Assembly: GCA_016200325.1 (NCBI GenBank)
Contig: JACQEZ010000003.1
Coordinates: 1 to 64,000 of the forward strand
Direction: 5' to 3'
DNA: 64,000 nucleotides
Source of the DNA: Candidatus Manganitrophaceae bacterium
GTDB taxonomy: Bacteria; Nitrospirota; Nitrospiria; SBBL01; Manganitrophaceae
Below are positions 1 to 64,000 of this stretch, piece after piece (position 1 is the stretch's first letter; each line of letters begins with the position of its first letter). Both the position numbers and the translations under genes were made by a program. Below the pieces are notes generated by a model. It was not told where the DNA came from. It was given only the letters and a program-made list of their open reading frames with translations, and did no database searches.

Positions 1-449
<449 letters not shown>

Positions 450-542
450 TTATATTTGCTTCCGATAGATTCAGTCTTGCTGCTTGCTTGTTAGATAGAT
501 CCTTTGGATCACCCATATTCAGTTGTCAATACAATTTGAATT

Positions 543-658
<116 letters not shown>

Positions 659-669
659 TTAAAAACAGA

Positions 670-709
670 GCCCCGTTCATCGAAAGGTGAACGGGGCTTT
701 CTGTTTTGT
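670..709 (+). terminator. Intrinsic terminator of the rRNA operon
   Basis: A 10-bp perfect stem GCCCCGTTCA / TGAACGGGGC (670-679 with 688-697) closes an 8-nt loop and is followed by TTTCTGTTTTG and a further T-rich stretch. It sits 11 nt after the 5S end, so it ends the rRNA transcript. Confidence 0.93.
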
Positions 710-718
710 ATTTTTTAT

Positions 719-1249
719 TTTGCAAACGTTACGAAGGTAATGAGAACGCATTTTTCTCATAGCCCGATATCATTCATCCCATCCATGGCGCCTTTCTCCT
801 TAAAAAGCGCCCAAACGAAAATTCAATCGCGCATCTCTACCAAGATCGACATCTTTAATGTATACTCAAGATCCTTCTTGGCATAAACGTCGTCAAAGGG
901 CTGTTCCTGAGTGCGTCGATCTTCGAGATGATGGAAAAAAACGTCGTCGGGCTTTGGGAGCACTCTCTCGGAACCGCGGTGGCGGCGAGCGTCATCTCAA
1001 AAAAGAGAAGAGCGTCACTTCAGCATCCCCCCGATCATCGGATTGATCCGTGAATCGATGGAGGAGTCGTTCGATTGGGCCGACATACCGCTCGACGATT
1101 TCATCTCGGTCCCGATTCAATACAGCGCGCTTTTCGGCCGCGTCGCGCGCTCCCTTCAACCTTTTAAAAACAGTCAAACCGGTTGTGAAGGTCTAAGCGT
1201 ACCCTTAAGCGCCCGTGAAGTGCTTAATCGGCGCCGGATTCCCTTTCGG
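719..1249. other. Gene-free stretch after the rRNA operon
   Basis: About 530 bases with no gene I can support. Short open frames (for example 858-1046 +) are Arg/Ser-rich, lack a Shine-Dalgarno sequence and resemble nothing known. The minus-strand protease gene ends at its right edge. Confidence 0.5.
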
Positions 1250-3097
1250 CTACCGCCGTTCTCTCTGCCGCCGGGCGGTCTGTGAAAGGGTGGATAAGGT
1301 TCGGTTGATCTGTTCCACCAGAATCGGGTTGGATTCTTTCAAGCCCTCTTGCATCAAATCTAAAATGAGTCGCACGCGCGTCACCGGATCGCCCGGATTC
1401 AGGCCCGGCCATCGTTTGCTCTTTGCGTATTTCTGATTGATGTCGCGGACCCGCTTCACGCAGGCGGCCACGTCGTCGTAGTACTTCTTCTCCCAGCTGA
1501 TGAGGATCGTCTTCACCTGCTTAAAAATCTTCCCGCTGCTCGGCGGGGCCGGGCTGGCGATCGGGTTCCCCTCCGTCACCGTCGCCTGAATTTCAAGGCT
1601 GTAGTTCCCATCGTTCGGATCGGCCGTCAGCACGAGCGTGTTCCCAGACCGGTTGCAGATCAAAGCTGCGTTTCTCGTTCCGGTCGTCTCGCTCTTCGGA
1701 CGGGGAAAGGTCGCCACGACCGGAACGTGAATCAGGCCGCCAGCCGGCGGGACGGCGACACCGTTCACCTGCCAAGCGAATTGCGGATTGTCATATCCGA
1801 AGGCGGTTGCGGTGCAGGTCAGCTGGGTCTGCTGATGATCGATGTAGAAATGATAGGTGCCGCGGCCGCAGATGAAGACCGGAACATCCTCTTCCACCCC
1901 TTCTTCGACCAACGCGCTGTTGCCGCCGACAGCCACATCGACGGTGACGGCGCCGGCCGTCAGGAGATCGGCGCCGCCGACCGTCAGCTCCACCCAGCTT
2001 AAATCGTCGGCGACTTTGTCGACCCGCACCACGAAATCGCCGCTGTTCGAGTGCCAGTCGGCGTCCCCCCCGGTCAGCGGCAGGGGGAAGTTCCCCTCGT
2101 AGACGACCTTCGGATTGGTGTCGAGGTCGGGGGTGGCGTTGGGGTACTCGTCCAAATTTTGAAGCGAATGAATCACGAGCCCGCTCGGCGGGGCGGTCGT
2201 CGATCCGGCCGCGTTCATCCCCCGGTCCCAGTCTTTCGATCGGCGTAATTCGATCAGATAGGCGAGCCGGCCGCCGGTCATCCCCGGGCCGGCCTGTGCG
2301 ACGGCGAGGACTGGGTTGTTCCCCTGCGTCAGGTCGCGCGCACGCAAGGTGAGCGAGCGCTGCCAGTTCGCCACGACCGTTCCGATCTGAAAGACATGGT
2401 GCGAGGCGGCGAAGTCGGCCACCTCGTTATAGACGGAGGCGGCCGCCGGCATCGGCGCGAGGCTGGCCCAGAAGGGATCGCCGGAAGGAGGACCGTTCGG
2501 GTCGGGTGGAATCGAAAAGGTCGGCGTCGTCCCTTGATAGGTCTGCGCCGCCATCACGCAGTAGGGATCTTGATAAATGGCCGGCAGCGCCACGGCGCCC
2601 GGAGGGGTCCCCCAGACATGTTTGAAGCACATCGCATGGCCGAACTCGTGGGCGTAGAAGTCGTGGTTGCTGCTCTCCATCAAGACACACCAAGATTTCC
2701 CATTGATGCTCTGCGCGCCCGATCCGGCATCTTGCGGATTGCTCGCCGTCGGCGCCACCCAGAGGACGATCCCTTTGAATTGATCGAGCGGCCACCCTTC
2801 CGCCGTCGCCTGCTTCACCGCCTGATTGATCAGCTGAAAGCGGGTGTACTGTCCGGGGCCGGTCGGCGCGTTCATCCCGGAGAGCTTGCGCCAGGGAAAG
2901 ACCTGCGTTCCCTGTAGGTTGATCGTGCCGAAGGTGCAGTACTGCCAATACTCGGCGATCCCCCACCAGGAGAGGGAGAGGGGAAAAAAGAGACGGTTGA
3001 TCACGGCATCGCTGTCGGTCAAATTGTTCGGCGTGGCATTGGTATAGGGGGTGTCGGCCCAGCTGAACTTCAGAACCGCCATCGGATAAGATCCCAT
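1250..3097 (-). CDS. Metzincin-like zinc metalloprotease with C-terminal beta domains (hypothetical)
   Basis: A 615-residue protein. The ATG at 3097 is preceded by GGAG six bases upstream; an in-frame TTG four codons earlier is less likely. Near residues 150-160 it has HEFGHAMCFKH, that is HExxHxxxxxH. This fits the metzincin zinc-binding motif HExxHxxGxxH except that Cys replaces the usual Gly. The following 400 residues are rich in Val/Thr/Gly and look like Ig-type beta domains. There is no Sec signal peptide or membrane segment, which is unusual for such proteases, so another secretion route or an intracellular role must be assumed. It stands alone, about 200 bp from the ferritin-like gene upstream. 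The substrate is unknown. Protease activity is inferred only from the motif. Confidence 0.75.
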   Translation of the reverse strand: MGSYPMAVLKFSWADTPYTNATPNNLTDSDAVINRLFFPLSLSWWGIAEYWQYCTFGTINLQGTQVFPWRKLSGMNAPTGPGQYTRFQLINQAVKQATAEGWPLDQFKGIVLWVAPTASNPQDAGSGAQSINGKSWCVLMESSNHDFYAHEFGHAMCFKHVWGTPPGAVALPAIYQDPYCVMAAQTYQGTTPTFSIPPDPNGPPSGDPFWASLAPMPAAASVYNEVADFAASHHVFQIGTVVANWQRSLTLRARDLTQGNNPVLAVAQAGPGMTGGRLAYLIELRRSKDWDRGMNAAGSTTAPPSGLVIHSLQNLDEYPNATPDLDTNPKVVYEGNFPLPLTGGDADWHSNSGDFVVRVDKVADDLSWVELTVGGADLLTAGAVTVDVAVGGNSALVEEGVEEDVPVFICGRGTYHFYIDHQQTQLTCTATAFGYDNPQFAWQVNGVAVPPAGGLIHVPVVATFPRPKSETTGTRNAALICNRSGNTLVLTADPNDGNYSLEIQATVTEGNPIASPAPPSSGKIFKQVKTILISWEKKYYDDVAACVKRVRDINQKYAKSKRWPGLNPGDPVTRVRLILDLMQEGLKESNPILVEQINRTLSTLSQTARRQRERR

Positions 3098-3313
3098 CTT
3101 TTTCTCCAATCAATAAAGGGGCCGGTGAGCCGTTGAGTCGTACAGACAGACGCCCATACCGTGAATGGTCCGTTCGCAGCGGCCGATGACAATATGGACC
3201 GATCATCGGTATATCGAAATCGTCTTTGGCCGGAAGGAGCATCTTAATTAATGTATATTTTTTAAGTCAGTCCATCAGCGGTATCGCCGTTGGTCGCCGA
3301 TCAATTTGCTTCC

Positions 3314-3817
3314 TTATTTCCCATCCATTTCCGGGGCCGGCTCTCCAAGGGTCCGCTCGAGCTCCTCTTCCCCCACGACTGCATCTCGGAGGAACTCGAG
3401 AACCAGGGCATGGGTGACCGGATCGTTCTTCTCGGTCTTTTCATAGAGCGCATGATAGCTCCGGATGCTTGTCCGCTCCGCATCGAGCACCGCTTTTAAG
3501 GCGCCGTCGATGTCGCGGACATTCTCCGGAAGCTTGAACGGCTTGTCGGTGGCATACTCCGGCAGATCGGTCAGCTTCGGGACCGGCATCCCCCCCAGGG
3601 AGATAATCCGTTCCGCGAGCCGGTTGGCATGTGCCAGCGCCTGCGCTATTTTACGGCGGAGGACCCGGATGACCGCCGGCGCCGCCGGGCCGCTGATGAT
3701 GTTGGCCACAAAAGAATAATTATAGTGGGCATACCATTCGTCGGCATAGGCCCGGTTCAACTCCTCCAGCAAATTCTTTCGGTCGGGCCCGACCAGTTGC
3801 TGTCCCAATTTTCCCAT
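3314..3817 (-). CDS. Ferritin-like (bacterioferritin/Dps-type) domain protein
   Basis: A 167-residue, all-helical protein. The start is the ATG at 3817 with GGAG eight bases upstream; an upstream in-frame ATG lacks a ribosome site. Four-helix-bundle features are visible: LLEELNRAYADEWYAHYNYS, the LAHANRLAERI segment, a paired helix with DAERTSIRSYHALYEK, and a final helix VVGEEELERTL. Such proteins bind or oxidise iron and resemble bacterioferritins. The canonical ExxH ligands are altered: Ala stands where Glu normally precedes AH in helix 2, and Leu replaces His in the last helix. The ferroxidase centre may therefore be incomplete. It lies about 190 bp downstream of the VIT1/CCC1 gene on the same strand, suggesting joint metal storage and transport. 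Confidence 0.8.
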   Translation of the reverse strand: MGKLGQQLVGPDRKNLLEELNRAYADEWYAHYNYSFVANIISGPAAPAVIRVLRRKIAQALAHANRLAERIISLGGMPVPKLTDLPEYATDKPFKLPENVRDIDGALKAVLDAERTSIRSYHALYEKTEKNDPVTHALVLEFLRDAVVGEEELERTLGEPAPEMDGK

Positions 3818-4009
3818 CGTCCGCGCTCCTTCTATGTGAAGAGAGTTCAATTAATCCCTTTCCATCATAGGCTATTTACCGTCGGGGAGGGAAGGGGGCG
3901 CCCTATGTTGATTTTGAGTCCGGAGGTTAAGGATGTTTAGAAACGGTCCTTCGACCGGATCAGGACGAACGGCTGAGGAGGGGAGAGATTGTTCAAGCGG
4001 AAGCCCTGA

Positions 4010-4972
4010 TCAAACGGCAATTCCTAAAAGCTTTCGGACGGCGCCGCCGATGAGATAGCTGATGCCGGTGGCGAGGGTGATGATGATTACGTTGGTCACC
4101 ACCCTCCTTTTTATGTTCATCCCGGATAGGAATGACAAAATAATGGAGACGAGGATGATCATCGTTCCGGCACTCACGATCGACCAAAAAGCATTGTGAG
4201 CGCCGAAGAGGACCGGAAGGAGGGGGAAGGCGGCGCCGGCGAAGTAGCTGACGCCGACGACCACCGACGATCTTAACGCCGGCTCCGGCCGGTGTTCTTC
4301 GTTGCTCTCTTTTTGTAAAAAACGGTTCTTCTCTTCTTGGGTCCGTCTCACCTCATTCTCGGAGCTGACCGCCACATAGGCGCCGCCGGCCATCGAGAGC
4401 GCCCCCGCCACGGCGGTCGTCAGCCCGGCCACGACGACGAGGCTGTTCTGTCCGAAGCTGGCGAAGAAGCCGCTCACCGCGCCGAGGATCTCGACCATCC
4501 CGTCGTTGAGACCGAAAAAAATGTTTCGAATCCGGTCGGGATTGATGATCCGGTCTTTCATCCGCCCGACGATCGCATCTTCATGCCCGAACTCATCTTC
4601 CAACACCCCTTGGACGGCCCGGCCGATCGGATTGTCTTTGTTCCGCTTCCAGAGGGTGAGGTACTTTCGAATGCCGTACACTTCAATCGCTTCCAAAATC
4701 AGATCGATCGCCGTCGGGCCGAAGAGGCGGCAGATCAGGACGATCAGCGACAGCTTGAGGCGGCGGCCGACGTTGAGTCGGGAAATTTCAATCCCGAAGA
4801 GATTCTGCCAAAAAGTGAAATGGCCTTTCTCGACCTGGATTAATTCATCGAGCATCGGGCGCAAGTCGGGCCCCGAGATCTCCCGCAGTTTTTGATAGAG
4901 CGACAGATCAAAGAGCTCGTCGAGAATCAGCTCGCGCGCCAAACCCGGATCGACATATTCTGTATGCTGCAT
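4010..4972 (-). CDS. VIT1/CCC1-family Fe(II)/Mn(II) transporter with N-terminal ferritin-like domain
   Basis: A 320-residue membrane protein. The ATG at 4972 has GGAG five bases upstream and is preferred over an ATG nine codons earlier. Residues about 10-150 form a rubrerythrin-like helical domain (ELILDELFDLSLYQKLREIS; ExxH near VEKGHFTFW and DEFGHED). The C-terminal half has the CCC1/VIT1 signature FFGLNDGMVEILGAVSGFFA and SMAGGAYVAVSSENE, followed by three hydrophobic helices. Members of this family move Fe2+ or Mn2+ across membranes by proton exchange, and bacterial versions with a ferritin-like domain are known as iron detoxification exporters. Direction and metal are inference. The ferritin-like gene follows downstream. 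Confidence 0.88.
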   Translation of the reverse strand: MQHTEYVDPGLARELILDELFDLSLYQKLREISGPDLRPMLDELIQVEKGHFTFWQNLFGIEISRLNVGRRLKLSLIVLICRLFGPTAIDLILEAIEVYGIRKYLTLWKRNKDNPIGRAVQGVLEDEFGHEDAIVGRMKDRIINPDRIRNIFFGLNDGMVEILGAVSGFFASFGQNSLVVVAGLTTAVAGALSMAGGAYVAVSSENEVRRTQEEKNRFLQKESNEEHRPEPALRSSVVVGVSYFAGAAFPLLPVLFGAHNAFWSIVSAGTMIILVSIILSFLSGMNIKRRVVTNVIIITLATGISYLIGGAVRKLLGIAV

Positions 4973-5159
4973 CAAGACTCCAGTTTGGGATACATCCATA
5001 ATAATATAAGAGAGAGGCGGCCGTCTTTTCTCGATGATACCTTTCTCTGCCGGCCCAGGTCAATTCATCTTCGGTCAACCTAATTGACTCAAGCGATCGG
5101 CCCGTCACCTTCTTCTTTACGGACGGAGCCTCGACCGTTTTCTCTTCATAAATTCTCAT
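4908..5159 (-). CDS. Possible small protein overlapping the transporter start
   Basis: An 83-codon frame with a good Shine-Dalgarno AGAGG five bases before the ATG at 5159. The first half (MRIYEEKTVEAPSVKKKVTG and onward) is charged and could be real. Its last 64 bases overlap the start of the VIT1/CCC1 gene in another frame, so only the N-terminal half looks natural. It may be a leader peptide or a decayed gene. No family is recognised. Confidence 0.3.
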   Translation of the reverse strand: MRIYEEKTVEAPSVKKKVTGRSLESIRLTEDELTWAGRERYHREKTAASLLYYYGCIPNWSLDAAYRICRSGFGARADSRRAL

Positions 5160-5319
5160 TGACACCTCTTGCCGAACTACTATAGTATGCGCAGGTAACT
5201 AGGTGGAAGTGGTTAGTTGAAGAGAAAGACCCACAATAAGCGGCTTCCGCGCGATCCGAAAGAAGGGCTGCAATGAGGCGGTTCTTTTTTTAAGTACGTG
5301 TCGGAAGTGGAGGTGCAAG

Positions 5320-5964
5320 ATGAAAAAGGTCATCGGACTTTTGCTCGGGATTGCGCCCGGTCTCTTCTTTGCCGCCATCACGGTTGCGGCGCCTCTGCAG
5401 ATCAATGAAAGCTCTCCGCTGGTGAATGGAAACGTCTGCAACCAGATGAACCAGTTCCTCACCGCGAGCGGCGGCTCGGGGCCGACGCCGTACAAGTGGA
5501 AGGTTAGCGCGGGCACGCTCCCCTCCGGCTTGACGATGCCGTCGTCTTTTGCCACCATGTCGACCGTTATTACCGGGATCCCGTCCACCGTCCAAACCAA
5601 GACATTTACCGTACAGGTCACCGACGGCGCACGCCACACCGCCTCGAAAGTCTTCAGCCTGACGATCGACCCGCCGCTTCCCCTCACCATCACCAATCAG
5701 AACTCGACCCTCCCGGCCGGCACCCTCGGGACGGCCTATTCCGCCAATCTGTTTACCAGCCCAGGCGGGTGTCTCCCCTTGGTCTGGACGATCACAACCG
5801 GACAGCTTCCACCCGGTCTTTCATTGCACCAAAACTCGTCCGGCAAGGACAATAACGTGATCTCGGGAACGCCGACGACCCGAGGGACCTATGTCTTCAC
5901 CGCGACGGTCAGAGGCAACGACGGCCAGACGGCCTCGATGCAGTTCAGTATCACCATCAACTGA
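5320..5964 (+). CDS. Secreted protein with two putative-Ig (He_PIG) domains
   Basis: A 214-residue protein. The ATG follows GGAGG by six bases. A Sec signal peptide occupies residues 1-23 (MKKVIGLLLGIAPGLFFAAI, cut after VAA). Two He_PIG-like cadherin-type beta domains follow, each with the hallmark 'LPSGL...' or 'LPPGLSL' and '(I)SGTP' pattern: GTLPSGLTMPSS...ITGIPS, then GQLPPGLSLHQNSS...ISGTPTTRGTY. Such domains act in surface or periplasmic binding. Two cysteines may form a disulphide. A terminator hairpin follows and the next gene is another Ig-like secreted protein, so this looks like an envelope cluster. Confidence 0.82.
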   Translation: MKKVIGLLLGIAPGLFFAAITVAAPLQINESSPLVNGNVCNQMNQFLTASGGSGPTPYKWKVSAGTLPSGLTMPSSFATMSTVITGIPSTVQTKTFTVQVTDGARHTASKVFSLTIDPPLPLTITNQNSTLPAGTLGTAYSANLFTSPGGCLPLVWTITTGQLPPGLSLHQNSSGKDNNVISGTPTTRGTYVFTATVRGNDGQTASMQFSITIN

Positions 5965-6069
5965 TCCGCTTGTACCGGGAGCGCCCGAGGAGGCAGAAGG
6001 GGGGTGGCCAGCAGGCGCGAAATGGTTATTTGAACGCTTGACCCCCCCTTCGATCGTTTTGAAAAAGGG

Positions 6070-6098
6070 GGACGGTCGCAATGACCGTCCTCTCTTTT
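6070..6098 (+). terminator. Intrinsic terminator
   Basis: The 8-bp stem GGACGGTC / GACCGTCC (6070-6077 with 6083-6090) has a 5-nt loop and is followed by TCTCTTTT. It lies 105 bp after the He_PIG gene and just before the next gene's start region. Confidence 0.7.
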
Positions 6099-6162
6099 GC
6101 GATCCTCTTATGTTCCTCCAAGCGTCGAGCCGATGTGCCGAGCCGAAATGCCGAGGTCGATG

Positions 6163-8328
6163 ATGACTGAAAGCCGAAAGAGGCGTTTGAAAGCGCTTCG
6201 CCTGACCCTCGGGGTTGCGCTCCTTCTGTTCGGAAGTGCAGGAATAGGCTCGGCGCAGCTGATCTCGTCGCTCTCCCCCCCATCCGGTCCCTCCGGAACG
6301 TCGGTCACCCTCACCGGATCGGGTTTCGGAAAGATACAAGGATCGAGTCGGGTCCTCTTCGACGGCACCCCGGCTGCGGTGATCGGTTGGATCGACAGCG
6401 AGGTCGTCGTCACCGTACCCGAGGGGGCCACGAGCGGTCCGGTCGTGGTCACCGTCGCCGGCGAGGCAAGCAATGACAACTATCCCTTTCGGGTGGTCGC
6501 TCCGACCTCCTCTCCCAGACTGTTCTCTTTGTCCGCCCTCGCTTCTCCTCCTCATTCGGATGCCACCGGATTCTTGGTGACGATGAAGGGATCGGGTTTC
6601 GGGCCGACCCAAACCTCGAGCAGGGTTACTTTTAATGGGGTCCCCGCCGGAGTGATTCGCTGGAGCGACTCCGAAATTGGGGTGGCGGTTCCCGAGGGGG
6701 CCACGACCGGACCGGTGATCGTGACGGTCAATGAAGCGCCGAGCAACGGCCTCCCGTTCATCGTCTTTCCTTATATCGCTGCGCTCACCCCCTCTTCCGG
6801 CCCGGCGGCGAGCCTTTTCACCCTTGAAGGGGCGCATTTCGGGGCCGTTCGGGGGGAGAACAGGGTCACCTTCAATGATCTCCCGGTGCCGATTGTCCGT
6901 TGGACCGACACACAGGTGACCGCCGCGGTGCCGAGCGACGCCCTCACCGGCCCGATCGTCGTCACCGTCAATGGGGTCCGGAGCAATGCGAATAATCGTT
7001 TTGCCGTCCGTTCTCCTTTGCACCCGATGATCTCTTCCCTCTTTCCCCGCGCCGGTCCCTCGGAGATGTCGGTCCTCATCGTGGGATCGGGATTCGGACG
7101 ACTCCAAGAATCGGGTACGGTCACCTTCAATGAAACGCCGGCCGCGGTCCTCGGTTGGAGCGACACCGAGATCATCGCGACCGTTCCGCCCGGGGCGACG
7201 ACCGGGCCGGTCGCGGTCATCCGCAATGGGTCGGCGAGCCGCCTGAATCCGATTTTTACCGCGACGTCCGAATCCCCTTTTTCATTGGCTTCCATTACTT
7301 TGGCGCCGGAGCAGCCGACCTTGCGGGCGGGACAGACCGCGTCGTTTGCGGCGACCGGGTTTTTCAAGAACGGCGCCTCACAACGCTTGAGCCTCGCCAC
7401 CCTGGCCGCCGGGGTCGGTCATACCTGTGCGGTCCTTTCCGAAGGAACGGTGCGTTGTTGGGGAGAGAACAGCTTCGGCCAGCTCGGGAATGGAAGCACC
7501 GCTCCGTCATCGGTCCCAACGCGGGTGAGAGGGATCGGCAGCGCGACCGCCGTCGCGGCGGGGACCGCCCATACCTGTGTCCTCCTTTCGGAGGGGAGGG
7601 TGGCGTGCTGGGGAGACAATTCCGCCGGCCAGCTCGGCAATGGGACGAATACCGGCTCGGCCCTTCCGGTGGAGGTCACCGGCATCCGCGATGCCGCGAC
7701 GATCACCGCCGGCAGGCATCATGCCTGCGCGGTTTTATCGGACGGCGCGACGATGTGCTGGGGTTCGGACGCCGACCCGCCCGGCAGCGGCGGCAACTAC
7801 GATTCAACCACTCCGGTCAGGGTCGGCGGCCGAGCCGGCAGCGCGGCGACGGAGATCGCCGGGGAATCTCACACCTGCGCGCTTTTCTCGGAAGGGGCGG
7901 TGAGCTGCTGGGGAGACAATACGTTCGGACAGTTGGGGAATGGAAGCAGCGCCGGATCGCCGACGCCGGTGCGGGTCGGCGATATCGGCCGGGCGACGGC
8001 GATTGCAGCGGGGAGCTATCATACCTGTCTCGTGTTGTCGGACGGGACGGTCGATTGCTGGGGGGACGGCCATTCGGGCCAGCTCGGCAACGGGAAGAAT
8101 GCCGGATCGGGCGCACCGTCGGCGGTCGCCGACATCACCACGGCCGCCGTCCTCCTCTGGACGAGCAGCGACCCGTCGGTGGCAACGATCGACACTTTCG
8201 GCCGCGTCACGGCCCACCGCCCCGGCCTGACCACGCTGGCCGCCACCTCCCGCGGCGTCAGCGGGACCACCACCCTTTTGGTCGAGCCGACCCCCTCCGA
8301 GCGAACGGCCACCCGCGTTGATCGTTAG
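6163..8328 (+). CDS. Secreted IPT/TIG repeat protein with RCC1 repeats nested in a Big_2 domain
   Basis: About 721 residues from the ATG at 6163 (the adjacent ATG at 6160 is equally possible; GAGG lies just upstream). A signal peptide (LTLGVALLLFGSAGIGSAQ) comes first. Four IPT/TIG domains follow, recognisable by repeats of 'VTFN..PA.V..WSD(T/S)EI....VP.GATTGPV.VTV'. After them a Big_2 domain begins (ASITLAPEQPTLRAGQTASF...GASQRLS). It is interrupted by five RCC1-type blades of about 50 residues (GHTCAVLSEGTVRCWGENSF GQLGNG type) and resumes with LLWTSSDPSVATIDTFGRVT near the C-terminus. IPT and Big_2 are adhesion or extracellular folds and RCC1 repeats form a beta-propeller. Each blade holds paired Cys residues (HTC...CWG) that may form disulphides. 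The role is unknown, probably cell-surface. Confidence 0.88.
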   Translation: MTESRKRRLKALRLTLGVALLLFGSAGIGSAQLISSLSPPSGPSGTSVTLTGSGFGKIQGSSRVLFDGTPAAVIGWIDSEVVVTVPEGATSGPVVVTVAGEASNDNYPFRVVAPTSSPRLFSLSALASPPHSDATGFLVTMKGSGFGPTQTSSRVTFNGVPAGVIRWSDSEIGVAVPEGATTGPVIVTVNEAPSNGLPFIVFPYIAALTPSSGPAASLFTLEGAHFGAVRGENRVTFNDLPVPIVRWTDTQVTAAVPSDALTGPIVVTVNGVRSNANNRFAVRSPLHPMISSLFPRAGPSEMSVLIVGSGFGRLQESGTVTFNETPAAVLGWSDTEIIATVPPGATTGPVAVIRNGSASRLNPIFTATSESPFSLASITLAPEQPTLRAGQTASFAATGFFKNGASQRLSLATLAAGVGHTCAVLSEGTVRCWGENSFGQLGNGSTAPSSVPTRVRGIGSATAVAAGTAHTCVLLSEGRVACWGDNSAGQLGNGTNTGSALPVEVTGIRDAATITAGRHHACAVLSDGATMCWGSDADPPGSGGNYDSTTPVRVGGRAGSAATEIAGESHTCALFSEGAVSCWGDNTFGQLGNGSSAGSPTPVRVGDIGRATAIAAGSYHTCLVLSDGTVDCWGDGHSGQLGNGKNAGSGAPSAVADITTAAVLLWTSSDPSVATIDTFGRVTAHRPGLTTLAATSRGVSGTTTLLVEPTPSERTATRVDR

Positions 8329-8408
8329 GCCGGAACCGGAGCAGAATCGGTTTTTCCCCGGTTTGCCCGGTTTGCCCTGTTTGATTGACCCGCTGCACCC
8401 TCTGAATC

Positions 8409-8870
8409 ATGGCCGGCGCCTACCTCCTTCGGGAAGAAGACAAGGTCGCTCTCAAAGCCTGGGTCGGAGAGATCCGTAAGGAGGAGCTCTTTGCGCTCGA
8501 CCGCGCCTTTTTGAGCAACCCCGATCTCCCTCCGGCGCCACGGGTCCTTGTTGATGTGACCCGCGCGTCGTTTCATACGATGGGGGAGAATGATTTTCAG
8601 GAGCTGGTCAATCTCTACTGGGAATATCGCGAGAAGTCGGCGGGGGCCAAGGTGGCAATTATCTCCAGACAAGATTTTCAGAAGGCGAAATTGTATGAAA
8701 AACGGGCGGCATCGGTCTCAATCAATGCAATCGTCTTCAACGAAGTTGCCCATGCTTGTACCTGGCTCGGCGTGAATGCAAGAGAAGTTCAAGCGTGGCT
8801 GACTGCAAAACGGGCCGAGCTCCTCTCCGCCTCCTTGCCTGAAAAAGATTCGATGAACGGTTCTGATTAA
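8409..8870 (+). CDS. Small alpha/beta protein, possibly STAS/SpoIIAA-like
   Basis: 153 residues, starting at the first ATG after an in-frame stop; no clear Shine-Dalgarno is seen. The pattern of a strand (PRVLVDVTRASFHTMG), a helix (NDFQELVNLYWEYREKS), a strand (AKVAIIS) and a C-terminal 'VFNEVAHACTWLGV' helix resembles the SpoIIAA/STAS-like fold found as a single domain in many bacteria. There is no signal peptide, so it is cytosolic. The family assignment is tentative. It stands alone between the RCC1 protein and a minus-strand pair. Confidence 0.68.
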   Translation: MAGAYLLREEDKVALKAWVGEIRKEELFALDRAFLSNPDLPPAPRVLVDVTRASFHTMGENDFQELVNLYWEYREKSAGAKVAIISRQDFQKAKLYEKRAASVSINAIVFNEVAHACTWLGVNAREVQAWLTAKRAELLSASLPEKDSMNGSD

Positions 8871-9086
8871 TCATCACCGGGCGGCCGACCGTAATCGATC
8901 CGATCTTCAGAGCGCTTCTCTGAGTTGGTGAGGAACGCACTCCCACCGATTCTGAATCACTCGACTTACCGAAATCTCTCCGAAAATTTCTCCATACTTT
9001 AGGTCCGTGTGACGCTTCCCTCCGTTCCTGGGGAAGCCGATCCGATCTCACTCCGTCAGCAACGGATTCCACGCGCATCGGCGCGG

Positions 9087-9302
9087 CTATGAACCGCTTT
9101 GGTCCTCTTCGGGCAGTTCGACGATTTGGTGAACGCGGGTCGGGGCGCGATGCTCGAAGCGCTCCGTCAGGTCGTCGGTGGTCGGCTTTGCCCTCTCCCG
9201 AAAAACATTGTCGGCCCGCTTTCGTTTTCTCGGGTTCTGGGCAGGGTTGCCTTTCGGGTGTGTCGTCCGTTTTTGCTTGGCTGGTTTCCTGTGGGTCGGC
9301 AT
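9087..9302 (-). CDS. Small basic hypothetical protein
   Basis: 71 residues, strongly basic in the N-terminal half (MPTHRKPAKQKRTTHPKGNP) and acidic at the end. Its ATG lies six bases after the stop of the TPR gene upstream, with a weak AGG in the end of that gene, so the two look co-transcribed. Codon choice is GC-rich at third positions like the neighbours. No family is recognised. The composition suggests nucleic-acid or polyanion binding, but this is inference. Confidence 0.5.
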   Translation of the reverse strand: MPTHRKPAKQKRTTHPKGNPAQNPRKRKRADNVFRERAKPTTDDLTERFEHRAPTRVHQIVELPEEDQSGS

Positions 9303-9308
9303 CCGGGA

Positions 9309-9656
9309 TCAACCTTGAGATTGAGCGCCGTTGGACGATCCCGCCTTGGCGAGCAGGTTGGTCGCCTCGTTAAAATGTCTGTTCGCCGCCTCTTTTTTCC
9401 CTTCTGCAGCAAGGGTCATTGCCAGGTTGATATGCACTTCCGGAAGGGTCGGATCGGCCTCTTCCGCCATCTGAAACTGTTTGGCCGCCTCCCCGAGATG
9501 GTCATTCATCAAGGCGGTGACCCCGGCGTCAAAGTGGTTCTTCACATCGGTGTTTGTAATCTCTTCCGGCGCCACCGGCTGAATATGGTTTGCGAAAGCG
9601 GGTGCTGCGCCGAGCATGAGTAAGAGTGCAGCAAAAAGTCCGATCAATTTTTTCAT
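9309..9656 (-). CDS. Small periplasmic TPR-like protein
   Basis: 115 residues. The ATG at 9656 is preceded by AAAGGAGGAGTCA, an excellent ribosome site. A Sec signal peptide ends at AFA near residue 22. The mature part has a pair of TPR-type helices (HFDAGVTALMNDHLGEAAKQ, then AEEADPTLPEVHINLAMTLA and a third helix AANRHFNEATNLL). TPRs mediate protein-protein contacts. A close paralogue lies at 13613-13957 with the same length, the same 'HIQPV' segment after the signal peptide and the same helix order. A small basic gene follows directly. Confidence 0.85.
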   Translation of the reverse strand: MKKLIGLFAALLLMLGAAPAFANHIQPVAPEEITNTDVKNHFDAGVTALMNDHLGEAAKQFQMAEEADPTLPEVHINLAMTLAAEGKKEAANRHFNEATNLLAKAGSSNGAQSQG

Positions 9657-9894
9657 TGACTCCTCCTTTGTGGTGTTTCATTCTTTTATTCTAGGTCTCT
9701 TGCGGTTGGGACGCAATTAACCCCGCCGGGCTAGTCCGCTTTTCAGGCGTGTCAAAAGAGCCGGTGACACACCGGTGGAAGAGCCTGGGTTAAGACAGGG
9801 AGGGATGGGAAGATCGCGGTATGAGCGGCCTGTCGCAGGCCTCGGGGTCGATCACAGCAACCGCGCAAGTGGATCTCGTCTCCCTGCCGCCGCG

Positions 9895-9924
9895 TTTACA
9901 AAATACGCAAAAATATTGTAGAGT
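9895..9924 (+). promoter_or_regulatory. Candidate sigma-70 promoter of cysK
   Basis: TTTACA (9895-9900), an 18-base spacer and TAGAGT (9919-9924) lie 57 bases before the cysteine synthase ATG. It is a moderate match to the consensus, and no other promoter is evident there. Confidence 0.4.
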
Positions 9925-9981
9925 GTCCCTCGGTGGAGAGATCAGATCAGCATGCCTTGCACATCTTGAGAGAGGGACGAA

Positions 9982-10995
9982 ATGGACATTTGTGAAAACC
10001 TGCTCGACCTGATCGGCCGGACGCCGCTCATTCGACTGAAGGGGCCGTCCGAGGCGACGGGGTGCACCATTTTGGGGAAGGCGGAGTTTCTCAATCCGGG
10101 CGGATCGATCAAAGATCGGACCGCGTTGGGGATCGTTCGCGACGCGGAGAAGCGGGGTCTTTTGAAAAAAGGGGGAACGATCGTCGAAGGAACCGCCGGA
10201 AATACCGGGATCGGCCTGGCGATGATCGGACGGGTCTTGGGGTATCGGACCCTGATCGTCATTCCGGAGACGCAGAGCACCGAAAAGTTCGAGACGCTGC
10301 GGACCTACGGCGCCGAGCTGAAATTGGTCCCCGAGGCCCCCTATTCGACCCCGCGCCATTTTGTCCGGATCGCCGAGCGGCTGACTCAAGAGATGAATGC
10401 GGCATCACCCGGCTCCGCGTTCTGGGCAAGGCAATTCGACAACATCGCCAACCGCGACTTCCATGCCGCCACGACCGGCGTGGAGATCTGGGAGGAGACG
10501 CGGGGAAAGGTCGATGGGTTCAACTGCGCCGTCGGGACCGGAGGCACGTTGGCGGGGGTCGGGAAGGCGCTGAAAGCGCGGAACCCGAATGTCGTCATCG
10601 CCCTCTCCGATCCGATGGGGGCGGCCCTCTATCATTATTACAAGCAGGGCGAATTGAAATCGGAGGGGGATTCGATCGCCGAGGGGGTCGGGCAGAGCCG
10701 GGTCACCGAAAACCTGGTCGGCGCGCCGATCGACGAGGCCTACCAAATTCCCGACACCGAAGCGCTCCCCTATATTTTCGATCTGCTCCGGGACGAAGGG
10801 CTTTGTGTCGGCGGCTCGTCGGGGATCAACGTCGCCGGCGCTGTCCGACTCGCCCGCCAGCTGGGACCGGGGCATACGATTGTGACGATTCTGGCCGACG
10901 GCGGGATGCGTTATCAGCGGCGGCTCTTCAACCCGGCCTTCTTGCGGGAGCAGAAACTGCCGGTGCCGGCGTGGCTCGAATCGCCTTTGCCTTAA
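9982..10995 (+). CDS. cysK: Cysteine synthase (O-acetylserine sulfhydrylase), PLP-dependent
   Basis: 337 residues, ATG with GAGGG five bases upstream. It makes L-cysteine from O-acetylserine and sulfide in the cytoplasm. The fold-type II PLP features are clear: the Schiff-base lysine is Lys44 in NPGGSIKDRTA, the substrate loop is EGTAGNTGIGLA (residues about 69-80), and GTGGTLAG binds the PLP phosphate. The 'EGTAGNTG' variant and a C-terminal extension ending RRLFNPAFL fit a distinct CysK subgroup also seen in fungi and alphaproteobacteria. The start IGRTPLIRL is typical. It is monocistronic as far as can be seen; two VOC genes follow after about 230 bp. Confidence 0.92.
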   Translation: MDICENLLDLIGRTPLIRLKGPSEATGCTILGKAEFLNPGGSIKDRTALGIVRDAEKRGLLKKGGTIVEGTAGNTGIGLAMIGRVLGYRTLIVIPETQSTEKFETLRTYGAELKLVPEAPYSTPRHFVRIAERLTQEMNAASPGSAFWARQFDNIANRDFHAATTGVEIWEETRGKVDGFNCAVGTGGTLAGVGKALKARNPNVVIALSDPMGAALYHYYKQGELKSEGDSIAEGVGQSRVTENLVGAPIDEAYQIPDTEALPYIFDLLRDEGLCVGGSSGINVAGAVRLARQLGPGHTIVTILADGGMRYQRRLFNPAFLREQKLPVPAWLESPLP

Positions 10996-11223
10996 GCTCC
11001 CTTCCTGGGTGGCGAACCGGAGAAGCAGAAAATTCGGGAGCTCCTTGCCGCCTGGATGCGCGCCCCGTTAGCCGGGGATATCGAGCAGGTTCTCCATCTC
11101 CCGATGAAGGAGGTTGTCTTCCTCCTTCCCGTCGGTCTCGATGCGCGGCCGGGATCCGTCTGTCGCCGCCGCGAATCTCGGGGGTGCGGCGCCCTCCTGT
11201 TTCATTCGCCTCTGTCGGAGAAG

Positions 11224-11613
11224 ATGCAGAATAGGCCGACCACATTTATAAAGGCGCGTTTCGTGATCGCAGTGCCAGATCTCCAGTCGTCGGCCGAGTT
11301 CTATGGCGACGTTCTCGGCTTTAACGTGCGCGAGATCGGGGATGAGGGGTGGCGCCTCTTCGAGCGAGACGACTGCGTTATCATGGCGGGCGAGTGCCCG
11401 GACGCCATCCCTCCGGCGGAGCTCGGCGATCACGCTTACTTTGCGTACATCGTGGTCAGCGGCATCGAGGCGTTCTACCGCTCGGTCCAAGCCAAGAATG
11501 CCGACATCATCAAGCGTCTGTGCGATGAGCCTTGGGGAATGCAGGAGTTCGGGATCAGGACCATCGATGGCCATCGGATGATGTTTGGCGCTCCAAATGA
11601 CCACGATAGATAG
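11224..11613 (+). CDS. VOC (glyoxalase/bleomycin-resistance) family protein
   Basis: 129 residues. I choose the ATG at 11224 (GGAG upstream) because the frame before it is unlike a VOC N-terminus. The beta-alpha-beta-beta-beta unit is visible: FVIAVPDLQSSAEFYGDVLG FNV..., then a second module from DHAYFAYIVVSGIEAFYRSV to RTIDGHRMMFGAP. Family members bind a divalent metal and act as glyoxalases, dioxygenases or resistance proteins; the substrate here is unknown. The next VOC gene starts 52 bp downstream, so they likely form an operon. Confidence 0.83.
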   Translation: MQNRPTTFIKARFVIAVPDLQSSAEFYGDVLGFNVREIGDEGWRLFERDDCVIMAGECPDAIPPAELGDHAYFAYIVVSGIEAFYRSVQAKNADIIKRLCDEPWGMQEFGIRTIDGHRMMFGAPNDHDR

Positions 11614-11665
11614 AAGGCGGGCTCGCGCCTCCAACGACCTCCAAAGGAAAGGAGAAAACATAGCG

Positions 11666-12067
11666 ATGAAAATTTTCGTAAATCTGCCGGTTAAAGATCT
11701 CAAGAAGTCGATCGACTTCTTCGCGAAGCTCGGTTTTACGTTTAATCCCCAATTCACCGACGAGACGGCCACCTGCATGATCGTCTCCCCGGAGAACTAT
11801 GTCATGCTGCTGATCGAGCCGAAGTTTAAGAGCTTTACCCCCAAGCCGATTTGCGATGCGACGAAGAGCACCGAAGTGCTGATCGCGCTGTCATTGGAGA
11901 ACCGGCAACAAGTCGACGACATGGTTCGCAAGGCGGTCGCCGCGGGCGGAACCACCTACAGCGAACCACAAGACCACGGCATTATGTATGCGCATGGGTT
12001 TCAAGATTTGGATGGACACATCTGGGAGGTGTTCTTCATGGAGCCGAGCGCGATCAAGCAAGGCTAG
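11666..12067 (+). CDS. VOC family protein (glyoxalase-like)
   Basis: 133 residues from the ATG at 11666, preceded by AAAGGAGAAAACATAGCG. It begins MKIFVNLPVKDLKKSIDFFA, typical of PhnB/bleomycin-resistance-like VOC proteins, and ends with the second-module signature YAHGFQDLDGHIWEVFFMEP, where His and Glu would be metal ligands. It follows another VOC gene on the same strand. The substrate is not predictable from sequence. It is cytosolic. Confidence 0.88.
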   Translation: MKIFVNLPVKDLKKSIDFFAKLGFTFNPQFTDETATCMIVSPENYVMLLIEPKFKSFTPKPICDATKSTEVLIALSLENRQQVDDMVRKAVAAGGTTYSEPQDHGIMYAHGFQDLDGHIWEVFFMEPSAIKQG

Positions 12068-12515
12068 GGATCTAATTTCGATAGACAAGTAGGGACACGA
12101 TCGATAAAGTATGTAAAATTCCGATGAGGAATCCCCCCTCAGTATTTTAATTTGTCGCGAGACAAGGGGCTGCATGATGAAGCGGCGTCATGATATTGTC
12201 CATCAGGCTGATCGAAGAAGAATCGGCCCAACCTAACCAGTATCCGGCACAAGCAATAAGACAAGATCAGGTTATTCGATGGAAAAAGGCATTAAAGCAC
12301 TTTGCTGAAACTGGAAATACTGGCGCTCAGACAGGACCTCATAATCAGTCTATGATGCGCGAGCGCAGGTCAATGTATAGTCGTAATTTATTGATTGGTG
12401 GCGAACATTGGAGACAGCCCCAGTTTCTATATAGACGCAGGTGGTTTCTCCTTGCTACGATAGACCCTCCGAGACATTTTTCCCGCTCGGCCGAAGCGGC
12501 AATAAAGGAGATACC
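12068..12515. other. Gene-free stretch
   Basis: About 450 bases, lower in GC than the surroundings. An open frame at 12190-12534 (+) has no ribosome site and no protein-like pattern. The last 40 bases hold the AAAGGAG ribosome site of the ATT-start gene downstream. Confidence 0.45.
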
Positions 12516-12983
12516 ATTCGTACCGCATTTCTGAGCCTCGTCCTGTTCGTCCTCTTGCCGATTATTGCTTGGGGTGAAGAAAGCGCCGCCGACGAACCGA
12601 CGTTTGGGCCCTGCGTAGTCAAATATTCGGAACCGGTCATCACGCTCACGTCCGCTGTCAATGCAACCTTCTCGGCTCCCATCAGCGACGTGACCTTTAC
12701 CAACATCACCTTCAACGGCGTCCCAGCCGACTTACGGGCATTGACCGCCCTCTCATCCAACGTCCAGGTTGTAGACGACACGCTTCAATGCAAAGTGCCG
12801 TGCGGCTTCTCCACCGACGAGGGTAGGTATGAGATGACGGTCCTCGCCCCCGGTTACCAACCGTCGATCCTCTCCTTTACCGCGAAGTACAGCTCATTTG
12901 TGGGCGGATGCCCGGCGACCTTTAGTGGGACCCAGCGTGTCTCGGTCACACTTCAGCCCCAAGCTTCATCGTTAAACCGCTAG
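12516..12983 (+). CDS. Secreted protein with apparent ATT start codon
   Basis: 155 residues if translation starts at ATT 12516. AAAGGAG lies five bases upstream, and the frame then begins I/M-RTAFLSLVLFVLLPIIAWG, a textbook Sec signal peptide. The only other in-frame start (GTG at 12441) would put 25 unrelated residues before the signal. The mature part (EESAADEPTFGPCVVKYSEP and onward) is a beta-rich domain with four cysteines, including a CKVPCGFSTDEGRYEM segment. No family is recognised. ATT starts are rare (infC is the classic case), so either a non-standard start or a mutated ATG is implied. The next gene is 11 bp downstream with its own AGGAGG, indicating an operon. Confidence 0.72.
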   Translation: MRTAFLSLVLFVLLPIIAWGEESAADEPTFGPCVVKYSEPVITLTSAVNATFSAPISDVTFTNITFNGVPADLRALTALSSNVQVVDDTLQCKVPCGFSTDEGRYEMTVLAPGYQPSILSFTAKYSSFVGGCPATFSGTQRVSVTLQPQASSLNR

Positions 12984-12994
12984 GAGGTGGCCCC

Positions 12995-13252
12995 ATGTTC
13001 GCTTCCGTCAGTGCTCAGGCCGGACTCGACAAACTGCTCCAACGCGGCATTGTGTTCTCTGTCCTCTGGCTTGCCGGGTTTGGGTCTGTGTATGCTTTCT
13101 GGTGCGGCCTCAAGGCGCGGCGTCTTGTCAGAGAATCGGGGGGCGTCCTGTCCGGGGGAGCTCGTATCTGGTGGTGTCTGATACTGGGAGCCGTCGGAAT
13201 GTTATTTTGGTTTCCAATTATTTTTATCGCCGTGATGAATAATATCCGATAA
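12995..13252 (+). CDS. Small two-helix membrane protein
   Basis: 85 residues, ATG preceded by AGGAGGTGGCCCC. Two transmembrane helices are evident (about 19-38, IVFSVLWLAGFGSVYAFWCG, and about 59-82, WWCLILGAVGMLFWFPIIFI), separated by a basic loop LKARRLVRESGG. No family is recognised. It starts 11 bp after the secreted protein gene and is probably co-expressed with it. Confidence 0.75.
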   Translation: MFASVSAQAGLDKLLQRGIVFSVLWLAGFGSVYAFWCGLKARRLVRESGGVLSGGARIWWCLILGAVGMLFWFPIIFIAVMNNIR

Positions 13253-13612
13253 ATGGATTCACAGAAGAGGAGAAAAAGAGGTCGGATGCTCTCCCCCTTG
13301 CCAACCGCCTTCAATCTGTTCTAGAAAAACCAGAAAGGCATTTCACGGAAAGAGTGTTCGAAGGCGATCGGGAAGTGGACCAACCTCAGATGAACATTCT
13401 TATGGAGCGCGGCGGTTCCTGGGAAAAGTGTTTCCATCTTTTCTCCTCTCGATCAGAGGGGTGGGGAAAGCGCCGCTCGATATGAGCGATCGGCGAGTAC
13501 AACGGTCTCTCGAATACGGCGCGCTCTCCCGCCCTGAAACCGGCGTCTCCTTCTCCGCTGAATCAATTGACCTGCGCGCGAAAAAGAATCGGCTCTCACT
13601 GCATGAAAGCGC
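13253..13612. other. Gene-free stretch
   Basis: About 360 bases between the small membrane protein and the convergent TPR gene. I see no ribosome site, RNA or terminator that I can support. Confidence 0.4.
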
Positions 13613-13957
13613 TCACCCTTTCGGCGGTGTGCCGGTGGACGCCGCCTGAGCGATCAAATTGGCCGCTTGATCAAACTCATTTTTCGCTTGGAACTTTTGC
13701 CCCTGCGCCGCCAAGGCGAGCGCCGTGTCGACATGAAATTCCGGAACATTCGGATCGAATTTCTCCGCCGCTTGGAAGTATATGACCGCGGCACTGAAAT
13801 TGTCTTTCTTCAATTCCTTCACCCCCTGATCAAATTGTTTCTTTGCTTTTTTGTTTTTGATATGTTTCGGTTCGACCGGCTGAATATGGTCGGCGAACGC
13901 GGTGGCCGTCCCCAGCGCCAGAAAAAGCGCCGTCACGATTCCAATCCATTTTTTCAT
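13613..13957 (-). CDS. Small periplasmic TPR-like protein (paralogue)
   Basis: 114 residues with ATG at 13957 and AGGAGG seven bases upstream. The signal peptide (MKKWIGIVTALFLALGTATA, cut near AFA) is followed by DHIQPVEPKHIKNKKAKKQF and two to three TPR-type helices (FSAAVIYFQAAEKFDPNVPE, TALALAAQGQKFQAKNEFDQ). It is a clear paralogue of the protein at 9309-9656. It is more Lys-rich than that copy, so the two may have different partners. It appears monocistronic. Confidence 0.85.
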   Translation of the reverse strand: MKKWIGIVTALFLALGTATAFADHIQPVEPKHIKNKKAKKQFDQGVKELKKDNFSAAVIYFQAAEKFDPNVPEFHVDTALALAAQGQKFQAKNEFDQAANLIAQAASTGTPPKG

Positions 13958-14112
13958 GGTTTCCTCCTGATGGTGATGTCGTCCATTGGCTCACCATTAT
14001 TTTAGGTTTTCCAGGGTCGGCGAGCAATTCACTCTGGTGGGCTAATCCTTATCAGCAGGTTTTTCTGGAACCGATTCTCATCTGGAGAGAAAATGATGAC
14101 GAACGGCTTGGG

Positions 14113-14161
14113 CTGGATGGAAGGGTCGGGCTTGCCCTGGATGGATAGGGTCGGGCTTGCC
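14113..14161 (+). repeat. Imperfect tandem direct repeat, 2 x 24/25 bp
   Basis: CTGGATGGAAGGGTCGGGCT TGCC (14113-14136) is followed directly by a second copy with one extra base (14137-14161). It lies just upstream of the IS3 transposase remnant and may mark an old insertion or slippage event. Confidence 0.7.
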
Positions 14162-14204
14162 AATGATGGGTATGCCCAGAGTGGATGACAACGAGCCGAC
14201 GAAA

Positions 14205-14460
14205 GGGGCTGCCTTTATATCGAGCTTTAAGAACCCATAGGTTCCAAATCAGCATGGCTTGAAGAGGCAATCCCTATGACAATGCCGTCGCAGAAAGTTT
14301 TATGAAAAACCTGAAAAACCGAAGAGGTTTATCTTGAGAAGTACGGACTCTGGAAGATGTACGGAGTCGGCTCCCATATTTTATCGACCAGGTGTACAAT
14401 CGCAAACGGCTGCACTCAGCCCTGGGCGACCGACCACCTGAGGAATTTGAAGCGCTCTGA
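14205..14460 (+). pseudogene. IS3-family transposase (OrfB) C-terminal remnant
   Basis: A degraded end of an IS3-type DDE transposase. In shifting frames one reads RGNPYDNAVAESFMKNLK (14263 onward), then EVYLEKY one frame over, then FIDQVYNRKRLHSALGDRPP EEFEAL and a stop at 14458-14460. An in-frame stop interrupts the usual SMSRRGNPYDN segment (IS-MA-stop-RGN). At least two frameshifts and one stop make it non-functional. The catalytic Glu region (DNAVAESF) remains readable. No inverted repeats are recognised, so the rest of the element is gone. Confidence 0.85.
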
Positions 14461-14518
14461 ACGGCCGCCCAGAAGCATCACCACCCTGCCGGAGCACTCT
14501 AACCTAAACCGTCCAAAC

Positions 14519-14970
14519 TTAAGGGTGCAGTTCAACTCTTTTTTCGTGACTGTCTATTTGAGTGGGAAGCGAGATCCCAGTTATTTGCTTATAAAGCGCT
14601 ACAGCGTAAGAATCGGTCATCCCAGACACAAAATCGGTGACCTGTAGGATTCGGATATACTTATCCTCATCAGGTCTTCCTTTTTCCTTACTCAGAAATT
14701 GTGGCGGAATGAGCCTTACTAACTTCTTGCTTTTCTCATCCTTTCCATCTTCAACTACATTGTTTACAGCCTTTATAAATTTCCGGAGAAGCCCCGCCAA
14801 TACTTCAAACCCTGGCACTTCAACTTCTAGTGCTTCCTTCGAAAAATATATTTCTTCTATAGAAATTTCTCTAATTCGGTAAGAACATCAGTGCTTGGAA
14901 TTAAGTTAGTTAACTTTCCACCTTTATGAAATACAACTTGTCTTCCTCCTTCATCTATCGTAAAATTCCT
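14519..14970 (-). pseudogene. dGTP triphosphohydrolase (dGTPase) C-terminal remnant
   Basis: The readable part, up to 14818 and slightly beyond in the same frame (IEEIYFSKEALEVEVPGFEV, LAGLLRKFIKAV), ends with LQVTDFVSGMTDSYAVALYK QITGISLP. This matches the C-terminal signature of bacterial dGTPases (HD superfamily). Upstream the coding sense continues in another frame (IDEGGRQVVFHKGGKLTNLI) with a stop between, and the catalytic HD part is absent. GC content is visibly much lower than in the neighbours, pointing to acquired DNA. It lies beside the IS3 remnant. Confidence 0.78.
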
Positions 14971-14993
14971 ACAATATTATCAGGAGGACCGAT

Positions 14994-15380
14994 ATGGGCA
15001 CAGCGACCGATGTGGTGAAGAAAGCCTACGAGGCTTTTGGCAAGGGGGATGTTCCGGCGGTTTTGAATTTGATCGCGGACGAGGTCGATTGGGAGTTCGT
15101 CGGCTCACCGGGCCTGGGGTATGCGGGCAACCGGAAAAATAAAAAGGGGGTGGCCGATTTTTTTGCGGAGGAGGCTCGGGCCAATGAGATCCACGCTTTC
15201 GAGCCGCGGGAGTTCATCGAGGCGGGCGAGCATGTCACCGTCCTCGGATGGGAGAGCGCGACGGCGCGCGACACGAAGAAGAAATTCGAGAGCCCGTGGA
15301 TCCACCTCTTCACGGTGAAGAACGGCAAGATCGTCCGCTGGCGGGGCTTCTTCAACACCGCGGCCCGCTACGGAGTGTAG
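14994..15380 (+). CDS. SnoaL-like (NTF2-fold) protein
   Basis: 128 residues, ATG after CAGGAGGACCGAT. It has the NTF2/SnoaL cone-fold pattern: N-terminal helix (DVVKKAYEAFGKGDVPAVLN), LIADEVDWEFVGSPGLGYAG, FFAEEA, then strands HVTVLGWESATARDTKKKFE and FTVKNGKIVRWRGFFNTAA. Proteins of this kind are small ketosteroid-isomerase-like enzymes or ligand binders, and the substrate is unknown. It is intact and GC-rich, unlike the decayed low-GC gene just upstream. Confidence 0.87.
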   Translation: MGTATDVVKKAYEAFGKGDVPAVLNLIADEVDWEFVGSPGLGYAGNRKNKKGVADFFAEEARANEIHAFEPREFIEAGEHVTVLGWESATARDTKKKFESPWIHLFTVKNGKIVRWRGFFNTAARYGV

Positions 15381-15394
15381 CGACGAGTTCCCCC

Positions 15395-15593
15395 ATGGAA
15401 ATGATAAACGTCCGCTCGTCCGCCATTCGACGGATCGGCTACGATCCAAGCGCGCGACGGATGAAGATCGAGTTCGAGCAGGGACATATTTACGATTTCT
15501 GCAATGTCCCGCTATGGATTCCAGGGGCTGATGAACGCCACCTCCAAGGGAGCTTATTACAACGAACAGATCCGGGACGGATACCCCTGCTAA
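15395..15593 (+). pseudogene. KTSC-domain protein, frameshifted
   Basis: The first 40 residues read MEMINVRSSAIRRIGYDPSA RRMKIEFEQGHIYDF CNVPLWI, the N-terminal part of a KTSC domain (short domain seen alone and at the end of lysyl-tRNA synthetases). At about 15519 the frame shifts by one base. In the next frame the domain continues FQGLMNATSKGAYYNEQIRD GYPC and stops at 15591-15593. A single inserted base would restore a normal 66-residue protein. It is either an inactivating mutation or an assembly error. It sits 14 bp after the SnoaL-like gene. Confidence 0.75.
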
Positions 15594-15716
15594 TTAGCGC
15601 ACGGTCAACGGGCAACGCCCTTGGAAAGTACCCTGCAATAAATCTATAATAGGGATATGGCGCGCGCCGTCGAGGAGTTTATTGCGGTGAACTGCGATAA
15701 AATCATCGACGATCTG

Positions 15717-15892
15717 AAATTCCAGGGATACCATACTTAAGACGAGCTTATGCAAGACGTCAGATTGTTACATCGGATAGAAAATACCCGGAACTTGAGC
15801 TTGCTGAAGAGGATCTCCGAACGATCTTAAAATTCGACCCCCATACGATTTTTTTACATCCGGGGAATTCCGGGGACATCATACTTAATTCC
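15717..15892 (+). repeat. Two REP-like motifs (15717-15743 and 15865-15892)
   Basis: AATTCCAGGGATACCATACT TAA and AATTCCGGGGACATCATACT TAA share 20 of 23 bases in direct orientation about 150 bp apart. The second resembles the motif 'AATTCCGGGGAC...ATACTTAATTC' that I recall from repeats tied to Y1-type (RAYT) transposases, but none is seen here. The first could also be the end of a 27-codon frame starting at 15658 (MARAVEEFIAVNCDKIIDDL), so the pairing is tentative. Confidence 0.4.
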
Positions 15893-15904
15893 TGATCTTC
15901 CCGA

Positions 15905-16127
15905 ATGGGTAGTGCTGAGTTGAAACAGATGCCAAACCATTACCACGCCGATCCGTTTCACCCCCGTGCTTACGAGGGATCGGGGTTAGGGCTGTCGATC
16001 GTTAAAAAGTTTACCGGGCTGCTCGGGGAACGGTTCAGATTTCGAGCGCCTTGGGAGCCGGAACGACCTTCAAGATCCTCCTTCCTTATGAGACACCCCT
16101 TCGAGACGAAACGCCCCTTAAGATATC
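15905..16127 (+). pseudogene. Sensor histidine kinase C-terminal remnant (HATPase)
   Basis: The sequence DPFHPRAYEGSGLGLSIVKK F contains the G2 box (GxGLGLSIV) of a histidine-kinase ATPase domain. A one-base deletion in a G run near 16025 then shifts the frame. In the other frame it continues GTVQISSALGAGTTFKILLP YETPLRDE, the normal end of the domain. The sensor, H-box and N box are missing. It is therefore a truncated and frameshifted fragment in the decayed stretch between intact small genes. Confidence 0.8.
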
Positions 16128-16194
16128 TGCGACCCGCTGATTGTAAAAGAGGAATACCGACCGGACCGATCATGAGAGCGATAAAGGAGATGAG

Positions 16195-16533
16195 ATGAAA
16201 CGATATAAGAGGGGATTTTTCCCGTGGGTGTGGGTCCTGGCCTTTTCGGCGGCTTTTGCGGGGACCGCTCAGTCGCAAAGACTCAATAACCGGGAGTCGA
16301 ACCAGGAGCGACGGATGGGAGGGGTTCAGTCCGGAACGGAGACGCTGAAAGACGAGGCGCCGCTGGACGGACAGGGACCGGCGCCGGGGGTGGAAGGGAA
16401 AGAGAAGCAGGCCCCAAAGTCGAACAGAGAGGGGAATCGAATGGGTCAGAAGATGGAGCGCGAGCGATCCGCCGCGCCTGGAGCGCTCGATAACAATTCC
16501 GTTCCGACTGATCGAAATGAAATCAGAAAGTGA
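16195..16533 (+). CDS. Small secreted hydrophilic protein
   Basis: 112 residues, ATG with AAGGAG five bases upstream. The signal peptide is MKRYKRGFFPWVWVLAFSAA (cut near AQS). The mature part is highly charged and Gln/Glu/Arg-rich: LNNRESNQERRMGGVQSGTE and onward. The 'REsNQExR...G..sG' pattern is shared with the protein at 32236-32580, so the two are distant relatives. This copy looks the more degenerate of the two, with the second half rich in Pro/Gly. Function is unknown and it is probably periplasmic. Confidence 0.7.
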   Translation: MKRYKRGFFPWVWVLAFSAAFAGTAQSQRLNNRESNQERRMGGVQSGTETLKDEAPLDGQGPAPGVEGKEKQAPKSNREGNRMGQKMERERSAAPGALDNNSVPTDRNEIRK

Positions 16534-16702
16534 TGAGGTAATAAATTGGAACGATCCTCCTTTGACGCTCTCCGCCGGAAGGCCCTCTGCTTTGCACGGG
16601 GATAAATGGGGCCTGGCGCAAAGCGGAGGCAATCGGTTTCGGTTTTATGTTTCAGCACTCTCTGAAGCGATGGAGGTGTACTTGTCCTCTCAAGAAGTAT
16701 TC

Positions 16703-17266
16703 TTAGGGTTGAACCCCGCTGCGGTCTGATTTCCGTAATACCGCTTCGTCGCCGGTCCAATCCTTCCAGAACAGCCACAGACCGTACCCGATCGATCCAA
16801 GCATTAAAATCGCCCCCAATCCGAAAATAAAACGGGCAAGAGCGGTGTCCCACTTTAACATCCCTAGGCGGTCTAATATATTATTCCAGTCATGTCCCTC
16901 GCACGGAGGTTCTTCGCATCCGAGGAGCTGGAGCTGCATCGCTCGGGCATCGCCGATGTAGGCGCTCACATCCAGGAAATTCTCTCCTACCCAAAAGAGG
17001 ACGACGGCGGCTCCGAAATAATCTTTCCGCCGGAAAAAGTGGCCGAAAACGATCGACGGCATGATCACCTGGAAGAGGGAGCCGCCGAGAATCGTTAAAA
17101 ACTCGCCTCCGATGCGAAAAAGGACATGTCCCGCTTCGTGAAAAGGAAGATCGACCAGATGGTAAAAGGTCTCAACGGTAGGAACCTGCCTGACAAGAAG
17201 AATCCAGGCATAATAGATCAGAACCAATAGAAATGCGCCCCTATAAAAGGCCCTTCCTCGATTCAA
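16703..17266 (-). CDS. Membrane metalloprotease-like protein (M50-type HExxH)
   Basis: 187 residues from a TTG start at 17266, with AGGAAG six bases upstream; no ATG is available. The first transmembrane helix (AFLLVLIYYAWILLV) is followed by DLPFHEAGHVLFRIGGEFLT, where HEAGH is the zinc-binding HExxH. Further hydrophobic helices follow (SLFQVIMPSIVFGHFF, FGAAVVLFWVGENFLDVSAY) and a last one (FIFGLGAILMLGSIGYGLWL F). The layout resembles M50/YwmB-like membrane zinc peptidases, in which the motif lies at the membrane. The substrate is unknown. It faces the decayed region on the opposite strand. Confidence 0.75.
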   Translation of the reverse strand: MNRGRAFYRGAFLLVLIYYAWILLVRQVPTVETFYHLVDLPFHEAGHVLFRIGGEFLTILGGSLFQVIMPSIVFGHFFRRKDYFGAAVVLFWVGENFLDVSAYIGDARAMQLQLLGCEEPPCEGHDWNNILDRLGMLKWDTALARFIFGLGAILMLGSIGYGLWLFWKDWTGDEAVLRKSDRSGVQP

Positions 17267-17645
17267 AAGCGTCTTCCTATCCCAGATTTAGGTTCATCTG
17301 ACTTTTTAAGAAAAGAGTAAATCAATTTTACTGATTTATATTGTAGCAGCAAAATATAATCTGAAACGGGCGGCCCTCTTCGCGCCGATTCAGCAGGTAT
17401 GCGGATTGGACTTGATGGCCATGAAAGCTGAAGATGAAAGCTGAAAACGAAAAACAATCTCGCTTCAGAATAATCTATCTAGGGATACTCCCCGTCTCTC
17501 TTGCTCCTGCTTATCGTTTAAGAAAAACGCCTTGCATTTCCTTTTGCACTCGAGTACTGTAGGGCCGAAATCGTAACTACGGATTGCTTCCCAGGTCGTA
17601 TACGAACTTGGATGAACGGTATGGTTGGACCGCCTTTCCCTTTAG
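17267..17645. other. Gene-free stretch
   Basis: About 380 bases, AT-richer than average, upstream of the TTG-start protease gene. A promoter for that gene should lie here, but I cannot point to a convincing one. Confidence 0.35.
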
Positions 17646-17781
17646 AGGAGATGAAGAGGGCCGCCGCGCTCCAAGCCGGCAGATTCTGGATACCCCTCCT
17701 GAAGAGCGATTTGACCGATTCACCTCGATTGCAGCGCGCCTCTTTGATGTCCCGATTGCGCCTCTCCGAATTCCGCTTTGA
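17646..17781 (+). pseudogene. GAF-domain sensor fragment
   Basis: In one frame EMKRAAALQA, and after a one-base shift QILDTPPEERFDRFTSIAAR LFDVPIA, reproduce the N-terminal start of the GAF domain in many two-component and diguanylate cyclase sensors (typically 'L..yGILDTPPE..FDRiT.LAA.lFdvPIALVSLvD'). The frame ends at a stop right after PIAPLRIPL. Only about 45 residues survive, so it is a relic. Confidence 0.7.
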
Positions 17782-17795
17782 ACGCGAAGCGGGAG

Positions 17796-18032
17796 TCATT
17801 TGACGGATCGAAAACAGAATTCATCTTCGGTGCGTGTGACGCGAGTAAGAAGCCGTTTCCTCCTGATAGATCTTGAATCATAATGATCGCCGGCCAGGAG
17901 CTTCTCCCTCTCTCCTCTCACGAGTTTCCTTCCTGAAAGTGCGAATTTCAATTCTCCCAGAGTCAGAGAACAAAAGAGAAAGTAGCGTCGCTCCATCAGA
18001 CGAAGATCATCTTCCGGCAGTATTGCTTCCAT
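17796..18032 (-). CDS. Small hypothetical protein
   Basis: 78 residues. AGGAGGG stands eight to nine bases before the ATG at 18032, which is the main support. The sequence (MEAILPEDDLRLMERRYFLF, then CSLTLGELKFALSGRKLVRG) is charged with a C-terminal basic stretch RSIRRKRLLTRVTR. No family is recognised. It is divergent from the aldo/keto reductase gene and lies next to the GAF fragment, so it could be part of the decayed zone. Confidence 0.45.
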   Translation of the reverse strand: MEAILPEDDLRLMERRYFLFCSLTLGELKFALSGRKLVRGEREKLLAGDHYDSRSIRRKRLLTRVTRTEDEFCFRSVK

Positions 18033-18102
18033 CGGCTCAACCCTCCTAGAATATTGCTAGAATATTGATAGATATCCCACATCTGACGACAGGAGAAACC
18101 CG

Positions 18103-18936
18103 ATGAGAACGGTAAACCTTCCTTCAGGAGTGCCGGTCCCGGTGCTCGGCCAGGGGACCTGGGGCATGGGAGAAGCGCCGGAGCGACGGCCGGAAGAGGT
18201 GGCGGCGCTCCGGCTCGGCCTCGATCTCGGCATGACCCTCATTGATACCGCGGAGATGTATGGCGAGGGGGGCGCCGAAGCGGTCGTGGGGGAAGCGATC
18301 GACGGCCGCCGCGACGCGGTCTATCTCGTCAGCAAAATCTATCCGCATCATGCCAGTCGGTACGGGACCGTCGCCGCCTGCGAGCGGAGTCTCGAGCGCT
18401 TGCGGACCGATCGCCTCGATCTCTACCTGCTCCATTGGAGAGGGGAGTTTCCCCTTTCCGAAACGGTAGAGGCCTTCGAGGCGTTGAAAGAGGCCGGGGC
18501 GATTCGGGACTGGGGGGTGAGCAATTTCGACCTCTCCGACATGGAGGAGCTGCTGACCGTGCCGAACGGTAAACAGGTCGCCACCGATCAGGTCCTCTAC
18601 AATCTTTACCGCCGTGAGGCCGAGCCGGCGCTCCTTCCCTGGTGCCTGAAGCGGCAGATCCCGATCATGGCCTACTCGCCGATCGAGCGGGGCCGAATGA
18701 TCGACGATCCGATCTTGCAGCAGATCGCTTCGAATCATGGAATCAGCCCCGCCCAGGTGGCGCTCGCCTGGTTGCTCCAGAAAGAGGGGGTGATCGTCAT
18801 TCCGAAGGCCAGTCAGCCGTCTCATGTGCGGGAGAACCGCGCCGCGCTTGACGTTCACCTGACCCCGCACGACCTGGCGGAATTGGACCGGGCTTTCCCG
18901 CCGCCCCGCAAGCCGACCGCCTTGAAGGTGCATTAA
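18103..18936 (+). CDS. Aldo/keto reductase
   Basis: 277 residues, ATG after CAGGAGAAACCCG. A cytosolic NADPH-dependent oxidoreductase of the AKR superfamily with a TIM barrel. The catalytic tetrad is Asp48 (IDTAEMYG), Tyr53, Lys78 (VSKIYP) and His111 (LLHWRG). The AKR signatures GVSNFD and the C-terminal cofactor-binding stretch [14 protein letters not shown] are present. Length is normal for AKR5-like enzymes. The substrate (aldehyde or ketone) is unknown. It appears monocistronic. Confidence 0.92.
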
Positions 18937-19052
18937 AACCGGAGTGATGAACGTCCGTTGACGGTGTTTGTGCGCGCGAGTTCAGAGGATCGCATTGCGG
19001 AGTTTTCAGATGGGGCCATTACTGACCATCAGGTTTGTTCTCATATAGGGCC

Positions 19053-19084
19053 GAAGGTCGTGGGGTAAAAACCCCACGACCTTC
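19053..19084 (+). terminator. Strong perfect hairpin downstream of the aldo/keto reductase
   Basis: A 13-bp perfect stem GAAGGTCGTGGGG / CCCCACGACCTTC with a 6-base loop. No T-run follows on either strand, so it may be a Rho-type end protector or a palindromic repeat rather than a classical terminator. It lies 116 bp after the reductase stop. Confidence 0.5.
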
Positions 19085-19169
19085 ATGCAGTGGGTGTGGG
19101 CAGACGCCCATCCTCACTCCGACGACCCGCTTAACCCCTGCTCAAAAAATCATCCCCCTCAAGTTCCGA

Positions 19170-19199
19170 TTGATCTTCCTACCCCAAATACGGTAAAAT
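19170..19199 (+). promoter_or_regulatory. Candidate promoter of the 1247-residue oxidoreductase
   Basis: TTGATC (19170-19175), an 18-base spacer and TAAAAT (19194-19199). It would give a leader of about 190 bases before the ATG at 19396, long enough for regulation, although I cannot assign a known riboswitch. Confidence 0.45.
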
Positions 19200-19395
19200 A
19201 ACTTCTTTTCGCCATTTATTGAGTGAGGTGTCTAGAGTAGACCCGTTGAACGCCCCCGAGGCGCGGCCTCCGACGCAAATCGGAGCGCCCTCTCAGTTGC
19301 TCTTCCGTTCGTCTGACCGGCCCAATCGGTTTTATCCCAGCATCATAAAGAGCGTTCCGGGACGTTCCCTGCAAACAAGGTGAGGTAGTGCGCGC

Positions 19396-22300
19396 ATGAC
19401 AGAAAAAGGTTTGTTGACCCCCTCCGATGAAACATTCACCCCCGGGATCGATCGATTTTCATATGCCGATCTTTATCGACCGGAGCGGCTGAAAGCGCTG
19501 GCCGGGCGTTTCGATGAAGCGCTGAAAGAGGACGACGCCGCCTTGTTCGACGCCTTTCTGGCCTATCGGACCGGCACCGGCGCTCCCCTGACGCCGCCTG
19601 AGGAATCGGAGCTGTTGATCCGGGTCGCCCCGCATCTCAGCGGTTTCATCGCCCGCCTGTTCCGGGTCGACGCCGAGCGGGCGCGGATGATTCAGCAGGT
19701 GCTCGATCAAAAGGCGATCTTTCGATTTAAAAAAGAATTTATTGCCAAACAGGTGCTGAAAAAATATAACGCGGAAATGCTTCCGTCGCTCAGCTATCGC
19801 GCGCTCGATCGAAAGCTGACGCTGCTCCTCGAGATCATGGTCGGCCACCTCGGATCGTATCAGGACATGGAGCAGGTGATCGCCGTCGCCACCTGCCGGC
19901 TGCTCGACGCCGAGAGAGCGCTCTCCTTCCAGATCAAACGGAACGAGCCGGCGCCGGAAGTCCTTCTCGAACAGATCCGCGCGCTTCGTCAGAGTCTGCT
20001 CGAACAGACTGAGGGGAGAGAGGCATTCAAAGAGATGCTCGGAACCGGATTCGACTCCGAGTCGCCGGACGATCTGCTCTCCTTTACCCAGGGATTACTG
20101 ACCTTCATTGAAAAGTGGGCCTTCGCGTCGATGCACGATCCGGCGGGCCGCGCCTTCACACGCGATTGGGTCTCCTACCGCCATCCGCATAAGATCGACT
20201 ATTTTCATCTGGTCGAAATCGAGGCGCCAAAAACGGATCTGCCGGAGTGGATGAAGGGGCCCGAAACGACCCTCCGGCGGCGGGACGGGTTTGCGCTGAC
20301 CGACCGGCGATACGACGAGAAAAATGTCCTCTACGAAATCGACTACTGCGTCATCTGCCACGAACGGGAAAAAGACTCCTGCGCAAAGGGGCTGCGCGAC
20401 CGCGCCGGCGCCATCACGAAAAATCCGCTCGGAATCGATCTGCCCGGCTGCCCGTTGGATGAAAAGATCTCGGAGATGCACTACCTGAAAGGGGAGGGGG
20501 ATGCGATCGCGGCGCTCGCCATGGCGATGATCGACAACCCGGTTCCTCCCGCCACCGGCCACCGGATCTGCAACGACTGCATGAAAGCCTGCATCTATCA
20601 AAAGCAGGAGCCGGTCAATATCCCTCAGGTCGAAACCGGCGTCCTGACCGACGTCTTGAACCTGCCGTATGGCTTCGAAATCTACTCGCTCCTCGCCCGC
20701 TGGAACCCGCTGCGGGTCAAACGGCCTTACCCGCTTCCTTATAACGGAAAGAATGTCCTCGTCGTCGGGATGGGACCGGCCGGCTTTACCCTGGGGCAGC
20801 TCCTTTTAAATGAGGGGTTCGGCGTCGTCGGAATCGACGGGCTGAAGATCGAGCCGCTCCCGAAAGAATGGACCGGCGATGCCGAAACGGCCCCCCGGCC
20901 GATCAAAGAGATCCAAACCCTCTACCATGCGCTCGATGAGCGGGTGTTGGCCGGGTTCGGCGGGGTCGCCGAGTATGGGATTACCGTCCGGTGGGACAAA
21001 AACTTTCTTGATTTAATCTATCTGACCCTGGCCCGGCGGGAGAAGTTCCGGGTCTACGGCGGGGTCCGGTTCGGCGGGACGATCACGATCGACGACGCTT
21101 GGGCGATGGGGTTCGATCACATCGCCATCGCCGCCGGCGCGGGACGGCCGACCATCGTCGAGATGAAGAACAACCTGATCAAAGGGATCCGTCAGGCGAG
21201 CGATTTTCTGATGGCGCTTCAGCTGACCGGCGCGTTCAAAGCGTCGTCGTTGGCGAACCTGCAGCTCCGCCTTCCAGCGGTGATCATCGGCGGCGGCCTG
21301 ACCGCCATCGACACGGCGACCGAAGCGATGGCCTATTATCCGATCCAGGTCGAGAAAACTCTCCACCGGTATGAGATCCTTTCGGAGCATTTCGGCGTCG
21401 ATAAAGTCCGGGCGATGTACGACGAGGAAGAGAAGTCGATCCTCGACGAATTCTTGGCACACGGCAAGGCGATCCGGGCCGAGCGGGCCCGCGCCGAAGT
21501 GACCGGAGAAGCGCCGAACTTCGTTCCGCTCCTGCGGGAGTGGGGCGGCGTCTCGCTCGTCTACCGGCGCGACCTGATCGACTCCCCCGCCTATCGGCTG
21601 AATCATGAGGAGATCATCAAATCGCTCGAAGAGGGGATCTTCTACGTCGAGCGGATGAACCCGGTCGAAGCGATTCCCGACCGGTTCGGCGCGGTCTCCG
21701 CGGTGAAATTCGAGAAACAGGTCGTTCAAGAAGGGAAGCTGAAGGGGACCGGCGAGTTTGTCACCTTTCCGGCGAAAGCGGTTCTGGTCGCGGCGGGGAC
21801 GACCCCCAACGTGATCTACGAAAAGGAACACCCCGGGACGTTCCAAATGGACGAGAAGAAAAAGTTCTTCAAACGGTTCGAGCCGACTTGGAATGGAAGC
21901 GAGACGCCGGCGCTCGCCCCGTCGAGCGACTGGACCACCCCGGCGGTCTTTACCTCCTATGAGAAAGAAGGAAAGTTCATCACCTACTACGGCGACAACC
22001 ATCCGGTCTTTGCCGGAAGCGTCGTCAAAGCGATGGCGTCGGCCAAAGAGGGCTATCCTTATATCGTTCAGCTCTTTGAAAAAACTTTTGCCGCGCTCTC
22101 GCCGAACGATCAGCCGGCCCGTGAGGAGCGGTTCAACGCGTTCGCCCAAAATCTCGATGCGCAGTTGTCGGCCAAAGTGGTCGACGTCGTCCGGCTGACG
22201 CCGACGATCGTCGAGGTGATCATCCAGGCGCCGCTGCAGGCCAGGCAGTTCGAGCCGGGACAGTTTTATCGGCTGCAGAATTTCGAGAGCTTGGCGGAGG

Positions 22301-23139
22301 AGGTCGACGGGATCCGTCTGACGATGGAAGGGATCGCCCTGACCGGGGCGTGGGTCGATAAAGAAAAGGGACTTCTCTCCTTGATCGCCCTCGAGATGGG
22401 GGTCAGCTCCCGGCTCTGCGCGGCGCTCAAACCGGGCGAGCCGGTCGTCGTGATGGGGCCGACCGGTGCGCCGACGGAGATCGAATCGAACGAAACGGTC
22501 CTGCTCGCAGGGGGTGGGCTTGGGAACGCCGTCCTCTTCTCGATCGGAAAGGCGATGCGGGCGCGCGGCAACCGGGTGATCTATTTCGCCGGCTACAAAA
22601 AACCGGAGGATGTCTACAAAACCGGTGAGATCGAGTCGGCGTCGGACCTGATCGTCTGGAGCGTCGATTCCGGAACACCGATCCAACCGCGCCGTCCCCA
22701 GGACAAGAGCTTCGTCGGAAACATCGTTCAAGCGATGAAGGCATACTCGGAAAAAGAGCTCGGGGAGGTGCCGATTCCCTTGGACACGGTGAACCGGATC
22801 ATCGCGATCGGCTCCGACCGGATGATGGGGGCGCTCCAGCAGGCGCGGCATACCGTTTTGGCGCCTTATTTAAACCCCAATCACACCGGGATCGGGAGCA
22901 TCAACTCTCCGATGCAGTGCATGATGAAAGAGGTCTGCGCCCAGTGCCTGCAGAAGCATATCGATCCGCGGACGGGTAAAGAGACGGTCGTCTTCACCTG
23001 CTTCAATCAGGATCAGAAGCTTGACCATGTTGACTTTAAAAGCTTAAACGACCGGTTGAAGTTAAATACGGTCCAGGAGAAGATGAGCAATCTGATGCTC
23101 GATTATCTGCTCAGCAAGAAGAACTTGATCCGGGTTTGA
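19396..23139 (+). CDS. Fused NfnB-NfnA-like (GltD-like + PyrK/FNR-like) iron-sulfur flavoprotein
   Basis: 1247 residues. Residues 1-300 are a helical extension of unknown role. Two cysteine sets (Cys318/321/329 with Cys352, then Cys392/395/399 in ICNDCMKAC) resemble the N-terminal [4Fe-4S] domain of GltD and NfnB. A Rossmann FAD/NAD(P) domain begins with VLVVGMGPAG (458-463) and has a second nucleotide site at VIIGGGLTAID. From about residue 900 a ferredoxin-NADP-reductase-like domain follows (FEPGQFYRLQNF, VVVMGPTGAPTEI, VLLAGGGLGNAVLFSIGKAM), and the end has a PyrK/NfnA-type cluster site Cys1175/1181/1184/1202. In Nfn the two halves are separate subunits that couple NADH, ferredoxin and NADPH by electron bifurcation. 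Function here is inferred from architecture. A GGTGAGG lies about ten bases before the ATG. Confidence 0.85.
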   Translation: MTEKGLLTPSDETFTPGIDRFSYADLYRPERLKALAGRFDEALKEDDAALFDAFLAYRTGTGAPLTPPEESELLIRVAPHLSGFIARLFRVDAERARMIQQVLDQKAIFRFKKEFIAKQVLKKYNAEMLPSLSYRALDRKLTLLLEIMVGHLGSYQDMEQVIAVATCRLLDAERALSFQIKRNEPAPEVLLEQIRALRQSLLEQTEGREAFKEMLGTGFDSESPDDLLSFTQGLLTFIEKWAFASMHDPAGRAFTRDWVSYRHPHKIDYFHLVEIEAPKTDLPEWMKGPETTLRRRDGFALTDRRYDEKNVLYEIDYCVICHEREKDSCAKGLRDRAGAITKNPLGIDLPGCPLDEKISEMHYLKGEGDAIAALAMAMIDNPVPPATGHRICNDCMKACIYQKQEPVNIPQVETGVLTDVLNLPYGFEIYSLLARWNPLRVKRPYPLPYNGKNVLVVGMGPAGFTLGQLLLNEGFGVVGIDGLKIEPLPKEWTGDAETAPRPIKEIQTLYHALDERVLAGFGGVAEYGITVRWDKNFLDLIYLTLARREKFRVYGGVRFGGTITIDDAWAMGFDHIAIAAGAGRPTIVEMKNNLIKGIRQASDFLMALQLTGAFKASSLANLQLRLPAVIIGGGLTAIDTATEAMAYYPIQVEKTLHRYEILSEHFGVDKVRAMYDEEEKSILDEFLAHGKAIRAERARAEVTGEAPNFVPLLREWGGVSLVYRRDLIDSPAYRLNHEEIIKSLEEGIFYVERMNPVEAIPDRFGAVSAVKFEKQVVQEGKLKGTGEFVTFPAKAVLVAAGTTPNVIYEKEHPGTFQMDEKKKFFKRFEPTWNGSETPALAPSSDWTTPAVFTSYEKEGKFITYYGDNHPVFAGSVVKAMASAKEGYPYIVQLFEKTFAALSPNDQPAREERFNAFAQNLDAQLSAKVVDVVRLTPTIVEVIIQAPLQARQFEPGQFYRLQNFESLAEEVDGIRLTMEGIALTGAWVDKEKGLLSLIALEMGVSSRLCAALKPGEPVVVMGPTGAPTEIESNETVLLAGGGLGNAVLFSIGKAMRARGNRVIYFAGYKKPEDVYKTGEIESASDLIVWSVDSGTPIQPRRPQDKSFVGNIVQAMKAYSEKELGEVPIPLDTVNRIIAIGSDRMMGALQQARHTVLAPYLNPNHTGIGSINSPMQCMMKEVCAQCLQKHIDPRTGKETVVFTCFNQDQKLDHVDFKSLNDRLKLNTVQEKMSNLMLDYLLSKKNLIRV

Positions 23140-23166
23140 AGGGCAACCGGGTTCATCAATAAAAAG

Positions 23167-23197
23167 GGCGGTCTGAAAAAGGCCGCCTTTTTTGTTT
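23167..23197 (+). terminator. Intrinsic terminator
   Basis: The stem GGCGGTC / GGCCGCC (23167-23173 with 23181-23187, one G-U pair) has a 7-base loop and is followed by TTTTTTGTTT. It lies 27 bp after the oxidoreductase stop. Confidence 0.88.
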
Positions 23198-23333
23198 GCC
23201 GTACTGTAACCGGCGGAGAAGCATCGGTCGGTGTGGTTTGATAGCGGCTTATTTGTAGGGATCGCAGAGGGGGTTCGGGGCAACGCCCCATCGGCCCCCA
23301 AGTTCGGACTGAATCTACTTCATGGGGATTGAG

Positions 23334-24002
23334 CTAGTCGTGCAGGACGATATTCAGGAGGGCGCTGTGAACGCGCAATCCATTGTCGCTGTCGATGAAG
23401 CCGAGCTTCTTGAACTTATTCATAAAGAAGCTGACCCGGGAGCGGGTGGTGCCGATCATATCGGCCAGAGTCTCCTGGCTGATCTTCGGAATAATAATTT
23501 CGGTTTTGCTCTCTTTCCCGAAGTGAGCCAGCAGGAGGAGAACGCGAGCCAGACGCTTCTCGCTTGAATTAAAGAGTTGATCGACCAAATCCTCTTCGAT
23601 CCGAATGTTGCGGCACAACAGGTAGGCGAGGAATAGCTCCGAGAAGATCGGTTCATCATGGAGGACGCGAACCATGGCGGCTTTTTCGATCCGAACGATC
23701 TTACACTCTCCCATTGAGATTGCGGTCGCAATCCGGAGGATCTGTGTGGTCAGACACGCTTCACCAAAGAAGGCGCCGCGCTCCAGCACCGCAACCACGG
23801 CCTCTTTCCCTCTGGGAGAAACCACAATCAGCTTGACCTTCCCTTCCTGAATATAGAAGACCGCGTCGGAGGTGTCTCCTTGAGAAAAGAGGATTTGATC
23901 CTTTTTCGCCTTCAAAACTCTTTTTCCGCTGCCGACCATATTCAGAAAGCTCTTCGCGTCGAAAAGCGGGGCCGGTTTGCTTGTTTTTCTTTGTCCCTTC
24001 AA
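23334..24002 (-). CDS. Crp/Fnr-family transcription regulator
   Basis: 222 residues from a TTG start at 24002 (GGAG seven bases upstream). The N-terminal cyclic-nucleotide-type beta roll is clear (ILFSQGDTSDAVFYIQEGKV, RGAFFGEACL), followed by the dimer helix and a winged helix-turn-helix (ISQETLADMIGTTRSRVSFF MNKFKKLGFI). The beta roll has FGEACL but lacks the Arg-Ser cAMP-binding pair, and there is no Fnr N-terminal cysteine cluster. The signal is therefore unknown. The wHTH 'ETLADMIGTTRSRV' is typical of Crp proteins that control redox or respiratory genes. The di-haem lipoprotein gene lies upstream on the same strand. Confidence 0.9.
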   Translation of the reverse strand: MKGQRKTSKPAPLFDAKSFLNMVGSGKRVLKAKKDQILFSQGDTSDAVFYIQEGKVKLIVVSPRGKEAVVAVLERGAFFGEACLTTQILRIATAISMGECKIVRIEKAAMVRVLHDEPIFSELFLAYLLCRNIRIEEDLVDQLFNSSEKRLARVLLLLAHFGKESKTEIIIPKISQETLADMIGTTRSRVSFFMNKFKKLGFIDSDNGLRVHSALLNIVLHD

Positions 24003-24194
24003 ATGATTTCTCCAAATAGGGGAGGTTCCCTGCCCACTCGCAGCGGAACGACCGACCCGGTCAAGGGGCCTTATTTTTTATCGAACATCCTCCGAGAGGG
24101 AGGTCCTCCTTCGTTTACTCGGTCGGGCGCCATGATTATCGAGCCGCCTACCGAGTCGCCGCCTGCTCCAAATAGGATGACCCTTTCCTTCCCC

Positions 24195-25730
24195 TCAGTT
24201 GGGGCAGGGATCGCTGCTGCTCCAACCACTCAGGCCGGCTTGTTTGAGCAATCCGACTTGGTCTGTCGGGCCGCCGGGGCCGGAGAGCCTCTGGAGCCAG
24301 AACCGTTGATAGGTCACTTTGGCGTGGGGCATGTTTCGGGTCGAGCAGGCAAACGTCTCGGCCGAGCCGCTCTTCGCGTCGAAGCTCGTGAAGGAGGCAA
24401 AGTCGACCGGGCTGTTGCGGGTGATATGACATCCCCGGCACGACGTCTTCACCACTCTTAAATAGAGATCGTCATGGCCGCTCCAGCCCGCGGGAACCGC
24501 ATCGCTGATTTGCGCCGGCTGAGGCAGCGAAGCGCCGCCATACCATGCTTGAATCAACCCCTCCGTGGCAGCCGATTTGCTCGTATCGAGAATGCCGGCG
24601 TTGAGCTTTTTAAACTCGGCCTCTTGGTCGCTGCGGCCGAATCCCCCCACGGAGGAGTATTGAAAGGAGGCGAGATCAAACGGCAGGAATCGGGCGCCGA
24701 CATCTCCCGCCCCGGTGGAACCTGCAGCGCCGCTGTGGCAGATGATGCAGAGCTTGGGGACGAACTTCTGCCCGTTTCCATCGAGATCGGCGGAGGAGAC
24801 GATCGCGCCATCTCCCACATTGTTGTAGACATAGAACTTGGTAAATCGCGAGCCCCCTTGGGGTCCGGGAGAGTGGTCCATCGCGACCGTCGCAATCAGA
24901 TTCGTCCCGCGCCGCGCATCCTCGACGGTCGGGTAGTTTGAAACGTAGTAGGCAATATCGCCGTTCGGCTTTTTCTTCATGTGCATGCTCCGGCCGAATC
25001 CCAAGTCTCCTCCGTTGAAATAGACCGCTTTGGCATCGTCGAGCGTGTCGTCGTTTGGATTAAAGCCGTTGACGCTTTTCCAGAGTTTGAGGGTCTTCTT
25101 GCTTCCGGTCGGGTCGATCGCCTGGTAGTAGGCATCGGCGTCTTGCTGGGAGCTGAGGCCGATGAAATCGAAGAACCCGCCGTCATGAAGCGCCGCAAAC
25201 TCGGGTGTGCCCGGGACGCTGGCGGGGTTCGGCGGGCCGCCGAGAACCGGTCCCAGCGCCTCGATCATAATCAGCCGAAGCGGTTTGCTCGCAAGCATCT
25301 CCCCTTTAAGGCTGGGGTTTACCGAGACGTCGGTTACTTCGAACTCCAATTTGTTCGCGCGTCTTTTATAAGCCGGAGGAAAGACCTGGATCACAAAGTT
25401 GGCCTGGCCGCTGGGGGCCTCCGTGTTGGAGAGGACGATATAGCAGCCTTCATCGCCGCATCCCTGCGGCTGCTCTCTCATGATGAAGCCATCCACCGCC
25501 ACCTCAATGACGGTCGGCCAAGGAACATGGAATTTCAATAGTTGACTGACGAAAAACGGCGCTCCCGTCGGCTTGGGGGTCCCGGTCGGATCGCTCGGAG
25601 CGATCGGATCGGGGAGGGGGGTCACCGCTGCAGGAGCGCTATTGACGACCTGTTTGATCCCCGAGTGGCAACCGAGAACCGACAAGAACAGTACCGCCGC
25701 CAATCCGAGTCCGACATGATTTGTTTTCAT
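24195..25730 (-). CDS. Lipoprotein with two haem-c (CxxCH) motifs
   Basis: 511 residues, ATG at 25730 with GGAGG five bases upstream. The lipobox SVLGC places the acylated Cys at residue 21. Two CxxCH haem-c attachment sites are present: C328-I-I-C-H332 and C431-R-G-C-H435, plus a CGDEGC pair near residue 91. Between them are large beta-rich stretches (for example PTVIEVAVDGFIMREQP). It should therefore be an outer-membrane or periplasmic di-haem cytochrome-like lipoprotein. Haem binding is predicted from motifs alone, and the fold around them resembles no family I know. A Crp/Fnr regulator follows. An electron-transfer role is inference. Confidence 0.8.
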   Translation of the reverse strand: MKTNHVGLGLAAVLFLSVLGCHSGIKQVVNSAPAAVTPLPDPIAPSDPTGTPKPTGAPFFVSQLLKFHVPWPTVIEVAVDGFIMREQPQGCGDEGCYIVLSNTEAPSGQANFVIQVFPPAYKRRANKLEFEVTDVSVNPSLKGEMLASKPLRLIMIEALGPVLGGPPNPASVPGTPEFAALHDGGFFDFIGLSSQQDADAYYQAIDPTGSKKTLKLWKSVNGFNPNDDTLDDAKAVYFNGGDLGFGRSMHMKKKPNGDIAYYVSNYPTVEDARRGTNLIATVAMDHSPGPQGGSRFTKFYVYNNVGDGAIVSSADLDGNGQKFVPKLCIICHSGAAGSTGAGDVGARFLPFDLASFQYSSVGGFGRSDQEAEFKKLNAGILDTSKSAATEGLIQAWYGGASLPQPAQISDAVPAGWSGHDDLYLRVVKTSCRGCHITRNSPVDFASFTSFDAKSGSAETFACSTRNMPHAKVTYQRFWLQRLSGPGGPTDQVGLLKQAGLSGWSSSDPCPN

Positions 25731-26023
25731 TCTCTCCTCCATGGATGATCCTGTGGCGGGTGAATTTCAATTCGGCCGTCCTAACAAATCGGCTCTTGTC
25801 CATTTGTTCCGGACCGTCCCGTAATGAGGCAGGGCGCTCATCCCGGTCGAGAAAACCGAACGAAGAAAGAACGCTTGATCTCGTCTGGAATGGCCGGAAG
25901 GGGGTTGCGGTTTGATCTATCTGTATAGGCGGTATAGGCTTGTTGAAGCCTTCTTCCCTTCGCAAAAGGGTCATCAAAGAGCCTTCGCATCGGGTGCCTT
26001 GAATATCACACTCTGTTCTCGTT

Positions 26024-26266
26024 TCATCTTTGAGATGAAACAGCCGCTTCCCTCTTTGACTTAAGCGCAGGGGTCATGATATTTCCGACCCCTTCAGGTC
26101 CTACCGTCTCTACATATTTCCAATGCGGAGAGACCGGGCCGGGAATCGGCGCCGCTTCCGAACTTTGAGGTGCCTTTACGGCGGTCAGTATCCAAGCCCA
26201 AATAAAATTCAGACCGGAGAGGATAATCAGTGTCGGAAAGAGATAACTCCAAAATCCTTTATACAT
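26024..26266 (-). CDS. Small single-span membrane protein
   Basis: 80 residues, ATG at 26266 with AAGGAG five bases upstream. One transmembrane helix near the N-terminus (FPTLIILSGLNFIWAWILTA V) is followed by a Pro/Ser-rich soluble tail. No family is recognised. It lies about 290 bp upstream of the di-haem lipoprotein gene on the same strand. Confidence 0.65.
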   Translation of the reverse strand: MYKGFWSYLFPTLIILSGLNFIWAWILTAVKAPQSSEAAPIPGPVSPHWKYVETVGPEGVGNIMTPALKSKREAAVSSQR

Positions 26267-26523
26267 TGTTTCTCCTTTTTTCAAAATTCCTTTTCTTGGG
26301 GCACCAGTATGCGACTAAAAAGGATCGCCGTCTGGTCAAAACAGCTCAGTTTTGAGATCGAGGGTGTTTGATGGTTCGAGAAGAAAACCTAAGGAGGGTA
26401 TTCCAAACGATCGATCAACGGGATCGCTTCGGCGCCTTATGGGAGCGGAAGCGATCCCGTCTTGTCGACCCTTTCGGGTGGAAAGGATCGAGAGATCGAC
26501 TGCTTTTTTCAGATCCTCAGTGG

Positions 26524-27855
26524 CTACCGGTTGGTTTGCCGCTCGACGATGATCTCCACCCGCCGATTGTTTGCGCGGCCTTCGGAGCTCGCATTGTCTG
26601 CAATCGGACGCTCTTTGCCGATCCCATGCGCCTGGATCTGCTCGGCCGGATAGCCGCGGGAGATGAGATAGGAGCGGACCGCCTCTGCGCGCAGCTGCGA
26701 TAGCTCTTGGTTGTAACTCGCCGTTCCCTTCGAGTCGGTATGACCCTCGATATCGAGCTTGCGGCCTTTGGTCTCGATGAGCGCCTGCGCGACCTCGTTC
26801 AGTCGGGACTGTGCCGAGGGTAAAAGCTTCGATTGGTTGGAAGCAAAGAGGATGCTGCCGGAGAGGGTGATCACCAATCCCCGAGACTCTTCCCGCGTTC
26901 CGGCGAGGGTCGCCAACGCAGCCTGCGCGTCGGTGGCGCGTTTGTCGGCATCCTTCCGGGCCTCTTGCTCTGTTAAAAGTGCCTTGGCCGACGCGGTCTG
27001 CTGTTCTGCCGCCCGTCCCTCCGATTCACGGCGATTTTGTTGTTCTGCTGAAAGTTTGTCCGCCGACGCGCTTTGCGCATCAACCGCCCTTTTCTCGGAA
27101 TCCGCCCGGTTCTGCTGCTCTTTTGAAAGCGCATTCGCCGACGCGCTCTGCATCTCAATGGTCCGTTTGTCGGCATCCTTCCGCGCTTCTTGCTCTATGG
27201 AGAGCTCTTTTGCCGATGCGAGCTGTTTGTCCGTCGCTCGCCCTTCCGATTCAAGGCGGCTCTGCTGTTCGGCGGAGAGCTTGTCTGCCGACGCACTCTG
27301 CGCATCGGACGCTCTCTTCTCGGAGTCGGTCCGCGCCTGCTGTTCCTTGGAAAGGGCGCTGGCAGAGGCGCTCTGCATGTCGATCGCTCTTCCTTCGGAC
27401 TCCAGCCTGTTCTGCTGCTCTGTTGAGAGCTTGTCTGCAGCCGCCTCGCCCTTCCGCTCCGATGCTGCGAGATCGGTGCGGCTCTTGTTTAGCTTCTCTT
27501 TCGTCTCCTTCATGATATTGCTTTGGGTCGCCTGAAAGTCTTTATTCGCCTGGGCGGCGTTTCCGCGCTGGGAGGCGGTCGCTGCGAGCGCTTCCGCCAG
27601 ATTGGCCTTGCGCTCAGCGGCATAGGCGAGATCTCGGGTATGAAACGATTCAGGATCCTTCAGGAAAGACTTCTCGGCCTTGGCGAGCGCTTCCTCCGCC
27701 TTATGCAGCTCTGCCGGGACGAGTTGCGCCGCCGGTCCCGCGCTCGCATGACGATACGATTCACGGGCTTTGGCCAGCTCGGTCGGAACGGTGGCGGCGC
27801 AGCCGGCGAAGAGCCCGGCCGTGGCAATGAGAACGATCGAATGGGTCAGCTTCAT
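26524..27855 (-). CDS. OmpA-family lipoprotein with 25-residue coiled-coil repeats
   Basis: 443 residues, starting four bases inside the end of the upstream DUF4398 gene (ATGA overlap), so translation is coupled. The lipobox LFAGC anchors Cys19 to a membrane. Residues about 20-140 are an alanine-rich helical region of the DUF4398 kind (AKARESYRHASAGPAAQLVP). Residues 142-316 are seven tandem 25-residue units of the type KLSTEQQNRLESEGRAIDMQ SASAS, a long coiled coil. The C-terminal OmpA domain (ILFASNQSKLLPSAQSRLNE; DIEGHTDSKGT; GIGKERPIADN; NNRRVEI) binds peptidoglycan. The protein should link the outer membrane to the wall, with the coiled coil as a spacer. Confidence 0.92.
   Translation of the reverse strand: MKLTHSIVLIATAGLFAGCAATVPTELAKARESYRHASAGPAAQLVPAELHKAEEALAKAEKSFLKDPESFHTRDLAYAAERKANLAEALAATASQRGNAAQANKDFQATQSNIMKETKEKLNKSRTDLAASERKGEAAADKLSTEQQNRLESEGRAIDMQSASASALSKEQQARTDSEKRASDAQSASADKLSAEQQSRLESEGRATDKQLASAKELSIEQEARKDADKRTIEMQSASANALSKEQQNRADSEKRAVDAQSASADKLSAEQQNRRESEGRAAEQQTASAKALLTEQEARKDADKRATDAQAALATLAGTREESRGLVITLSGSILFASNQSKLLPSAQSRLNEVAQALIETKGRKLDIEGHTDSKGTASYNQELSQLRAEAVRSYLISRGYPAEQIQAHGIGKERPIADNASSEGRANNRRVEIIVERQTNR
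26908..27432 (-). repeat. Seven 75-bp coding repeats with a 225-bp higher-order unit
   Basis: Seven tandem 25-codon units lie within the OmpA-type gene. Units 2-4 and 5-7 repeat as blocks of three (ALSKEQQ..., KLSAEQQ..., then ELSIEQE/ALLTEQE with RKDADKR), so the array grew by duplicating a three-unit block. Block 2-4 covers about 27133-27357 and block 5-7 about 26908-27132. Confidence 0.85.
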
Positions 27856-28241
27856 GGTTGGCTCCTTTCAGGAGAGGATCGATTGTCTTCACGGAGCTTC
27901 CGTACCCGCTCCACCGCTTGAGCGGCTTCCGTCTTTTCTTTCTCTTCGTGCGAGAGGGCGACCGCCAGCTCGGCGTCGGCTTCGGCCCGAGACAGCATCG
28001 AGACGGCCTCTTCCTTCTTGCCTTTTGTGTCGAGCTCCTTCGCGCGATTCAGCTCCTCCTTGGCGAGCTGTAAATGAAGCGCGGCGTTCGGAACCTTGGA
28101 CGCGCCGACCTCTTCGGCTCCGCGGATCGCCGAGGTCGATTTCTCACTGCTCTTGGTAAACTCCGGACCGCTTGCGCAGCCGACGATCGTCGCCGCCAGC
28201 AAAAAAGCGCCGGTCATTACGGCCATCTTTAGATGTCTCAT
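27852..28241 (-). CDS. DUF4398-type lipoprotein
   Basis: 129 residues with ATG at 28241 and GGGGAG four bases upstream. A lipobox TIVGC marks the lipidated Cys22. The rest is one long charged helix (ALHLQLAKEELNRAKELDTK GKKEEAVSMLSRAEADAELA), the hallmark of DUF4398 proteins. These usually precede an OmpA-domain gene, as here, where the stop and the next ATG overlap by four bases. The pair probably forms a periplasmic complex at the outer membrane. The exact role is unknown. Confidence 0.88.
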   Translation of the reverse strand: MRHLKMAVMTGAFLLAATIVGCASGPEFTKSSEKSTSAIRGAEEVGASKVPNAALHLQLAKEELNRAKELDTKGKKEEAVSMLSRAEADAELAVALSHEEKEKTEAAQAVERVRKLREDNRSSPERSQP

Positions 28242-28963
28242 CGATCTCCCCTTTGTGATTTAAATCTCAGGAACAATTTCGTCCTAAGACTTGATAGGAT
28301 TCCATTCCTGGGATTTCCTCTCGTTGTTGTACTTTTCTTCTACCGGTGTTTCGACCTCTACGAAGGGGCGATTTAATTTGCCGCACTCCTTCATTTGTGA
28401 GTATGCCTGTAGAAAACATTTTAATCTGATCAAAACAGCTCTATTTGAAGCATTTATCTGTAAAACCGAGTCGGTCCGGCACTTGTCTGTGTTTGTTATA
28501 GAAAGTCAGTACCGATAATCATCGATACCGGTAAGGGGTCGGCCGCAGGTTAGAATTTTATCTCTTGAGCATCGGCGACGCTGGATCTCTTCCCGTTCCG
28601 AGGATAGACCCTCCGGAACGTGGCTTCATCTGGAATCTCCGCGCGGGATACATGCGGAAGCTTTTTCCGGGTCGTACTTGTCAGACGTCGTTCTGACAGG
28701 CAATAGATTAAAAACCCATTCTAAATAATCATGACCGCCATTTCATCCAGATATAGATGAGATGACGCGCCATAGAATGCATCCCTCTGTCCATACAAAT
28801 CCGTTTCCTTCCAACAGGTCGGATGAGACATCGGAGAATAGGAGATCAGTCAATTCACATTTGCACTCGAGGACCTAGGGTCCCCTTGTAATCGGGGCTG
28901 CGCCGACTTATATTCATAGGATCTGCATCCCAAGAGAAGGATGCCTAAGAAAAGAGGTGCTCA
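28242..28963. other. 720-base gene-free region with operator-like dyad
   Basis: No gene is supported; short frames lack ribosome sites. It holds a 7-bp dyad TGTCAGA-N6-TCTGACA at 28679-28698, which looks like a regulator binding site 265 bases before the pirin gene. A bulged hairpin GTTCCGAGG...CCTCCGGAAC lies near 28594-28620. The stretch between is moderately AT-rich. Confidence 0.45.
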
Positions 28964-29842
28964 ATGACGAATGAACGCAAAATCATCGGGACGTTCCGGG
29001 GGGCTCCCATTCACTGGGTCGGCGACGGCTTCCGCGTCAGCAACTATTTCTCCGCCGGAAACAGAGTCGGCTACGATCTGAGCCCCTATGTGCTGATGGA
29101 CTATCATCCCCCCTTCAATCACCCGCCGACCGAGAGCGACCGGCGCGGCGTCGGCCCGCACCCGCACCGGGGATTCGAAACAGTTACGGTGGCGTTTGAG
29201 GGGAGCGTCGCGCACCATGACAGCGCCGGCAATGGCGGGATAATCGGCCCCGGCGACGTGCAATGGATGACCGCCGGATCGGGCATCTTGCATCGGGAGT
29301 ATCACGAAAAGAAGTATGCGGCGGCGGGCGGGCCGATGCATATGATGCAGATCTGGGTGAACCTTCCCAAGGCGCATAAGATGGACCGGCCCCGTTATCA
29401 AAGCCTGACCGCCAATCAGATGGGCCTCATTCCGTTGCCGAAGGGAGGTCTGCTTCGTGTCATTGCCGGAGTCTATGAGGGGGTCAAAGGGCCGGCGGCC
29501 ACGCAGACGCAGATGAATCTGTTCGATATACGATTGGCGCCCCAAGAAAGGGTCCGGTTGTCGTTTCCAGCCGATGAAAACACTGCCCTGCTGGTGATGA
29601 AAGGAGAGGTGAAGATCAATCGAAAAGCGGATGCCGGATCGGGCGATCTCGTTCTATTCGACCGGGCGGGAGAAGAGATCGTGATCGAGAGCCACGCGGC
29701 CGCGCATCTCCTGCTGCTCAATGGAGCGCCGATCAACGAGCCGGTCGTCCAATATGGCCCGTTCGTGATGAATACCCAGGCGGAGATCATCGATGCGATC
29801 AATGACTTTAATGCCGGACAATTCGGTTTCCTTGAAGAGTAA
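28964..29842 (+). CDS. Pirin-family bicupin
   Basis: 292 residues, ATG with AGAGG five bases upstream. A pirin: N-terminal cupin with the metal site HPHRGFETVTV (His-x-His, later His and Glu in SGILHREYHE) and the pirin hallmarks VLMDYHPPF and MMQIWVNLPK, then a C-terminal cupin (LFDIRLAPQERVRLSFPADE). Pirins bind Fe2+, and bacterial ones include quercetin 2,3-dioxygenases; the actual substrate is unknown. It is cytosolic. The exonuclease gene begins 33 bp later. Confidence 0.93.
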   Translation: MTNERKIIGTFRGAPIHWVGDGFRVSNYFSAGNRVGYDLSPYVLMDYHPPFNHPPTESDRRGVGPHPHRGFETVTVAFEGSVAHHDSAGNGGIIGPGDVQWMTAGSGILHREYHEKKYAAAGGPMHMMQIWVNLPKAHKMDRPRYQSLTANQMGLIPLPKGGLLRVIAGVYEGVKGPAATQTQMNLFDIRLAPQERVRLSFPADENTALLVMKGEVKINRKADAGSGDLVLFDRAGEEIVIESHAAAHLLLLNGAPINEPVVQYGPFVMNTQAEIIDAINDFNAGQFGFLEE

Positions 29843-29875
29843 GGCGGCTCTTTCCAGCCTCCGCGGTCATGGCCG

Positions 29876-30745
29876 ATGAAGATCCACCTGGTCGATGGGA
29901 CCTATGAGCTCTTCCGAAATTATTTCGGCGCGCCTCCGAAGAAAACGCGCGACGGCCGGGAGATCGGCGCGACCCTCGGCCTCTTGAGGAGTCTCGTCGC
30001 CCTCCTGACGAGGCCGGAGGTGACCCACATCGCCTGCGCCTTCGATCATGTCATCGAATCTTTTCGTAACGATCTCTTTCCCGGGTATAAGACATCCGCA
30101 GGGATCGATCCGGACCTCCTCGCCCAATTCCCGCTGGCGGAAGAGGCCACCGCCGCGCTTGGGGTGGTCGTTTGGCCGATGGTGGAATTCGAGGCGGACG
30201 ACGCGCTGGCCGCCGCCGCAGCGAAGTTTCAAAATGCCCCCTCGGTCGAACAGATCGTCCTCTGCTCACCCGATAAAGACATGACGCAGCTCGTGACGGG
30301 AAGCCGGATCGTCTGCTGGGACCGCCGGCGCGACCTCGTCCTCGATGCGGCGGGGGTGGTGGAAAAATTCGGCGTCCAACCGCACTCCATCCCGGATTGG
30401 CTCGCGCTGGTGGGGGATGCCGCCGACGGCTACCCCGGCATCCCGGGGTGGGGGGCCAAGTCGGCGTCGGCTGTCCTTTCCCGCCATGCGCATTTGGAAT
30501 CGATCCCGGATGACCCGCGGCAATTTGGGCTCGGCCTCGGACGCGCCGCACGCCTGGCGGAGAGCCTGACAACACATCGAGCGGAGGCGATTCTCTATCG
30601 GCAGCTGGCGACCCTCCGCAAAGATGTTCCGCTTCCGGAGAAGCTCGAAGAGCTGGAGTGGCGAGGGGCCCGGCGCCGACTCAAGGAGCTCTGTGACGCG
30701 TGGGGCGAAGGGTCGCTCCCGAAGCGGATCTCCCGCTGGCGTTAG
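29876..30745 (+). CDS. 5'-3' exonuclease (flap endonuclease family)
   Basis: 289 residues. It has the N-terminal resolvase-like acidic sites (MKIHLVDGTYELFRN; CAFDHVIESFRN; EFEADDALAAAA; CSPDKDMTQLV) and the helix-hairpin-helix region ALVGDAADGYPGIPGWGAKS A, as in the 5'-3' exonuclease domain of DNA polymerase I and its stand-alone homologues. Such enzymes cleave flaps and RNA primers. The ATG at 29876 lacks a clear Shine-Dalgarno sequence, but it starts 33 bp after the pirin gene and probably shares its transcript. Confidence 0.9.
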   Translation: MKIHLVDGTYELFRNYFGAPPKKTRDGREIGATLGLLRSLVALLTRPEVTHIACAFDHVIESFRNDLFPGYKTSAGIDPDLLAQFPLAEEATAALGVVVWPMVEFEADDALAAAAAKFQNAPSVEQIVLCSPDKDMTQLVTGSRIVCWDRRRDLVLDAAGVVEKFGVQPHSIPDWLALVGDAADGYPGIPGWGAKSASAVLSRHAHLESIPDDPRQFGLGLGRAARLAESLTTHRAEAILYRQLATLRKDVPLPEKLEELEWRGARRRLKELCDAWGEGSLPKRISRWR

Positions 30746-30888
30746 CATCCTCTTTTGCTCACGGATTGAGAGATCCGTTCGATCGCCCGCCTTTACAAAT
30801 CAGCTCCCTTCCAATATGATATCCCGCGAGATCTGAAATGCCCCCGTAACTTAAAATAATGTCTTTTGCAGCGGAACCCCGGCAAAGA

Positions 30889-31671
30889 ATGAAGATCCGA
30901 ACCGTTACAGCCACCCGATATGTCACCCCGCTGCGCGAGGGGGGATCGCTGCCCGCCATTGTCGAGGCCGATGATGAGGGGATGTATGTCCTCAAGTTCC
31001 GCGGGGCGGGGCAGGGGCCGAAGGCGCTGATTGCGGAGCTGGTGGCGGGGGAGCTCGCCCGGGCCGCCGGGCTGCCGGTGCCCGAGATCGTCTTCATCGC
31101 GCTCGATCCGGAGCTGGCCCGGACCGAGCCCGATCCGGAGATCCAAGCACTCATTAAAGCGAGCGCCGGTCTGAACGTGGGGCTCGACTATCTCCCCGGC
31201 TCGGTGACGTTTGATCCGGTGGCGGAGAGGGTCGATTCGACGCTTGCTTCGTCCGTCGTCTGGTTCGATGCGTATGTCACAAATATTGATCGGACGCCGC
31301 GGAATACCAATATGCTGATGTGGCACCGGCGGCTCTGGCTGATCGATCATGGCGCATCCCTCTATTTTCACCACGACTGGAAAAATGTGTTGGAGCGGAG
31401 CCGGACGGCCTTTCCGATGATCAAGGATCACGTCCTATTGAAGGCCGCCGGCGCGCTCCGCGAGGCCGATGCGATGCTCTCCGAGCGGCTGACGCCGGAG
31501 GTGATCGATCGAATCATTAAAGGGGTTCCCGATGCTTGGCTTGAAGGAGAGACGGCATTCAGCGGGGTCGATGCACATCGGGAGGCGTATCGAAGTTATT
31601 TGTTGAACCGGCTGAAGCCGCCGCGCGCTTTTCTGGAGGAGGCGATCGATGCAAGATCACGCAACGTATGA
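30889..31671 (+). CDS. HipA-like kinase (HipA-family, stand-alone)
   Basis: 260 residues from ATG 30889, where homologues of this type begin (MKIRTVTATRYVTPLREGGS); an upstream in-frame ATG at 30859 is less likely. The kinase-like features are GMYVLKFRGAGQGPKALIAE (nucleotide-binding region), VVWFDAYVTNIDRTPRNTN (catalytic Asp and Asn, as in HipA 'D.H..N..N') and LWLIDHGASLYFHHDW. HipA kinases phosphorylate proteins and can cause growth arrest. This branch has no HipB antitoxin but usually sits beside a DUF3037 gene, which overlaps its last 23 bases here. Target and toxicity are unknown. Confidence 0.85.
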   Translation: MKIRTVTATRYVTPLREGGSLPAIVEADDEGMYVLKFRGAGQGPKALIAELVAGELARAAGLPVPEIVFIALDPELARTEPDPEIQALIKASAGLNVGLDYLPGSVTFDPVAERVDSTLASSVVWFDAYVTNIDRTPRNTNMLMWHRRLWLIDHGASLYFHHDWKNVLERSRTAFPMIKDHVLLKAAGALREADAMLSERLTPEVIDRIIKGVPDAWLEGETAFSGVDAHREAYRSYLLNRLKPPRAFLEEAIDARSRNV

Positions 31672-32065
31672 TTATGCGATCATACGGGTCGTCCCGAGGG
31701 TCGACCGGGGCGAGTTCCTCAATGTCGGGGTGATCGTCTCGTGCCGAGCAAGGGACTACCTCGAAGCGCGGATCGAGCTCGATGAGCCGCGGCTGAAGGC
31801 GCTTGACCCCGCGATCGACCTGGAGGTGGTCCGCACCCATCTCGCGACGATCCCCGTCCTTTGCAAGGGAGGAGAAGGGGCGGGAGAGATCGGCCGGCTG
31901 TCGCCGCGGGAGCGCTTCGACTGGCTGGTGGCGCCCCGAAGCACGATCATCCAAATGTCCCCGGTCCACAGCGGCCAGTGCAAGAACCCAACCGCAGCGA
32001 TCGAGCACCTGCTCGATACCCTGGTGCGGCTCCCCCGCCTCGATACCTCCGGAGATTCTGATTAA
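31649..32065 (+). CDS. DUF3037 family protein
   Basis: 138 residues, ATG with GGAGG upstream, overlapping the HipA-like kinase gene by 23 bases. DUF3037 features are clear: YDYAIIRVVPRVDRGEFLNV GVIVSCRARDYLEAR and later RLSPRERFDWLVAPRSTIIQ MSPVHSGQ. This family is found next to HipA-like kinases, so a shared pathway or a partner/regulator role is likely. The biochemical function is unknown. No DNA-binding motif is visible, so it is not an obvious HipB replacement. Confidence 0.88.
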   Translation: MQDHATYDYAIIRVVPRVDRGEFLNVGVIVSCRARDYLEARIELDEPRLKALDPAIDLEVVRTHLATIPVLCKGGEGAGEIGRLSPRERFDWLVAPRSTIIQMSPVHSGQCKNPTAAIEHLLDTLVRLPRLDTSGDSD

Positions 32066-32127
32066 GACCGGCCCGACCTTCCCGGTTCTTGCGGACGGTC
32101 GATTCGAACAAGCGGTTATTTCTTCTG

Positions 32128-32201
32128 TTTATCTCTTTCCGGAATTTCGGTATAATCCCCCGTGATTACATTATTGCCCTCTTCCAAGAACTTGGTATAC
32201 T
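32128..32201 (+). promoter_or_regulatory. Two candidate promoters before the small secreted protein
   Basis: First: TTTATC (32128-32133), 17-base spacer, TATAAT (32151-32156). Second: TTGCCC (32174-32179), 16-base spacer, TATACT (32196-32201), which leaves a leader of about 27 bases before the ATG at 32236. The first belongs to a group of similar promoters at 37566 and 42889. Confidence 0.6.
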
Positions 32202-32235
32202 TTCCCCCGCATTACACACCCAGGAGGAGGAGCGA

Positions 32236-32580
32236 ATGAATACCTTTTCAAAGTGGCTCGTTCCATCGGCGCTGGTTCTGGCATTCTCAGCGGCAGCCTA
32301 TGCGGAGAACAATCAGACGCCGGGGCTCGACAAGCGGGAGGCGAATCAGGAGAAGCGGATTGAGCAGGGGGAGAAATCGGGTCAGCTCACCCCGAAGGAA
32401 TCAAAGCGGATGGAGCGGGGCGAGAAGCGGCTGAAGAAAAATGAGGCGCAAGCCAAGGCCGACGGCAAGGTGACGCCGGAGGAGCGGAAGAAGCTGAATA
32501 AAGAGGCGAACCACATGAGCAAGCGGATTCACCGCCAGAAGCACGATGCGCAGACCGCCGCGCCGGGAACGGCAAAGTAG
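32236..32580 (+). CDS. Small secreted charged protein
   Basis: 114 residues, ATG after CAGGAGGAGGAGCGA. The signal peptide is MNTFSKWLVPSALVLAFSAA AYA. The mature part is a highly charged helical protein with the internal repeat LDKREANQEKRIEQGEKSG/ QLTPKESKRMERGEKRLKKN and KVTPEERKKLNKEANHMSKR I. Many Gram-negative genomes carry this kind of protein; a degenerate relative lies at 16195-16533. Function is unknown and a periplasmic location is expected. A terminator follows. Confidence 0.82.
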   Translation: MNTFSKWLVPSALVLAFSAAAYAENNQTPGLDKREANQEKRIEQGEKSGQLTPKESKRMERGEKRLKKNEAQAKADGKVTPEERKKLNKEANHMSKRIHRQKHDAQTAAPGTAK

Positions 32581-32612
32581 CTCAGGCAGAATAAATAAGC
32601 CGTTGGAAATGA

Positions 32613-32650
32613 AAGCGCCCCGTCCGAAAAGACGGGGCGCTTCTTATTTC
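32613..32650 (+). terminator. Bidirectional-type terminator between convergent genes
   Basis: A 12-bp stem AAGCGCCCCGTC / GACGGGGCGCTT (32613-32624 with 32631-32642) has a 6-base loop and is followed by CTTATTTC. It separates the + secreted gene (ends 32580) from the minus gene ending at 32668. Confidence 0.85.
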
Positions 32651-32667
32651 GGTTCCCTTCGTTCCTG

Positions 32668-34746
32668 TTACGCGTTGACCACCGCGACCGGCAGGGTCGG
32701 GAAGACGTAGTTGTAGATCGGATCGTAGTTCCAGTCGGCCTCGAACCCGCCATCGCCGCCGGCGGGATTAAACGCGCGACTCGCCGCAAAGAGATTGAAG
32801 CTGTAAGCTCCTTGGGGCATCGCGCCGGAAAGGGCAAACACAGCGGTGTTGATCACGCTGTTGTCCGCCGGATTGGTGTGCCAGTGCTGTGCGGTATTGA
32901 GAGGAGAGATGAGAGACGGATTCCCTCCCCCGCAGCCGCCGCCGCTGAGCGACACCGACCGAAGGTGCACCGCCGTCGCTTGATAGCTGACCATGAACTC
33001 AATGTCGGCCGGCTGACCACCCATGATCGGCCGGGTAACGACCGGACAGATCAGCTCCATCGGCGGGCTCCAAACCCCGCCCGCCACGCGCCAGCGCAAC
33101 TCCGTAAATTGCACCGGTTGCGGCGCGGTGTTGTCGATCCGGAAAGCGACCGGCGCCGAGGTGTTGATCACCGCTTTACCGCCGTTCCCGAGCTGCACCT
33201 CCACCTTGTAGAGTCCATTCTGAAATGAATCGGTCGGCCAGTTCAAAAGGAGGTGCGCCGGAAACCAACCGTCGGCATCGGGGAGAATCGGATACCAGCC
33301 GTTGGCATCCGGCGTCGGCCAGAGGGTCTGCAGGCTTCCGCCGACGACCCGATGGAGCGGCCAGGTCAGGCCGGTGAAGGGAACGGTCGCCCCACCATTG
33401 AAGGAATACCGAAGCCGATAATAGACCGCACCCGGCGCATGGTTGCAGCCATAGAGCTGCAGCGTGTGCGTATAAGGGGCCTCGGCCAACGGATTCGGCA
33501 GCGGATCGACGAGGTTGCCGGAGGGATGCGGCCGGTTGACGCGCCGGGCATACCCGGTGACGGCGTCATGATACGGATCGGCCGGGCCGGGCGGGTTGAC
33601 CAGCGGCATCAGCCCTGCGAAGAGGAGCGCCGGCGTCTCCTCACAGGGGACCTCCGGCGTGTCGCAAACCACCCCCGCCACTGCAATCTGAGACGCCTGC
33701 AACGTGACGTCGGGAATCGGGCCGGCGTTCCAACGGACATCGAAGAAGCCCTCCGAGTAGATCACCTCTTCATCGCCGTCGCCGTCGACGTCTTGGGTCA
33801 CCCTGAAAGTGATGTCGGGGATGTCAAGAATCGGAACCCATTCGGGAATCAGCAGATCGAAACAGCGGCGGAAAGGGCCGATGAATCGGTTGAAGGTAAA
33901 TCCCTCCAGCTGCCGCTGATCGAGGTTGAGCCGCGTCGCCAGCGCGCTCCGTGCCGCTTCCATTGTCTTGCCCTCCATTTCCCCGGCGTCGGGGCGTTGT
34001 GCCCCTTCGAGACGTTTCAATTCCGCAGGGAGCGGCGGGGGGACCGGCTGTGAGAAGGCGTTGCTTTCGAGCAGGTCTGAAAGGGGTGCGGTGCTCGCCC
34101 CGACGGCGGCCCCCATTTGGATCGCCGCCAATTTGCCGGCCAGGTCTCGGCCGATCAACTCCTCGGCACGCCGGAGGGTCATCCCCCCGTCGGCGAGGAG
34201 CGGGAGCGGGTCGGGCTCCGGGTGGGGAGGATGGGGAATCGGCGTCTGCGTCAGCTCGTCCAACAGATCTTTGATCGACGGCTTGACGAAGAGGTCGGGG
34301 AAGCAGAAGCGCTCTCTTCGGAAGCGCAAGATCCAGTCGATCTCCCAGCGGGGTACGAAGACGCAGAAATGACCGCAGGCGTCGGTGACGACCGAGGCGA
34401 TCTCTTCGCGGCGGCAGAAGAGGGGAAAGAACCAGCTCCAGGGCGATTTTACCGGGAAGAGGCCGATGAAGCTGCAGTCGGTGTCTTCCACATGAACGGT
34501 CGCGAAGGGGACCGGGTACTCCACCCCGGTCATCGGGTCTTTCTTCACGACCTTTCCGCAGATCCGACGAAAGAAGAAAAGCTCGGGATCGATCTGCCAT
34601 TTCAGTTTTTCGGCGAGCTCCGCGATCGGTTTTCCGACGAGTTCCTTCTCATTGATCCCCGTGAGCGAGGCGAGGCGTTTTGCTTGGATCGCGCCGATGG
34701 GGCGACGATCGGGTGTCTGCTCTTTTTTTTCTTTTGTGGTGGCCAT
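32668..34746 (-). CDS. Large hypothetical protein with transthyretin-like domain
   Basis: 692 residues from the ATG at 34746. AGGAGG lies six bases before it and directly abuts an ATG two codons earlier, so the second ATG fits best. Near residues 50-150 FFRRICGKVVKKDPMTGVEY PVPFATVHVEDTDC...SVVTDACGHFCVFVP looks like a carboxypeptidase-regulatory/transthyretin-type beta domain. The rest is beta-rich with a GGGCGGGNPS loop near the end. There is no signal peptide or membrane helix. No family is recognised. It might be a structural or extracellular-contact protein exported by another route. It is preceded by the LuxR gene on the same strand, about 300 bp away. Confidence 0.68.
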   Translation of the reverse strand: MATTKEKKEQTPDRRPIGAIQAKRLASLTGINEKELVGKPIAELAEKLKWQIDPELFFFRRICGKVVKKDPMTGVEYPVPFATVHVEDTDCSFIGLFPVKSPWSWFFPLFCRREEIASVVTDACGHFCVFVPRWEIDWILRFRRERFCFPDLFVKPSIKDLLDELTQTPIPHPPHPEPDPLPLLADGGMTLRRAEELIGRDLAGKLAAIQMGAAVGASTAPLSDLLESNAFSQPVPPPLPAELKRLEGAQRPDAGEMEGKTMEAARSALATRLNLDQRQLEGFTFNRFIGPFRRCFDLLIPEWVPILDIPDITFRVTQDVDGDGDEEVIYSEGFFDVRWNAGPIPDVTLQASQIAVAGVVCDTPEVPCEETPALLFAGLMPLVNPPGPADPYHDAVTGYARRVNRPHPSGNLVDPLPNPLAEAPYTHTLQLYGCNHAPGAVYYRLRYSFNGGATVPFTGLTWPLHRVVGGSLQTLWPTPDANGWYPILPDADGWFPAHLLLNWPTDSFQNGLYKVEVQLGNGGKAVINTSAPVAFRIDNTAPQPVQFTELRWRVAGGVWSPPMELICPVVTRPIMGGQPADIEFMVSYQATAVHLRSVSLSGGGCGGGNPSLISPLNTAQHWHTNPADNSVINTAVFALSGAMPQGAYSFNLFAASRAFNPAGGDGGFEADWNYDPIYNYVFPTLPVAVVNA

Positions 34747-35043
34747 GGTCATCCTCCTGATTGGCTGTGAACTCCGGCAATATAAAGGAACCGGTCCCTT
34801 TACATCCCACCGCAAGACCGCGATGGGCACAATCCCTGTGTGCGGCCTGGTCAGATGCAATGAGAGGACCATCTTTTATTCGCGGGAGAGAAGGGGGCAT
34901 TTCAAAGGCTTAGGAGACCAGTGTGAGAAGGACGGAGATCAAGGGAAGGGTCGGCGTATCTCTTTCAATACGACCTTCGGATACAGGGGCAAAAGAGAGA
35001 AGAAGGCTGTTTTCGTTTTGTTCAAGCGATCTGATTCACCGGT

Positions 35044-35751
35044 TCAAAAGTTCAACGCTCCTTCTCTATTTACCGAATTCAGAGGAGGACGATTGGAGAA
35101 GCTTTTCGCCACAATACCGGATCGGGTAGTGACATGGAACTTCTTCATGATCTGCTTGATATGGCCTTTCACCGTGTACTCGGCAATGCGCATGCAGTTC
35201 GCCACCTCTTTGTTCGTCATTCCCTTCGATAAGAGCTGAACCACATTCTTCTCACGTGGGGTCAGTTGAATCGGCGCGTCATCCGATCTCGAAGAGGGGG
35301 TTTGTTGAATGCGATCGATCAGAATCAAAAGTTGCGTTGCACCCGGAACGTTCCCTTGCGGCTGCAGCAGGGTGAGACGGAAGAGGTAAACGGCGCCGTC
35401 GTGATGATAGACCCGTGCTTTCAGTTGATCCGATCTCTCTGGCCTTCTGAAAGAGGCCGCTCCCTTTCGCTTAAAAAGGTTGTAGAGCTCAAAAACGACC
35501 CGATCAAATGAATCGTTGTTTGAAGCGGAAGCGGTTGGGTTTTTCCCGGCGCGCGTGTCGATCGTCGCTCGGGCCTCCCGGTTTAGATAGAGGATTTCTC
35601 CTTCACCATTCAGGAGAATGATTCCGGGCTGTGCCCGCTCCGGCATCGGCGCATCGACCGTGTCTTCTTTATTCTCTTCAGGTGGAATTGATTTGGGCCG
35701 GGGACGGCCCGGATCTCGATTCGCTCGGATTGCAACCGGAAAGGCGTGCAT
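35044..35751 (-). CDS. LuxR-type transcription regulator with PAS-like sensor domain
   Basis: 235 residues, ATG at 35751 with GGAGG six bases upstream. A PAS-like segment (QPGIILLNGEGEILYLNREA RATIDTRAG) is followed by a linker rich in charged residues and a C-terminal GerE/LuxR helix-turn-helix (LTPREKNVVQLLSKGMTNKE VANCMRIAEYTVKGHIKQIM KKF). No receiver domain is present, so this is a one-component regulator; the signal is unknown. It is divergent from the tyrosinase gene, and an operator-like dyad lies between them. Confidence 0.85.
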   Translation of the reverse strand: MHAFPVAIRANRDPGRPRPKSIPPEENKEDTVDAPMPERAQPGIILLNGEGEILYLNREARATIDTRAGKNPTASASNNDSFDRVVFELYNLFKRKGAASFRRPERSDQLKARVYHHDGAVYLFRLTLLQPQGNVPGATQLLILIDRIQQTPSSRSDDAPIQLTPREKNVVQLLSKGMTNKEVANCMRIAEYTVKGHIKQIMKKFHVTTRSGIVAKSFSNRPPLNSVNREGALNF

Positions 35752-36193
35752 CGGAATCCTCCAGGTAAGGAACGGTTTATTCGGATTTCTCTCAGCTCTT
35801 TGATCGTTATCAAAAGTAAAAAGCAAAAAGAAGACCAGGTCGGGTATCTCCCCTCGGCATGTCCAAAATTGTCCCTGCGCAACGCGGACGGAGCGCGCCT
35901 CCGCTGATTTCTTTCTGCGTCGTGCCGACGGCGCGCGGCAATTCCGGTTTTTGTTCCGATTCGTCTCGCTCGAAACGATCGCGTCAGGGGGAAAGTATCA
36001 GGCCGAATCGGCTCAAGGTGGATACACCTGTATCCTTCTCAAGACGCTCCACCGCCGTTTCACCCCTTCTGTTTTCAAAATAGAAGAAGGTGTCGCTTGT
36101 TTCGTCGAGGGGTGAATTGGCATCTTCGTTGCTTAGTTAAAGATCGATCAGCGAATGCCGCAAGCAATCGAGCCTCAATAGAAGGAGAAACCG
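35752..36193. other. Divergent intergenic region with operator-like dyad at 36020-36035
   Basis: Between the LuxR-type gene (minus) and tyrosinase (plus), 442 bases hold no gene. The perfect dyad GGATACA-CC-TGTATCC (36020-36035) is a likely binding site for a dimeric regulator. No consensus promoter is clear enough to call. Confidence 0.5.
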
Positions 36194-37474
36194 ATGCATT
36201 ATCGAAAAAATATCGCCTGTCTCAGCACCGACGAACTGCACGACCTGCGGGAGGCCCTTGCCGGAATGTATGCCTTGCCGGCGAGCAATCCAAACAGCTT
36301 CGCCAAGATCGCCGGCTTTCACGGCGGTCCACCCACCTCTTATTGCCGCCATGGCGCGCCGGGGTTTTTTACCTGGCACCGCGCCTATTTGATGGCGTTC
36401 GAAGAGGCATTGCGAACGATTCGCTGCGATGTTACGGTGCCGTTCTGGGACTGGTCGTCGGGACCGACGACCGGGGTGCCGGAACCATGCCGGCATCCGA
36501 CTTACGTAAACCGTTCGGGCGCGACGGTCGCCAACCCGCTTTACAGCGGACCGCGGGCGGCAGGGGGGCAGACCACACGCCGCGCCGATATCGATACCAC
36601 CGCCTATGATGATCTGGCGACCACAGCCCAGACGGCGCTGTCGGCGGCGACCTTTACCTCTTTCCAAAATCAGATCAACGGCGTCCACGGCTCGGTGCAT
36701 GTCCGCACCGGCGGCGACATGGGGTCGGTGCCGACGGCGTCGTATGACCCGATCTTCTATCTGCACCATGCGAACGTCGACCGGCTTTGGGCGCAGTGGC
36801 AGGCAAGCCATCCCGGCGCGTTGCCGGCCTCCGAGGCGACGTTCGCGCTCGAGCCGTTCAACCGTCCCTTCAGCATTCAATGGCAGACCGGCTCCGATGT
36901 CGAATCGACGACGGCGCTCGGCTATCAGTATCGCCGGTTCTGTCTGCTCCTTCCGCCGATCTGGATTTGGGAGGTGGTCGCCATCGAATGGCCTTGGCTC
37001 ATCCGGGAGCAGATGACGTCGGCGCGCCTGCTGATCAAGAGCACGCAGATGCAGAAGCGCCCGATGGAGATCCGGGCTTTCCTCAATCAGCCGGAGGCGA
37101 CCGGTGGAACAAAGACCGCCGGCAATCCCGCGTTCGCCGGCGCGGTCGGGTTCCTCGGTCATGGAGAGGGGATGCAGCCGGGCCCGTCGGCGGACCGCTG
37201 TCAGGAATGCGCCCAACTTGGGCATACGGACGCGCATGCCGATCACGGCCACGATCATGCGGACCATACTCATCCCAATTCACCGGAGCCGTCGGCGTCG
37301 ATGGAAGCGCGGATGGATGTGGAGATCGACCTGACCCAGGCGCTTCGAAGAACCGATCGGTTGAATTCAAAAGACGAGAAGATACTGCTGAAACTGGTAG
37401 CGATCGACCTCAGCGGCGATCAGGTGACGGCCGGCGCGGTCTCTTTCGATGGGATTGAAGTGATCGTGGAGTGA
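36194..37474 (+). CDS. Tyrosinase-family type 3 copper oxidase
   Basis: 426 residues, ATG with AAGGAG seven bases upstream. CuA ligands are His43, His53 and His62 (GFHGG, CRHGAPGFFTWHRA), and the CuB set is His165, His169 and His192 (NGVHGSVHV, DPIFYLHHANVDRLW). The motif FWDW is conserved. Tyrosinases oxidise phenols to quinones with O2. There is no signal peptide and no caddie protein nearby. From about residue 345 a His-rich linker (HTDAHADHGHDHADHTHPNS) precedes a C-terminal beta domain, perhaps a copper reserve or lid. The enzyme is rare in such autotrophs, and its substrate is unknown. Confidence 0.92.
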   Translation: MHYRKNIACLSTDELHDLREALAGMYALPASNPNSFAKIAGFHGGPPTSYCRHGAPGFFTWHRAYLMAFEEALRTIRCDVTVPFWDWSSGPTTGVPEPCRHPTYVNRSGATVANPLYSGPRAAGGQTTRRADIDTTAYDDLATTAQTALSAATFTSFQNQINGVHGSVHVRTGGDMGSVPTASYDPIFYLHHANVDRLWAQWQASHPGALPASEATFALEPFNRPFSIQWQTGSDVESTTALGYQYRRFCLLLPPIWIWEVVAIEWPWLIREQMTSARLLIKSTQMQKRPMEIRAFLNQPEATGGTKTAGNPAFAGAVGFLGHGEGMQPGPSADRCQECAQLGHTDAHADHGHDHADHTHPNSPEPSASMEARMDVEIDLTQALRRTDRLNSKDEKILLKLVAIDLSGDQVTAGAVSFDGIEVIVE

Positions 37475-37565
37475 TCTCCTCTCATCCCAATTTGAGGAAA
37501 AGGAAGGGAGGGACATTACTTTAAATTACCCAGGCCGATTCCTTGTTCATCGTTCGCTTTTTCTG

Positions 37566-37594
37566 TTTATCAATCTGCAGAGATCCAGTATAAT
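37566..37594 (+). promoter_or_regulatory. Candidate promoter of the methyltransferase gene
   Basis: TTTATC (37566-37571), a 17-base spacer and TATAAT (37589-37594), 35 bases before the ATG at 37629. The -10 is a perfect consensus. Confidence 0.65.
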
Positions 37595-37628
37595 TCAATC
37601 GGACCGAGAGACGACCCGGAGACAAGGA

Positions 37629-38219
37629 ATGCTGACGACGCTGATCAACAAAATCCGAATGGAGCTTTATGCCTTGAAACAAGGGATCAATACCTCCTTC
37701 AGAAAAGCGGCGGGACGGTCGGATTATGAGCGATGGGGAAAGAAGGAGAGCCTGCTCCAGAATTGGGATGCGCGGACGCGCCGGATCGCCGGTCTGATCC
37801 AGCCGGGACAGTCGGTTCTTGAGTTTGGGGCGGGGAGAATGGCGCTCAAAGCGTTCCTCCCGGAGCGCTGCGCCTATACCCCTTGCGACCTGGTCGATCG
37901 AGGAGACGGAACCATCGTTTGTGATCTGAACGGGACGCTTCCTTCGTTCCGGCGCCACGATGTGGCGGTCTTCAGCGGTGTTCTGGAGTATGTCAATGAC
38001 CTCCCCCGCTTAATCGATCACTTATCAGGCTGCGTCGACGGGATTGTGGCATCGTATGCGATCCTCGAAAAAAACGAAACCGACCGCCGGGTGCATGGTT
38101 GGGTGAATGACTACAGCGCCTCCGAATTTGTGATTGTTTTTGAGAAGGCCGGTTTTCAGTGCAATCATACCGAGGCGTGGGGGACCCAGGTCATTTATCA
38201 GTTCACGAGGGGAAAATAA
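37629..38219 (+). CDS. Class I SAM-dependent methyltransferase-like protein
   Basis: 196 residues. Motif I is VLEFGAGRMALKAFL (about 63-77), with an acidic residue at the end of strand 2 (TPCDLVDRG) and motif IV HDVAVFSGVLEYVNDLPRLI. The domain resembles Methyltransf_11/12 without an obvious acceptor. The ATG has a close AAGGA. The ABC ATPase gene follows after 115 bases with its own promoter. Substrate is unknown. Confidence 0.8.
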   Translation: MLTTLINKIRMELYALKQGINTSFRKAAGRSDYERWGKKESLLQNWDARTRRIAGLIQPGQSVLEFGAGRMALKAFLPERCAYTPCDLVDRGDGTIVCDLNGTLPSFRRHDVAVFSGVLEYVNDLPRLIDHLSGCVDGIVASYAILEKNETDRRVHGWVNDYSASEFVIVFEKAGFQCNHTEAWGTQVIYQFTRGK

Positions 38220-38250
38220 AAATCCTCCGCCGGCCTGCATCCTTTTTCAT

Positions 38251-38279
38251 TCCATCTCTCCCGACCGATTCGATAGAAT
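38251..38279 (+). promoter_or_regulatory. Candidate promoter of the ABC ATPase gene
   Basis: TCCATC (38251-38256), a 17-base spacer and TAGAAT (38274-38279), 55 bases before the TTG start at 38335. It is weaker than the promoter at 37566 but similar in layout. Confidence 0.4.
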
Positions 38280-38334
38280 CCAGCCTGAAAGTGAGCCTCA
38301 TCGTGCGAGACGATGACGCGGACGAAGGTCTGTC

Positions 38335-39117
38335 TTGAACATCATCGACATCCAAAAAGCGACCGTCTATCAGGGAGCCAATCAAGTATTTGACGACCTC
38401 TCCCTGACCATTCCGGCCGGCTGTCAGACTGCCATCCTCGGTCCCAACGGCGCCGGAAAATCGACCCTTCTCAAATTGCTCGCCGGAGAGATCCGGGCGG
38501 TCGACCGGGAGGGGAGCGCCGTCCGGCTCTTCGGTCTCGATCGGTGGGATGTCTGGGCGCTTCGGGCGCAGCTCGGCATCGTCTCCCACGACCTGCAGCG
38601 CGATTATCTCGATTCCGCGCGGGGGGTCGACGTGATCCTCTCCGGCTTTTACTCCAGTATCGGTCTCTATGGCCATCAAACCTTCAGCGACGCACAGCGG
38701 AAGCGCGCCGCAGAGGTGATGGAGACGGTGGGGGTCGCGGCGCTGCAGGAGCGACGGTTCTTTGAGATGTCGACCGGCGAGCAGCGGCGCTTTCTGCTGG
38801 GGCGGGCGCTCGTGCACGATCCGGGAACGCTGGTTCTGGATGAGCCGACGAGCGGCCTCGACCTGCGGGCTTCTTTTCACTATCTGCAATTGGTCCGAAG
38901 CGTGATCCGGCAGGGGAAGACGATCCTCCTCGTCACCCATCATCTGCACGAAATCCCCCCTGAGGTCGGGCGGATCATTCTCTTAAAAGGGGGCCGGGTG
39001 ATCGCCGATGGAAAGAAAGCAGCAGTGCTGACGCAAGAGCGGCTGATCCTGCTCTTCGATACGCCGCTGAAGCTCGCCGAAGCGAACGGGTGGTACCAGG
39101 CGTTGCCCGATCCATAG
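38335..39117 (+). CDS. ABC transporter-type ATPase (no membrane partner nearby)
   Basis: 260 residues starting at TTG 38335 (AAGG seven bases upstream). Walker A is GPNGAGKST (36-44), the signature is MSTGEQRR rather than LSGGQ, Walker B is TLVLDEPTSGLDL, and the H-loop is LLVTHHLHEIP. No permease gene is adjacent, so it may pair with one elsewhere or act as a stand-alone ATPase of the ModF/YlmA kind, which the sequence resembles. The upstream gene encodes a methyltransferase. Confidence 0.85.
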   Translation: MNIIDIQKATVYQGANQVFDDLSLTIPAGCQTAILGPNGAGKSTLLKLLAGEIRAVDREGSAVRLFGLDRWDVWALRAQLGIVSHDLQRDYLDSARGVDVILSGFYSSIGLYGHQTFSDAQRKRAAEVMETVGVAALQERRFFEMSTGEQRRFLLGRALVHDPGTLVLDEPTSGLDLRASFHYLQLVRSVIRQGKTILLVTHHLHEIPPEVGRIILLKGGRVIADGKKAAVLTQERLILLFDTPLKLAEANGWYQALPDP

Positions 39118-39181
39118 AGGGTGGGCCTCGGCCGGGTCATTCTCGAGCCGAGGGTTGGACCTTCTCGATGTCGTTCCGCAT

Positions 39182-40489
39182 CTATTTACTTCCGAAGGTG
39201 GGATGGGATTTCTTCCCAGAGCGGTGCTGGCCTTCCCAAAACGGCCGTTTGCCCCGCGGTTTCCATCTTTCCTCACGCTCCTTTTTTTCAAAAGGCCTGG
39301 CCCGTTTAGGGCGCTGGATCTCTTCGGTTTTGACGGGGGCGCGGTTTTTCGCCGCGGGAGCGGCGCGGTAGTTGAAATCGGGGAGCTTCACCCGGGGGAT
39401 CGCCGGCCCGAGCTTTTTTTCGATCACCCGGAGCGGTCTTTCTTCTTCCTGAGAGACGAGGGTGAAGGCGTCGCCGACCGCTTCGGCCCGGGCCGTTCGG
39501 CCGACGCGGTGAATGTAGGTTTCCGGCGAGTTGGGGAGATCAAAGTTGATCACATGCGAGATCTTTTCGACATCGATGCCGCGTGCGGCGATGTCGGTCG
39601 CCACCAAGACCTGGAGCTGGCCGAGCCGAAATGCATTGAGGGAGGCGAGGCGCTGTGATTGCGTCCGGTTGGCATGCAGGCGGCCTGTTTTAAATCCCTC
39701 TTTCTCCAAGACGCCGGCCAGCCGGTCCGCCCCCTGTTTTGTCCGGGTGAAGACGAGAACGGAGGACATCGCCGTCTCTCGAAGGAGGGTCAGGAGCAGT
39801 TGCGTTTTGAGATGCCGGGGGACGGGATAAACGGCGTGGCGGATGCCGACCGGGGTTTTCTCCTCTCCGCCGAGGTTGATCTTCACCGGATCGCGCATCA
39901 TCTCCTGCGACAACTTTACGATCTCATTCGGCATCGTCGCCGAGAAGAGCATTGTCTGCCGGTTCTTGGGGAGCGCTTTGACGATCGTTCGAATGTCGGG
40001 AAGGAAGCCCATGTCGAGCATCCGGTCGGCTTCATCGAGGACCAATACCGCCAGCTGATCGAGCTTGGCGACGCCGCGACGAACATGATCGAGGAGGCGG
40101 CCGGGGGTGGCGATGACGACATCGACGCCGGAGCGAAGTGCTTTGGTCTGCGGCCCCATCGGGACCCCCCCATAGATGGCAATCGATCGAACCGGCGCAT
40201 ACTTCGCCAGCTGGCGGAGATGGTCGGCGACCTGAACGGCGAGCTCCCGTGTCGGCGTCAGGACCAGGACCCGGGTCGTTCCCTTTCGCGGGGAGAGGAT
40301 CAGCTCCTGCAGGATCGGCATCAGAAAGGCGGCGGTTTTACCGGTGCCGGTCTGGGCTGCGCCGATGATATCTCTTCCCGCCAATGCGGCCGGAATCGTC
40401 TCAGTTTGGATCGGCGTCGGGCGGGTATATCCGAGTTCCCGAATCGCTTTTACAAGGTGAGGATGGAGACCGAGTCCTTCAAAGGGCAT
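39182..40489 (-). CDS. DEAD-box RNA helicase, RhlE-like
   Basis: 435 residues, ATG at 40489 with a purine-rich GGAAGGAAAA site. Motifs are all present: Q motif (GYTRPTPIQ), Walker A AQTGTGKT (45-52), PTRELAVQ, ATPGRLLD, DEAD (LVLDEADRMLDMGF), SAT, and in the second lobe VATDIAARGIDVEKISHVIN and HRVGRTARAE. The C-terminal tail is Lys/Arg-rich (PKRARPFEKKEREERWKPRG K), as in RhlE proteins that bind RNA nonspecifically. It unwinds RNA duplexes, typically in ribosome assembly or cold adaptation. Confidence 0.94.
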   Translation of the reverse strand: MPFEGLGLHPHLVKAIRELGYTRPTPIQTETIPAALAGRDIIGAAQTGTGKTAAFLMPILQELILSPRKGTTRVLVLTPTRELAVQVADHLRQLAKYAPVRSIAIYGGVPMGPQTKALRSGVDVVIATPGRLLDHVRRGVAKLDQLAVLVLDEADRMLDMGFLPDIRTIVKALPKNRQTMLFSATMPNEIVKLSQEMMRDPVKINLGGEEKTPVGIRHAVYPVPRHLKTQLLLTLLRETAMSSVLVFTRTKQGADRLAGVLEKEGFKTGRLHANRTQSQRLASLNAFRLGQLQVLVATDIAARGIDVEKISHVINFDLPNSPETYIHRVGRTARAEAVGDAFTLVSQEEERPLRVIEKKLGPAIPRVKLPDFNYRAAPAAKNRAPVKTEEIQRPKRARPFEKKEREERWKPRGKRPFWEGQHRSGKKSHPTFGSK

Positions 40490-40691
40490 ATTATTTTCCT
40501 TCCTGCAATAATGATCTAATCCATTGGCATTCTGAAACTTAATCATAGTCGGTTGAGCGCTCTTTTTCTACTGTTCCGAAAGGAGTAGCCCCTTGATGTC
40601 ACCGCTTATTATCAAAATGGGTAGGGTCCCGATGAGACTGCTCTGCAAGAGCGGTCGAGGGTTCGGATATCGTCCCGAGGGGAGAGAAAGT

Positions 40692-40901
40692 TTAAAGCCG
40701 GACGAAATAGGGGATGGCGCAGAGAATGAGACCGAGGAGGACGATCAGCACCATATTCGAGATGACATAGGGAAAGAGCATCAACACCAAGCCGGTGACC
40801 AGCGGGACGACCCTTCTTTGCTTCTTCCCATAAATGAAGTAGCCGAATCCGATCGAGCTGAAAATCAACCCGAGAATTAACGCCCCTGGATCATCCAGCA
40901 T
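40692..40901 (-). CDS. Small conserved-type membrane protein (two spans)
   Basis: 69 residues, ATG at 40901 with GAGGT seven bases upstream. Two hydrophobic segments (LILGLIFSSIGFGYFIYGKK, then VTGLVLMLFPYVISNMVLIV LLGLILC) make a small inner-membrane protein. Similar short proteins occur in many bacteria without known function. It is not linked to an obvious operon. Confidence 0.82.
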   Translation of the reverse strand: MLDDPGALILGLIFSSIGFGYFIYGKKQRRVVPLVTGLVLMLFPYVISNMVLIVLLGLILCAIPYFVRL

Positions 40902-41144
40902 GTTTCTTACCTCGCTAAGGCTTCTTTGGCTCGACCGGCGGTGTTGACCTATCCCGATGTTCTTCGCTCGCGAGGTAAGTTTATCAGATCTGAGGATTTC
41001 AGAGAGACTCCAGCGTTTCGGGGGCCATCCTCCGTTGACTCCGGATCATGAAGGGTTGACGCGACGATGGCGCCCCGGCTCTATCGAAATCCGAGGCGCC
41101 ACCCAGATCCGGCAACGCCGAGCGCCTTATCCTTCTGGTTTATC

Positions 41145-41615
41145 TTATCGAATGGTCAGTCCGTTCGACCCGGTCCACTGAATCGTCAATGTCCCGCTCG
41201 CGCCGGCCGTTCCGACGAAATCGGCGCCGATCAGCCAGTTGTTCAGGTTGGAGGCGGCGCTGACGCTCCCGACATATCTTCCGCTGCTGAAGTCGTGGGA
41301 GCCTTCCAATGTAATGTTAGAGGGAGGCGCCGATCCGAGCATGAAGATCGTCATCGTGAACATCGCCGTATTCTGCGCGTTGGTGCCGCCGGTCGTTACT
41401 CGACGGGTGGCGGCGTAGTTTCCGACCTGGATGCCGCTGCGGAAAACCTTTCCCCCTTCATGCTGCCAAAGACCGGCCGCATCGCTCACATTGGTCAATG
41501 TCTGACGTTCCAGCGTGAGCGTCAGCGAGCCGGCCTGCGATTCACCGATCCAAACCAACGAAAGTGCGAAGAGCGCAAGAACGAAGATCACCTGTCGAAC
41601 ATTTTTCTGATTCAT
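41145..41615 (-). CDS. Secreted beta-rich protein
   Basis: 156 residues, ATG at 41615 with TAGGAGGAG seven bases upstream. The signal peptide (FVLALFALSLVWIGESQAG) is followed by a Thr/Ser/Gly-rich beta-structured domain (SLTLTLERQTLTNVSDAAGL, GSHDFSSGRYVGSVSAAS). It has no lipobox. No family is recognised. It lies between a small membrane protein and the HEAT-repeat protein; all three are on the minus strand. Confidence 0.7.
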   Translation of the reverse strand: MNQKNVRQVIFVLALFALSLVWIGESQAGSLTLTLERQTLTNVSDAAGLWQHEGGKVFRSGIQVGNYAATRRVTTGGTNAQNTAMFTMTIFMLGSAPPSNITLEGSHDFSSGRYVGSVSAASNLNNWLIGADFVGTAGASGTLTIQWTGSNGLTIR

Positions 41616-41689
41616 TTTTATCTCCTCCTAATTATCCTAAGTAGGGTTTAAGATGAAGGCTCCTTCATCTTCTCTGTTTCGGGCGTTTC

Positions 41690-42631
41690 CTATCCCCCGG
41701 TTTCCGGGGCGTCCATCCCCGCTGCGGGTTCCTCCGCGGGGAAGCTTGTTTTCTCCTTCAATCCTTCGAGCATCCGATCGGCGGTCTCGCGCACCATTGG
41801 ATCTGAGTCTCGGACCGCTTCACCGGCGATTTTCTCGACCTCTGCATCTCCTTCAAGCGCGTGAAGCGCCTCTAGCCGCACCGCCGCCGAAGGATCATAG
41901 AGCGCATGTTCGATCAGCGCTTCCCGGGGGACGGGAAATCCGAGGGTCAGAACGGCGATTCGTGTCTGCGGGTCGTCGTGTCTGAGCGCCGCACGGACCA
42001 CCTGATCTGAGGGGACGAGGGAGCCCAAATTATTCAAAGCATCCAATGCTCCGAGCCGGACGCTCCGGTCGGGGCTTTGGAGCAGGTCCAACAGGGCCGG
42101 TCCGGAACTCTCCATTGAATGTTTTCCCATACTCTCGATTACCTTATTTGCGATCGAGAGCGCGCTCTTCTTCGAATTGTTTCCGGTCATTGAGAGGGCG
42201 ACGAGCGCTTCGTCCCTTCTCGTCGGGTCGGTCGTCGGCCCTCCGCGGTCTGGAAAGATCCAGACCTCCGTCAGCCGATGAAGGGACGGACCGTTTTCTC
42301 CGCCGGTATTCGAGAAGAGAACTGCGAAGTCGTGTTTGGCGAGAATCCGCCGCAGCCCTTCCTCGATCGGGAGGTCGCGCAGCGAGATCGTGATCCGTTC
42401 GGCCGTGAGGCGCGGTTCGCCGTAAATGGTGATCTCCATCTGCTGTCCGATCTCCTCAAAGAGCCTTCCCAATGAGACATCGGCTGCACGGACGGTCAGC
42501 CGGCCTTTCTCCGCGGCGACATAGATCGCACTCTCCGTCTGCGCGGACAGCGCCGGCCGCTCCATTCCGGCCAAGGAGACGAGAAGGCCGATAAAAAAGA
42601 ATACCCTGATGATGAATCGATCTGGTCGCAT
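41690..42631 (-). CDS. Periplasmic STN-domain protein with HEAT-like repeats
   Basis: 313 residues, ATG with GGAGG nine bases upstream. A signal peptide (FIIRVFFFIGLLVSLAG) comes first. Residues about 33-100 (AIYVAAEKGRLTVRAADVSL GRLFEEIGQQMEITIYGE) resemble the secretin/TonB short N-terminal (STN) domain. Then come four to five HEAT-like repeats (DLLQSPDRSVRLGALDALNN LG, ALRHDDPQTRIAVLTLG, ALYDPSAAVRLEALHALEGD AE). It is therefore a periplasmic protein-binding scaffold, with the partner unknown. Confidence 0.78.
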   Translation of the reverse strand: MRPDRFIIRVFFFIGLLVSLAGMERPALSAQTESAIYVAAEKGRLTVRAADVSLGRLFEEIGQQMEITIYGEPRLTAERITISLRDLPIEEGLRRILAKHDFAVLFSNTGGENGPSLHRLTEVWIFPDRGGPTTDPTRRDEALVALSMTGNNSKKSALSIANKVIESMGKHSMESSGPALLDLLQSPDRSVRLGALDALNNLGSLVPSDQVVRAALRHDDPQTRIAVLTLGFPVPREALIEHALYDPSAAVRLEALHALEGDAEVEKIAGEAVRDSDPMVRETADRMLEGLKEKTSFPAEEPAAGMDAPETGG

Positions 42632-42888
42632 CGTTCTCTTCCTCCGGATTCGTTCGGTTCTTGATTCAGACGCTGCCTCTCAATGCATCTGTGATGCCGC
42701 GCGACAATTTCTGGATTGGGCGGGGAAAACAAAGGGGAATCATTTGAAGCGGAGGCAAGAGAGCCGATTCAGATACTATTTCGAGATACACTGTATCGAT
42801 TGCGCATGACGAAATATTCCTGGTTGATTTTAGGGGAGAGCGCGCCATCCGGATCGGTGGGGTGACGCCGCGCTTCCGTTTTTCTCTA

Positions 42889-42918
42889 TTTATCTCTCTC
42901 CGCCGATTCGGATATAAT
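42889..42918 (+). promoter_or_regulatory. Promoter placing the NagD-like gene in a leaderless transcript
   Basis: TTTATC (42889-42894), an 18-base spacer and TATAAT (42913-42918). The ATG is at 42926, seven bases after the -10 end, where transcription should start. No Shine-Dalgarno sequence exists, so translation would start from a leaderless mRNA. Confidence 0.6.
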
Positions 42919-42925
42919 CCGGCGT

Positions 42926-43708
42926 ATGAACAGACCGACGCAAAAGCCATCGAAGAAGAGCTTCCTCATCGACATGGATGGGGTCCTGGTGCGGGGACCG
43001 AACCTGATCCCCGGCGCCGACGTCTTTATTCAGCGGCTCAAAGAGGAAGGGCGGAAGTTTTTGGTTCTCACCAACAACTCGCTCCGGACGCCGAAGGATC
43101 TGGAGCACCGCTTGCAGAAGATCGGCCTCCCTGTCAGCGCGGAGCATATCTACACCTCCGCCTTGGCGACGGCGCGGTTCCTCCACAGCCAACGGCCGAA
43201 GGGAACGGCGTTCGTTATCGGCGAGTCGGGATTGATGGAAGCGCTCCATGATGTGGAATACGTTGTCACCGATCTTCAGCCCGACTACGTGGTGGTGGGG
43301 GACACCGATTATTACGACCATCGGCGGATCACGCAGGCGGTCCGGCTGGTTCACAACGGGGCGCGGCTGATCGCCACGAATCCCGACGTGACCGGTCCGT
43401 CGGAGAGCGGCATCGTCCCGGCGACCGGCGCGCTCGTCGCATTGATCGAAAAGGCAACCGGCCACCAGGCCTACTTCGTCGGCAAGCCGAACCCGTTGAT
43501 GATGCGGACGGCGCTTCATCAGATTCAAGAACATTCCGAGAATGCCGTCATGGTCGGAGATCGGATGGACACCGACATGGTCGCCGGAATCGAAAGCGGG
43601 TTGGAGACGATTCTCGTCTTAACCGGTGTCACTCGGCGGGAGGATGTCGACCGCTATCCGTATCGCCCGGCCCGAATCGCCGAATCGGTCAGCGCGATCG
43701 AGTTGTAA
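42926..43708 (+). CDS. HAD-IIA phosphatase (NagD-like)
   Basis: 260 residues. The HAD nucleophile motif is DMDGV (16-20), the Thr motif TNNS, and the last motif VGDRMDTDMVAGIESGLETI LVLTGVT. The cap domain between is of NagD type (VGDTDYYDHRRITQAVRLV). NagD-type enzymes remove phosphate from nucleotides or sugar phosphates; the substrate is unknown. There is no ribosome site, and the ATG lies at the expected transcription start, so the mRNA is probably leaderless. The VOC gene begins 42 bp later with its own AGGGGAGGGGAG. Confidence 0.92.
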   Translation: MNRPTQKPSKKSFLIDMDGVLVRGPNLIPGADVFIQRLKEEGRKFLVLTNNSLRTPKDLEHRLQKIGLPVSAEHIYTSALATARFLHSQRPKGTAFVIGESGLMEALHDVEYVVTDLQPDYVVVGDTDYYDHRRITQAVRLVHNGARLIATNPDVTGPSESGIVPATGALVALIEKATGHQAYFVGKPNPLMMRTALHQIQEHSENAVMVGDRMDTDMVAGIESGLETILVLTGVTRREDVDRYPYRPARIAESVSAIEL

Positions 43709-43750
43709 TTCGCTTTTCAATCGTAGTTAAAAAGGGGAGGGGAGCTGCGC

Positions 43751-44107
43751 ATGATTCAATCGATTGCATTTACCATGTATCCGGTCACCGACATGGTCCG
43801 GTCGAAAAAATTCTATGAAGAGGTCCTCGGTTTAAAACAGGGGGCCAACTTTGGGGATCAATGGGTGGAGTACGATCTGGGGGAGAGCACCTTTGCGATC
43901 ACCACGATGGAGGTCGGCCGGACGCCCGGAGCGAAAGGGGCGGTCGTCGGATTCGAGGTGGCCGATTTGGAAGGGTTCATGCAGCGATTGAAGCGGAATT
44001 CGGTCAAATTGATTTTAGAGAATTACGAGACGCCGGTCTGCCGGATGTCGGTGATCGAAGACCCCGACCAGAACCAGATCACCATCCACAAGCGGCACCC
44101 CGCCTGA
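43751..44107 (+). CDS. VOC family protein
   Basis: 118 residues with a purine-rich site AGGGGAGGGGAG before the ATG. The VOC unit MIQSIAFTMYPVTDMVRSKK FYEEVLGL opens the fold and EDPDQNQITIHKRHP closes it. Some likely metal-binding positions are not clearly conserved, so it may bind a ligand without classical glyoxalase chemistry. It follows the NagD-like gene and is probably part of the same transcript. Confidence 0.87.
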   Translation: MIQSIAFTMYPVTDMVRSKKFYEEVLGLKQGANFGDQWVEYDLGESTFAITTMEVGRTPGAKGAVVGFEVADLEGFMQRLKRNSVKLILENYETPVCRMSVIEDPDQNQITIHKRHPA

Positions 44108-44117
44108 CCGGGGAGGA

Positions 44118-46052
44118 TTATTCTCGCCCGCTCGTGCTGATCCCTTGGGCGTAGATGTCCCACGTTCCGTTCCGGTTGTCTTGCCAGGCGACGATTGCGC
44201 CGCCCGATCCATCCGGAATGATCTGCGCCGGAGCGGTGGCGGCGCCGGAAGATTGATCGTTGGCCGCCGTCGAGAGGGCGACCCCGTCGGCCGTCCATTG
44301 GACCGTCCCGCCGCTGTTGATCCGTTGGATATAAAGATCATAGTGGGTGCCGCTCCGGCGGTCGCTCCAGGTGACGATGGCGCCGCCGGTGCCGTCGGAG
44401 GCGATCCGCGGGAACGATTGAGCATCGGCCGCGGCGGAGAGGACGACTCCGCCGGGAGCCCACTGCGCCGCCCCGGCGCCGCTCACCCGCTGTGCGTTGA
44501 TATCGGTTCCATCTTGCCAGGTGATCAGGGCGCCGCCGGCGCCGTCTGAAACGACTTGAGGGGCCGACTGTGCATGGGCCGTGGTGGAGACCGGAATGCC
44601 GTCGGCGCTCCATTGAACGGCGCCGGCCGGATTGACCCGCTGTGCGTAGATTTTGTCGGTTCCGCTCCGGCCGTCCTGCCAGACGATCAGCGCTCCCCCG
44701 GCGCCGTCCGAGACCAATCGAGGGTTTTGTTGATGATTCGCTGCGACGGAGATCGGAAGGCCATCGGCGGTCCACTGGGCTGCGCCGTCGCCGTTGATTC
44801 GCTGTGCATAGACATCTGCATTGGTGACGCTCCGGTGGTCTTGCCAGACGACGATCGCCCCCCCGGCGCCGTCGGCGATCAGCTGATGGAACTGTTGTGC
44901 ATTCGCCGCGGTGGAGACCGGAATCCCATCGGCCGCCCATTGCACGACGCCGGCCGCGTTCACCCGCTGCGCATAAAGGTCGGAGGTCGCCCCGTTCCGG
45001 AAATCCAACCAGACGATGATCGCCCCGCCGGCGCCGTCCGGGATCAGCTGGGGAGATTGTTGGGCGTTCGCCGCGCTGGAGATGGGGATCCCGTTGGCCG
45101 TCCATTGTATGGCGCCGTCCCGGTTGATCCGTTGCGCATAGATGTTATAGTTGCCGCTCCGATTGTCCTCCCAGACCAGGATTGCGCCCCCCGATCCGTC
45201 CGAAACGAGCTGGGGGAAAGATTGGTTGTTCGGGGCGGTCGAAATTGGAATTCCGTCGGCGGCCCACTGGGGCGCGCCGCTGCCATCCACCCGTTGTGCA
45301 TAAATGTCGGCGGTCGCCCCGTTGCGAAAATCGGCCCAGGCGATCATCGCGCCGGCCGATCCGTCAGAGACCATCTGAGGATAAAGCTGGTCGTTGGCAG
45401 CGGTGGCGAGGGGGACGTTTTCCGGGTTTTCCTTCGTCCACAAGAGAACCAACGCGCCGGGGCTGCTCTCCACCCCGCCGATCACGACCTGAACCGCCCC
45501 GGTCGACGCTCCCTCCGGGACCAACGCCCGGATCTCGGTGTCGCTCCAACTCACGATGTTGCTCGCCGTCGCCCCGCCGATCGACAAGCTTCCCCCCGGA
45601 CCGCTCCCGAATCCCGCACCGTTAATATGAATTTCACTTCCGGTCTTTGCTTCGGCGGGATTGACGCTGGTGATGACCGGGCCGGTGGGGCTGACCGTGA
45701 CCAGAACGCTCGCGACGCCGGTCGCCCTGGCGCCGTCTTTGTTGGTGACCGCCACGTGGATCAGAACATTTCCGACGGTGGACGGGGCGGTCCAGGTGAT
45801 CGGGTTGCTATCGGCGGCGCTCAAGGCGCCGGCGTCGGCCTGCCAAGCGAAGGTCAACTCCCCTCCGGTGGCCGCGACGGTTAAGGCGGCGCTCTCCCCC
45901 GGCCGGACCACGGAGGGTTCCGCCTTCAGCTGTTGGATCTCCACCCCGCCGGATCCGGTCGATCCGCCGCCCCCGCCGCCGCAGCTGAGAAGAACCAGTG
46001 AGAGTAAAAAGAATACCGAGCCGATGAATATTTCTTTTCTCAATTTGTCCAT
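44118..46052 (-). CDS. Lipoprotein with Ig/TIG domains and eight ~55-residue propeller-like repeats
   Basis: 644 residues. The lipobox LVLLSC marks the lipidated Cys, followed by a Gly-rich linker. A first Ig-like domain (QLKAEPSVVRPGESAALTVA ATGGELTFAWQ) and an IPT/TIG domain (PVITSVNPAEAKTGSEIHIN GAGFG) come next. Eight repeats of about 55 residues follow, each with the core 'SDG.GGAI..W.D.R.G..DIYAQR...G..QW..DG(I/L)P', an arrangement that suggests an outer-membrane-attached beta-propeller. The ATG at 46052 has no Shine-Dalgarno sequence, but a perfect -35/-10 lies immediately upstream, implying a leaderless mRNA. Confidence 0.88.
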   Translation of the reverse strand: MDKLRKEIFIGSVFFLLSLVLLSCGGGGGGSTGSGGVEIQQLKAEPSVVRPGESAALTVAATGGELTFAWQADAGALSAADSNPITWTAPSTVGNVLIHVAVTNKDGARATGVASVLVTVSPTGPVITSVNPAEAKTGSEIHINGAGFGSGPGGSLSIGGATASNIVSWSDTEIRALVPEGASTGAVQVVIGGVESSPGALVLLWTKENPENVPLATAANDQLYPQMVSDGSAGAMIAWADFRNGATADIYAQRVDGSGAPQWAADGIPISTAPNNQSFPQLVSDGSGGAILVWEDNRSGNYNIYAQRINRDGAIQWTANGIPISSAANAQQSPQLIPDGAGGAIIVWLDFRNGATSDLYAQRVNAAGVVQWAADGIPVSTAANAQQFHQLIADGAGGAIVVWQDHRSVTNADVYAQRINGDGAAQWTADGLPISVAANHQQNPRLVSDGAGGALIVWQDGRSGTDKIYAQRVNPAGAVQWSADGIPVSTTAHAQSAPQVVSDGAGGALITWQDGTDINAQRVSGAGAAQWAPGGVVLSAAADAQSFPRIASDGTGGAIVTWSDRRSGTHYDLYIQRINSGGTVQWTADGVALSTAANDQSSGAATAPAQIIPDGSGGAIVAWQDNRNGTWDIYAQGISTSGRE

Positions 46053-46058
46053 CGAGCG

Positions 46059-46087
46059 AATATACAGGCCCAAGCGTAGGGTGTCAA
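46059..46087 (-). promoter_or_regulatory. Consensus promoter of the propeller lipoprotein (leaderless)
   Basis: On the minus strand TTGACA (46087-46082), a 17-base spacer and TATATT (46064-46059). The ATG at 46052 begins six bases after the -10, exactly where transcription should start. Confidence 0.85.
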
Positions 46088-46178
46088 CCAGACCGCTCCA
46101 CGCAAGATCGAAAGAGAGGGTTGCAAGTTTTGAATCGGACAAGGTAGACTGATTTCATTGTTTGAGACGGGGGTGAGA

Positions 46179-47063
46179 ATGGACATCAGAGAGCGGAAGG
46201 GGGACGAAGCGGTCAGCGATCTTTCATCGAAAAGCCGATGGACCCGCCGGGAGTTTGTCGTCACGGCGCTCGCCGCCGGTTTTGCCCTGGCGGTGCGGCC
46301 GGTCTTCGGCGAAGTCTTGACGACCGATACGGGCGGTCTGACCGCCGGCGAGGTGAAGATTGCGGTGGCCGACGGCGAGATGCCGGGCTACCGGGCGATG
46401 CCGGAGAAGGGAGGCCCCTTTCCGGTGGTCCTCGTCGTCCAGGAGATTTTCGGGGTTCATGAACATATCAGAGACCTCTGCCGCCGTCTGGCGAAGGAGG
46501 GATATTTCGCCGTCGCCCCCGAGCTCTATGCCCGGCAAGGGGATGTCTCCAAGATGCCCGACGCCCAAGAAATCTTCAGCAGGGTGGTCTCCAAAGTTCC
46601 CGATATGCAGGTCTTGTCCGATCTCGATGCGGCGGCCGATTGGGCCGGAAAATCGGGGAGGGGAGATCTCAAACGGTTGGGGATCACCGGTTTTTGTTGG
46701 GGAGGCCGGGTCGTCTGGCTCTATGCGGCGCACAGCCCGCGGCTGAAAGCCGGCGTCGCCTGGTATGGACGCTTGGCGGGGGAGAAAAGCGCGCTGCAGC
46801 CGGCGCATCCGATCGACGTCGCGACGAAGCTCAAAGCGCCGGTGCTCGGACTCTACGGCGGCGCCGATGCAGGCATCCCGATGGAAATGATCGAACGGAT
46901 GCGCCAGGCGCTCAAAACAGCCAACAGCCCTTCCGAGATCGTCGTCTATCCTGACGCGCCGCACGGCTTCAATGCCGACTACCGTCCGAGCTATCGTAAA
47001 GAGGCCGCCCAGGACGGCTGGAAGCGGATGTTGGCGTGGTTCAAAAAATACGGCGTCGCCTAG
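46179..47063 (+). CDS. Dienelactone-hydrolase-family protein with Tat signal
   Basis: 294 residues from the ATG at 46179 (GGGGGTGAG directly upstream). A twin-arginine motif TRREFVV and a hydrophobic stretch LAAGFALAV mark Tat export. The alpha/beta hydrolase has the dienelactone hydrolase features: Glu89 (QEIFG), Cys163 nucleophile in GFCWGG, Asp220 (YGGADAGIP) and His252 (PHGFNAD). DLHs hydrolyse lactones or esters. Export to the periplasm is unusual for the family, and the substrate is unknown. Confidence 0.92.
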
Positions 47064-47113
47064 TCGGGAGAGGAGATCGTCCCCGCTGCGGTTCGATCCC
47101 TTGCCTCAAGCGA

Positions 47114-47560
47114 TTAGGCGGCCATGCCGTAGTTCGTCGTTCGCAGATCGATTTTGTACTCTTCAATCCGGTTTCCCATCTCTTCAAGGTTTCCCTTCAG
47201 CCGCTCCTCCGCCTCCGGAAAAATTTTCCCCTCCTCTTCTTCGACGTGCTGACGTAACTTCTGCTCAAGGTTATTCAACACTTCAAAAAAAACAACCATC
47301 CCTTTCTGAATCCGGATTGCCATCAACTCCTCGAGAAGATCGTCGATCTCATTGTGCGCTGTCCTCGCTCTCTGAATCTCGTCGGGGTTCATCGGCTGCA
47401 TCGCGGGATAGAAGATCTCTTCTTCGCACTGCGTGTGGACTTTAAGGCTGTCATAAATCCGCTGAAGGAGAAGTGCGTCCCGCTTGCCGGCCGCCCTGAG
47501 CTGATTCATCAGATCGAACACATTCCGATGATCCGCTTTTAAAAGCTCCGTTGCTTTCAT
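47114..47560 (-). CDS. Hemerythrin-like metal-binding protein
   Basis: 148 residues, ATG at 47560 with AGGAG five bases upstream. The hemerythrin HHE pattern is present: DHRNVFDLM (first His), HTQCEEEIFYPAM (HxxxE), THNEIDDLLEE-like AHNEIDDLLEELM, and a last HVEEEEGKIFPEAEE. Such proteins bind an oxygen- or NO-sensitive di-iron site. It is a single-domain cytosolic protein and may store or sense O2, or protect iron-sulfur clusters. Confidence 0.92.
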   Translation of the reverse strand: MKATELLKADHRNVFDLMNQLRAAGKRDALLLQRIYDSLKVHTQCEEEIFYPAMQPMNPDEIQRARTAHNEIDDLLEELMAIRIQKGMVVFFEVLNNLEQKLRQHVEEEEGKIFPEAEERLKGNLEEMGNRIEEYKIDLRTTNYGMAA

Positions 47561-47619
47561 CGCCGCTCCTTTTAAAGAGGTGAGGTGCATTTAGTTACCC
47601 ATCGTAAGGGAAGGAGGAG

Positions 47620-47945
47620 ATGGAAAACAATCCTTCTAAAGAGAGAAGGCGGATCATCCGCTCGGATAGCCGAGACCGTCCTCCTTTTGGGAGGGATCGC
47701 AACGATCGTTGTCAATCTCAATCGGCAACTCGTTCGTCTAAATCATCAGCGCTTGGCCGCGAATCGGAATTTGGAGCGGGACGTCCAGGCGCGGACCCAA
47801 AAGCTTGAGACTTTTGTTTATACTGTTTCTCACGATTTGAAATCGCCGGTTGTCTCGATGCGGGGAATGCCTGCTTGACTCTTCGATAAAAGAACGTTAT
47901 TTTGGGCCGAATGAATCGATTCAGAAATCGATAAGGAGGGCGAGC
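47620..47945 (+). pseudogene. Truncated, frameshifted sensor histidine kinase
   Basis: A start-like ATG at 47620 (after GGAGGAG) opens a frame that must shift within 40 codons to read RIAETVLLLGGIATIVVNLN RQLVRLNHQ (membrane helix and HAMP-like) and QKLETFVYTVSHDLKSPVVS MRGM (the H-box). After a stop the coding sense resumes one frame away as CLLDSSIKERYFGPNESIQK SI. No ATPase domain follows. It is a relic of a kinase. Confidence 0.8.
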
Positions 47946-47947
47946 AG

Positions 47948-48370
47948 ATGTCACGAGAGGCGAAGGTCGCAACCTTTCCCAATGGGGTGGGAGTGATCAA
48001 GTGGGGGCGGAAGGAAGAGCCGACGGCGGAATCGGTGGCCGAGGAGATGAAGCGGTTTGGGTATCAAGTCTATGATCTCCAGACCGTGACCCCCTGGTTC
48101 GAGCGAAGCCGTCATGCGCACGACGAGCCGGAGATTCGGGGCGCCGTCTCCGGGGTGATGACGTTCCACTTCGACGACCTTCCGGTCACGATTGAAGCGG
48201 GAGACATCCTTTTAATTCCGGGCGGGCTTGCGCACGAAGTGATCAGCCACAATGGGCGCCCTTTCTCCGCTTATAAAGGTTCCTTGAGCGGGGAGCGGAA
48301 GGTGACGGAGCATGGCGATGCCCGCGGCAGCGTGGAGCAGCTGACGCGCAAGGGATCCGGAGCGAAATGA
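47948..48370 (+). CDS. Cupin-domain protein
   Basis: 140 residues, ATG with AAGGAGGGCGAGCAG upstream. A single cupin: the first motif is RHAHDEPEIRGAVSGVMTFH, with His/Glu ligands partly as in G(X)5HXH(X)3-4E, and the second motif DILLIPGGLAHEVISHNGR carries the later His. Cupins bind metal ions and a small ligand; the function is unknown. The last four bases (ATGA) overlap the start of the HAD phosphatase gene, so the two are translationally coupled. Confidence 0.87.
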   Translation: MSREAKVATFPNGVGVIKWGRKEEPTAESVAEEMKRFGYQVYDLQTVTPWFERSRHAHDEPEIRGAVSGVMTFHFDDLPVTIEAGDILLIPGGLAHEVISHNGRPFSAYKGSLSGERKVTEHGDARGSVEQLTRKGSGAK

Positions 48371-49086
48371 GCCGCGGGATGAACCGAATGGTCTGCCTCG
48401 ATCTCGATGGAACGCTCGAAGACAGCCGGCGCGACATGATCTCGGCGGTGCGTCGCGTCCGCGAAGCGCTGCAGCTGCCTCACCGGACCGATAAGGAGAT
48501 CCTTCCTTGGATCAACAAGGGGATGGAGCCGCTCTATCGCGCCTGCTTCGACGACTACCTTCAGGCCGATGCGGCGCGGTTCGAGGAGGTCCGTCGTCGG
48601 TATGAGGCCGACTACCTGGAAAATGTCACCCGTGAGACGCAGCTTTATTCTGGCATTGCGGAAGTCCTTCCGAAGCTGGCGAAGTTGGCGCCGCTCATCG
48701 TGGTGACGAATAAGCCGGAGCGGATCTCGCGTCGTCTGCTCGAGGTCCTCCGGATCGATCAGTTTTTTGCCGACATTATCGGCGGGGATACCTGTGCCGC
48801 AACCAAGCCCGACCCGTTGCTTTTGGAGGAAGCCGCCTGGCGATGCGGATTTGATCCGGAGAAAGGCTGTGCCGTGATGATCGGAGATACCGCGGGCGAC
48901 ATTCAGATGGGCCGCGCTTTCGGAGCGAAGACCATCTGGTGTGCATGGGGATATGTCAGCGAGCCGGGCGAGCGCCCCGACCTCATCGCGCCCGATCCCG
49001 CCGTCCTGCCGGCGCTTGTCCAGATGATCTTGGACAAGGATGAATTCCCGGAAGAGGAAGCGTGCGACCTTCCAGCGTATCCCTGA
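48367..49086 (+). CDS. HAD-family phosphatase, phosphoglycolate-phosphatase-like
   Basis: 239 residues, starting inside the stop of the cupin gene. HAD motif I is VCLDLDGTLEDSR, motif II VVTNKP, motif III Lys in AATKPDP, and motif IV MIGDTAGDIQMGRAFGAKTI W. The helical cap is of the Gph/PGP type (LPWINKGMEPLYRACFDDYL). Phosphoglycolate phosphatase activity would fit an organism that fixes CO2, but it cannot be proven from sequence. A C-terminal acidic tail is unusual. Confidence 0.88.
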   Translation: MSRGMNRMVCLDLDGTLEDSRRDMISAVRRVREALQLPHRTDKEILPWINKGMEPLYRACFDDYLQADAARFEEVRRRYEADYLENVTRETQLYSGIAEVLPKLAKLAPLIVVTNKPERISRRLLEVLRIDQFFADIIGGDTCAATKPDPLLLEEAAWRCGFDPEKGCAVMIGDTAGDIQMGRAFGAKTIWCAWGYVSEPGERPDLIAPDPAVLPALVQMILDKDEFPEEEACDLPAYP

Positions 49087-49195
49087 CCCGATCGGCTTGC
49101 GTCCATTAGACGGTCGGCCCGTCTCGCGCCGACGTCTCATCACGGCAAATTTTTACAAAATCTCCTCTTTGATCAGGCCGGTCGACTCGGATTCC

Positions 49196-49224
49196 TTGAC
49201 AAATATCCCACCTTGAGATTTACT
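49196..49224 (+). promoter_or_regulatory. Candidate promoter of the Ser/Thr kinase gene
   Basis: A perfect TTGACA (49196-49201), a 17-base spacer and TTTACT (49219-49224), 79 bases before the ATG at 49303. Confidence 0.5.
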
Positions 49225-49302
49225 TTCATAGACTGTTTTTCATCCTCACTATTTTCTAAATTCCATGGCGTCATTCCAATTCGGCTCTTGAGGGAGAAGG
49301 CA

Positions 49303-51285
49303 ATGAGTCTTCCTGCTCCATACGGAAAATATTTACTGATCGACAAGATCGCCAAAGGCGGCATGGCCGAGGTCTACCTCGCCAAGCAGATCGGCCTCAA
49401 AGGATTTGAGCGTCTCTTGGCGATCAAGCGGATTCTCCCCCAGTTCACCGAAAACGCCGAGTTCGTCTCGATGTTCATCAACGAGGCGAAGGTCGCCGCC
49501 CAGCTGGCGCATCCGAATATCGTCCAGATCTATGATTTCGGCGAGATTGAAGCGTCGTACTACATCGGAATGGAATACATCATGGGGAGGGATCTTCGGA
49601 CGATCCTGGAGCGGAGCCAGAAGGTCAACCGGCCCCTTTCGATCGACCAGATCCTGTTCGTCATCAGCCGGGTTTGCAGCGGCCTCGAACATGCCCATAA
49701 AAAGAAAGACCTTCACGGAAACGACCTGAATCTCGTCCATCGCGACATCAGTCCCCAAAATATATTGATCTCCTATGAGGGCGATGTGAAACTGGTCGAT
49801 TTCGGAATCGCCAAGGCGGCCCTCCAAGAAAACGAAACCCGGACCGGGATCCTCAAAGGAAAGCTCGCCTATATGTCGCCGGAGCAGGCCTGGGGGAAGC
49901 CGATCGATCATCGCTCCGACCTCTTCTCGCTCGGCATCGTCCTTCATGAATCGCTGACGGGGAGGCGGCTTTTTAAAGGGGACAGCGAGATCAATACCCT
50001 GGAGCGGGTCCGGGAAGCAAAGTTTGACTCGCCCCGGCTCGTTAATTCCAACGTCACGGAACAGGTTGAAGCCGCTCTCGCCAAAGCGTTGGCCAAAGAG
50101 GTCGACCAACGGTATCCTTCCGCAGGCGCGATGCAGAATGAGCTGGAGCGGTGTCTCTCTAAGCCACTCAGCGAAATCCAGACGGAGCTGGCGCAGCTGC
50201 TTCGCCCGCTTTTTGCCGAAGAGATCAATCAAGATCAAAGCCGGATGAAAAGAGCGGCGCTCGCCACATCGGAGCCGACCCCGGTTCAGGCGGTTGCGGG
50301 GGGAACCCCGTCTCCTTTATTAAAGAGCCCTGCGCCCTTCGACCCCAAATTCGAGGCTCCGAAACGAAGGATGGGAACGGGCGCGATCACCCTCTTTTTG
50401 GTGGTCGGCGCGCTGGGGCTGGTCGGTGTCGGGACGGTCGTATTGTTGAAAAAAGGGGAGGAGCCGGAGGTGGTGGTTGCGAGAGCCCCCCTTCCTGCGG
50501 CAGGTCAAGCGGCCCCTTCGCCGCTTTCCACTCCGTTAACCGATAAACGCGAAACCGGTTTTAAAGAAGTAGAATCGGTAGCGTCGAAGGAGCCGCCCGC
50601 TTCGCCATCGACCGCCTCGGAGCCCATCGCCTCGACGGCCGCCCAGCGAACCGAGGAAAAACCGATTCAGCCGGCCAGAATCCAAAAAGTGCCGGCCCCG
50701 AAGTCTAAAACGGCTTCTTCTTTAAATTCCAATTTAAATTTCAATGAAGCGGCGACCCCGGTTCCGGACGAGAAACCTGCTCTTTCCTCTCCGACCCCTC
50801 CGATCTCGGAGAGGAAAAAAGAGCTTCCCCCCCTTCAGGAGAGTGTGACCAAAGAGGCGGCCGCGCCGAGTGTGAAGCAAGAGCCGATCAAGGAAGCGGC
50901 GCTTCATCCCGCCGTCTCCTCCGCGGCGAGACCGCCTGCGCCTTCCGATGAAGAGCTGATCCGGGAGGTGATCAAGCGGCAGGAGATTGCTTTTGAGAAC
51001 AAGGACCTTAATTTATACTTAAAGGATTGGATGAAATTCTCGCAGAAAGATGAAAAAGAGGTTCAAACCTTTTTTGACCAATACGAAACCCTCTCCGTTC
51101 AGTTTGATATCACCGATATTCAGATCCGGGGAAATCAGGCCGCTCTGACGATGAACCAGTCGACCGAGCTGAAGGCCAAGAAGGGGAAGAAAGTTCAGAC
51201 GGCGACGAGCAAGGTCAGTTGGGGATTGGTTAAAGAGGGGAGCATCTGGAAAATCAACGATACTAAAATCCTCGACAAAAAATAA
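49303..51285 (+). CDS. Membrane Ser/Thr protein kinase with extracellular NTF2-like domain
   Basis: 660 residues, ATG after GGGAGAAGGCA. The Hanks-type kinase has the glycine loop (IAKGGMAEVY), Lys42, Glu61, HRDISPQN (136-143), DFG (156-158) and SPEQA. A single transmembrane helix (about 360-380, ITLFLVVGALGLVGVGTVVL L) follows the kinase. A Pro/Ser-rich linker of about 150 residues leads to a C-terminal domain (LIREVIKRQEIAFENKDLNL YLKDW...VSWGLVKEGSIWKINDT) with an NTF2/SnoaL-like pattern outside the cell. This suggests a sensor kinase whose ligand-binding domain lies in the periplasm. The ligand is unknown. Confidence 0.9.
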   Translation: MSLPAPYGKYLLIDKIAKGGMAEVYLAKQIGLKGFERLLAIKRILPQFTENAEFVSMFINEAKVAAQLAHPNIVQIYDFGEIEASYYIGMEYIMGRDLRTILERSQKVNRPLSIDQILFVISRVCSGLEHAHKKKDLHGNDLNLVHRDISPQNILISYEGDVKLVDFGIAKAALQENETRTGILKGKLAYMSPEQAWGKPIDHRSDLFSLGIVLHESLTGRRLFKGDSEINTLERVREAKFDSPRLVNSNVTEQVEAALAKALAKEVDQRYPSAGAMQNELERCLSKPLSEIQTELAQLLRPLFAEEINQDQSRMKRAALATSEPTPVQAVAGGTPSPLLKSPAPFDPKFEAPKRRMGTGAITLFLVVGALGLVGVGTVVLLKKGEEPEVVVARAPLPAAGQAAPSPLSTPLTDKRETGFKEVESVASKEPPASPSTASEPIASTAAQRTEEKPIQPARIQKVPAPKSKTASSLNSNLNFNEAATPVPDEKPALSSPTPPISERKKELPPLQESVTKEAAAPSVKQEPIKEAALHPAVSSAARPPAPSDEELIREVIKRQEIAFENKDLNLYLKDWMKFSQKDEKEVQTFFDQYETLSVQFDITDIQIRGNQAALTMNQSTELKAKKGKKVQTATSKVSWGLVKEGSIWKINDTKILDKK

Positions 51286-51959
51286 GTTCTCCACCCAAAG
51301 TCTATTTCGGTTATTAAAAACATAATTATTATCTTTAACTTCTAATCATCGTTTAAACCCATACCCCTTTAATCCTCAATCTGAAATGTTTAGTGAAGCC
51401 CTTCACTTTTATATCTTTATATCGGAAATAAATCTGAATCGAAATAGTGGGTAACCGCGCCACTATCCTTCTCCCGAGTTTACCTATCTTCAATTTTAGC
51501 ATGCTATTTACTCCCGCCATGACTCTGATCTAATCTATTCCTAGTCTTATTTGTATATACTGCTGATAGAGGAACCATTATTCCTGCGGAATTCCGCCTT
51601 TTTATTATAGTAGGTAGTACTAGTATACATAGTTAGTCCGACAATAGCTAGTTAGGCTGAGTTAGGGGCTTAGCGAGGCTGCAAAGATCGTGAATACACA
51701 CCCTGTTGAAAACTGTGTAAAACTGATCTTAGTAGGAAGAGTCGTTTTTGAAACGAGTTTAAATTCGGTTATTAGAAAAATTGGAATACCTGAGTTCTTG
51801 GTTGAAGATCTCTAGAGTAGGAGAATAAAATAAGAGAGCCGGATCGGCTCATACAGCGGAGGATCCGATTGGATGGTGAAATAACCCTTGACCCTGCGGG
51901 AGGAAGGCTGGTAGAACGGTTCATTGTTCTTCAATCGGGGATGTGATACGGGGGAGGTT
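51286..51959. other. AT-rich island without genes
   Basis: About 670 bases clearly richer in A+T than the surroundings. It contains TAG-rich near-repeats (GTTAG, CTAGT) and a short palindrome GCGGAATTCCGC followed by TTTTTATT (51586-51606), which might be a terminator. TTCGGTTATTA occurs twice (near 51306 and 51765). No open frame is supported. It may be acquired DNA or a regulatory region. Confidence 0.55.
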
Positions 51960-52781
51960 ATGACGGAACGGTTGGAATCGGAGCGGTTGCAGAAGGTCAT
52001 TGCCAAGGCGGGGGTCGCGTCGCGGCGGCATGCCGAACAGTTGATATTAGAAGGACGGGTTCAGGTGAACGGCTCCGTCATTACGCAGTTGGGGACCAAG
52101 GTCGACCCTTCCAAAGATTTTATCCGGGTCGACGGAAAGCGGATCCAGCCGGAAACGCATAAAATCTATTTGCTTTTGAATAAACCAAAAGGGTATATTA
52201 CCTCGGTTCGAGACCCCCAAGGTCGGCCGACGGTGATGGATTTGATCCCGAAAATAAAAGAACGGGTTTATCCGGTGGGCCGACTCGATTATGATTCCGA
52301 AGGGCTCCTGCTCCTTACGAACGATGGCGATTTTGCCGAGGCGCTGATGCACCCGCGGAGCGGAATCAATAAGACCTATTGGGTCAAGGTCGAGGGGCAT
52401 CTTGCAGAAGAGAAGATAAAAAAGATCGCGCTGGGGGGAATCCCCTTGCCGGGAGGGAGGAGTGCGCCCGCTCGCATTCGGCCCCTTCGAAAGACTTCCG
52501 AGCACGATTGGGTCGAGATCGTCCTCCACGAGGGGAAGCGGCGGCAGATCCGGATGATGATCGAAAAGCTCGGCCACGATGTCTTGAAGTTGAAGCGGGT
52601 TGGTTATGCCTTTTTGGAGTTGGGAGATCTGGCGTCGGGAGAACACCGGCGGCTGACTTCGGATGAAGTAAAGGGCTTAAAGGCACTGGTGAGCAAACGC
52701 GCAGTGAAAGCAGTGAAAAAGGAGCCGGCGAAATCGAAACGGGAAGCCGTGCGGAGTAAACGAGGAGGAAAGGTCAGCTGA
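51960..52781 (+). CDS. rluB: 23S rRNA pseudouridine synthase (RsuA/RluB family)
   Basis: 273 residues from ATG 51960 (GGGGGAGG just upstream). The N-terminal S4 RNA-binding domain (LQKVIAKAGVASRRHAEQLI LEGRVQVNG) precedes the catalytic domain with VGRLDYDSEGLLLLTNDGDF, where Asp is the catalytic residue, and EGKRRQIRMM near the end. A Lys/Arg-rich tail (SKRAVKAVKKEPAKSKREAV) extends the family norm. RluB modifies 23S rRNA position 2605 in E. coli. The next gene's ATG follows the stop directly (TGAATG). Confidence 0.94.
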   Translation: MTERLESERLQKVIAKAGVASRRHAEQLILEGRVQVNGSVITQLGTKVDPSKDFIRVDGKRIQPETHKIYLLLNKPKGYITSVRDPQGRPTVMDLIPKIKERVYPVGRLDYDSEGLLLLTNDGDFAEALMHPRSGINKTYWVKVEGHLAEEKIKKIALGGIPLPGGRSAPARIRPLRKTSEHDWVEIVLHEGKRRQIRMMIEKLGHDVLKLKRVGYAFLELGDLASGEHRRLTSDEVKGLKALVSKRAVKAVKKEPAKSKREAVRSKRGGKVS

Positions 52782-53066
52782 ATGGAGCCATTGGTCTTAA
52801 CGAACAGCGAAGATATACTTAAACTTTTGGTTAATGTTTCTCTAAAGGGCCAGGGATTTACCACCGAGTGTCTGGTGGCGGAGGTGCTCGATGCCGGCCT
52901 GTACGAGCCCGATTATCTCAATGCGAGCGGCACTGATCCGGAAGCCTATTATAATGGGGAACCGAATGCGTGGGCCAATTATCATATCCGGATGAGCAAG
53001 AAGGTCTTCATGGTTTATGGCGGGCCGAATAAAGTCCGCACCTTTCATATTGCCGATACGCCGTAG
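52782..53066 (+). CDS. Small hypothetical protein coupled to rluB
   Basis: 94 residues, ATG immediately after the rluB stop (TGAATG), with GGAAAGG upstream. The sequence (MEPLVLTNSEDILKLLVNVS LKGQGFTTECLVAEVLDAGL YEPDYLNASG) is regular and soluble with no recognised family. It contains a KKVFMVYGGPNKVRTFHIA end. Function unknown; translation is probably coupled with rluB. Confidence 0.75.
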   Translation: MEPLVLTNSEDILKLLVNVSLKGQGFTTECLVAEVLDAGLYEPDYLNASGTDPEAYYNGEPNAWANYHIRMSKKVFMVYGGPNKVRTFHIADTP

Positions 53067-53101
53067 AACAAAAATCTCTGAAGCCCAGCTCTAAGCGTCG
53101 A

Positions 53102-53127
53102 GGATTCGGGGCACATGCCCCGAATCC
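53102..53127 (+). terminator. Perfect palindrome between convergent genes
   Basis: GGATTCGGGGCA-CA-TGCCCC GAATCC forms a stem of at least 11 bp with a tiny loop, no T-run. It lies between the rluB-linked gene and the PII-like gene ends, so it may serve as a transcript end on both strands. Confidence 0.4.
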
Positions 53128-53176
53128 AGGCGTGTCTTTCAGTCGTTACGGCGATGGGCCGATCCGCGAAATCCCG

Positions 53177-53518
53177 TCAGCGATCGCCGGAAGGGGAGGA
53201 AAAGTGCTCCACGCGGCTCACCGACACATCCGAGACAAACATCACCCCGGTATATCGATCGAAGAGCGGTTTTAAGCCGGCCAAGACCGGCTTAACCTTC
53301 TCCGGCGGAACCACCGTCATCAACATCACCAGGCTGTCCATCTCATTAAACATCGGATGGGCGGTGTGGAAGCCGTGATTTCCTTTTCCTGAAATGTTGT
53401 GGATGATCGTGTAGCCGGTCGCCTTCACGCTGTCGAGAAGATCGGTCACAAACTTCACATGTTCGCCCTGGATCACAATTCGGATTTCTTTCATCGGATG
53501 AAGGGTAAGGCTGTTCAT
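53177..53518 (-). CDS. PII-like signalling protein of the dab operon
   Basis: 113 residues, ATG at 53518 with AGGAG seven bases upstream. The ferredoxin-like PII pattern is visible: MKEIRIVIQGEHVKFVTDLL DSVKATGYTIIHNISGKGN, a short T-loop region (GNHGFHTAHPMFNEMDSLVM), and VVPPEKVKPVLAGLKPLFDR YTGVMFVSDV. Such PII-like proteins occur next to dabA/dabB and bicarbonate transporters and are thought to sense nucleotide or carbon status. It is the last gene of dabB-dabA-PII, 31 bases after dabA. The typical Tyr51 uridylylation site is absent. Confidence 0.8.
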   Translation of the reverse strand: MNSLTLHPMKEIRIVIQGEHVKFVTDLLDSVKATGYTIIHNISGKGNHGFHTAHPMFNEMDSLVMLMTVVPPEKVKPVLAGLKPLFDRYTGVMFVSDVSVSRVEHFSSPSGDR

Positions 53519-53549
53519 TGCACTGCTCCTTGCTTAAAGGCTTAAAGCG

Positions 53550-54419
53550 TTAAGAGGCCACCGATACGTTGATCGGATTCAGGTCGGTCTTCTCCCCCAG
53601 AACGGGGACCCACCCCCGCTTCGGAAGATAAAGGTAGAAGCGCTTCTCCTCCGGGTCGAGGGCGATCAGACGGACCCATTCATTGTCGAAATAATGCTGG
53701 AGAATCTTATGGCGACGGATGATCTGGCCGATCTGCTCCCGTGAGCCTTCGATCAGACTCAGCATCCGGATCGGCTCATGATACGGCTGCTCCCCCTTTA
53801 ATACCGTCTGCGCGGCAAGCCCGACCCGCAGATCGCTCTGGGGTCCCGACATGACGCCGAGCCGGCCGACGACGTTATGATAGATCTTGCTTCCGCTGCC
53901 GTAGATCTCGTTATCGACCGTCGAGAAATAGTGCTCCATGTTGATCCATTGGCCGACCACCAGCGGGCCGGTCATCAGAATCTCCAGCAGCCGGCCGCTG
54001 GGATCTTCGCGGGGATCGTAGGACTGGAGAAAAACCCGCCCCTCTAAATCAATCTTTCGGGTCAGCTCGCGTCGGCCAATAATAAACGCCGCGTTACCCG
54101 ACAATCCCCACTCCGGCCGGACCTGGCTCCAGTCGCCGCTGCGGCGATGGACCTCCCGGGCCGATTGCGCCCGCGGCAAGAGCGATTCGATCTCCGGGAA
54201 GCGGGCGCAGCGCTCCCGGCTGTTTCGGAGGCCGGCCTCCTCCAGATCATCCATCAGCCGATGGAGATCCATTCGGTGGGTCTGAGGCAGGTCCTCCAGA
54301 TCGACGAGCTCGATCTCGTCGGTGGTGGTGTTGTGCTCTCCGGCGATGAAATAGGTATCGGCCGGAATCACAATCCCGTTTTTGGCGAGCCCCTCCCGGA
54401 CGAGCGGCCGATTCGCCAT
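53550..54419 (-). CDS. dabA: DabA C-terminal part (after a frameshift)
   Basis: The frame that ends at 53550 carries the C-terminal part of DabA. It can be read upstream past the ATG at 54419 to about 54550 as FARLVLLCGHGSASENNPFE AALDCGACGGNSGKPNARVF. It contains the second pair of zinc ligands (His in CGHGS and Cys in DCGACGG) and the typical end (TTDEIELVDLEDLP; ...IYHNVVGRLGVMSGPQSDLR VGL). Translation from the internal ATG at 54419 would lack these ligands. Together with the upstream frame it makes one gene of about 1140 codons, 53550-56974. Confidence 0.85.
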   Translation of the reverse strand: MANRPLVREGLAKNGIVIPADTYFIAGEHNTTTDEIELVDLEDLPQTHRMDLHRLMDDLEEAGLRNSRERCARFPEIESLLPRAQSAREVHRRSGDWSQVRPEWGLSGNAAFIIGRRELTRKIDLEGRVFLQSYDPREDPSGRLLEILMTGPLVVGQWINMEHYFSTVDNEIYGSGSKIYHNVVGRLGVMSGPQSDLRVGLAAQTVLKGEQPYHEPIRMLSLIEGSREQIGQIIRRHKILQHYFDNEWVRLIALDPEEKRFYLYLPKRGWVPVLGEKTDLNPINVSVAS

Positions 54420-56974
54420 CGCCGCGAAGACCCGCGCGTTCGGTTTTCCCGAGTTGCCGCCGCAGGCGCCGCAGTCGAGCGCCGCCTCGAACGGATTGTT
54501 CTCCGACGCGCTCCCATGACCGCAGAGGAGGACCAGCCGGGCGAAGTTTCGGTCAGCCCCATCAATCGCAACGCCGTCTCCACGGTGAAGAGCTGCTCTT
54601 GAAGGGTGAAGCCGGTCCGGGTAATCCGCTCCATCCGCGCGAAAAGCCCGCGCCGGTTGATCTGGTAGCGGGTGCGGAGCGTTTCGATGAAGGCGTTCTC
54701 CTCTTCAGCCGAGAGGGCATAGCGACGGGGGGGGGCTGCCGTCGGCGGCATTGGATCGGTTTCATCCAGGGCCCGGCGGCGCAACGCCTCGAGCCGCTCG
54801 AGGGAAAGGTTTAGATCGCGCTCACCGAACTCCTGCTGCAGCGCCCGGCGGATAATGCCGCGCTGTTCGGCGGCGATCATCTCCTCGACCTCCTTCCGGG
54901 TCAGCTTGTCGATCGTCAGAGAGGTCGCGATGGCGGGGGCGAGGGCATGCCGAAGGCGTTCGGTCAGGTTCCGATACCAGGCGGTAAAGACGGTCTTCCC
55001 GATGAGCGGCAACGCATAAAACCAGCCGACCGATTCGACCACGACATACGGGGTGACCACATTTTCCTTCAGATCGACCAAGAGCTGATGCGCTGTATGG
55101 AGGAGATGGTTCCCCGAGAGATAACGGGAGAGGCGCCGCCCCTGATAAGGCCGGTGGAGCTCCCGGACCAGATTTTTCGCCTTCATGATCACCGGGAACT
55201 GATCGGTCTCATGATGGCTTCCAAGCCCTTGGTAGCGGATGAAGACGGTGAAGAACCCGGCAAAGCCGAACGTCTCATAATCGCCGACCCCTTCCAACTG
55301 CCGCCGGAACGGCTCAGAGCGGACATCGATACAAAAGACCGCTTGGGCCTGGGGGCGGATCATCAAAGGGGCTTGCGTCGCCGGCGATTCAATGGGGTGG
55401 CCCGCGCGGTTCGCTTTTGGCGAATCCTCCGATGCCCCCACACCCCGCGCTCCGACGGGCAGAGCCCGATCCTCGCTGACCGACGAAGCCGCATGCGCCT
55501 CCCCCTCGGCGCTCGCGTTCGCTCGCGGGCTTAAGATTTCCGACGCCATCAGCTTGTTCAAGAGCTGATCTTGGTAGCCGGCTTCGAGCGCTTTTAACCA
55601 GACCGGTCCCTGTTCCGATTCGGGGAAGGCGTCAATCCAATCGAGCAGCGTCTTTAGGGCCTCCGGCGGCGTTTCCAGGAGGGAGGCCGGATCAATCGCG
55701 AGGGCGTTCGTGAGGGTTCGCAGGCGCAAGGCGGCCGCGCGCCGGACCGCGAGGTCATGGCCGGCGCCGTATTCCGCGGCATACGCTTCGGCGAGGCGCT
55801 CCCACTGATCTTCTTGCATCTCCGGGGCGCCGCCGGCCGCGCGCAGCCGATCGACCTTCTCGGTATAGTCGGCCGGCAGACGGCCGGCGACCCGCGCCCG
55901 CCGGAGAAAATAGGCCCCCGGCCGGCGTTGCAGGTAGGCCGAGAGGGCGTCGACCGTCCCGGCGATTCCCAATTCCTCCCGGCACTGTATCTCAACCAGT
56001 TCCCGGACATACCAGAGGCGGACGGCGAGGTATTGCGTCAGGTCGGCCGGATAAGCCTGCTGCCATTCATAATCGGCCTGATCGGCGCGCCATTTGATGA
56101 ACCCGGTCCAACCCGGCAGCGCCGCCAGGTGCAGCGTGAGGTACTCCTGCCAACTCTCCGACGGGATGCCGAGGGCGGTCAAGCTCTCGAGCAACGCATC
56201 TTCCGGCTCCTCCGGGAGAGCGGCGATCTTCCGGCGGGCGTCCGGAATTTCGCAGGGGGACCATTCCATCGCGGCGAGCGTTTTCCAGGCAAGATAGAAT
56301 CCCTTCTCCCGGCCCGGCATCGGCCAGGCGGCCTGGCCTTCATCCAAAAAGGCGCCGCACCATTTGACGATCTCTCCGTTGATCTGCTCCGTAATCCCGC
56401 CGCCCAAAACACGGTCGCACCAGGTCGACGGGGTCACCCGCAGCACCAACGCCGCCCGGTCGGCCTCGGCCTCAGCCCGCATCGCTTCGAGAAGCGATGG
56501 CGGCTTCAGCACGGCGCTCAGACGGCCGGCCAGCGCATCGATGAAAGATCGGTCCGAGGAGCGGTCGATCATCAAATGGAGGGTCTCTTCCTCCGGAATG
56601 GCGGCCCCGCCGATTCCATCGACCAAACAGGCGCGCAGCACCTGCGCATGGCTAAGATGATATTGCCCGACCGCCACCTGTTGGTCGCGGGTCGACGGTT
56701 TCAAGGCGGCGTCGATCTGTTGCGGAAGAATCCGGCCGGCGCGGAGATATTCCCGATAGCGCTCGGCGGCAAGATATCCTTTCCCACCGAGGAACTGATT
56801 GCCGAGTTCGACCGCCTCTTCAAAGGGGAGATGCTCCAGGCCGTGGAGCGGATTGTGATGGACAAAGTTCCGCATCGGCCAATAATGCGCGATGACCTCG
56901 CTGGAGAGCCGAATCAGCCCGCGGAGGCGCATCCGGTCGGTATCGCTGTAAGGTGTCTCTTTTATTTTTTCCAT
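54368..56974 (-). CDS. dabA: DabA (DUF2309) inorganic-carbon pump subunit, N-terminal part, frameshifted
   Basis: The gene starts at ATG 56974 (weak AGG upstream). It encodes the beta-carbonic-anhydrase-like subunit of the DAB bicarbonate transport complex. The family start YWPMRNFVHHNPLHGLEHLP FE and the zinc ligand pair C548-x-D550 in FCIDVRSEPFRRQL are present. Near 54545 one T seems missing: the frame changes from LRLMGLTET to an unrelated tail ending at 54368, while the next frame continues with FARLVLLCGHGS. A foreign-looking in-frame repeat occupies residues about 484-538, ten residues before C548. dabB lies 49 bases upstream and the PII-like gene downstream. Confidence 0.88.
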   Translation of the reverse strand: MEKIKETPYSDTDRMRLRGLIRLSSEVIAHYWPMRNFVHHNPLHGLEHLPFEEAVELGNQFLGGKGYLAAERYREYLRAGRILPQQIDAALKPSTRDQQVAVGQYHLSHAQVLRACLVDGIGGAAIPEEETLHLMIDRSSDRSFIDALAGRLSAVLKPPSLLEAMRAEAEADRAALVLRVTPSTWCDRVLGGGITEQINGEIVKWCGAFLDEGQAAWPMPGREKGFYLAWKTLAAMEWSPCEIPDARRKIAALPEEPEDALLESLTALGIPSESWQEYLTLHLAALPGWTGFIKWRADQADYEWQQAYPADLTQYLAVRLWYVRELVEIQCREELGIAGTVDALSAYLQRRPGAYFLRRARVAGRLPADYTEKVDRLRAAGGAPEMQEDQWERLAEAYAAEYGAGHDLAVRRAAALRLRTLTNALAIDPASLLETPPEALKTLLDWIDAFPESEQGPVWLKALEAGYQDQLLNKLMASEILSPRANASAEGEAHAASSVSEDRALPVGARGVGASEDSPKANRAGHPIESPATQAPLMIRPQAQAVFCIDVRSEPFRRQLEGVGDYETFGFAGFFTVFIRYQGLGSHHETDQFPVIMKAKNLVRELHRPYQGRRLSRYLSGNHLLHTAHQLLVDLKENVVTPYVVVESVGWFYALPLIGKTVFTAWYRNLTERLRHALAPAIATSLTIDKLTRKEVEEMIAAEQRGIIRRALQQEFGERDLNLSLERLEALRRRALDETDPMPPTAAPPRRYALSAEEENAFIETLRTRYQINRRGLFARMERITRTGFTLQEQLFTVETALRLMGLTETSPGWSSSAVMGARRRTIRSRRRSTAAPAAATRENRTRGSSRRWRIGRSSGRGSPKTGL
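55366..55532 (-). repeat. In-frame coding repeat, copy 1 (inside dabA)
   Basis: About 167 bp encoding ANASAEGEAHAASSVSEDRA, LPVGARGVGASEDSPKANRA and GHPIESPATQAPLM. Its head (CGCGAGCGCCGAGGGGGAGG C) and tail (GGCGACGCAAGCCCC) match copies 2 and 3 in dabB. It splits DabA just before the conserved RPQAQAVFCID segment, without disturbing the frame. Confidence 0.88.
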
Positions 56975-57023
56975 AAGCCTGTTTTGATTATCTAGGTTTG
57001 TTTATCTCGTTTTTAATTTTGTC

Positions 57024-59933
57024 TTATTTATAGGGGGCTCGCGTCGCCCCCTCATCCGATAAGATCGGATGAGCCTCCCCTTCAACGCTCGCGGTTGCTC
57101 GCTGGGCTCTATTCATAGGGGTTTGCGTCGGCGACGATTCAATGTGGAGGCCCGTGCGGTTCGCCTTCGGTGAATCCTCCGATGCCCCCACGCCCCGCGC
57201 TTGCACCGGCAAAGCCGATTGCTCGCGTCCCTGCTCTGCAGAGAGTGCCTCCCCCTCGGCGCTCGCGGTGCTCGTTGGATTGTCGAGGGAGATTGTCGTC
57301 GTGCGATCCAGGTTTATGGCCGCGTTGATCTCGGTAGCGGGTGGCGGGGGTAGCGTCTCCGCCGGCCGGGTTGTTTCAAAGAAGCCATACGGGGCGAGGC
57401 CGAGGATTAGGAGAAGCAGCAGGGCGGTCGCCAGCGAGGCGGTCTCGGCGCGGGAGAGATCGGTGTAGGGGATTCCCGGGCGGTGCGGTCCGAAGAGGAG
57501 GCGCTGCATCAGGTTGAGGAAGAACCACGAGGCCGCCAGCCAAGTTAGCAGGATCACGGCGAGGTCCCACGACATCGGGACCGACCGGTTGAACAGCAGC
57601 TCGATCAACCCTGAAAAAAGTCCGAAGGGGGGAAGGCCCATCGCGGCGGTCACCAGGAGCGAGAGTAAGAGGGCGAAGCGGGGCATCGGCCGCGCCAGCC
57701 CGCCGATCCGGTTCAGATCGAGATTTCCGTAACGGAGCTGGACGACCCGCCAGGCGAGGAAAAGCCCGCCGGTGATGAGCGAGAGGGCGCTGACATAGAC
57801 CGCCGCCTGCGGCGTGTCGGCCGCCGCGCCGGCGAGATACCACCAGAGAATTGACGCGAAGGCGACGCCGGCGTAGGCGATCAGCCGCTCGACCCTAAAT
57901 TGCGCCAGCGCCTTGATCGTTCCATAGACGGCGCCGAACAGGGCGAGCGCGCGGACGGCGCCGAGCAGCTCCGGCGACATCCCCGAAAGAAGCCCCTGGA
58001 TTGCATAGAATCCGGCTATCGGCATCAAGACGGCGAGGAGCGCCGGGAAGACGCCGGTCAGCCGGGTCAGCGCCGTCACATAAAGCCATTGCAGCGGAAA
58101 GAGCGGCAGGAGGAGGGCGGCCATCGAAAAGAGGACGATGCTTGTGAAGGAGAGCTCACCAGCGCGATCGGCGGCCGGGAAGAGCCGGACCAACGCCACC
58201 ACCAGCGCGACTCCGGCCCAGATCCATCGGAGCGGGCTTTGATCGATCCGGCGCACCCGATTGGTCAGTCCGCGTCCGAGTCGGGCATAGAGCGCCTCGA
58301 GATAAAGCCGGTTCATGAAAAGGATGTAGAGACGGACCTGAAGCGCCTTGGCTGCTTTCGGCACCGGGATCGTTCGGCCGTGGCTCCTCGCGTAGATCAC
58401 ACTCCAGCCGGAGATGATCCCGAGCGCGATCGCCACCACCAGGGTGTCGAAGAGCCACGCCGGCAGGTGGGCCGCCTGAAAGTAGGCGAGCGCTTCGCCC
58501 GGGGCGGGATAAAGAAAGTCGGTGAACCGCTCCGCCGCGAAGAGGTAGGTCACCACGACCAACAACAGGGTGAAGAGCATGATCGACGCCACCTTCCACG
58601 AGGAGACCGCCCGCAACCGGTAGAGGGTGAGGATCGCCTGGGACGAGGTGACCCAGCTGAAGAAGAGAAAGATCACCGCCCCCTGTGAATCGATCAGCGG
58701 GATTCTGAGCGCCCCATGCGCCGCGAGTAAGATGATCAACGGGAAGAGCAGCGTAATCAGAAAGCCCGCCCCCCAGGTCAGCCCGGAGAACTCCTCTTCC
58801 GGTTCGGTCACTTCCTCCGGGTGGTCATGGGGTGGATGTCTCGGCTCTTGCCGGGCGGCATGGATGACATGGCCGCTGTCCAAGAAGACGGTCGCCTTGA
58901 AGAGGCCGTGCGCGATCAGGTGGAAGATCGCCAGCGCGAAGCCGCCGAGCCCGCACTCCATGATCATGTAGCCCATCTGCCCGATGGTGGAGTGGGCCAG
59001 TGTTTTTTTGATGTCGTTCTGCGTCAGCATCATCGTCGCCCCGAGCAGGGTGGTGAGGAGCCCGATCGCCAAGGCGAAATGGAGGGTGGCGGGGCTCTGG
59101 CCGTAGAGCGGGGCGAGCCGGTTCAAAAGAAAGCCGCCGGCATTGATGATCCCGGCATGGAGCAGGGCGGTCACCGGGGTCGGGGCATAGAGGTTTCCCG
59201 GCAGCCAGATGTGCATCGGAAACTGGACCGACTTGCTCATCGCGCCGACGAAGATCAGCAGGGTAATCAAGGTCGGCGCGCCGATCGACCACCCGGGCCA
59301 GAGCGAAAAGCGCTCCGGCGTCTGGGCGGCGGCATTGATAAAGAGCTGCGGAAAGTCGAGCGTGCCGTAAACGCGGTAGGCGAGGACGACCCCGGCCAAG
59401 AAGGCGACATCGCCGATCCGGAGGGTGGTGTAGGTCTTCGTCGCCCCCTGGAGCGTCTGGGGGTGGCTATAGTGGTGCGAGAGGAGGTAGAGCATCCAGC
59501 TGATCAGCTGCCAGAAGATAAAGAGCATCATGAGGTTTTTGCTGGCGACCATGGAAAGGAGGATGAAGATCAGCAGGGCCAACAGCGTGTGGAACCGGGT
59601 CCGCCCCCGCTCCTGTTGCATGTAGGAGACGGAGAAGAGGGAGATGAGAAAGCCGATGGCGCTGACGAGCGTCAGCATGACGGCGGCGAGGCGGTCGATG
59701 TAGAGGCCGAACTGCAGCGCGCCGCCCCAGGCGGAGGAGAAGATCGGGACGTCGATCGGACCGTTCCCGGCGACTTGCTTGAGCGTCCAAAGAGAGACCG
59801 CGAGCGCCACGGCCTGCGCCGCGGCACTGATCCGATAGGCCTTCCGTCCGAGGGCCCCTTCCAGCAGGCCGTTGACTCCGGCCGCCGCGAGCGGCGCCAG
59901 CAGGATCAGCAATGGGTAGTAAGCGACCGTCAT
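57024..59933 (-). CDS. dabB: DabB (NuoL-like) proton-channel subunit with NuoM-like extension and repeat tail
   Basis: 969 residues, ATG at 59933 with GGAGG three bases upstream. The N-terminal ~560 residues are a Proton_antipo_M/NuoL-type membrane domain (LYIDRLAAVMLTLVSAIGFL, FVGAMSKSVQFPMHIWLPGN, APTPVTALLHAGIINAGGFL, GATMMLTQNDIKKTLAHSTI GQMGYM). After a linker a second NuoM/NuoN-like unit continues (ERLIAYAGVAFASILWWYLA, VTAAMGLPPFGLFSGLIELL). Usual DabB proteins are about 550 residues, so this is a fusion. The last 80 residues (from about 890) are two copies of an in-frame repeat also found in dabA. DabB and DabA together energise bicarbonate uptake. It heads the operon. Confidence 0.9.
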   Translation of the reverse strand: MTVAYYPLLILLAPLAAAGVNGLLEGALGRKAYRISAAAQAVALAVSLWTLKQVAGNGPIDVPIFSSAWGGALQFGLYIDRLAAVMLTLVSAIGFLISLFSVSYMQQERGRTRFHTLLALLIFILLSMVASKNLMMLFIFWQLISWMLYLLSHHYSHPQTLQGATKTYTTLRIGDVAFLAGVVLAYRVYGTLDFPQLFINAAAQTPERFSLWPGWSIGAPTLITLLIFVGAMSKSVQFPMHIWLPGNLYAPTPVTALLHAGIINAGGFLLNRLAPLYGQSPATLHFALAIGLLTTLLGATMMLTQNDIKKTLAHSTIGQMGYMIMECGLGGFALAIFHLIAHGLFKATVFLDSGHVIHAARQEPRHPPHDHPEEVTEPEEEFSGLTWGAGFLITLLFPLIILLAAHGALRIPLIDSQGAVIFLFFSWVTSSQAILTLYRLRAVSSWKVASIMLFTLLLVVVTYLFAAERFTDFLYPAPGEALAYFQAAHLPAWLFDTLVVAIALGIISGWSVIYARSHGRTIPVPKAAKALQVRLYILFMNRLYLEALYARLGRGLTNRVRRIDQSPLRWIWAGVALVVALVRLFPAADRAGELSFTSIVLFSMAALLLPLFPLQWLYVTALTRLTGVFPALLAVLMPIAGFYAIQGLLSGMSPELLGAVRALALFGAVYGTIKALAQFRVERLIAYAGVAFASILWWYLAGAAADTPQAAVYVSALSLITGGLFLAWRVVQLRYGNLDLNRIGGLARPMPRFALLLSLLVTAAMGLPPFGLFSGLIELLFNRSVPMSWDLAVILLTWLAASWFFLNLMQRLLFGPHRPGIPYTDLSRAETASLATALLLLLILGLAPYGFFETTRPAETLPPPPATEINAAINLDRTTTISLDNPTSTASAEGEALSAEQGREQSALPVQARGVGASEDSPKANRTGLHIESSPTQTPMNRAQRATASVEGEAHPILSDEGATRAPYK
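57031..57106 (-). repeat. In-frame coding repeat, copy 3 (short form, dabB 3' end)
   Basis: About 76 bp coding RATASVEGEAHPILSDEGAT RAPYK. It keeps the head and tail of the element but lacks the central SEDSPKANR part. A hairpin CTCATCCGA / TCGGATGAG (57051-57073) sits inside it. Confidence 0.7.
57117..57278 (-). repeat. In-frame coding repeat, copy 2 (dabB 3' part)
   Basis: About 162 bp coding ASAEGEALSAEQGREQSALP and VQARGVGASEDSPKANRTGL HIESSPTQTPM. The segment GAATCCTCCGATGCCCCCAC (+ strand) is identical to copy 1, and the flanking 26 bases differ at only a few positions. The middle (EQGREQS vs SSVSEDR) is the most divergent part. Confidence 0.88.
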
Positions 59934-60030
59934 CTTCCTCCAGAGTGAGTCTGTAACAGGTCGGCGATGGAACTGAAACTTCTGAAATTTTAATCGAACG
60001 GGGCGCCGCTGTTCAAGTGCGGCGTTTGGA

Positions 60031-60120
60031 TAAAATAAAAAAGCCGACCCAGTGAGAACATTGAGTCGGCTTATAGCCTGACCGATTCTGGGTTCAGAAT
60101 CCTTCAGGTTATCTCCCGCG
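60031..60120 (-). ncRNA. Candidate structured leader RNA / attenuator of dabB-dabA
   Basis: A roughly 90-nt transcript would start near 60120. It has hairpin 1 (CCTGA-AG-GATTCTG / CAGAATC-GG-TCAGG, 60077-60108 on the plus-strand scale) and an intrinsic terminator (AAGCCGAC / GTCGGCTT, 60041-60048 with 60065-60072, then TTTTTTATTTTA). dabB begins about 108 bases further. It could be an attenuator, a riboswitch or a small RNA. It matches no family I can name with confidence. Confidence 0.55.
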
Positions 60121-60127
60121 TAGGAAA

Positions 60128-60157
60128 ATTAAAAACCAGGTTGGTGCTCCAAGTCAA
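60128..60157 (-). promoter_or_regulatory. Candidate promoter for the dab leader
   Basis: On the minus strand TTGACT (60157-60152), an 18-base spacer and TTTAAT (60133-60128). Transcription would start near 60121, just before the CGCGGGAG that opens the structured leader. Confidence 0.6.
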
Positions 60158-60527
60158 GGGAAATTAAAAGGGGAGGGGTTTAGAATCGCCAAGTTGGGAT
60201 GAAAATAGTGATATTTTCTTTAGTGTGGATCTTGGGAGAGCGGTGGTTGGACCAACGTTGTATTTGAATATAAGCGACGAAGATTCAGGGAATCGGTATT
60301 GGCAATCTTGAAAAAGACAGAGAGCATAGTGTCACTTCCAAAGTAAGTCACGGCTACACCTACAATTCATTGAACTGTAAAACACCAAGATCTGATGATT
60401 ACTGAGGGAAAGAAAGGATTACACCCCCCATCGCCTGCGCTGGAGCCGGTCAGGTGCATTCGGATGTTATGCGGCATCCTCGTTGAAGCAGCTCACCGGT
60501 TGTCCACCTCCAACCCACCGCAGTTGC
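60158..60527. other. Gene-free AT-rich stretch
   Basis: About 370 bases between the STAND gene end (60528) and the dab promoter. Nothing else can be supported; open frames crossing it have no ribosome site. Confidence 0.45.
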
Positions 60528-63500
60528 TCATGTCTGTGTCTTGTCGGGCACGGAACTTCCCTCCGGCACAAAGAAGGGCTCCTCGGGCGGCCAAGATTGG
60601 CCGGATGCGAGATCGGGGTGACGTGGTTCACCCGTCGGCCTGCCATGCTCCAGACGCCATTCCTCGATTTGACCGAGAAGCATGAAGGCAGATCTTCGAC
60701 GTTTTCGGTCCTCAAGCGCCATCCTGAACAGCCGGACGCGCAGTTCGTTTGACGCGCGCGCGTGTTCCGTGAAGACGTTGGGACTTTGCCCATCGGGTCG
60801 TCGCTCGACGAAAGTGCTTTTGAGTTGGTCCCAAATGCCTTGCGGAACCGTCGAGGGCCTGGCGTCATTGATCAGGTTCAGATTTGCGACGAGGGCTTCG
60901 GGCGTTCCGAGCCGGTTCATGACTTTCGAGAGGACGTGCCGATTGAGTTCCGGCAAGTCGCGTTCGCATAACTCCCGCAGCCGCGCGGCTGCCTCCGGCC
61001 TGCGCTGGGCCAGCTCCGTGAGCCGTGCGACCAGCACGTCCTCGCGGTCGGGACCGCGCGTCAGCGCGATGCCGCGGATGTCTGGATCGACAAAACCCAG
61101 GAGCAGTTCGCGTGCACGCTGCGTGTCGAGTGCAGCGAAGGCATTTATGAAATTGTCCTCGCATTGCTCGAACGTCGGCGCATCGGACGCAAGCGCGTAC
61201 AGAAGATCGACGGCGGCATCCGAGCGGTTCTCGCCGAGAGCGGTGACGAGCTCGCGCAGTTCGTATCCCCGGAGCCGCCGCTTGTCGAGCACGTCCCGAA
61301 TCCTGGCGATCCCGGCCGCAGGATCATCGACGAATGGGCAGAGCGCGAGAATCCGGAGCAGAAGGTACTTGTCTGAATCCTGTATCCACTTCTCTGTCTG
61401 CCCGAGGATGGAATCAACCAGAGCGAACGCGGTGGTCGCGGGCAAGACGACACCCGCCATCAACAAGACCTCTGCGGCGCCGAGGCAGGAGTATTGGTCC
61501 CATTGGCCGGGCATGGCAATCACGTCGAGCACTACTGCCGCGGAACCGCGGCCGTCAATTGTGGCAAGCGCACTTGCGAGCCCTTTCAGGCCGATGGCGG
61601 GTTTCCTGCCTTGGCTCTGCTCTCGCAGGCGCTTGATTTCGGCATTCAGTGCGGCAGCAAATCGTGTGCGGCGCTGGTCGTCGGCGGGTGGCGGAACGTG
61701 ACCTTCTCGCGCGGCCCACATCAAGTTGTAGCGGAACGTACGATCAAAGGAGCGATCCGGCTTCGGCACGAAGTCGCGCGCCATCGCCGCCGCGGCGTCC
61801 GAGAGGTATTCCGGCTCGGGAAGCAGGTCAATGAGCACCTGCTCGGCGCCAGCCGGGTCGAGGTGCATGATGGAGGCGATGTGCCACCTTGCGTAGCTCA
61901 TGACGCCGCCATTGCCGAGAGGTCCACGGTCGCCGGCCGCGCGCGCGGCCCGGCCGCGGCGGACCCTCTCGATATCGGCGCGGATGAGCAACACCAGGTC
62001 CGCCATGTCTTCGGGTTTTCCGACCTGCGCAATCGACGAGGCCAAGTTGGCTTTCTCCTCGCCGTTGAAGTCATCTTGGCGGAGCACGAGATCGACACTG
62101 CTTTTTAGGTACGCGCGGAGCCGTGCCTTCAAGTCGTCGTCGCCAATGCGCAGCGGTTCCACGTCCGACCTGGCGACCCTGCTGAGAAGGTCCGCCGCTA
62201 CTTTGATGTCGAGGGGGTCGCCGCTCGTGACGGATGAGAGGACGCCGGCCGCGGCGACGTCATCGGGAAGACGGCGAAACAGGTCCTCCAGCTGTTTCAT
62301 CACCTGCCACTCGAATTCGTGCTGCTCGCCGGGTTCTGCATCTACCTTGCGCCGCAGCTCGCGCAGCTTCGCAAACACGCGCGCTGCGAGCTTTGCGTCC
62401 GCGCGCGCGGCGATCACCGCAATCATGCCCTCAAAGCGCGCGTTCTTGAAGTTTTCGGTCTCGAGGCGCTGCAGGTATTTTTCGACAAGGCCGTCGGGAA
62501 TGGCAGTCGCGAATGGCAACCAGTTCTCGGACCCGTAGATGACGCCTTCGGCAATCTGAATTACCACCCACTCGCTCGCCCAGGCCGGATCGGTTTTACG
62601 CAAATACTCGAGCGCCGGTTGAATGTAGTGTGAACCCAGGTTGCGCATGTCGCCGCCGGGCAGCGCCGCCAGCGCATCCTTGACGACGCCATCCAGGCCT
62701 GGCTCGCCAACCGCGATTAGATCGAGCGCAGTTCGCAGGCGGGCGGGATGGTCGGTGCTACTCTCAATGAATTTTCGCATCGCCGCGATAGTCTTGGGTA
62801 TGAGGGCCGCAGGCATGCGGTCGGCGTTTTTGCGCGCAACCTCCTCGAATGTCTGCGCATCCATTGACTCGAGGACGCGGATTAGCGCGTCGTCAGACCC
62901 AGTCCACATAAGGCCGGAGACCGCCGCCTTCTTAACCGCGACGCTGTTGTCCTCCTCAGCGAAGGCCGCAATCTCGCCATCGACACGATGATGAAGCAGT
63001 TCGGACACGAAATCCGCTCGTGCCTCTTCGCTCCAGCCGCGCACCTGCTCGCGCCAGCTCGATCCAAGCGACGAGAGTTGGATATCGGGCCAGAGCCGGT
63101 AGGTGCGCAGCCGCGTTTGGTTGTCTTGTCCCGATAGAAGCGGTAGGATGATGTCGCTGAAGTCGTTCGCACCGGTGGCGAGCATGGCGGCGAGGGCATA
63201 CTGCTGATACTTGCCGTCGCGGATTGCGTAGATGCCGCGCAAACGCTCGCCGACGGCCGCGCGAACTCCATTCCAGACGGCGGCGCCGCAAAGCTGCGCA
63301 AGCTCGCCGGCGAATACCGGGTCGACGAAGAGCGCCATCTCCACCAGCTTCCCGCCGGCTCGGGTGTTTCGCGTCTGGGTTTCGCTGTCGCCGGTCTGCT
63401 CGGCAAACGTCTCGGCAATCATGCGCAGCGGTTCGGCCCATGCCGGATCATTCAGGTAGTCGGCCATGAAGCGGCCGATCGCGTCGTGATCATCGTCTCG

Positions 63501-64000
63501 TAGGTCGAGAAGTCGCGCGCGGACGTCGAGCGCAGCGTAATACTCCTGAAGCTGCTGATGCTCGAATTGAAACGCCGTTTGTGGGTAGTCGACGCGCTCG
63601 AGCACGTGGTGTGCCGTGAGCGTCGTGAGGACCGTCGGTGCACTCACCGGCTCGACCTGGCCAAGGTCCGCAAGCTCTCGTGCAACGCGAGCAACGACAA
63701 CACAGGCATCAACCTCAGGCAGTGCCACCGAACCGTGGCGGGTCATCTCATTTGCGAGGGCCTTCAGGTAGTTCGTCTGCCGGCCGAAGATCGGTGCTGC
63801 TTGCAACGCGTTTCTGTGTTCGTCTCGTTGTTCTTGCAGACGGAGAACCTGGGCGAGAACGCCAATTTTCGTGGAGGGAATTTCTGCGCCCGCTTCAAAC
63901 AACGAAGCGACTTCAGAGAGGATGAACGGTGTGCGGGTCAGCTCGTCGAGCGACGGGTCGGCATTGATGCGGGCGCGGAGCTCGGTGCCTTTTGCGCCAA
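60528..64000 (-). CDS. NACHT-type STAND protein with giant HEAT-like C-terminus (partial, 5' end outside)
   Basis: The frame is open to the right edge, so the gene starts beyond 64000; a TTG at 63902 is internal. The first readable part (GAKGTELRARINADPSLDEL TRTPFILSEVASLFEAGAEI PSTKIGV) resembles the end of a NACHT/AAA STAND ATPase, with 'eL..nPllLs.l..l...g..P.t'. It continues to FQFEHQQLQEYYAALDVR, the typical 'F.H...QEY.AA' of NACHT winged helices. About 1000 further residues are alpha-helical HEAT-like units (for example AADLLSRVARSDVEPLRIGD, LVTALGENRSDAAVDLLYAL). Such proteins act in antiviral defence or signalling. The effector domain, if any, is outside the window. The role is inferred. 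Confidence 0.82.
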   Translation of the reverse strand, partial: GAKGTELRARINADPSLDELTRTPFILSEVASLFEAGAEIPSTKIGVLAQVLRLQEQRDEHRNALQAAPIFGRQTNYLKALANEMTRHGSVALPEVDACVVVARVARELADLGQVEPVSAPTVLTTLTAHHVLERVDYPQTAFQFEHQQLQEYYAALDVRARLLDLRDDDHDAIGRFMADYLNDPAWAEPLRMIAETFAEQTGDSETQTRNTRAGGKLVEMALFVDPVFAGELAQLCGAAVWNGVRAAVGERLRGIYAIRDGKYQQYALAAMLATGANDFSDIILPLLSGQDNQTRLRTYRLWPDIQLSSLGSSWREQVRGWSEEARADFVSELLHHRVDGEIAAFAEEDNSVAVKKAAVSGLMWTGSDDALIRVLESMDAQTFEEVARKNADRMPAALIPKTIAAMRKFIESSTDHPARLRTALDLIAVGEPGLDGVVKDALAALPGGDMRNLGSHYIQPALEYLRKTDPAWASEWVVIQIAEGVIYGSENWLPFATAIPDGLVEKYLQRLETENFKNARFEGMIAVIAARADAKLAARVFAKLRELRRKVDAEPGEQHEFEWQVMKQLEDLFRRLPDDVAAAGVLSSVTSGDPLDIKVAADLLSRVARSDVEPLRIGDDDLKARLRAYLKSSVDLVLRQDDFNGEEKANLASSIAQVGKPEDMADLVLLIRADIERVRRGRAARAAGDRGPLGNGGVMSYARWHIASIMHLDPAGAEQVLIDLLPEPEYLSDAAAAMARDFVPKPDRSFDRTFRYNLMWAAREGHVPPPADDQRRTRFAAALNAEIKRLREQSQGRKPAIGLKGLASALATIDGRGSAAVVLDVIAMPGQWDQYSCLGAAEVLLMAGVVLPATTAFALVDSILGQTEKWIQDSDKYLLLRILALCPFVDDPAAGIARIRDVLDKRRLRGYELRELVTALGENRSDAAVDLLYALASDAPTFEQCEDNFINAFAALDTQRARELLLGFVDPDIRGIALTRGPDREDVLVARLTELAQRRPEAAARLRELCERDLPELNRHVLSKVMNRLGTPEALVANLNLINDARPSTVPQGIWDQLKSTFVERRPDGQSPNVFTEHARASNELRVRLFRMALEDRKRRRSAFMLLGQIEEWRLEHGRPTGEPRHPDLASGQSWPPEEPFFVPEGSSVPDKTQT

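Follow-up and report, generated by a model that had tools for sequence, protein, structure and literature searches.

How did the same repeat come to lie, in frame, in two adjacent genes of a carbon-uptake pump, in one of them ten residues from a zinc site? The question is raised by contig JACQEZ010000003.1 of a manganese-oxidizing Candidatus Manganitrophaceae bacterium (GCA_016200325.1; group Ca. Manganitrophus, labelled G000 here), of which we analysed a stretch of 64,000 nt, referred to below as the window. An earlier note on this DNA had proposed three copies of a single mobile coding element, comparable to the palindromic elements of Rickettsia (RPEs). As far as we are aware, it is chiefly in Rickettsia and Wolbachia that mobile peptide elements inserted in frame have been described.

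Results

Repeats within dabA and dabB

The genes concerned are dabA (54368..56974, minus strand; an 868-aa open frame with Pfam domain PF10070) and dabB (57024..59933, minus strand; 969 aa, NuoL-like, with a Proton_antipo_M domain), which encode a carbon-uptake pump; in the solved DabA2, C351 and D353 are zinc-site residues (PMC13144422). The repeats are real: direct repeats of 155 nt, 79% identical, occupy 55363-55517 and 57113-57267, a third copy of their outer, flanking unit lies at 57024-57106, and every copy falls in frame within the open frames of DabA and DabB. The shared heads and tails described earlier were recovered, but in place of one element there are two nested families, with an element A placed inside an element B; heads and tails are alike and middles are not because copies 1 and 2 are B interrupted by A, whereas copy 3 is intact B.

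The features, all on the minus strand, were delimited with covariance models of A (R1) and B (R2). dabA is interrupted by an A-in-B composite, in which the two-hairpin unit A (55389..55479; R1, 80 bits, E 1.6e-16; peptide SEDRALPVGARGVGASEDSPKANRAGHPI) splits B into a 5' part (55480..55528; partial R2 match at 55474-55526; CGCGAGCGAACGCGAGCGCCGAGGGGGAGGC...) and a 3' part (55363..55388, assigned by sequence; ATCGCCGGCGACGCAAGCCCCTTTGA); at the place of this 5' part, sister species have tandem B without interruption. The dabB tail is made up of a second composite followed by an intact B, and the repeats supply the C-terminal ~85 residues of DabB. Here A (57139..57229; R1, 89.8 bits, E 1e-18; peptide REQSALPVQARGVGASEDSPKANRTGLHI) separates a B 5' part (57230..57278; weak R2 match at 57210-57278, and sequence) from a 3' part (57113..57138, by sequence), and the intact B (57025..57105; R2, 93.1 bits, E 2e-24) codes the last DabB residues and the stop codon.

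The DabA insert spans residues ~484-538 and ends ten residues ahead of C548-x-D550, as previously described, and this pair aligns with C351/D353 of the solved protein. The tolerance of an insert so close to the zinc site is less surprising than was thought, since the linker that receives it is variable by nature among DabA homologues. An AlphaFold2 model built from 19 sequences for the frame-truncated protein gave low confidence over residues 481-664 (mean pLDDT 61.9, pTM 0.50), which agrees with a disordered insert rather than demonstrating one.

In the window the dabA frame holds up to residue ~809 and then breaks at a short A-run near 54560; a pseudogene or a sequence error may lie behind the break. 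Beyond it, the C-terminal portion runs on in a different frame (53550-54419). The dabA of sister species G004 (locus L145) also seems to be frame-broken, near residues 207-222. Tolerance of B in the linker is independent of the window copy, because B is in place in the long open dabA frames of G002 and G005; tolerance of A in DabA, by contrast, does depend on the frame-broken dabA of the window.

Fold and coding content of A and B

Alignment of 15 copies defined A as a unit of ~91 nt with two RNA hairpins: hairpin 1, with GCGAGC arms, is followed by the linker GCGGGGNGU and by hairpin 2 (HP2), GGGGGC-A-UCGGAGGA ... CCGNACGGGCCCCC-ACAUA. Element B, of ~80 nt, has three hairpins, which covary, in the arrangement CCAGCGAGC.A..GCGAGCG..GAGGGGGAGGC-hairpin-GGGGCGACGCAAGCCCCUAUAA. 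The covariation of HP2 is strong. Its core, AUCGGAGGA/ACCGNACGG, is invariant, with compensatory changes, in genomes labelled as three phyla; across 39 sequences from these, 97.4% of cells are paired, both sides had changed in 33 cells against 7.9 +/- 2.1 after shuffling, and the covariation score was 0.218 against 0.096. The slid control favours the fold, which was derived from the same 39 sequences, and kinship can beat shuffles; but compensation is visible in pairs such as GC20/CG7/UA6/AU2, and three independent pairs display several pair types. What is conserved in A is the folded strand, not the peptide.

The consensus ends of A, AAAGCGAGC and CCCCACAUAUAAA, bear no inverted-repeat relation to each other, and no clear terminal inverted repeats were found. 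Flanks are A-rich, and a target duplication, or short direct flank repeats, is hinted at weakly by the strings that they share (mean 3.9 vs 3.64 +/- 0.11). Two copies of A, C19:233781-233893 (L044) and C15:21392-21504 (L049), have an extra insertion of ~20 nt, CAGGGTGGRACACTGGATGT, in hairpin 2, which the Lhr-site copy of the sister species does not have; these two copies may show nesting at a third level, or may form a subfamily.

Each of the six frames of A is open in most copies (53-67 of 75). In one sense frame A codes a hydrophilic linker (..SED.ALPV.ARGVGASED.P..), and the coding copies in this genome, one each in dabA and dabB and two in an Lhr-type helicase gene, all four read in that one frame (..ALPVxARGVGASED..); B codes ANASVEGEAH..EGATQAP. 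Selection for a hydrophilic linker that does no harm could account for the shared frame, the cases numbering just four. A is not mainly a coding repeat, as these are the only four coding copies among its 28 in this genome.

Copy number and distribution

Genome-wide counts of both elements are counts among the matches listed. A blastn search of the genome with the 171-nt copy gave 16 matches at E<=0.004, mostly to the inner part only, and R1 gave 28 copies of A at E<=0.003, the weakest of them, C11:252401, being doubtful. The number of matches far exceeds chance. The core of the earlier proposal, a dispersed, RPE-like mobile element that inserts in frame, is borne out by these searches and by homologues without the insert, and the alternative that the repeat occurs nowhere else in the genome falls. 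When B alone was the blastn query, the genome yielded no second copy.

Among the matches listed, A is present in all five sister species, at 13-23 copies each, and in 23 of 58 relatives, with 122 copies in G021. B occurs in 26 of the 58 relatives and reaches 55 to at least 80 copies in other families; within the genus it is found almost only at the dab locus, among the matches listed. This near-restriction, set against its abundance in other families, suggests that B arrived together with the dab locus. A model of HP2 (R3), run over 396 Nitrospirota genomes with only 14 candidates per genome scored, so that absences carry little weight, gave 15 positive genomes. When named genomes were scanned for an exact pattern, there were further matches in metagenome-assembled genomes (MAGs) titled Deltaproteobacteria and Myxococcales, with 4-31 R3 copies per genome, these phylum labels being those of the record titles. 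One of the genomes, G063, has its tRNA-Arg/Ser/Ser order in common with Manganitrophus and may be misnamed or mixed.

Several arrangements were recorded in passing. In Myxococcales MAGs, copies of A stand head-to-tail in tandem at a spacing of 90-96 nt (L247 7483-7746, L224 4128-4240). G020 holds ~28 near-identical composites with A antisense inside B (L064, L085, L090 and others), several of them at contig ends, suggesting recent amplification. The Ca. Manganitrophus plasmid CP114558.1 carries A in sense 2 nt past the stop codon of a cobalamin gene (L372 2501-2596), as part of the cobalamin operon. Carriage by phages was rejected, as neither phages nor viral contigs gave a match to the repeat. 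At E<=5, Rfam 15 returned host riboswitches, tRNAs and marginal matches elsewhere only, and no family for A or B; a survey of the open-access literature brought up no account of such a repeat.

Filled and empty sites

At the DabA insert site, G002, G005 and G003, of the same genus, carry B twice in tandem but not A, and G041, of another family, has a single B. DabA of G004 and of most other homologues has a short linker and no insert, so that a conserved segment present in all homologues, which the earlier note had raised as an alternative, is excluded; in G004 an A-in-B composite sits instead in the spacer ahead of dabA. The dabB C-terminus of G002 and G005 is itself coded by two B units. Since sister species thus have the same B-B tandem in both places, local copying between the dabB tail and dabA is likely, and the dabA insert may have come from the tail in this way rather than by independent transposition.

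The Lhr-type helicase gene contains its two in-frame copies of A in this genome and in G003, and both positions are clean empty sites in G002, G004 and G005. Ahead of rplC, the spacer carries A in G000 and a decayed remnant of it in G002, and is empty in G005. The sites ahead of rpsS, rplF, rpsN, tmRNA and tRNA-Ser are kept within the genus, and with so many A sites in common the current activity of the element is probably low.

Position and orientation of A

Most copies of A in this genome lie just ahead of start codons, tRNAs or tmRNA. Copies stand 2-8 nt before the genes for tRNA-Ser, tRNA-Lys, tRNA-Arg and tmRNA, and no copy lies within those genes. Three copies are in riboswitch loops or aptamers: a cobalamin riboswitch has a 116-nt insert in a hairpin apical loop, a c-di-GMP-I-GGC aptamer has a 102-nt insert in its P3 loop, and of two tandem c-di-GMP-I aptamers the second bears A at the P3 loop while the other has a normal GAAA loop, a placement read from the sequence because the Rfam alignment of the aptamer omitted the insert. 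Tandem cobalamin (L043 1424-2044) and tandem c-di-GMP-I (L045 1565-1825) riboswitches were each seen with A in one aptamer of the pair.

The bias was quantified over 239 kb of G021, in stretches picked for holding copies and not for their orientation, with genes from a simple in-house caller. Of 35 copies, 26 were intergenic (19% expected); 25 of these 26 were in sense to the next gene (p 4e-7), and 20 of the 26 had a start codon at most 45 nt downstream in the same sense (12% expected, p 5e-14). Exceptions are some antisense copies of A, including those inside B in G020.

Discussion

We consider it probable that A and B are small mobile elements, non-autonomous and folded as single strands, that are tolerated at permissive sites. 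They would spread, as do RPE, ERIC or BOX repeats, through an activity supplied in trans. Their usual landing places would be A-rich pockets a short way ahead of ribosome-binding sites and of the 5' ends of RNA genes, and the copies retained would mostly be those that put the element's own strand into the transcript. The permissive sites would be the gaps between cistrons, the apical loops of riboswitches and flexible linkers in proteins, because a unit that folds by itself would be tolerated wherever an independent hairpin or a loose linker is harmless. Tandem units of B at the dab locus would have become the dabB tail and the DabA linker, and A would later have inserted into B in this species. 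We infer that the inserts in DabA and DabB are close to neutral, and that selection keeps sense copies. No mobilizer of A or B was found, and Y1 transposase genes do not track A.

The two families are large and, it appears, previously undescribed, and they resemble several known systems in part. The coding palindromes of Rickettsia, Wolbachia and Methanocaldococcus, of ~100-150 nt, are both intergenic and in frame in unrelated protein genes, and some RPE-type palindromes occur in RNA genes such as those for tmRNA and RNase P RNA (PMC2229807, PMC10969869). Compared with RPEs by description, A and B are likewise folded and in frame in unrelated genes (DabA, DabB and two sites in Lhr), with empty homologous sites for DabA and Lhr; but an RPE forms a single long palindrome bounded by inverted repeats of ~12 bp, whereas A has two successive hairpins and B three, without clear terminal inverted repeats, only about one in seven copies of A here is coding, A is strongly placed in sense before start codons, and A and B nest. 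As regards RNA genes, A lies inside riboswitch aptamers and before, but not within, tRNA and tmRNA genes. ERIC, Correia (NEMIS) and RUP repeats are also small, structured, intergenic and cotranscribed, and the effect of ERIC on transcript stability is orientation dependent (PMC2229807); these repeats have terminal inverted repeats and a target duplication; here no terminal inverted repeat was seen in the consensus, and the flanks gave a weak hint of short A-rich repeats. Pneumococcal BOX elements, again compared by description, are modular, structured and transcribed, and one copy lies between two T-box riboswitches (PMC3049150), unlike A, which interrupts an aptamer, within its apical loop. 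REPINs are hairpin-forming extragenic mobile DNA (PMC3116915), and A and B differ from them in having no association with RAYT genes. For known repeats of this type, the open-access papers surveyed give no report of a sense bias close to start codons.

A functional RNA explains the strong bias in position and sense and the core common to the labelled phyla no less well than a selfish repeat does. A could primarily be an RNA module that acts in cis, whether mobile or duplicated, and is kept ahead of genes because it governs the translation, processing or stability of the RNA downstream, with its coding copies accidental; we regard this main rival as possible but less likely. Its sense orientation 0-30 nt from starts, tRNA and tmRNA included, the invariant HP2 core with its compensatory changes and the ribosomal-protein, tmRNA and tRNA-Ser sites kept within the genus all argue for such a role, but the downstream genes have no common pathway, copies also occupy coding frames and riboswitch loops, the distribution is patchy, and one sister species has an intact rplC with no A ahead of it. 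We propose only tentatively that A is a mobile module with a fold conserved across phyla that acts on the processing, stability or initiation of downstream RNA, and it is with similar reserve that we picture it installing itself in sense before start codons, tRNAs and tmRNA at up to more than 100 loci per genome. The same bias (25 of 26 in sense although antisense frames are open too), together with the inserts in loops of structured RNAs, would also fit mobility at the RNA level, by a ribozyme-like or reverse-transcriptase route into transcripts and then back into DNA; selection is a simpler account of the bias, antisense copies exist, if few, A is antisense to B in G020, and we think this route very improbable.

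Movement by a RAYT or Y1 transposase of REPIN-like or IS200/IS605-derived units is unlikely, even though the paired hairpins, the small size, the Y1 genes held by many of the genomes and one B near a Y1 gene in G020 are in its favour. A is present without a Y1 match in G001, G003, G004 and G005, four of the six genus genomes; 18 Y1 regions are almost free of both elements, with B in the stretch in only two and a weak A in one; and the strand bias goes with genes. The transposase was therefore rejected as the driver. A purely local duplication, or a conserved DabA/DabB linker with no mobile element, is the reading to which we give least credence. B in the genus is at the dab locus only, among the matches listed, and the dabA and dabB copies are alike, so local copying probably contributed; but A is dispersed over unrelated loci (28 copies), B is dispersed in other families and most DabA homologues are without the insert, and chance or a local linker alone was rejected on these grounds.

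If A and B are indeed mobile elements, then in-frame mobile peptide elements exist in Nitrospirota that live freely, are matched by clean empty sites in sister species, and are further distinguished by two nested families, inserts within riboswitch aptamer loops and a start-proximal sense bias. Should A prove instead to be a cis-acting module, it would at once regulate as an RNA, extend loops and supply proteins with new segments. It becomes possible to test whether repeats of this kind are selfish or domesticated.

Follow-up and report, generated by a model that had tools for sequence, protein, structure and literature searches.

In ON-type transcriptional riboswitches, of which the pbuE adenine riboswitch is an example, one strand of the sensor domain's basal helix is also part of the terminator, so that the two cannot form together. 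The leader described here lies ahead of the dabB-dabA-PII genes of Candidatus Manganitrophus (Nitrospirota), and we propose for it the same principle, a basal helix and a terminator that share a strand and of which only one forms. It differs from the ON-type riboswitches in having a simple hairpin with two purine loops where these have a junction, and it has no Rfam match. By gene, the nearest described RNA is the icd-II motif, a candidate riboswitch before isocitrate dehydrogenase genes with a three-stem junction whose first stem takes in the ribosome-binding site, as set out in the relevant part of PMC8632094. The leader also stands ahead of isocitrate dehydrogenase genes, but it consists of a single hairpin plus terminator, precedes several carbon genes, is found in Nitrospirota and does not show the icd-II features given in that part of the source. 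ANTAR-responsive leaders resemble it in that a structure before the terminator blocks the terminator (here a proposal) and in that copies stand at several places of an operon; the ANTAR target, defined in the pertinent section of PMC3369931 as two small hairpins with six-base loops carrying A1 and G4, was not found in the leader members. Cyanobacterial uptake of inorganic carbon (Ci) is controlled, according to the portion of PMC10117731 that deals with it, by the transcription factors NdhR and CmpR, which sense 2-phosphoglycolate or 2-oxoglutarate, together with the PII-like SbtB. There, as is proposed here, sbtA and other Ci genes are under the control of carbon status; the agents are transcription factors and a PII-like protein in the one case and a leader RNA in the other.

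Searches with Rfam 15 returned rRNA only for the window (the whole stretch of 64,000 nucleotides that was analysed) at the gathering threshold, one unrelated sub-threshold match for the leader region at E<=10, and tRNA only for 19 element loci at E<=1, the icd-type members being without a match. No earlier description of the leader was found in open-licence PMC papers (supplements excluded), and a mention elsewhere is possible. The leader family is probably new and undescribed, and a genetic switch for carbon supply.

The leader and its operon

On the minus strand, the leader sits between dabB and a NACHT/STAND-like gene (NCAB2 domain in Pfam). The separation of the operon from the STAND gene, which the sequence-only reading had noted, is seen in the positions: the upstream gene stops at 60528 and dabB starts at 59933. 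The features are collected in Table 1.

Table 1. Features of the leader and of the operon behind it, in window positions.
Feature	Position	Strand	Details
Leader element (promoter to U tract)	60157-60037	minus	Candidatus Manganitrophus, Nitrospirota; ahead of dabB-dabA-PII
Promoter-like site	60128..60157	minus	-35 TTGACT 60157-60152, 18-nt spacer, -10 TTTAAT 60133-60128
5' tail of leader RNA	60113..60121	minus	conserved GGnAG 60117-60113; predicted start 60121
Proposed antiterminator helix P1a	60067..60118	minus	CGG 60118-60116 with CCG 60069-60067, across loop GAG/AAG
Long hairpin	60073..60112	minus	P1 60112-60104 with 60081-60073; P2 60101-60095 with 60090-60084
Intrinsic terminator	60037..60072	minus	stem 60072-60061 with 60052-60041; U tract 60042-60037
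dabB, first gene behind leader	57024..59933	minus	Proton_antipo_M/N; ATG at 59933
dabA, two overlapping frames	53550..56974	minus	DabA PF10070 in both frames
PII-family gene	53177..53518	minus	P-II PF00543

A sigma-70-like promoter on the minus strand had been predicted from the letters of the window, and its -35 and -10 elements are present as described; RNA would be expected to start near 60121. This promoter is absent from the output of a promoter scan of the window, which requires the second base of the -10 to be A (the leader has TTTAAT). The long hairpin with a purine internal loop is there as well (60112-60073), the loop being a 2x2 loop AG/GG (60103-60102, 60083-60082). Of the classic terminator that had been read 100 bases before dabB with an 8-bp stem, the terminator and its place hold (103 nt from the end of the U tract to the dabB ATG), but the stem, AAGCCGACUCAA / CUGGGUCGGCUU, has about 11 pairs, followed by six U. 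A simple terminator scan of the window does not list it, and the loop limit of 8 in that scan is the probable reason. The 158-nt leader RNA folds with -58.2 kcal/mol, compared with -38.4 (sd 4.09) in 200 shuffles (z -4.84), none of which is as stable (0/200).

The leader block is found ahead of dabB in 5/6 genomes of the genus Manganitrophus; the sixth, which is 72% complete, has neither the block nor a close dabB. Compared with the four other genomes that carry it, the block has 82-92% DNA identity and the flanks have diverged, the near-identical stretch running from ~10 nt upstream of the -35 through the U tract. The promoter-like site is kept in 5/5 members. Its 18-nt spacer (60134-60151) is almost invariant across the genus, beyond what a promoter needs, and may be overlapped by an operator. 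A degenerate leader pattern also matches CP114561.1, from Candidatus Manganitrophus sp. GAC4, and SCUR01000578.1, from a Manganitrophaceae bin. Plasmid sequences searched with the leader DNA gave no match.

Two further observations concern the operon genes. The Pfam DabA domain of the window falls into halves at 54368-56974 and 53550-54419, G001 and G002 having one match each; the split is a frameshift, either of the genome itself or of its assembly. A 155-nt repeat with 79% identical copies at 55363-55517 (in frame within dabA) and 57113-57267 (near the dabB end) has 13 matching places in its own genome, 11 of these being the 34-77-nt core only, and looks like a mobile repeat entering genes.

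Distribution and gene context in Nitrospirota

Covariance models were built from the five Manganitrophus sequences only (R1), from 17 sequences (R2) and from 24 sequences (R3) and were used in searches that covered Nitrospirota; their E-values are rough, the calibrations being short, and those that R3 gives to sequences it was trained on are not independent; R1 was trained on Manganitrophus alone. In 395 genomes of the phylum R1 gives 14 matches at E<=0.05, of which 12 are at E<=2.3e-5, the window's own genome and 11 others. After model iteration with R2 and R3 the element is found in 15/269 genomes of the class at E<1e-6; it is also found in 2/21 genomes of the class of G024 (two copies each) and in 4/10 of the class of G022, and R3 finds it in 17/395 genomes of the phylum sample at E<=1e-6 (21 matches). 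With the four other Manganitrophus genomes and G500 the family comprises 26 elements in 22 genomes from 12 families of Nitrospirota. The sequence-only reading had proposed a covariance search among related genomes: the element reaches far beyond close relatives, and within these the hairpins are conserved. DabA is encoded by 229/269 genomes of the class, the majority of which lack the element, so that the phylum has other solutions besides this leader.

The E-values of the R3 phylum search leave a gap from 1e-6 to 8.8e-4. Nine weak matches past the gap (E 8.8e-4 to 7.8e-3) were kept as controls, and eight of them are unrelated terminators, two behind a 5S-like and one behind a tRNA-like sequence (by eye). 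The weak match in G367 (L114 1501-1589, E 9.9e-4) lies upstream of a dabB-like gene, in a family that otherwise lacks the element; behind it, on the opposite strand, are genes for MpsC and carbonic anhydrase. It is perhaps a degenerate or diverged copy; it is included in the 27-row alignment A7 and stands outside the 26 counted elements. The R2 matches in G106 and G415 and the R1 match in G340 are unrelated to the family.

Each of the 26 elements is immediately followed by an inorganic-carbon or reductive-TCA gene. The first gene is dabB in 15 cases (5 Manganitrophus, G365, G188, G024b, G071b, G235, G373, G500, G124, G168 and G275), mpsC in two (G024a, G071a) and sbtA in another two (G162, then a PII gene; G164, then an isocitrate-dehydrogenase-like gene). 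Monomeric isocitrate dehydrogenase follows five elements (G064, G022:C31, G047 and, in G031, a tandem pair, there with genes carrying ATP-citrate-lyase domains downstream of it), carbonic anhydrase and then mpsC follow one (G022:C20, directly after the end of an icd gene), and an ATP-citrate-lyase-like gene follows one (G039). The genes were called by blastp to window proteins, by Pfam and by reading of the encoded starts. The calls in G047 and G022:C31, whose starts are cut by contig ends, rest on comparison by eye with other icd genes, that in G500 on a truncated gene that matches Proton_antipo_N, and that of G124, where the dabB frame is broken, on its position ahead of dabA; the carbonic anhydrase match of G022:C20 is weak (1.7e-6, just above the cut-off). 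No dabA lies behind dabB in G188, and none was found in that genome. A spread over several unrelated genes is not explicable by shared ancestry of one operon.

The gene mpsC (PF10057) adjoins the element, up- or downstream, at L049, L050, L051, L052, L057, L105 and L121 and could belong to the same response. At four loci (G373, G124, G164 and G039; L053, L055, L057 and L059) a second terminator-like hairpin lies between element and gene, preceded by a common GGAGGG-like stretch (by eye).

TTGAC lies 34-43 nt upstream of the element in 21/26 members. The exceptions are G024b, G071b, G022:C20, the second tandem copy in G031 and G188, and 4/5 of these promoterless copies are interior or tandem: G024b and G071b sit between mpsC and dabB, and G022:C20 between icd and carbonic anhydrase. 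At L104 (7765-7970) two elements stand back to back before isocitrate dehydrogenase, the second promoterless and of different sequence; tandem switches can sharpen a response.

This arrangement bears on whether the leader might be a free-standing small RNA (about 85 nt) while a separate promoter further down drives dabB, the other layout that had been considered at the outset. A promoter-like match (9/12) does occur at 60016-59987 in the window and also in G003, but the site is not seen by eye in three other genus members. In several members only 18-40 nt separate the U tract from the start codon (18-32 nt in G235, G168, G064, G047, G162 and G275), which leaves no room for a second promoter; as the layout reads, expression of such genes must cross the terminator unless a promoter overlaps it. 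This spacing and the promoterless interior and tandem copies disfavour a small RNA, as does the constant position in front of carbon genes that belong to several unrelated types; judged from sequence, the leader would not fit a small-RNA gene, defined by an independent transcript and by an own promoter for the next gene. We consider this reading very unlikely. The carbon-related genes behind 26/26 elements favour attenuation in cis and, together with the covariance search, lend support to the attenuator or riboswitch layout first suggested. The leader is very likely cis-regulatory, and it is probably a cis-acting transcription attenuator of a new RNA family.

Covariation and candidate antiterminators

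Among the 27 aligned members, changes on both sides are seen at 24/28 pairs of hairpin P1/P2 and terminator (112 cells), a count that is biased towards the structure, the members being related and the alignment fitted to the model; none of 500 shuffles reaches it, and slid structures score 7 to 11 pairs. All pairs of the long hairpin (16/16) and 8/12 pairs of the terminator have such changes. The 17-sequence alignment has them at 14/28 pairs (0/500 shuffles) and the 5-sequence genus alignment at 1/28, no better than shuffles. The P2 loop varies in sequence and has lengths between 3 and about 19 nt. In the 5' tail, alignment columns 7 and 10 are G in 27/27 members.

When the members are folded without the 3' arm of the terminator, P1 is extended across an NAG/AAG loop by the pairs G6-C73 and G7-C72 and often by C5-G75. 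The resulting helix P1a occupies the foot of the terminator, and the two are mutually exclusive. The exact pair 7-72 is present in 24/27 folds, compared with 211/1620 (13%) with shuffled tails, and 1/500 shuffles scores as high as P1a in covariation. The foot, columns 69-73, is almost invariant and columns 75-81 are variable; pair 5-75 is CG in 14, UG in 5 and UA in 4 of the 27. Such a foot occurs in 2/21 other terminator-like hairpins (the control set being without loci L106-L110, which came from weak model matches), a comparison that is partly circular in that the models select for the foot. P1a is short, only 59% of its cells are paired, and lax pairing of tail and foot is also seen in 831/1080 tail shuffles. 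With moderate confidence, P1a (GG with CC) would be the likely antiterminator, competing for the terminator foot; given a cis-regulatory leader, a switch between terminator and P1a is probable.

A different antiterminator, in which the 3' arm of P1 (GGUC..) pairs with the 5' arm of the terminator (GACU), can be drawn in 5/5 genus sequences and in 93.4% of cells in 17 sequences. These 17 sequences contain no compensatory change for it, however, the pairing is weak in icd-type members, and duplex energies of own arms equal those of crossed arms (-7.49 vs -7.47, permutation 0.45) in the 23/27 rows used, the four other Manganitrophus rows being left out. With no covariation and own pairs no better than crossed ones it was rejected as a general mechanism, and there is little chance that it is the antiterminator. 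A 5' hairpin CGGG/CCYG, 72% paired, is no better than shuffles and was also dropped.

In 27/27 full-length folds the terminator state is favoured, by 0.6 to 17 kcal/mol, and a signal must therefore act during transcription. The same stability would suit a leader with no sensing role, made up of an ordinary promoter and a constitutive terminator, whose effect would be only to reduce expression or to insulate the operon. An insulator, however, needs neither a conserved upstream hairpin nor an invariant 5' tail and foot, nor a restriction to carbon genes, and we regard it as improbable.

Proposed mechanism and signal

The predicted fold, the terminator, the gene association and the cis arrangement are supported by the comparisons above; that the RNA switches between two structures, that the signal turns it ON and that there is a signal at all, we infer. 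In the attenuator that we propose, transcription would start ~10 nt upstream of the long hairpin, which would form on the emerging RNA and have its base lengthened by GG:CC(G) pairs across the purine loop (NAG/AAG). The extended hairpin would hold the 5' foot of the terminator, AAGCC. A signal that stabilises it, presumably a report of inorganic-carbon or CO2-fixation status, would keep the terminator from closing at the U tract and allow read-through into dabB-dabA-PII; without the signal the terminator would reclaim its foot and transcription would stop.

An intrinsic terminator ahead of the start codon, as in attenuators, is present, and a conserved structured RNA in the leaders of functionally related genes, as with riboswitches, is found. 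The most likely option for the signal, tentatively, is a small molecule bound directly by the RNA; the leader has few conserved unpaired bases for an aptamer. That paucity, the long hairpin and its purine internal loops would suit a protein site, and an RNA-binding protein could hold the extended hairpin and block the terminator in the manner of ANTAR or BglG/SacY proteins. MpsC is a candidate, its gene adjoining many elements, but RNA binding by MpsC is a guess only, and the dual hairpin of ANTAR targets is absent. A protein of this kind is possible, although less likely than a small molecule as the signal.

If the genes behind the elements are wanted at low carbon, then with an ON layout the signal should be a sign of scarce carbon or of a carboxylase substrate that has backed up, not bicarbonate. 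For cyanobacteria, the part of PMC10117731 on these signals gives 2-phosphoglycolate as the sign of low CO2 and 2-oxoglutarate as that of high CO2, and Manganitrophaceae encode the reductive TCA cycle, as reported in the part of PMC9040806 concerned. In that cycle 2-oxoglutarate is a carboxylation substrate, so that its meaning could be reversed. A riboswitch that senses bicarbonate/CO2 or an immediate reporter, and that sets Dab, SbtA, MpsC, carbonic anhydrase and the reductive-TCA enzymes together, we rate as doubtful, because on that premise the stabilising signal should mark low carbon.

Carbon-supply sensing in autotrophs outside cyanobacteria is largely open. To our knowledge no RNA sensor of CO2 supply is known, and a riboswitch for inorganic carbon would, if true, be the first; the ligand is directly testable on the 90-nt RNA. 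If a single RNA element links the two unrelated transporters DabAB and SbtA with MpsC, carbonic anhydrase and enzymes of CO2 fixation, these would form a carbon regulon, membership of which is a functional hint for MpsC, and this regulon would span manganese oxidisers and other Nitrospirota.
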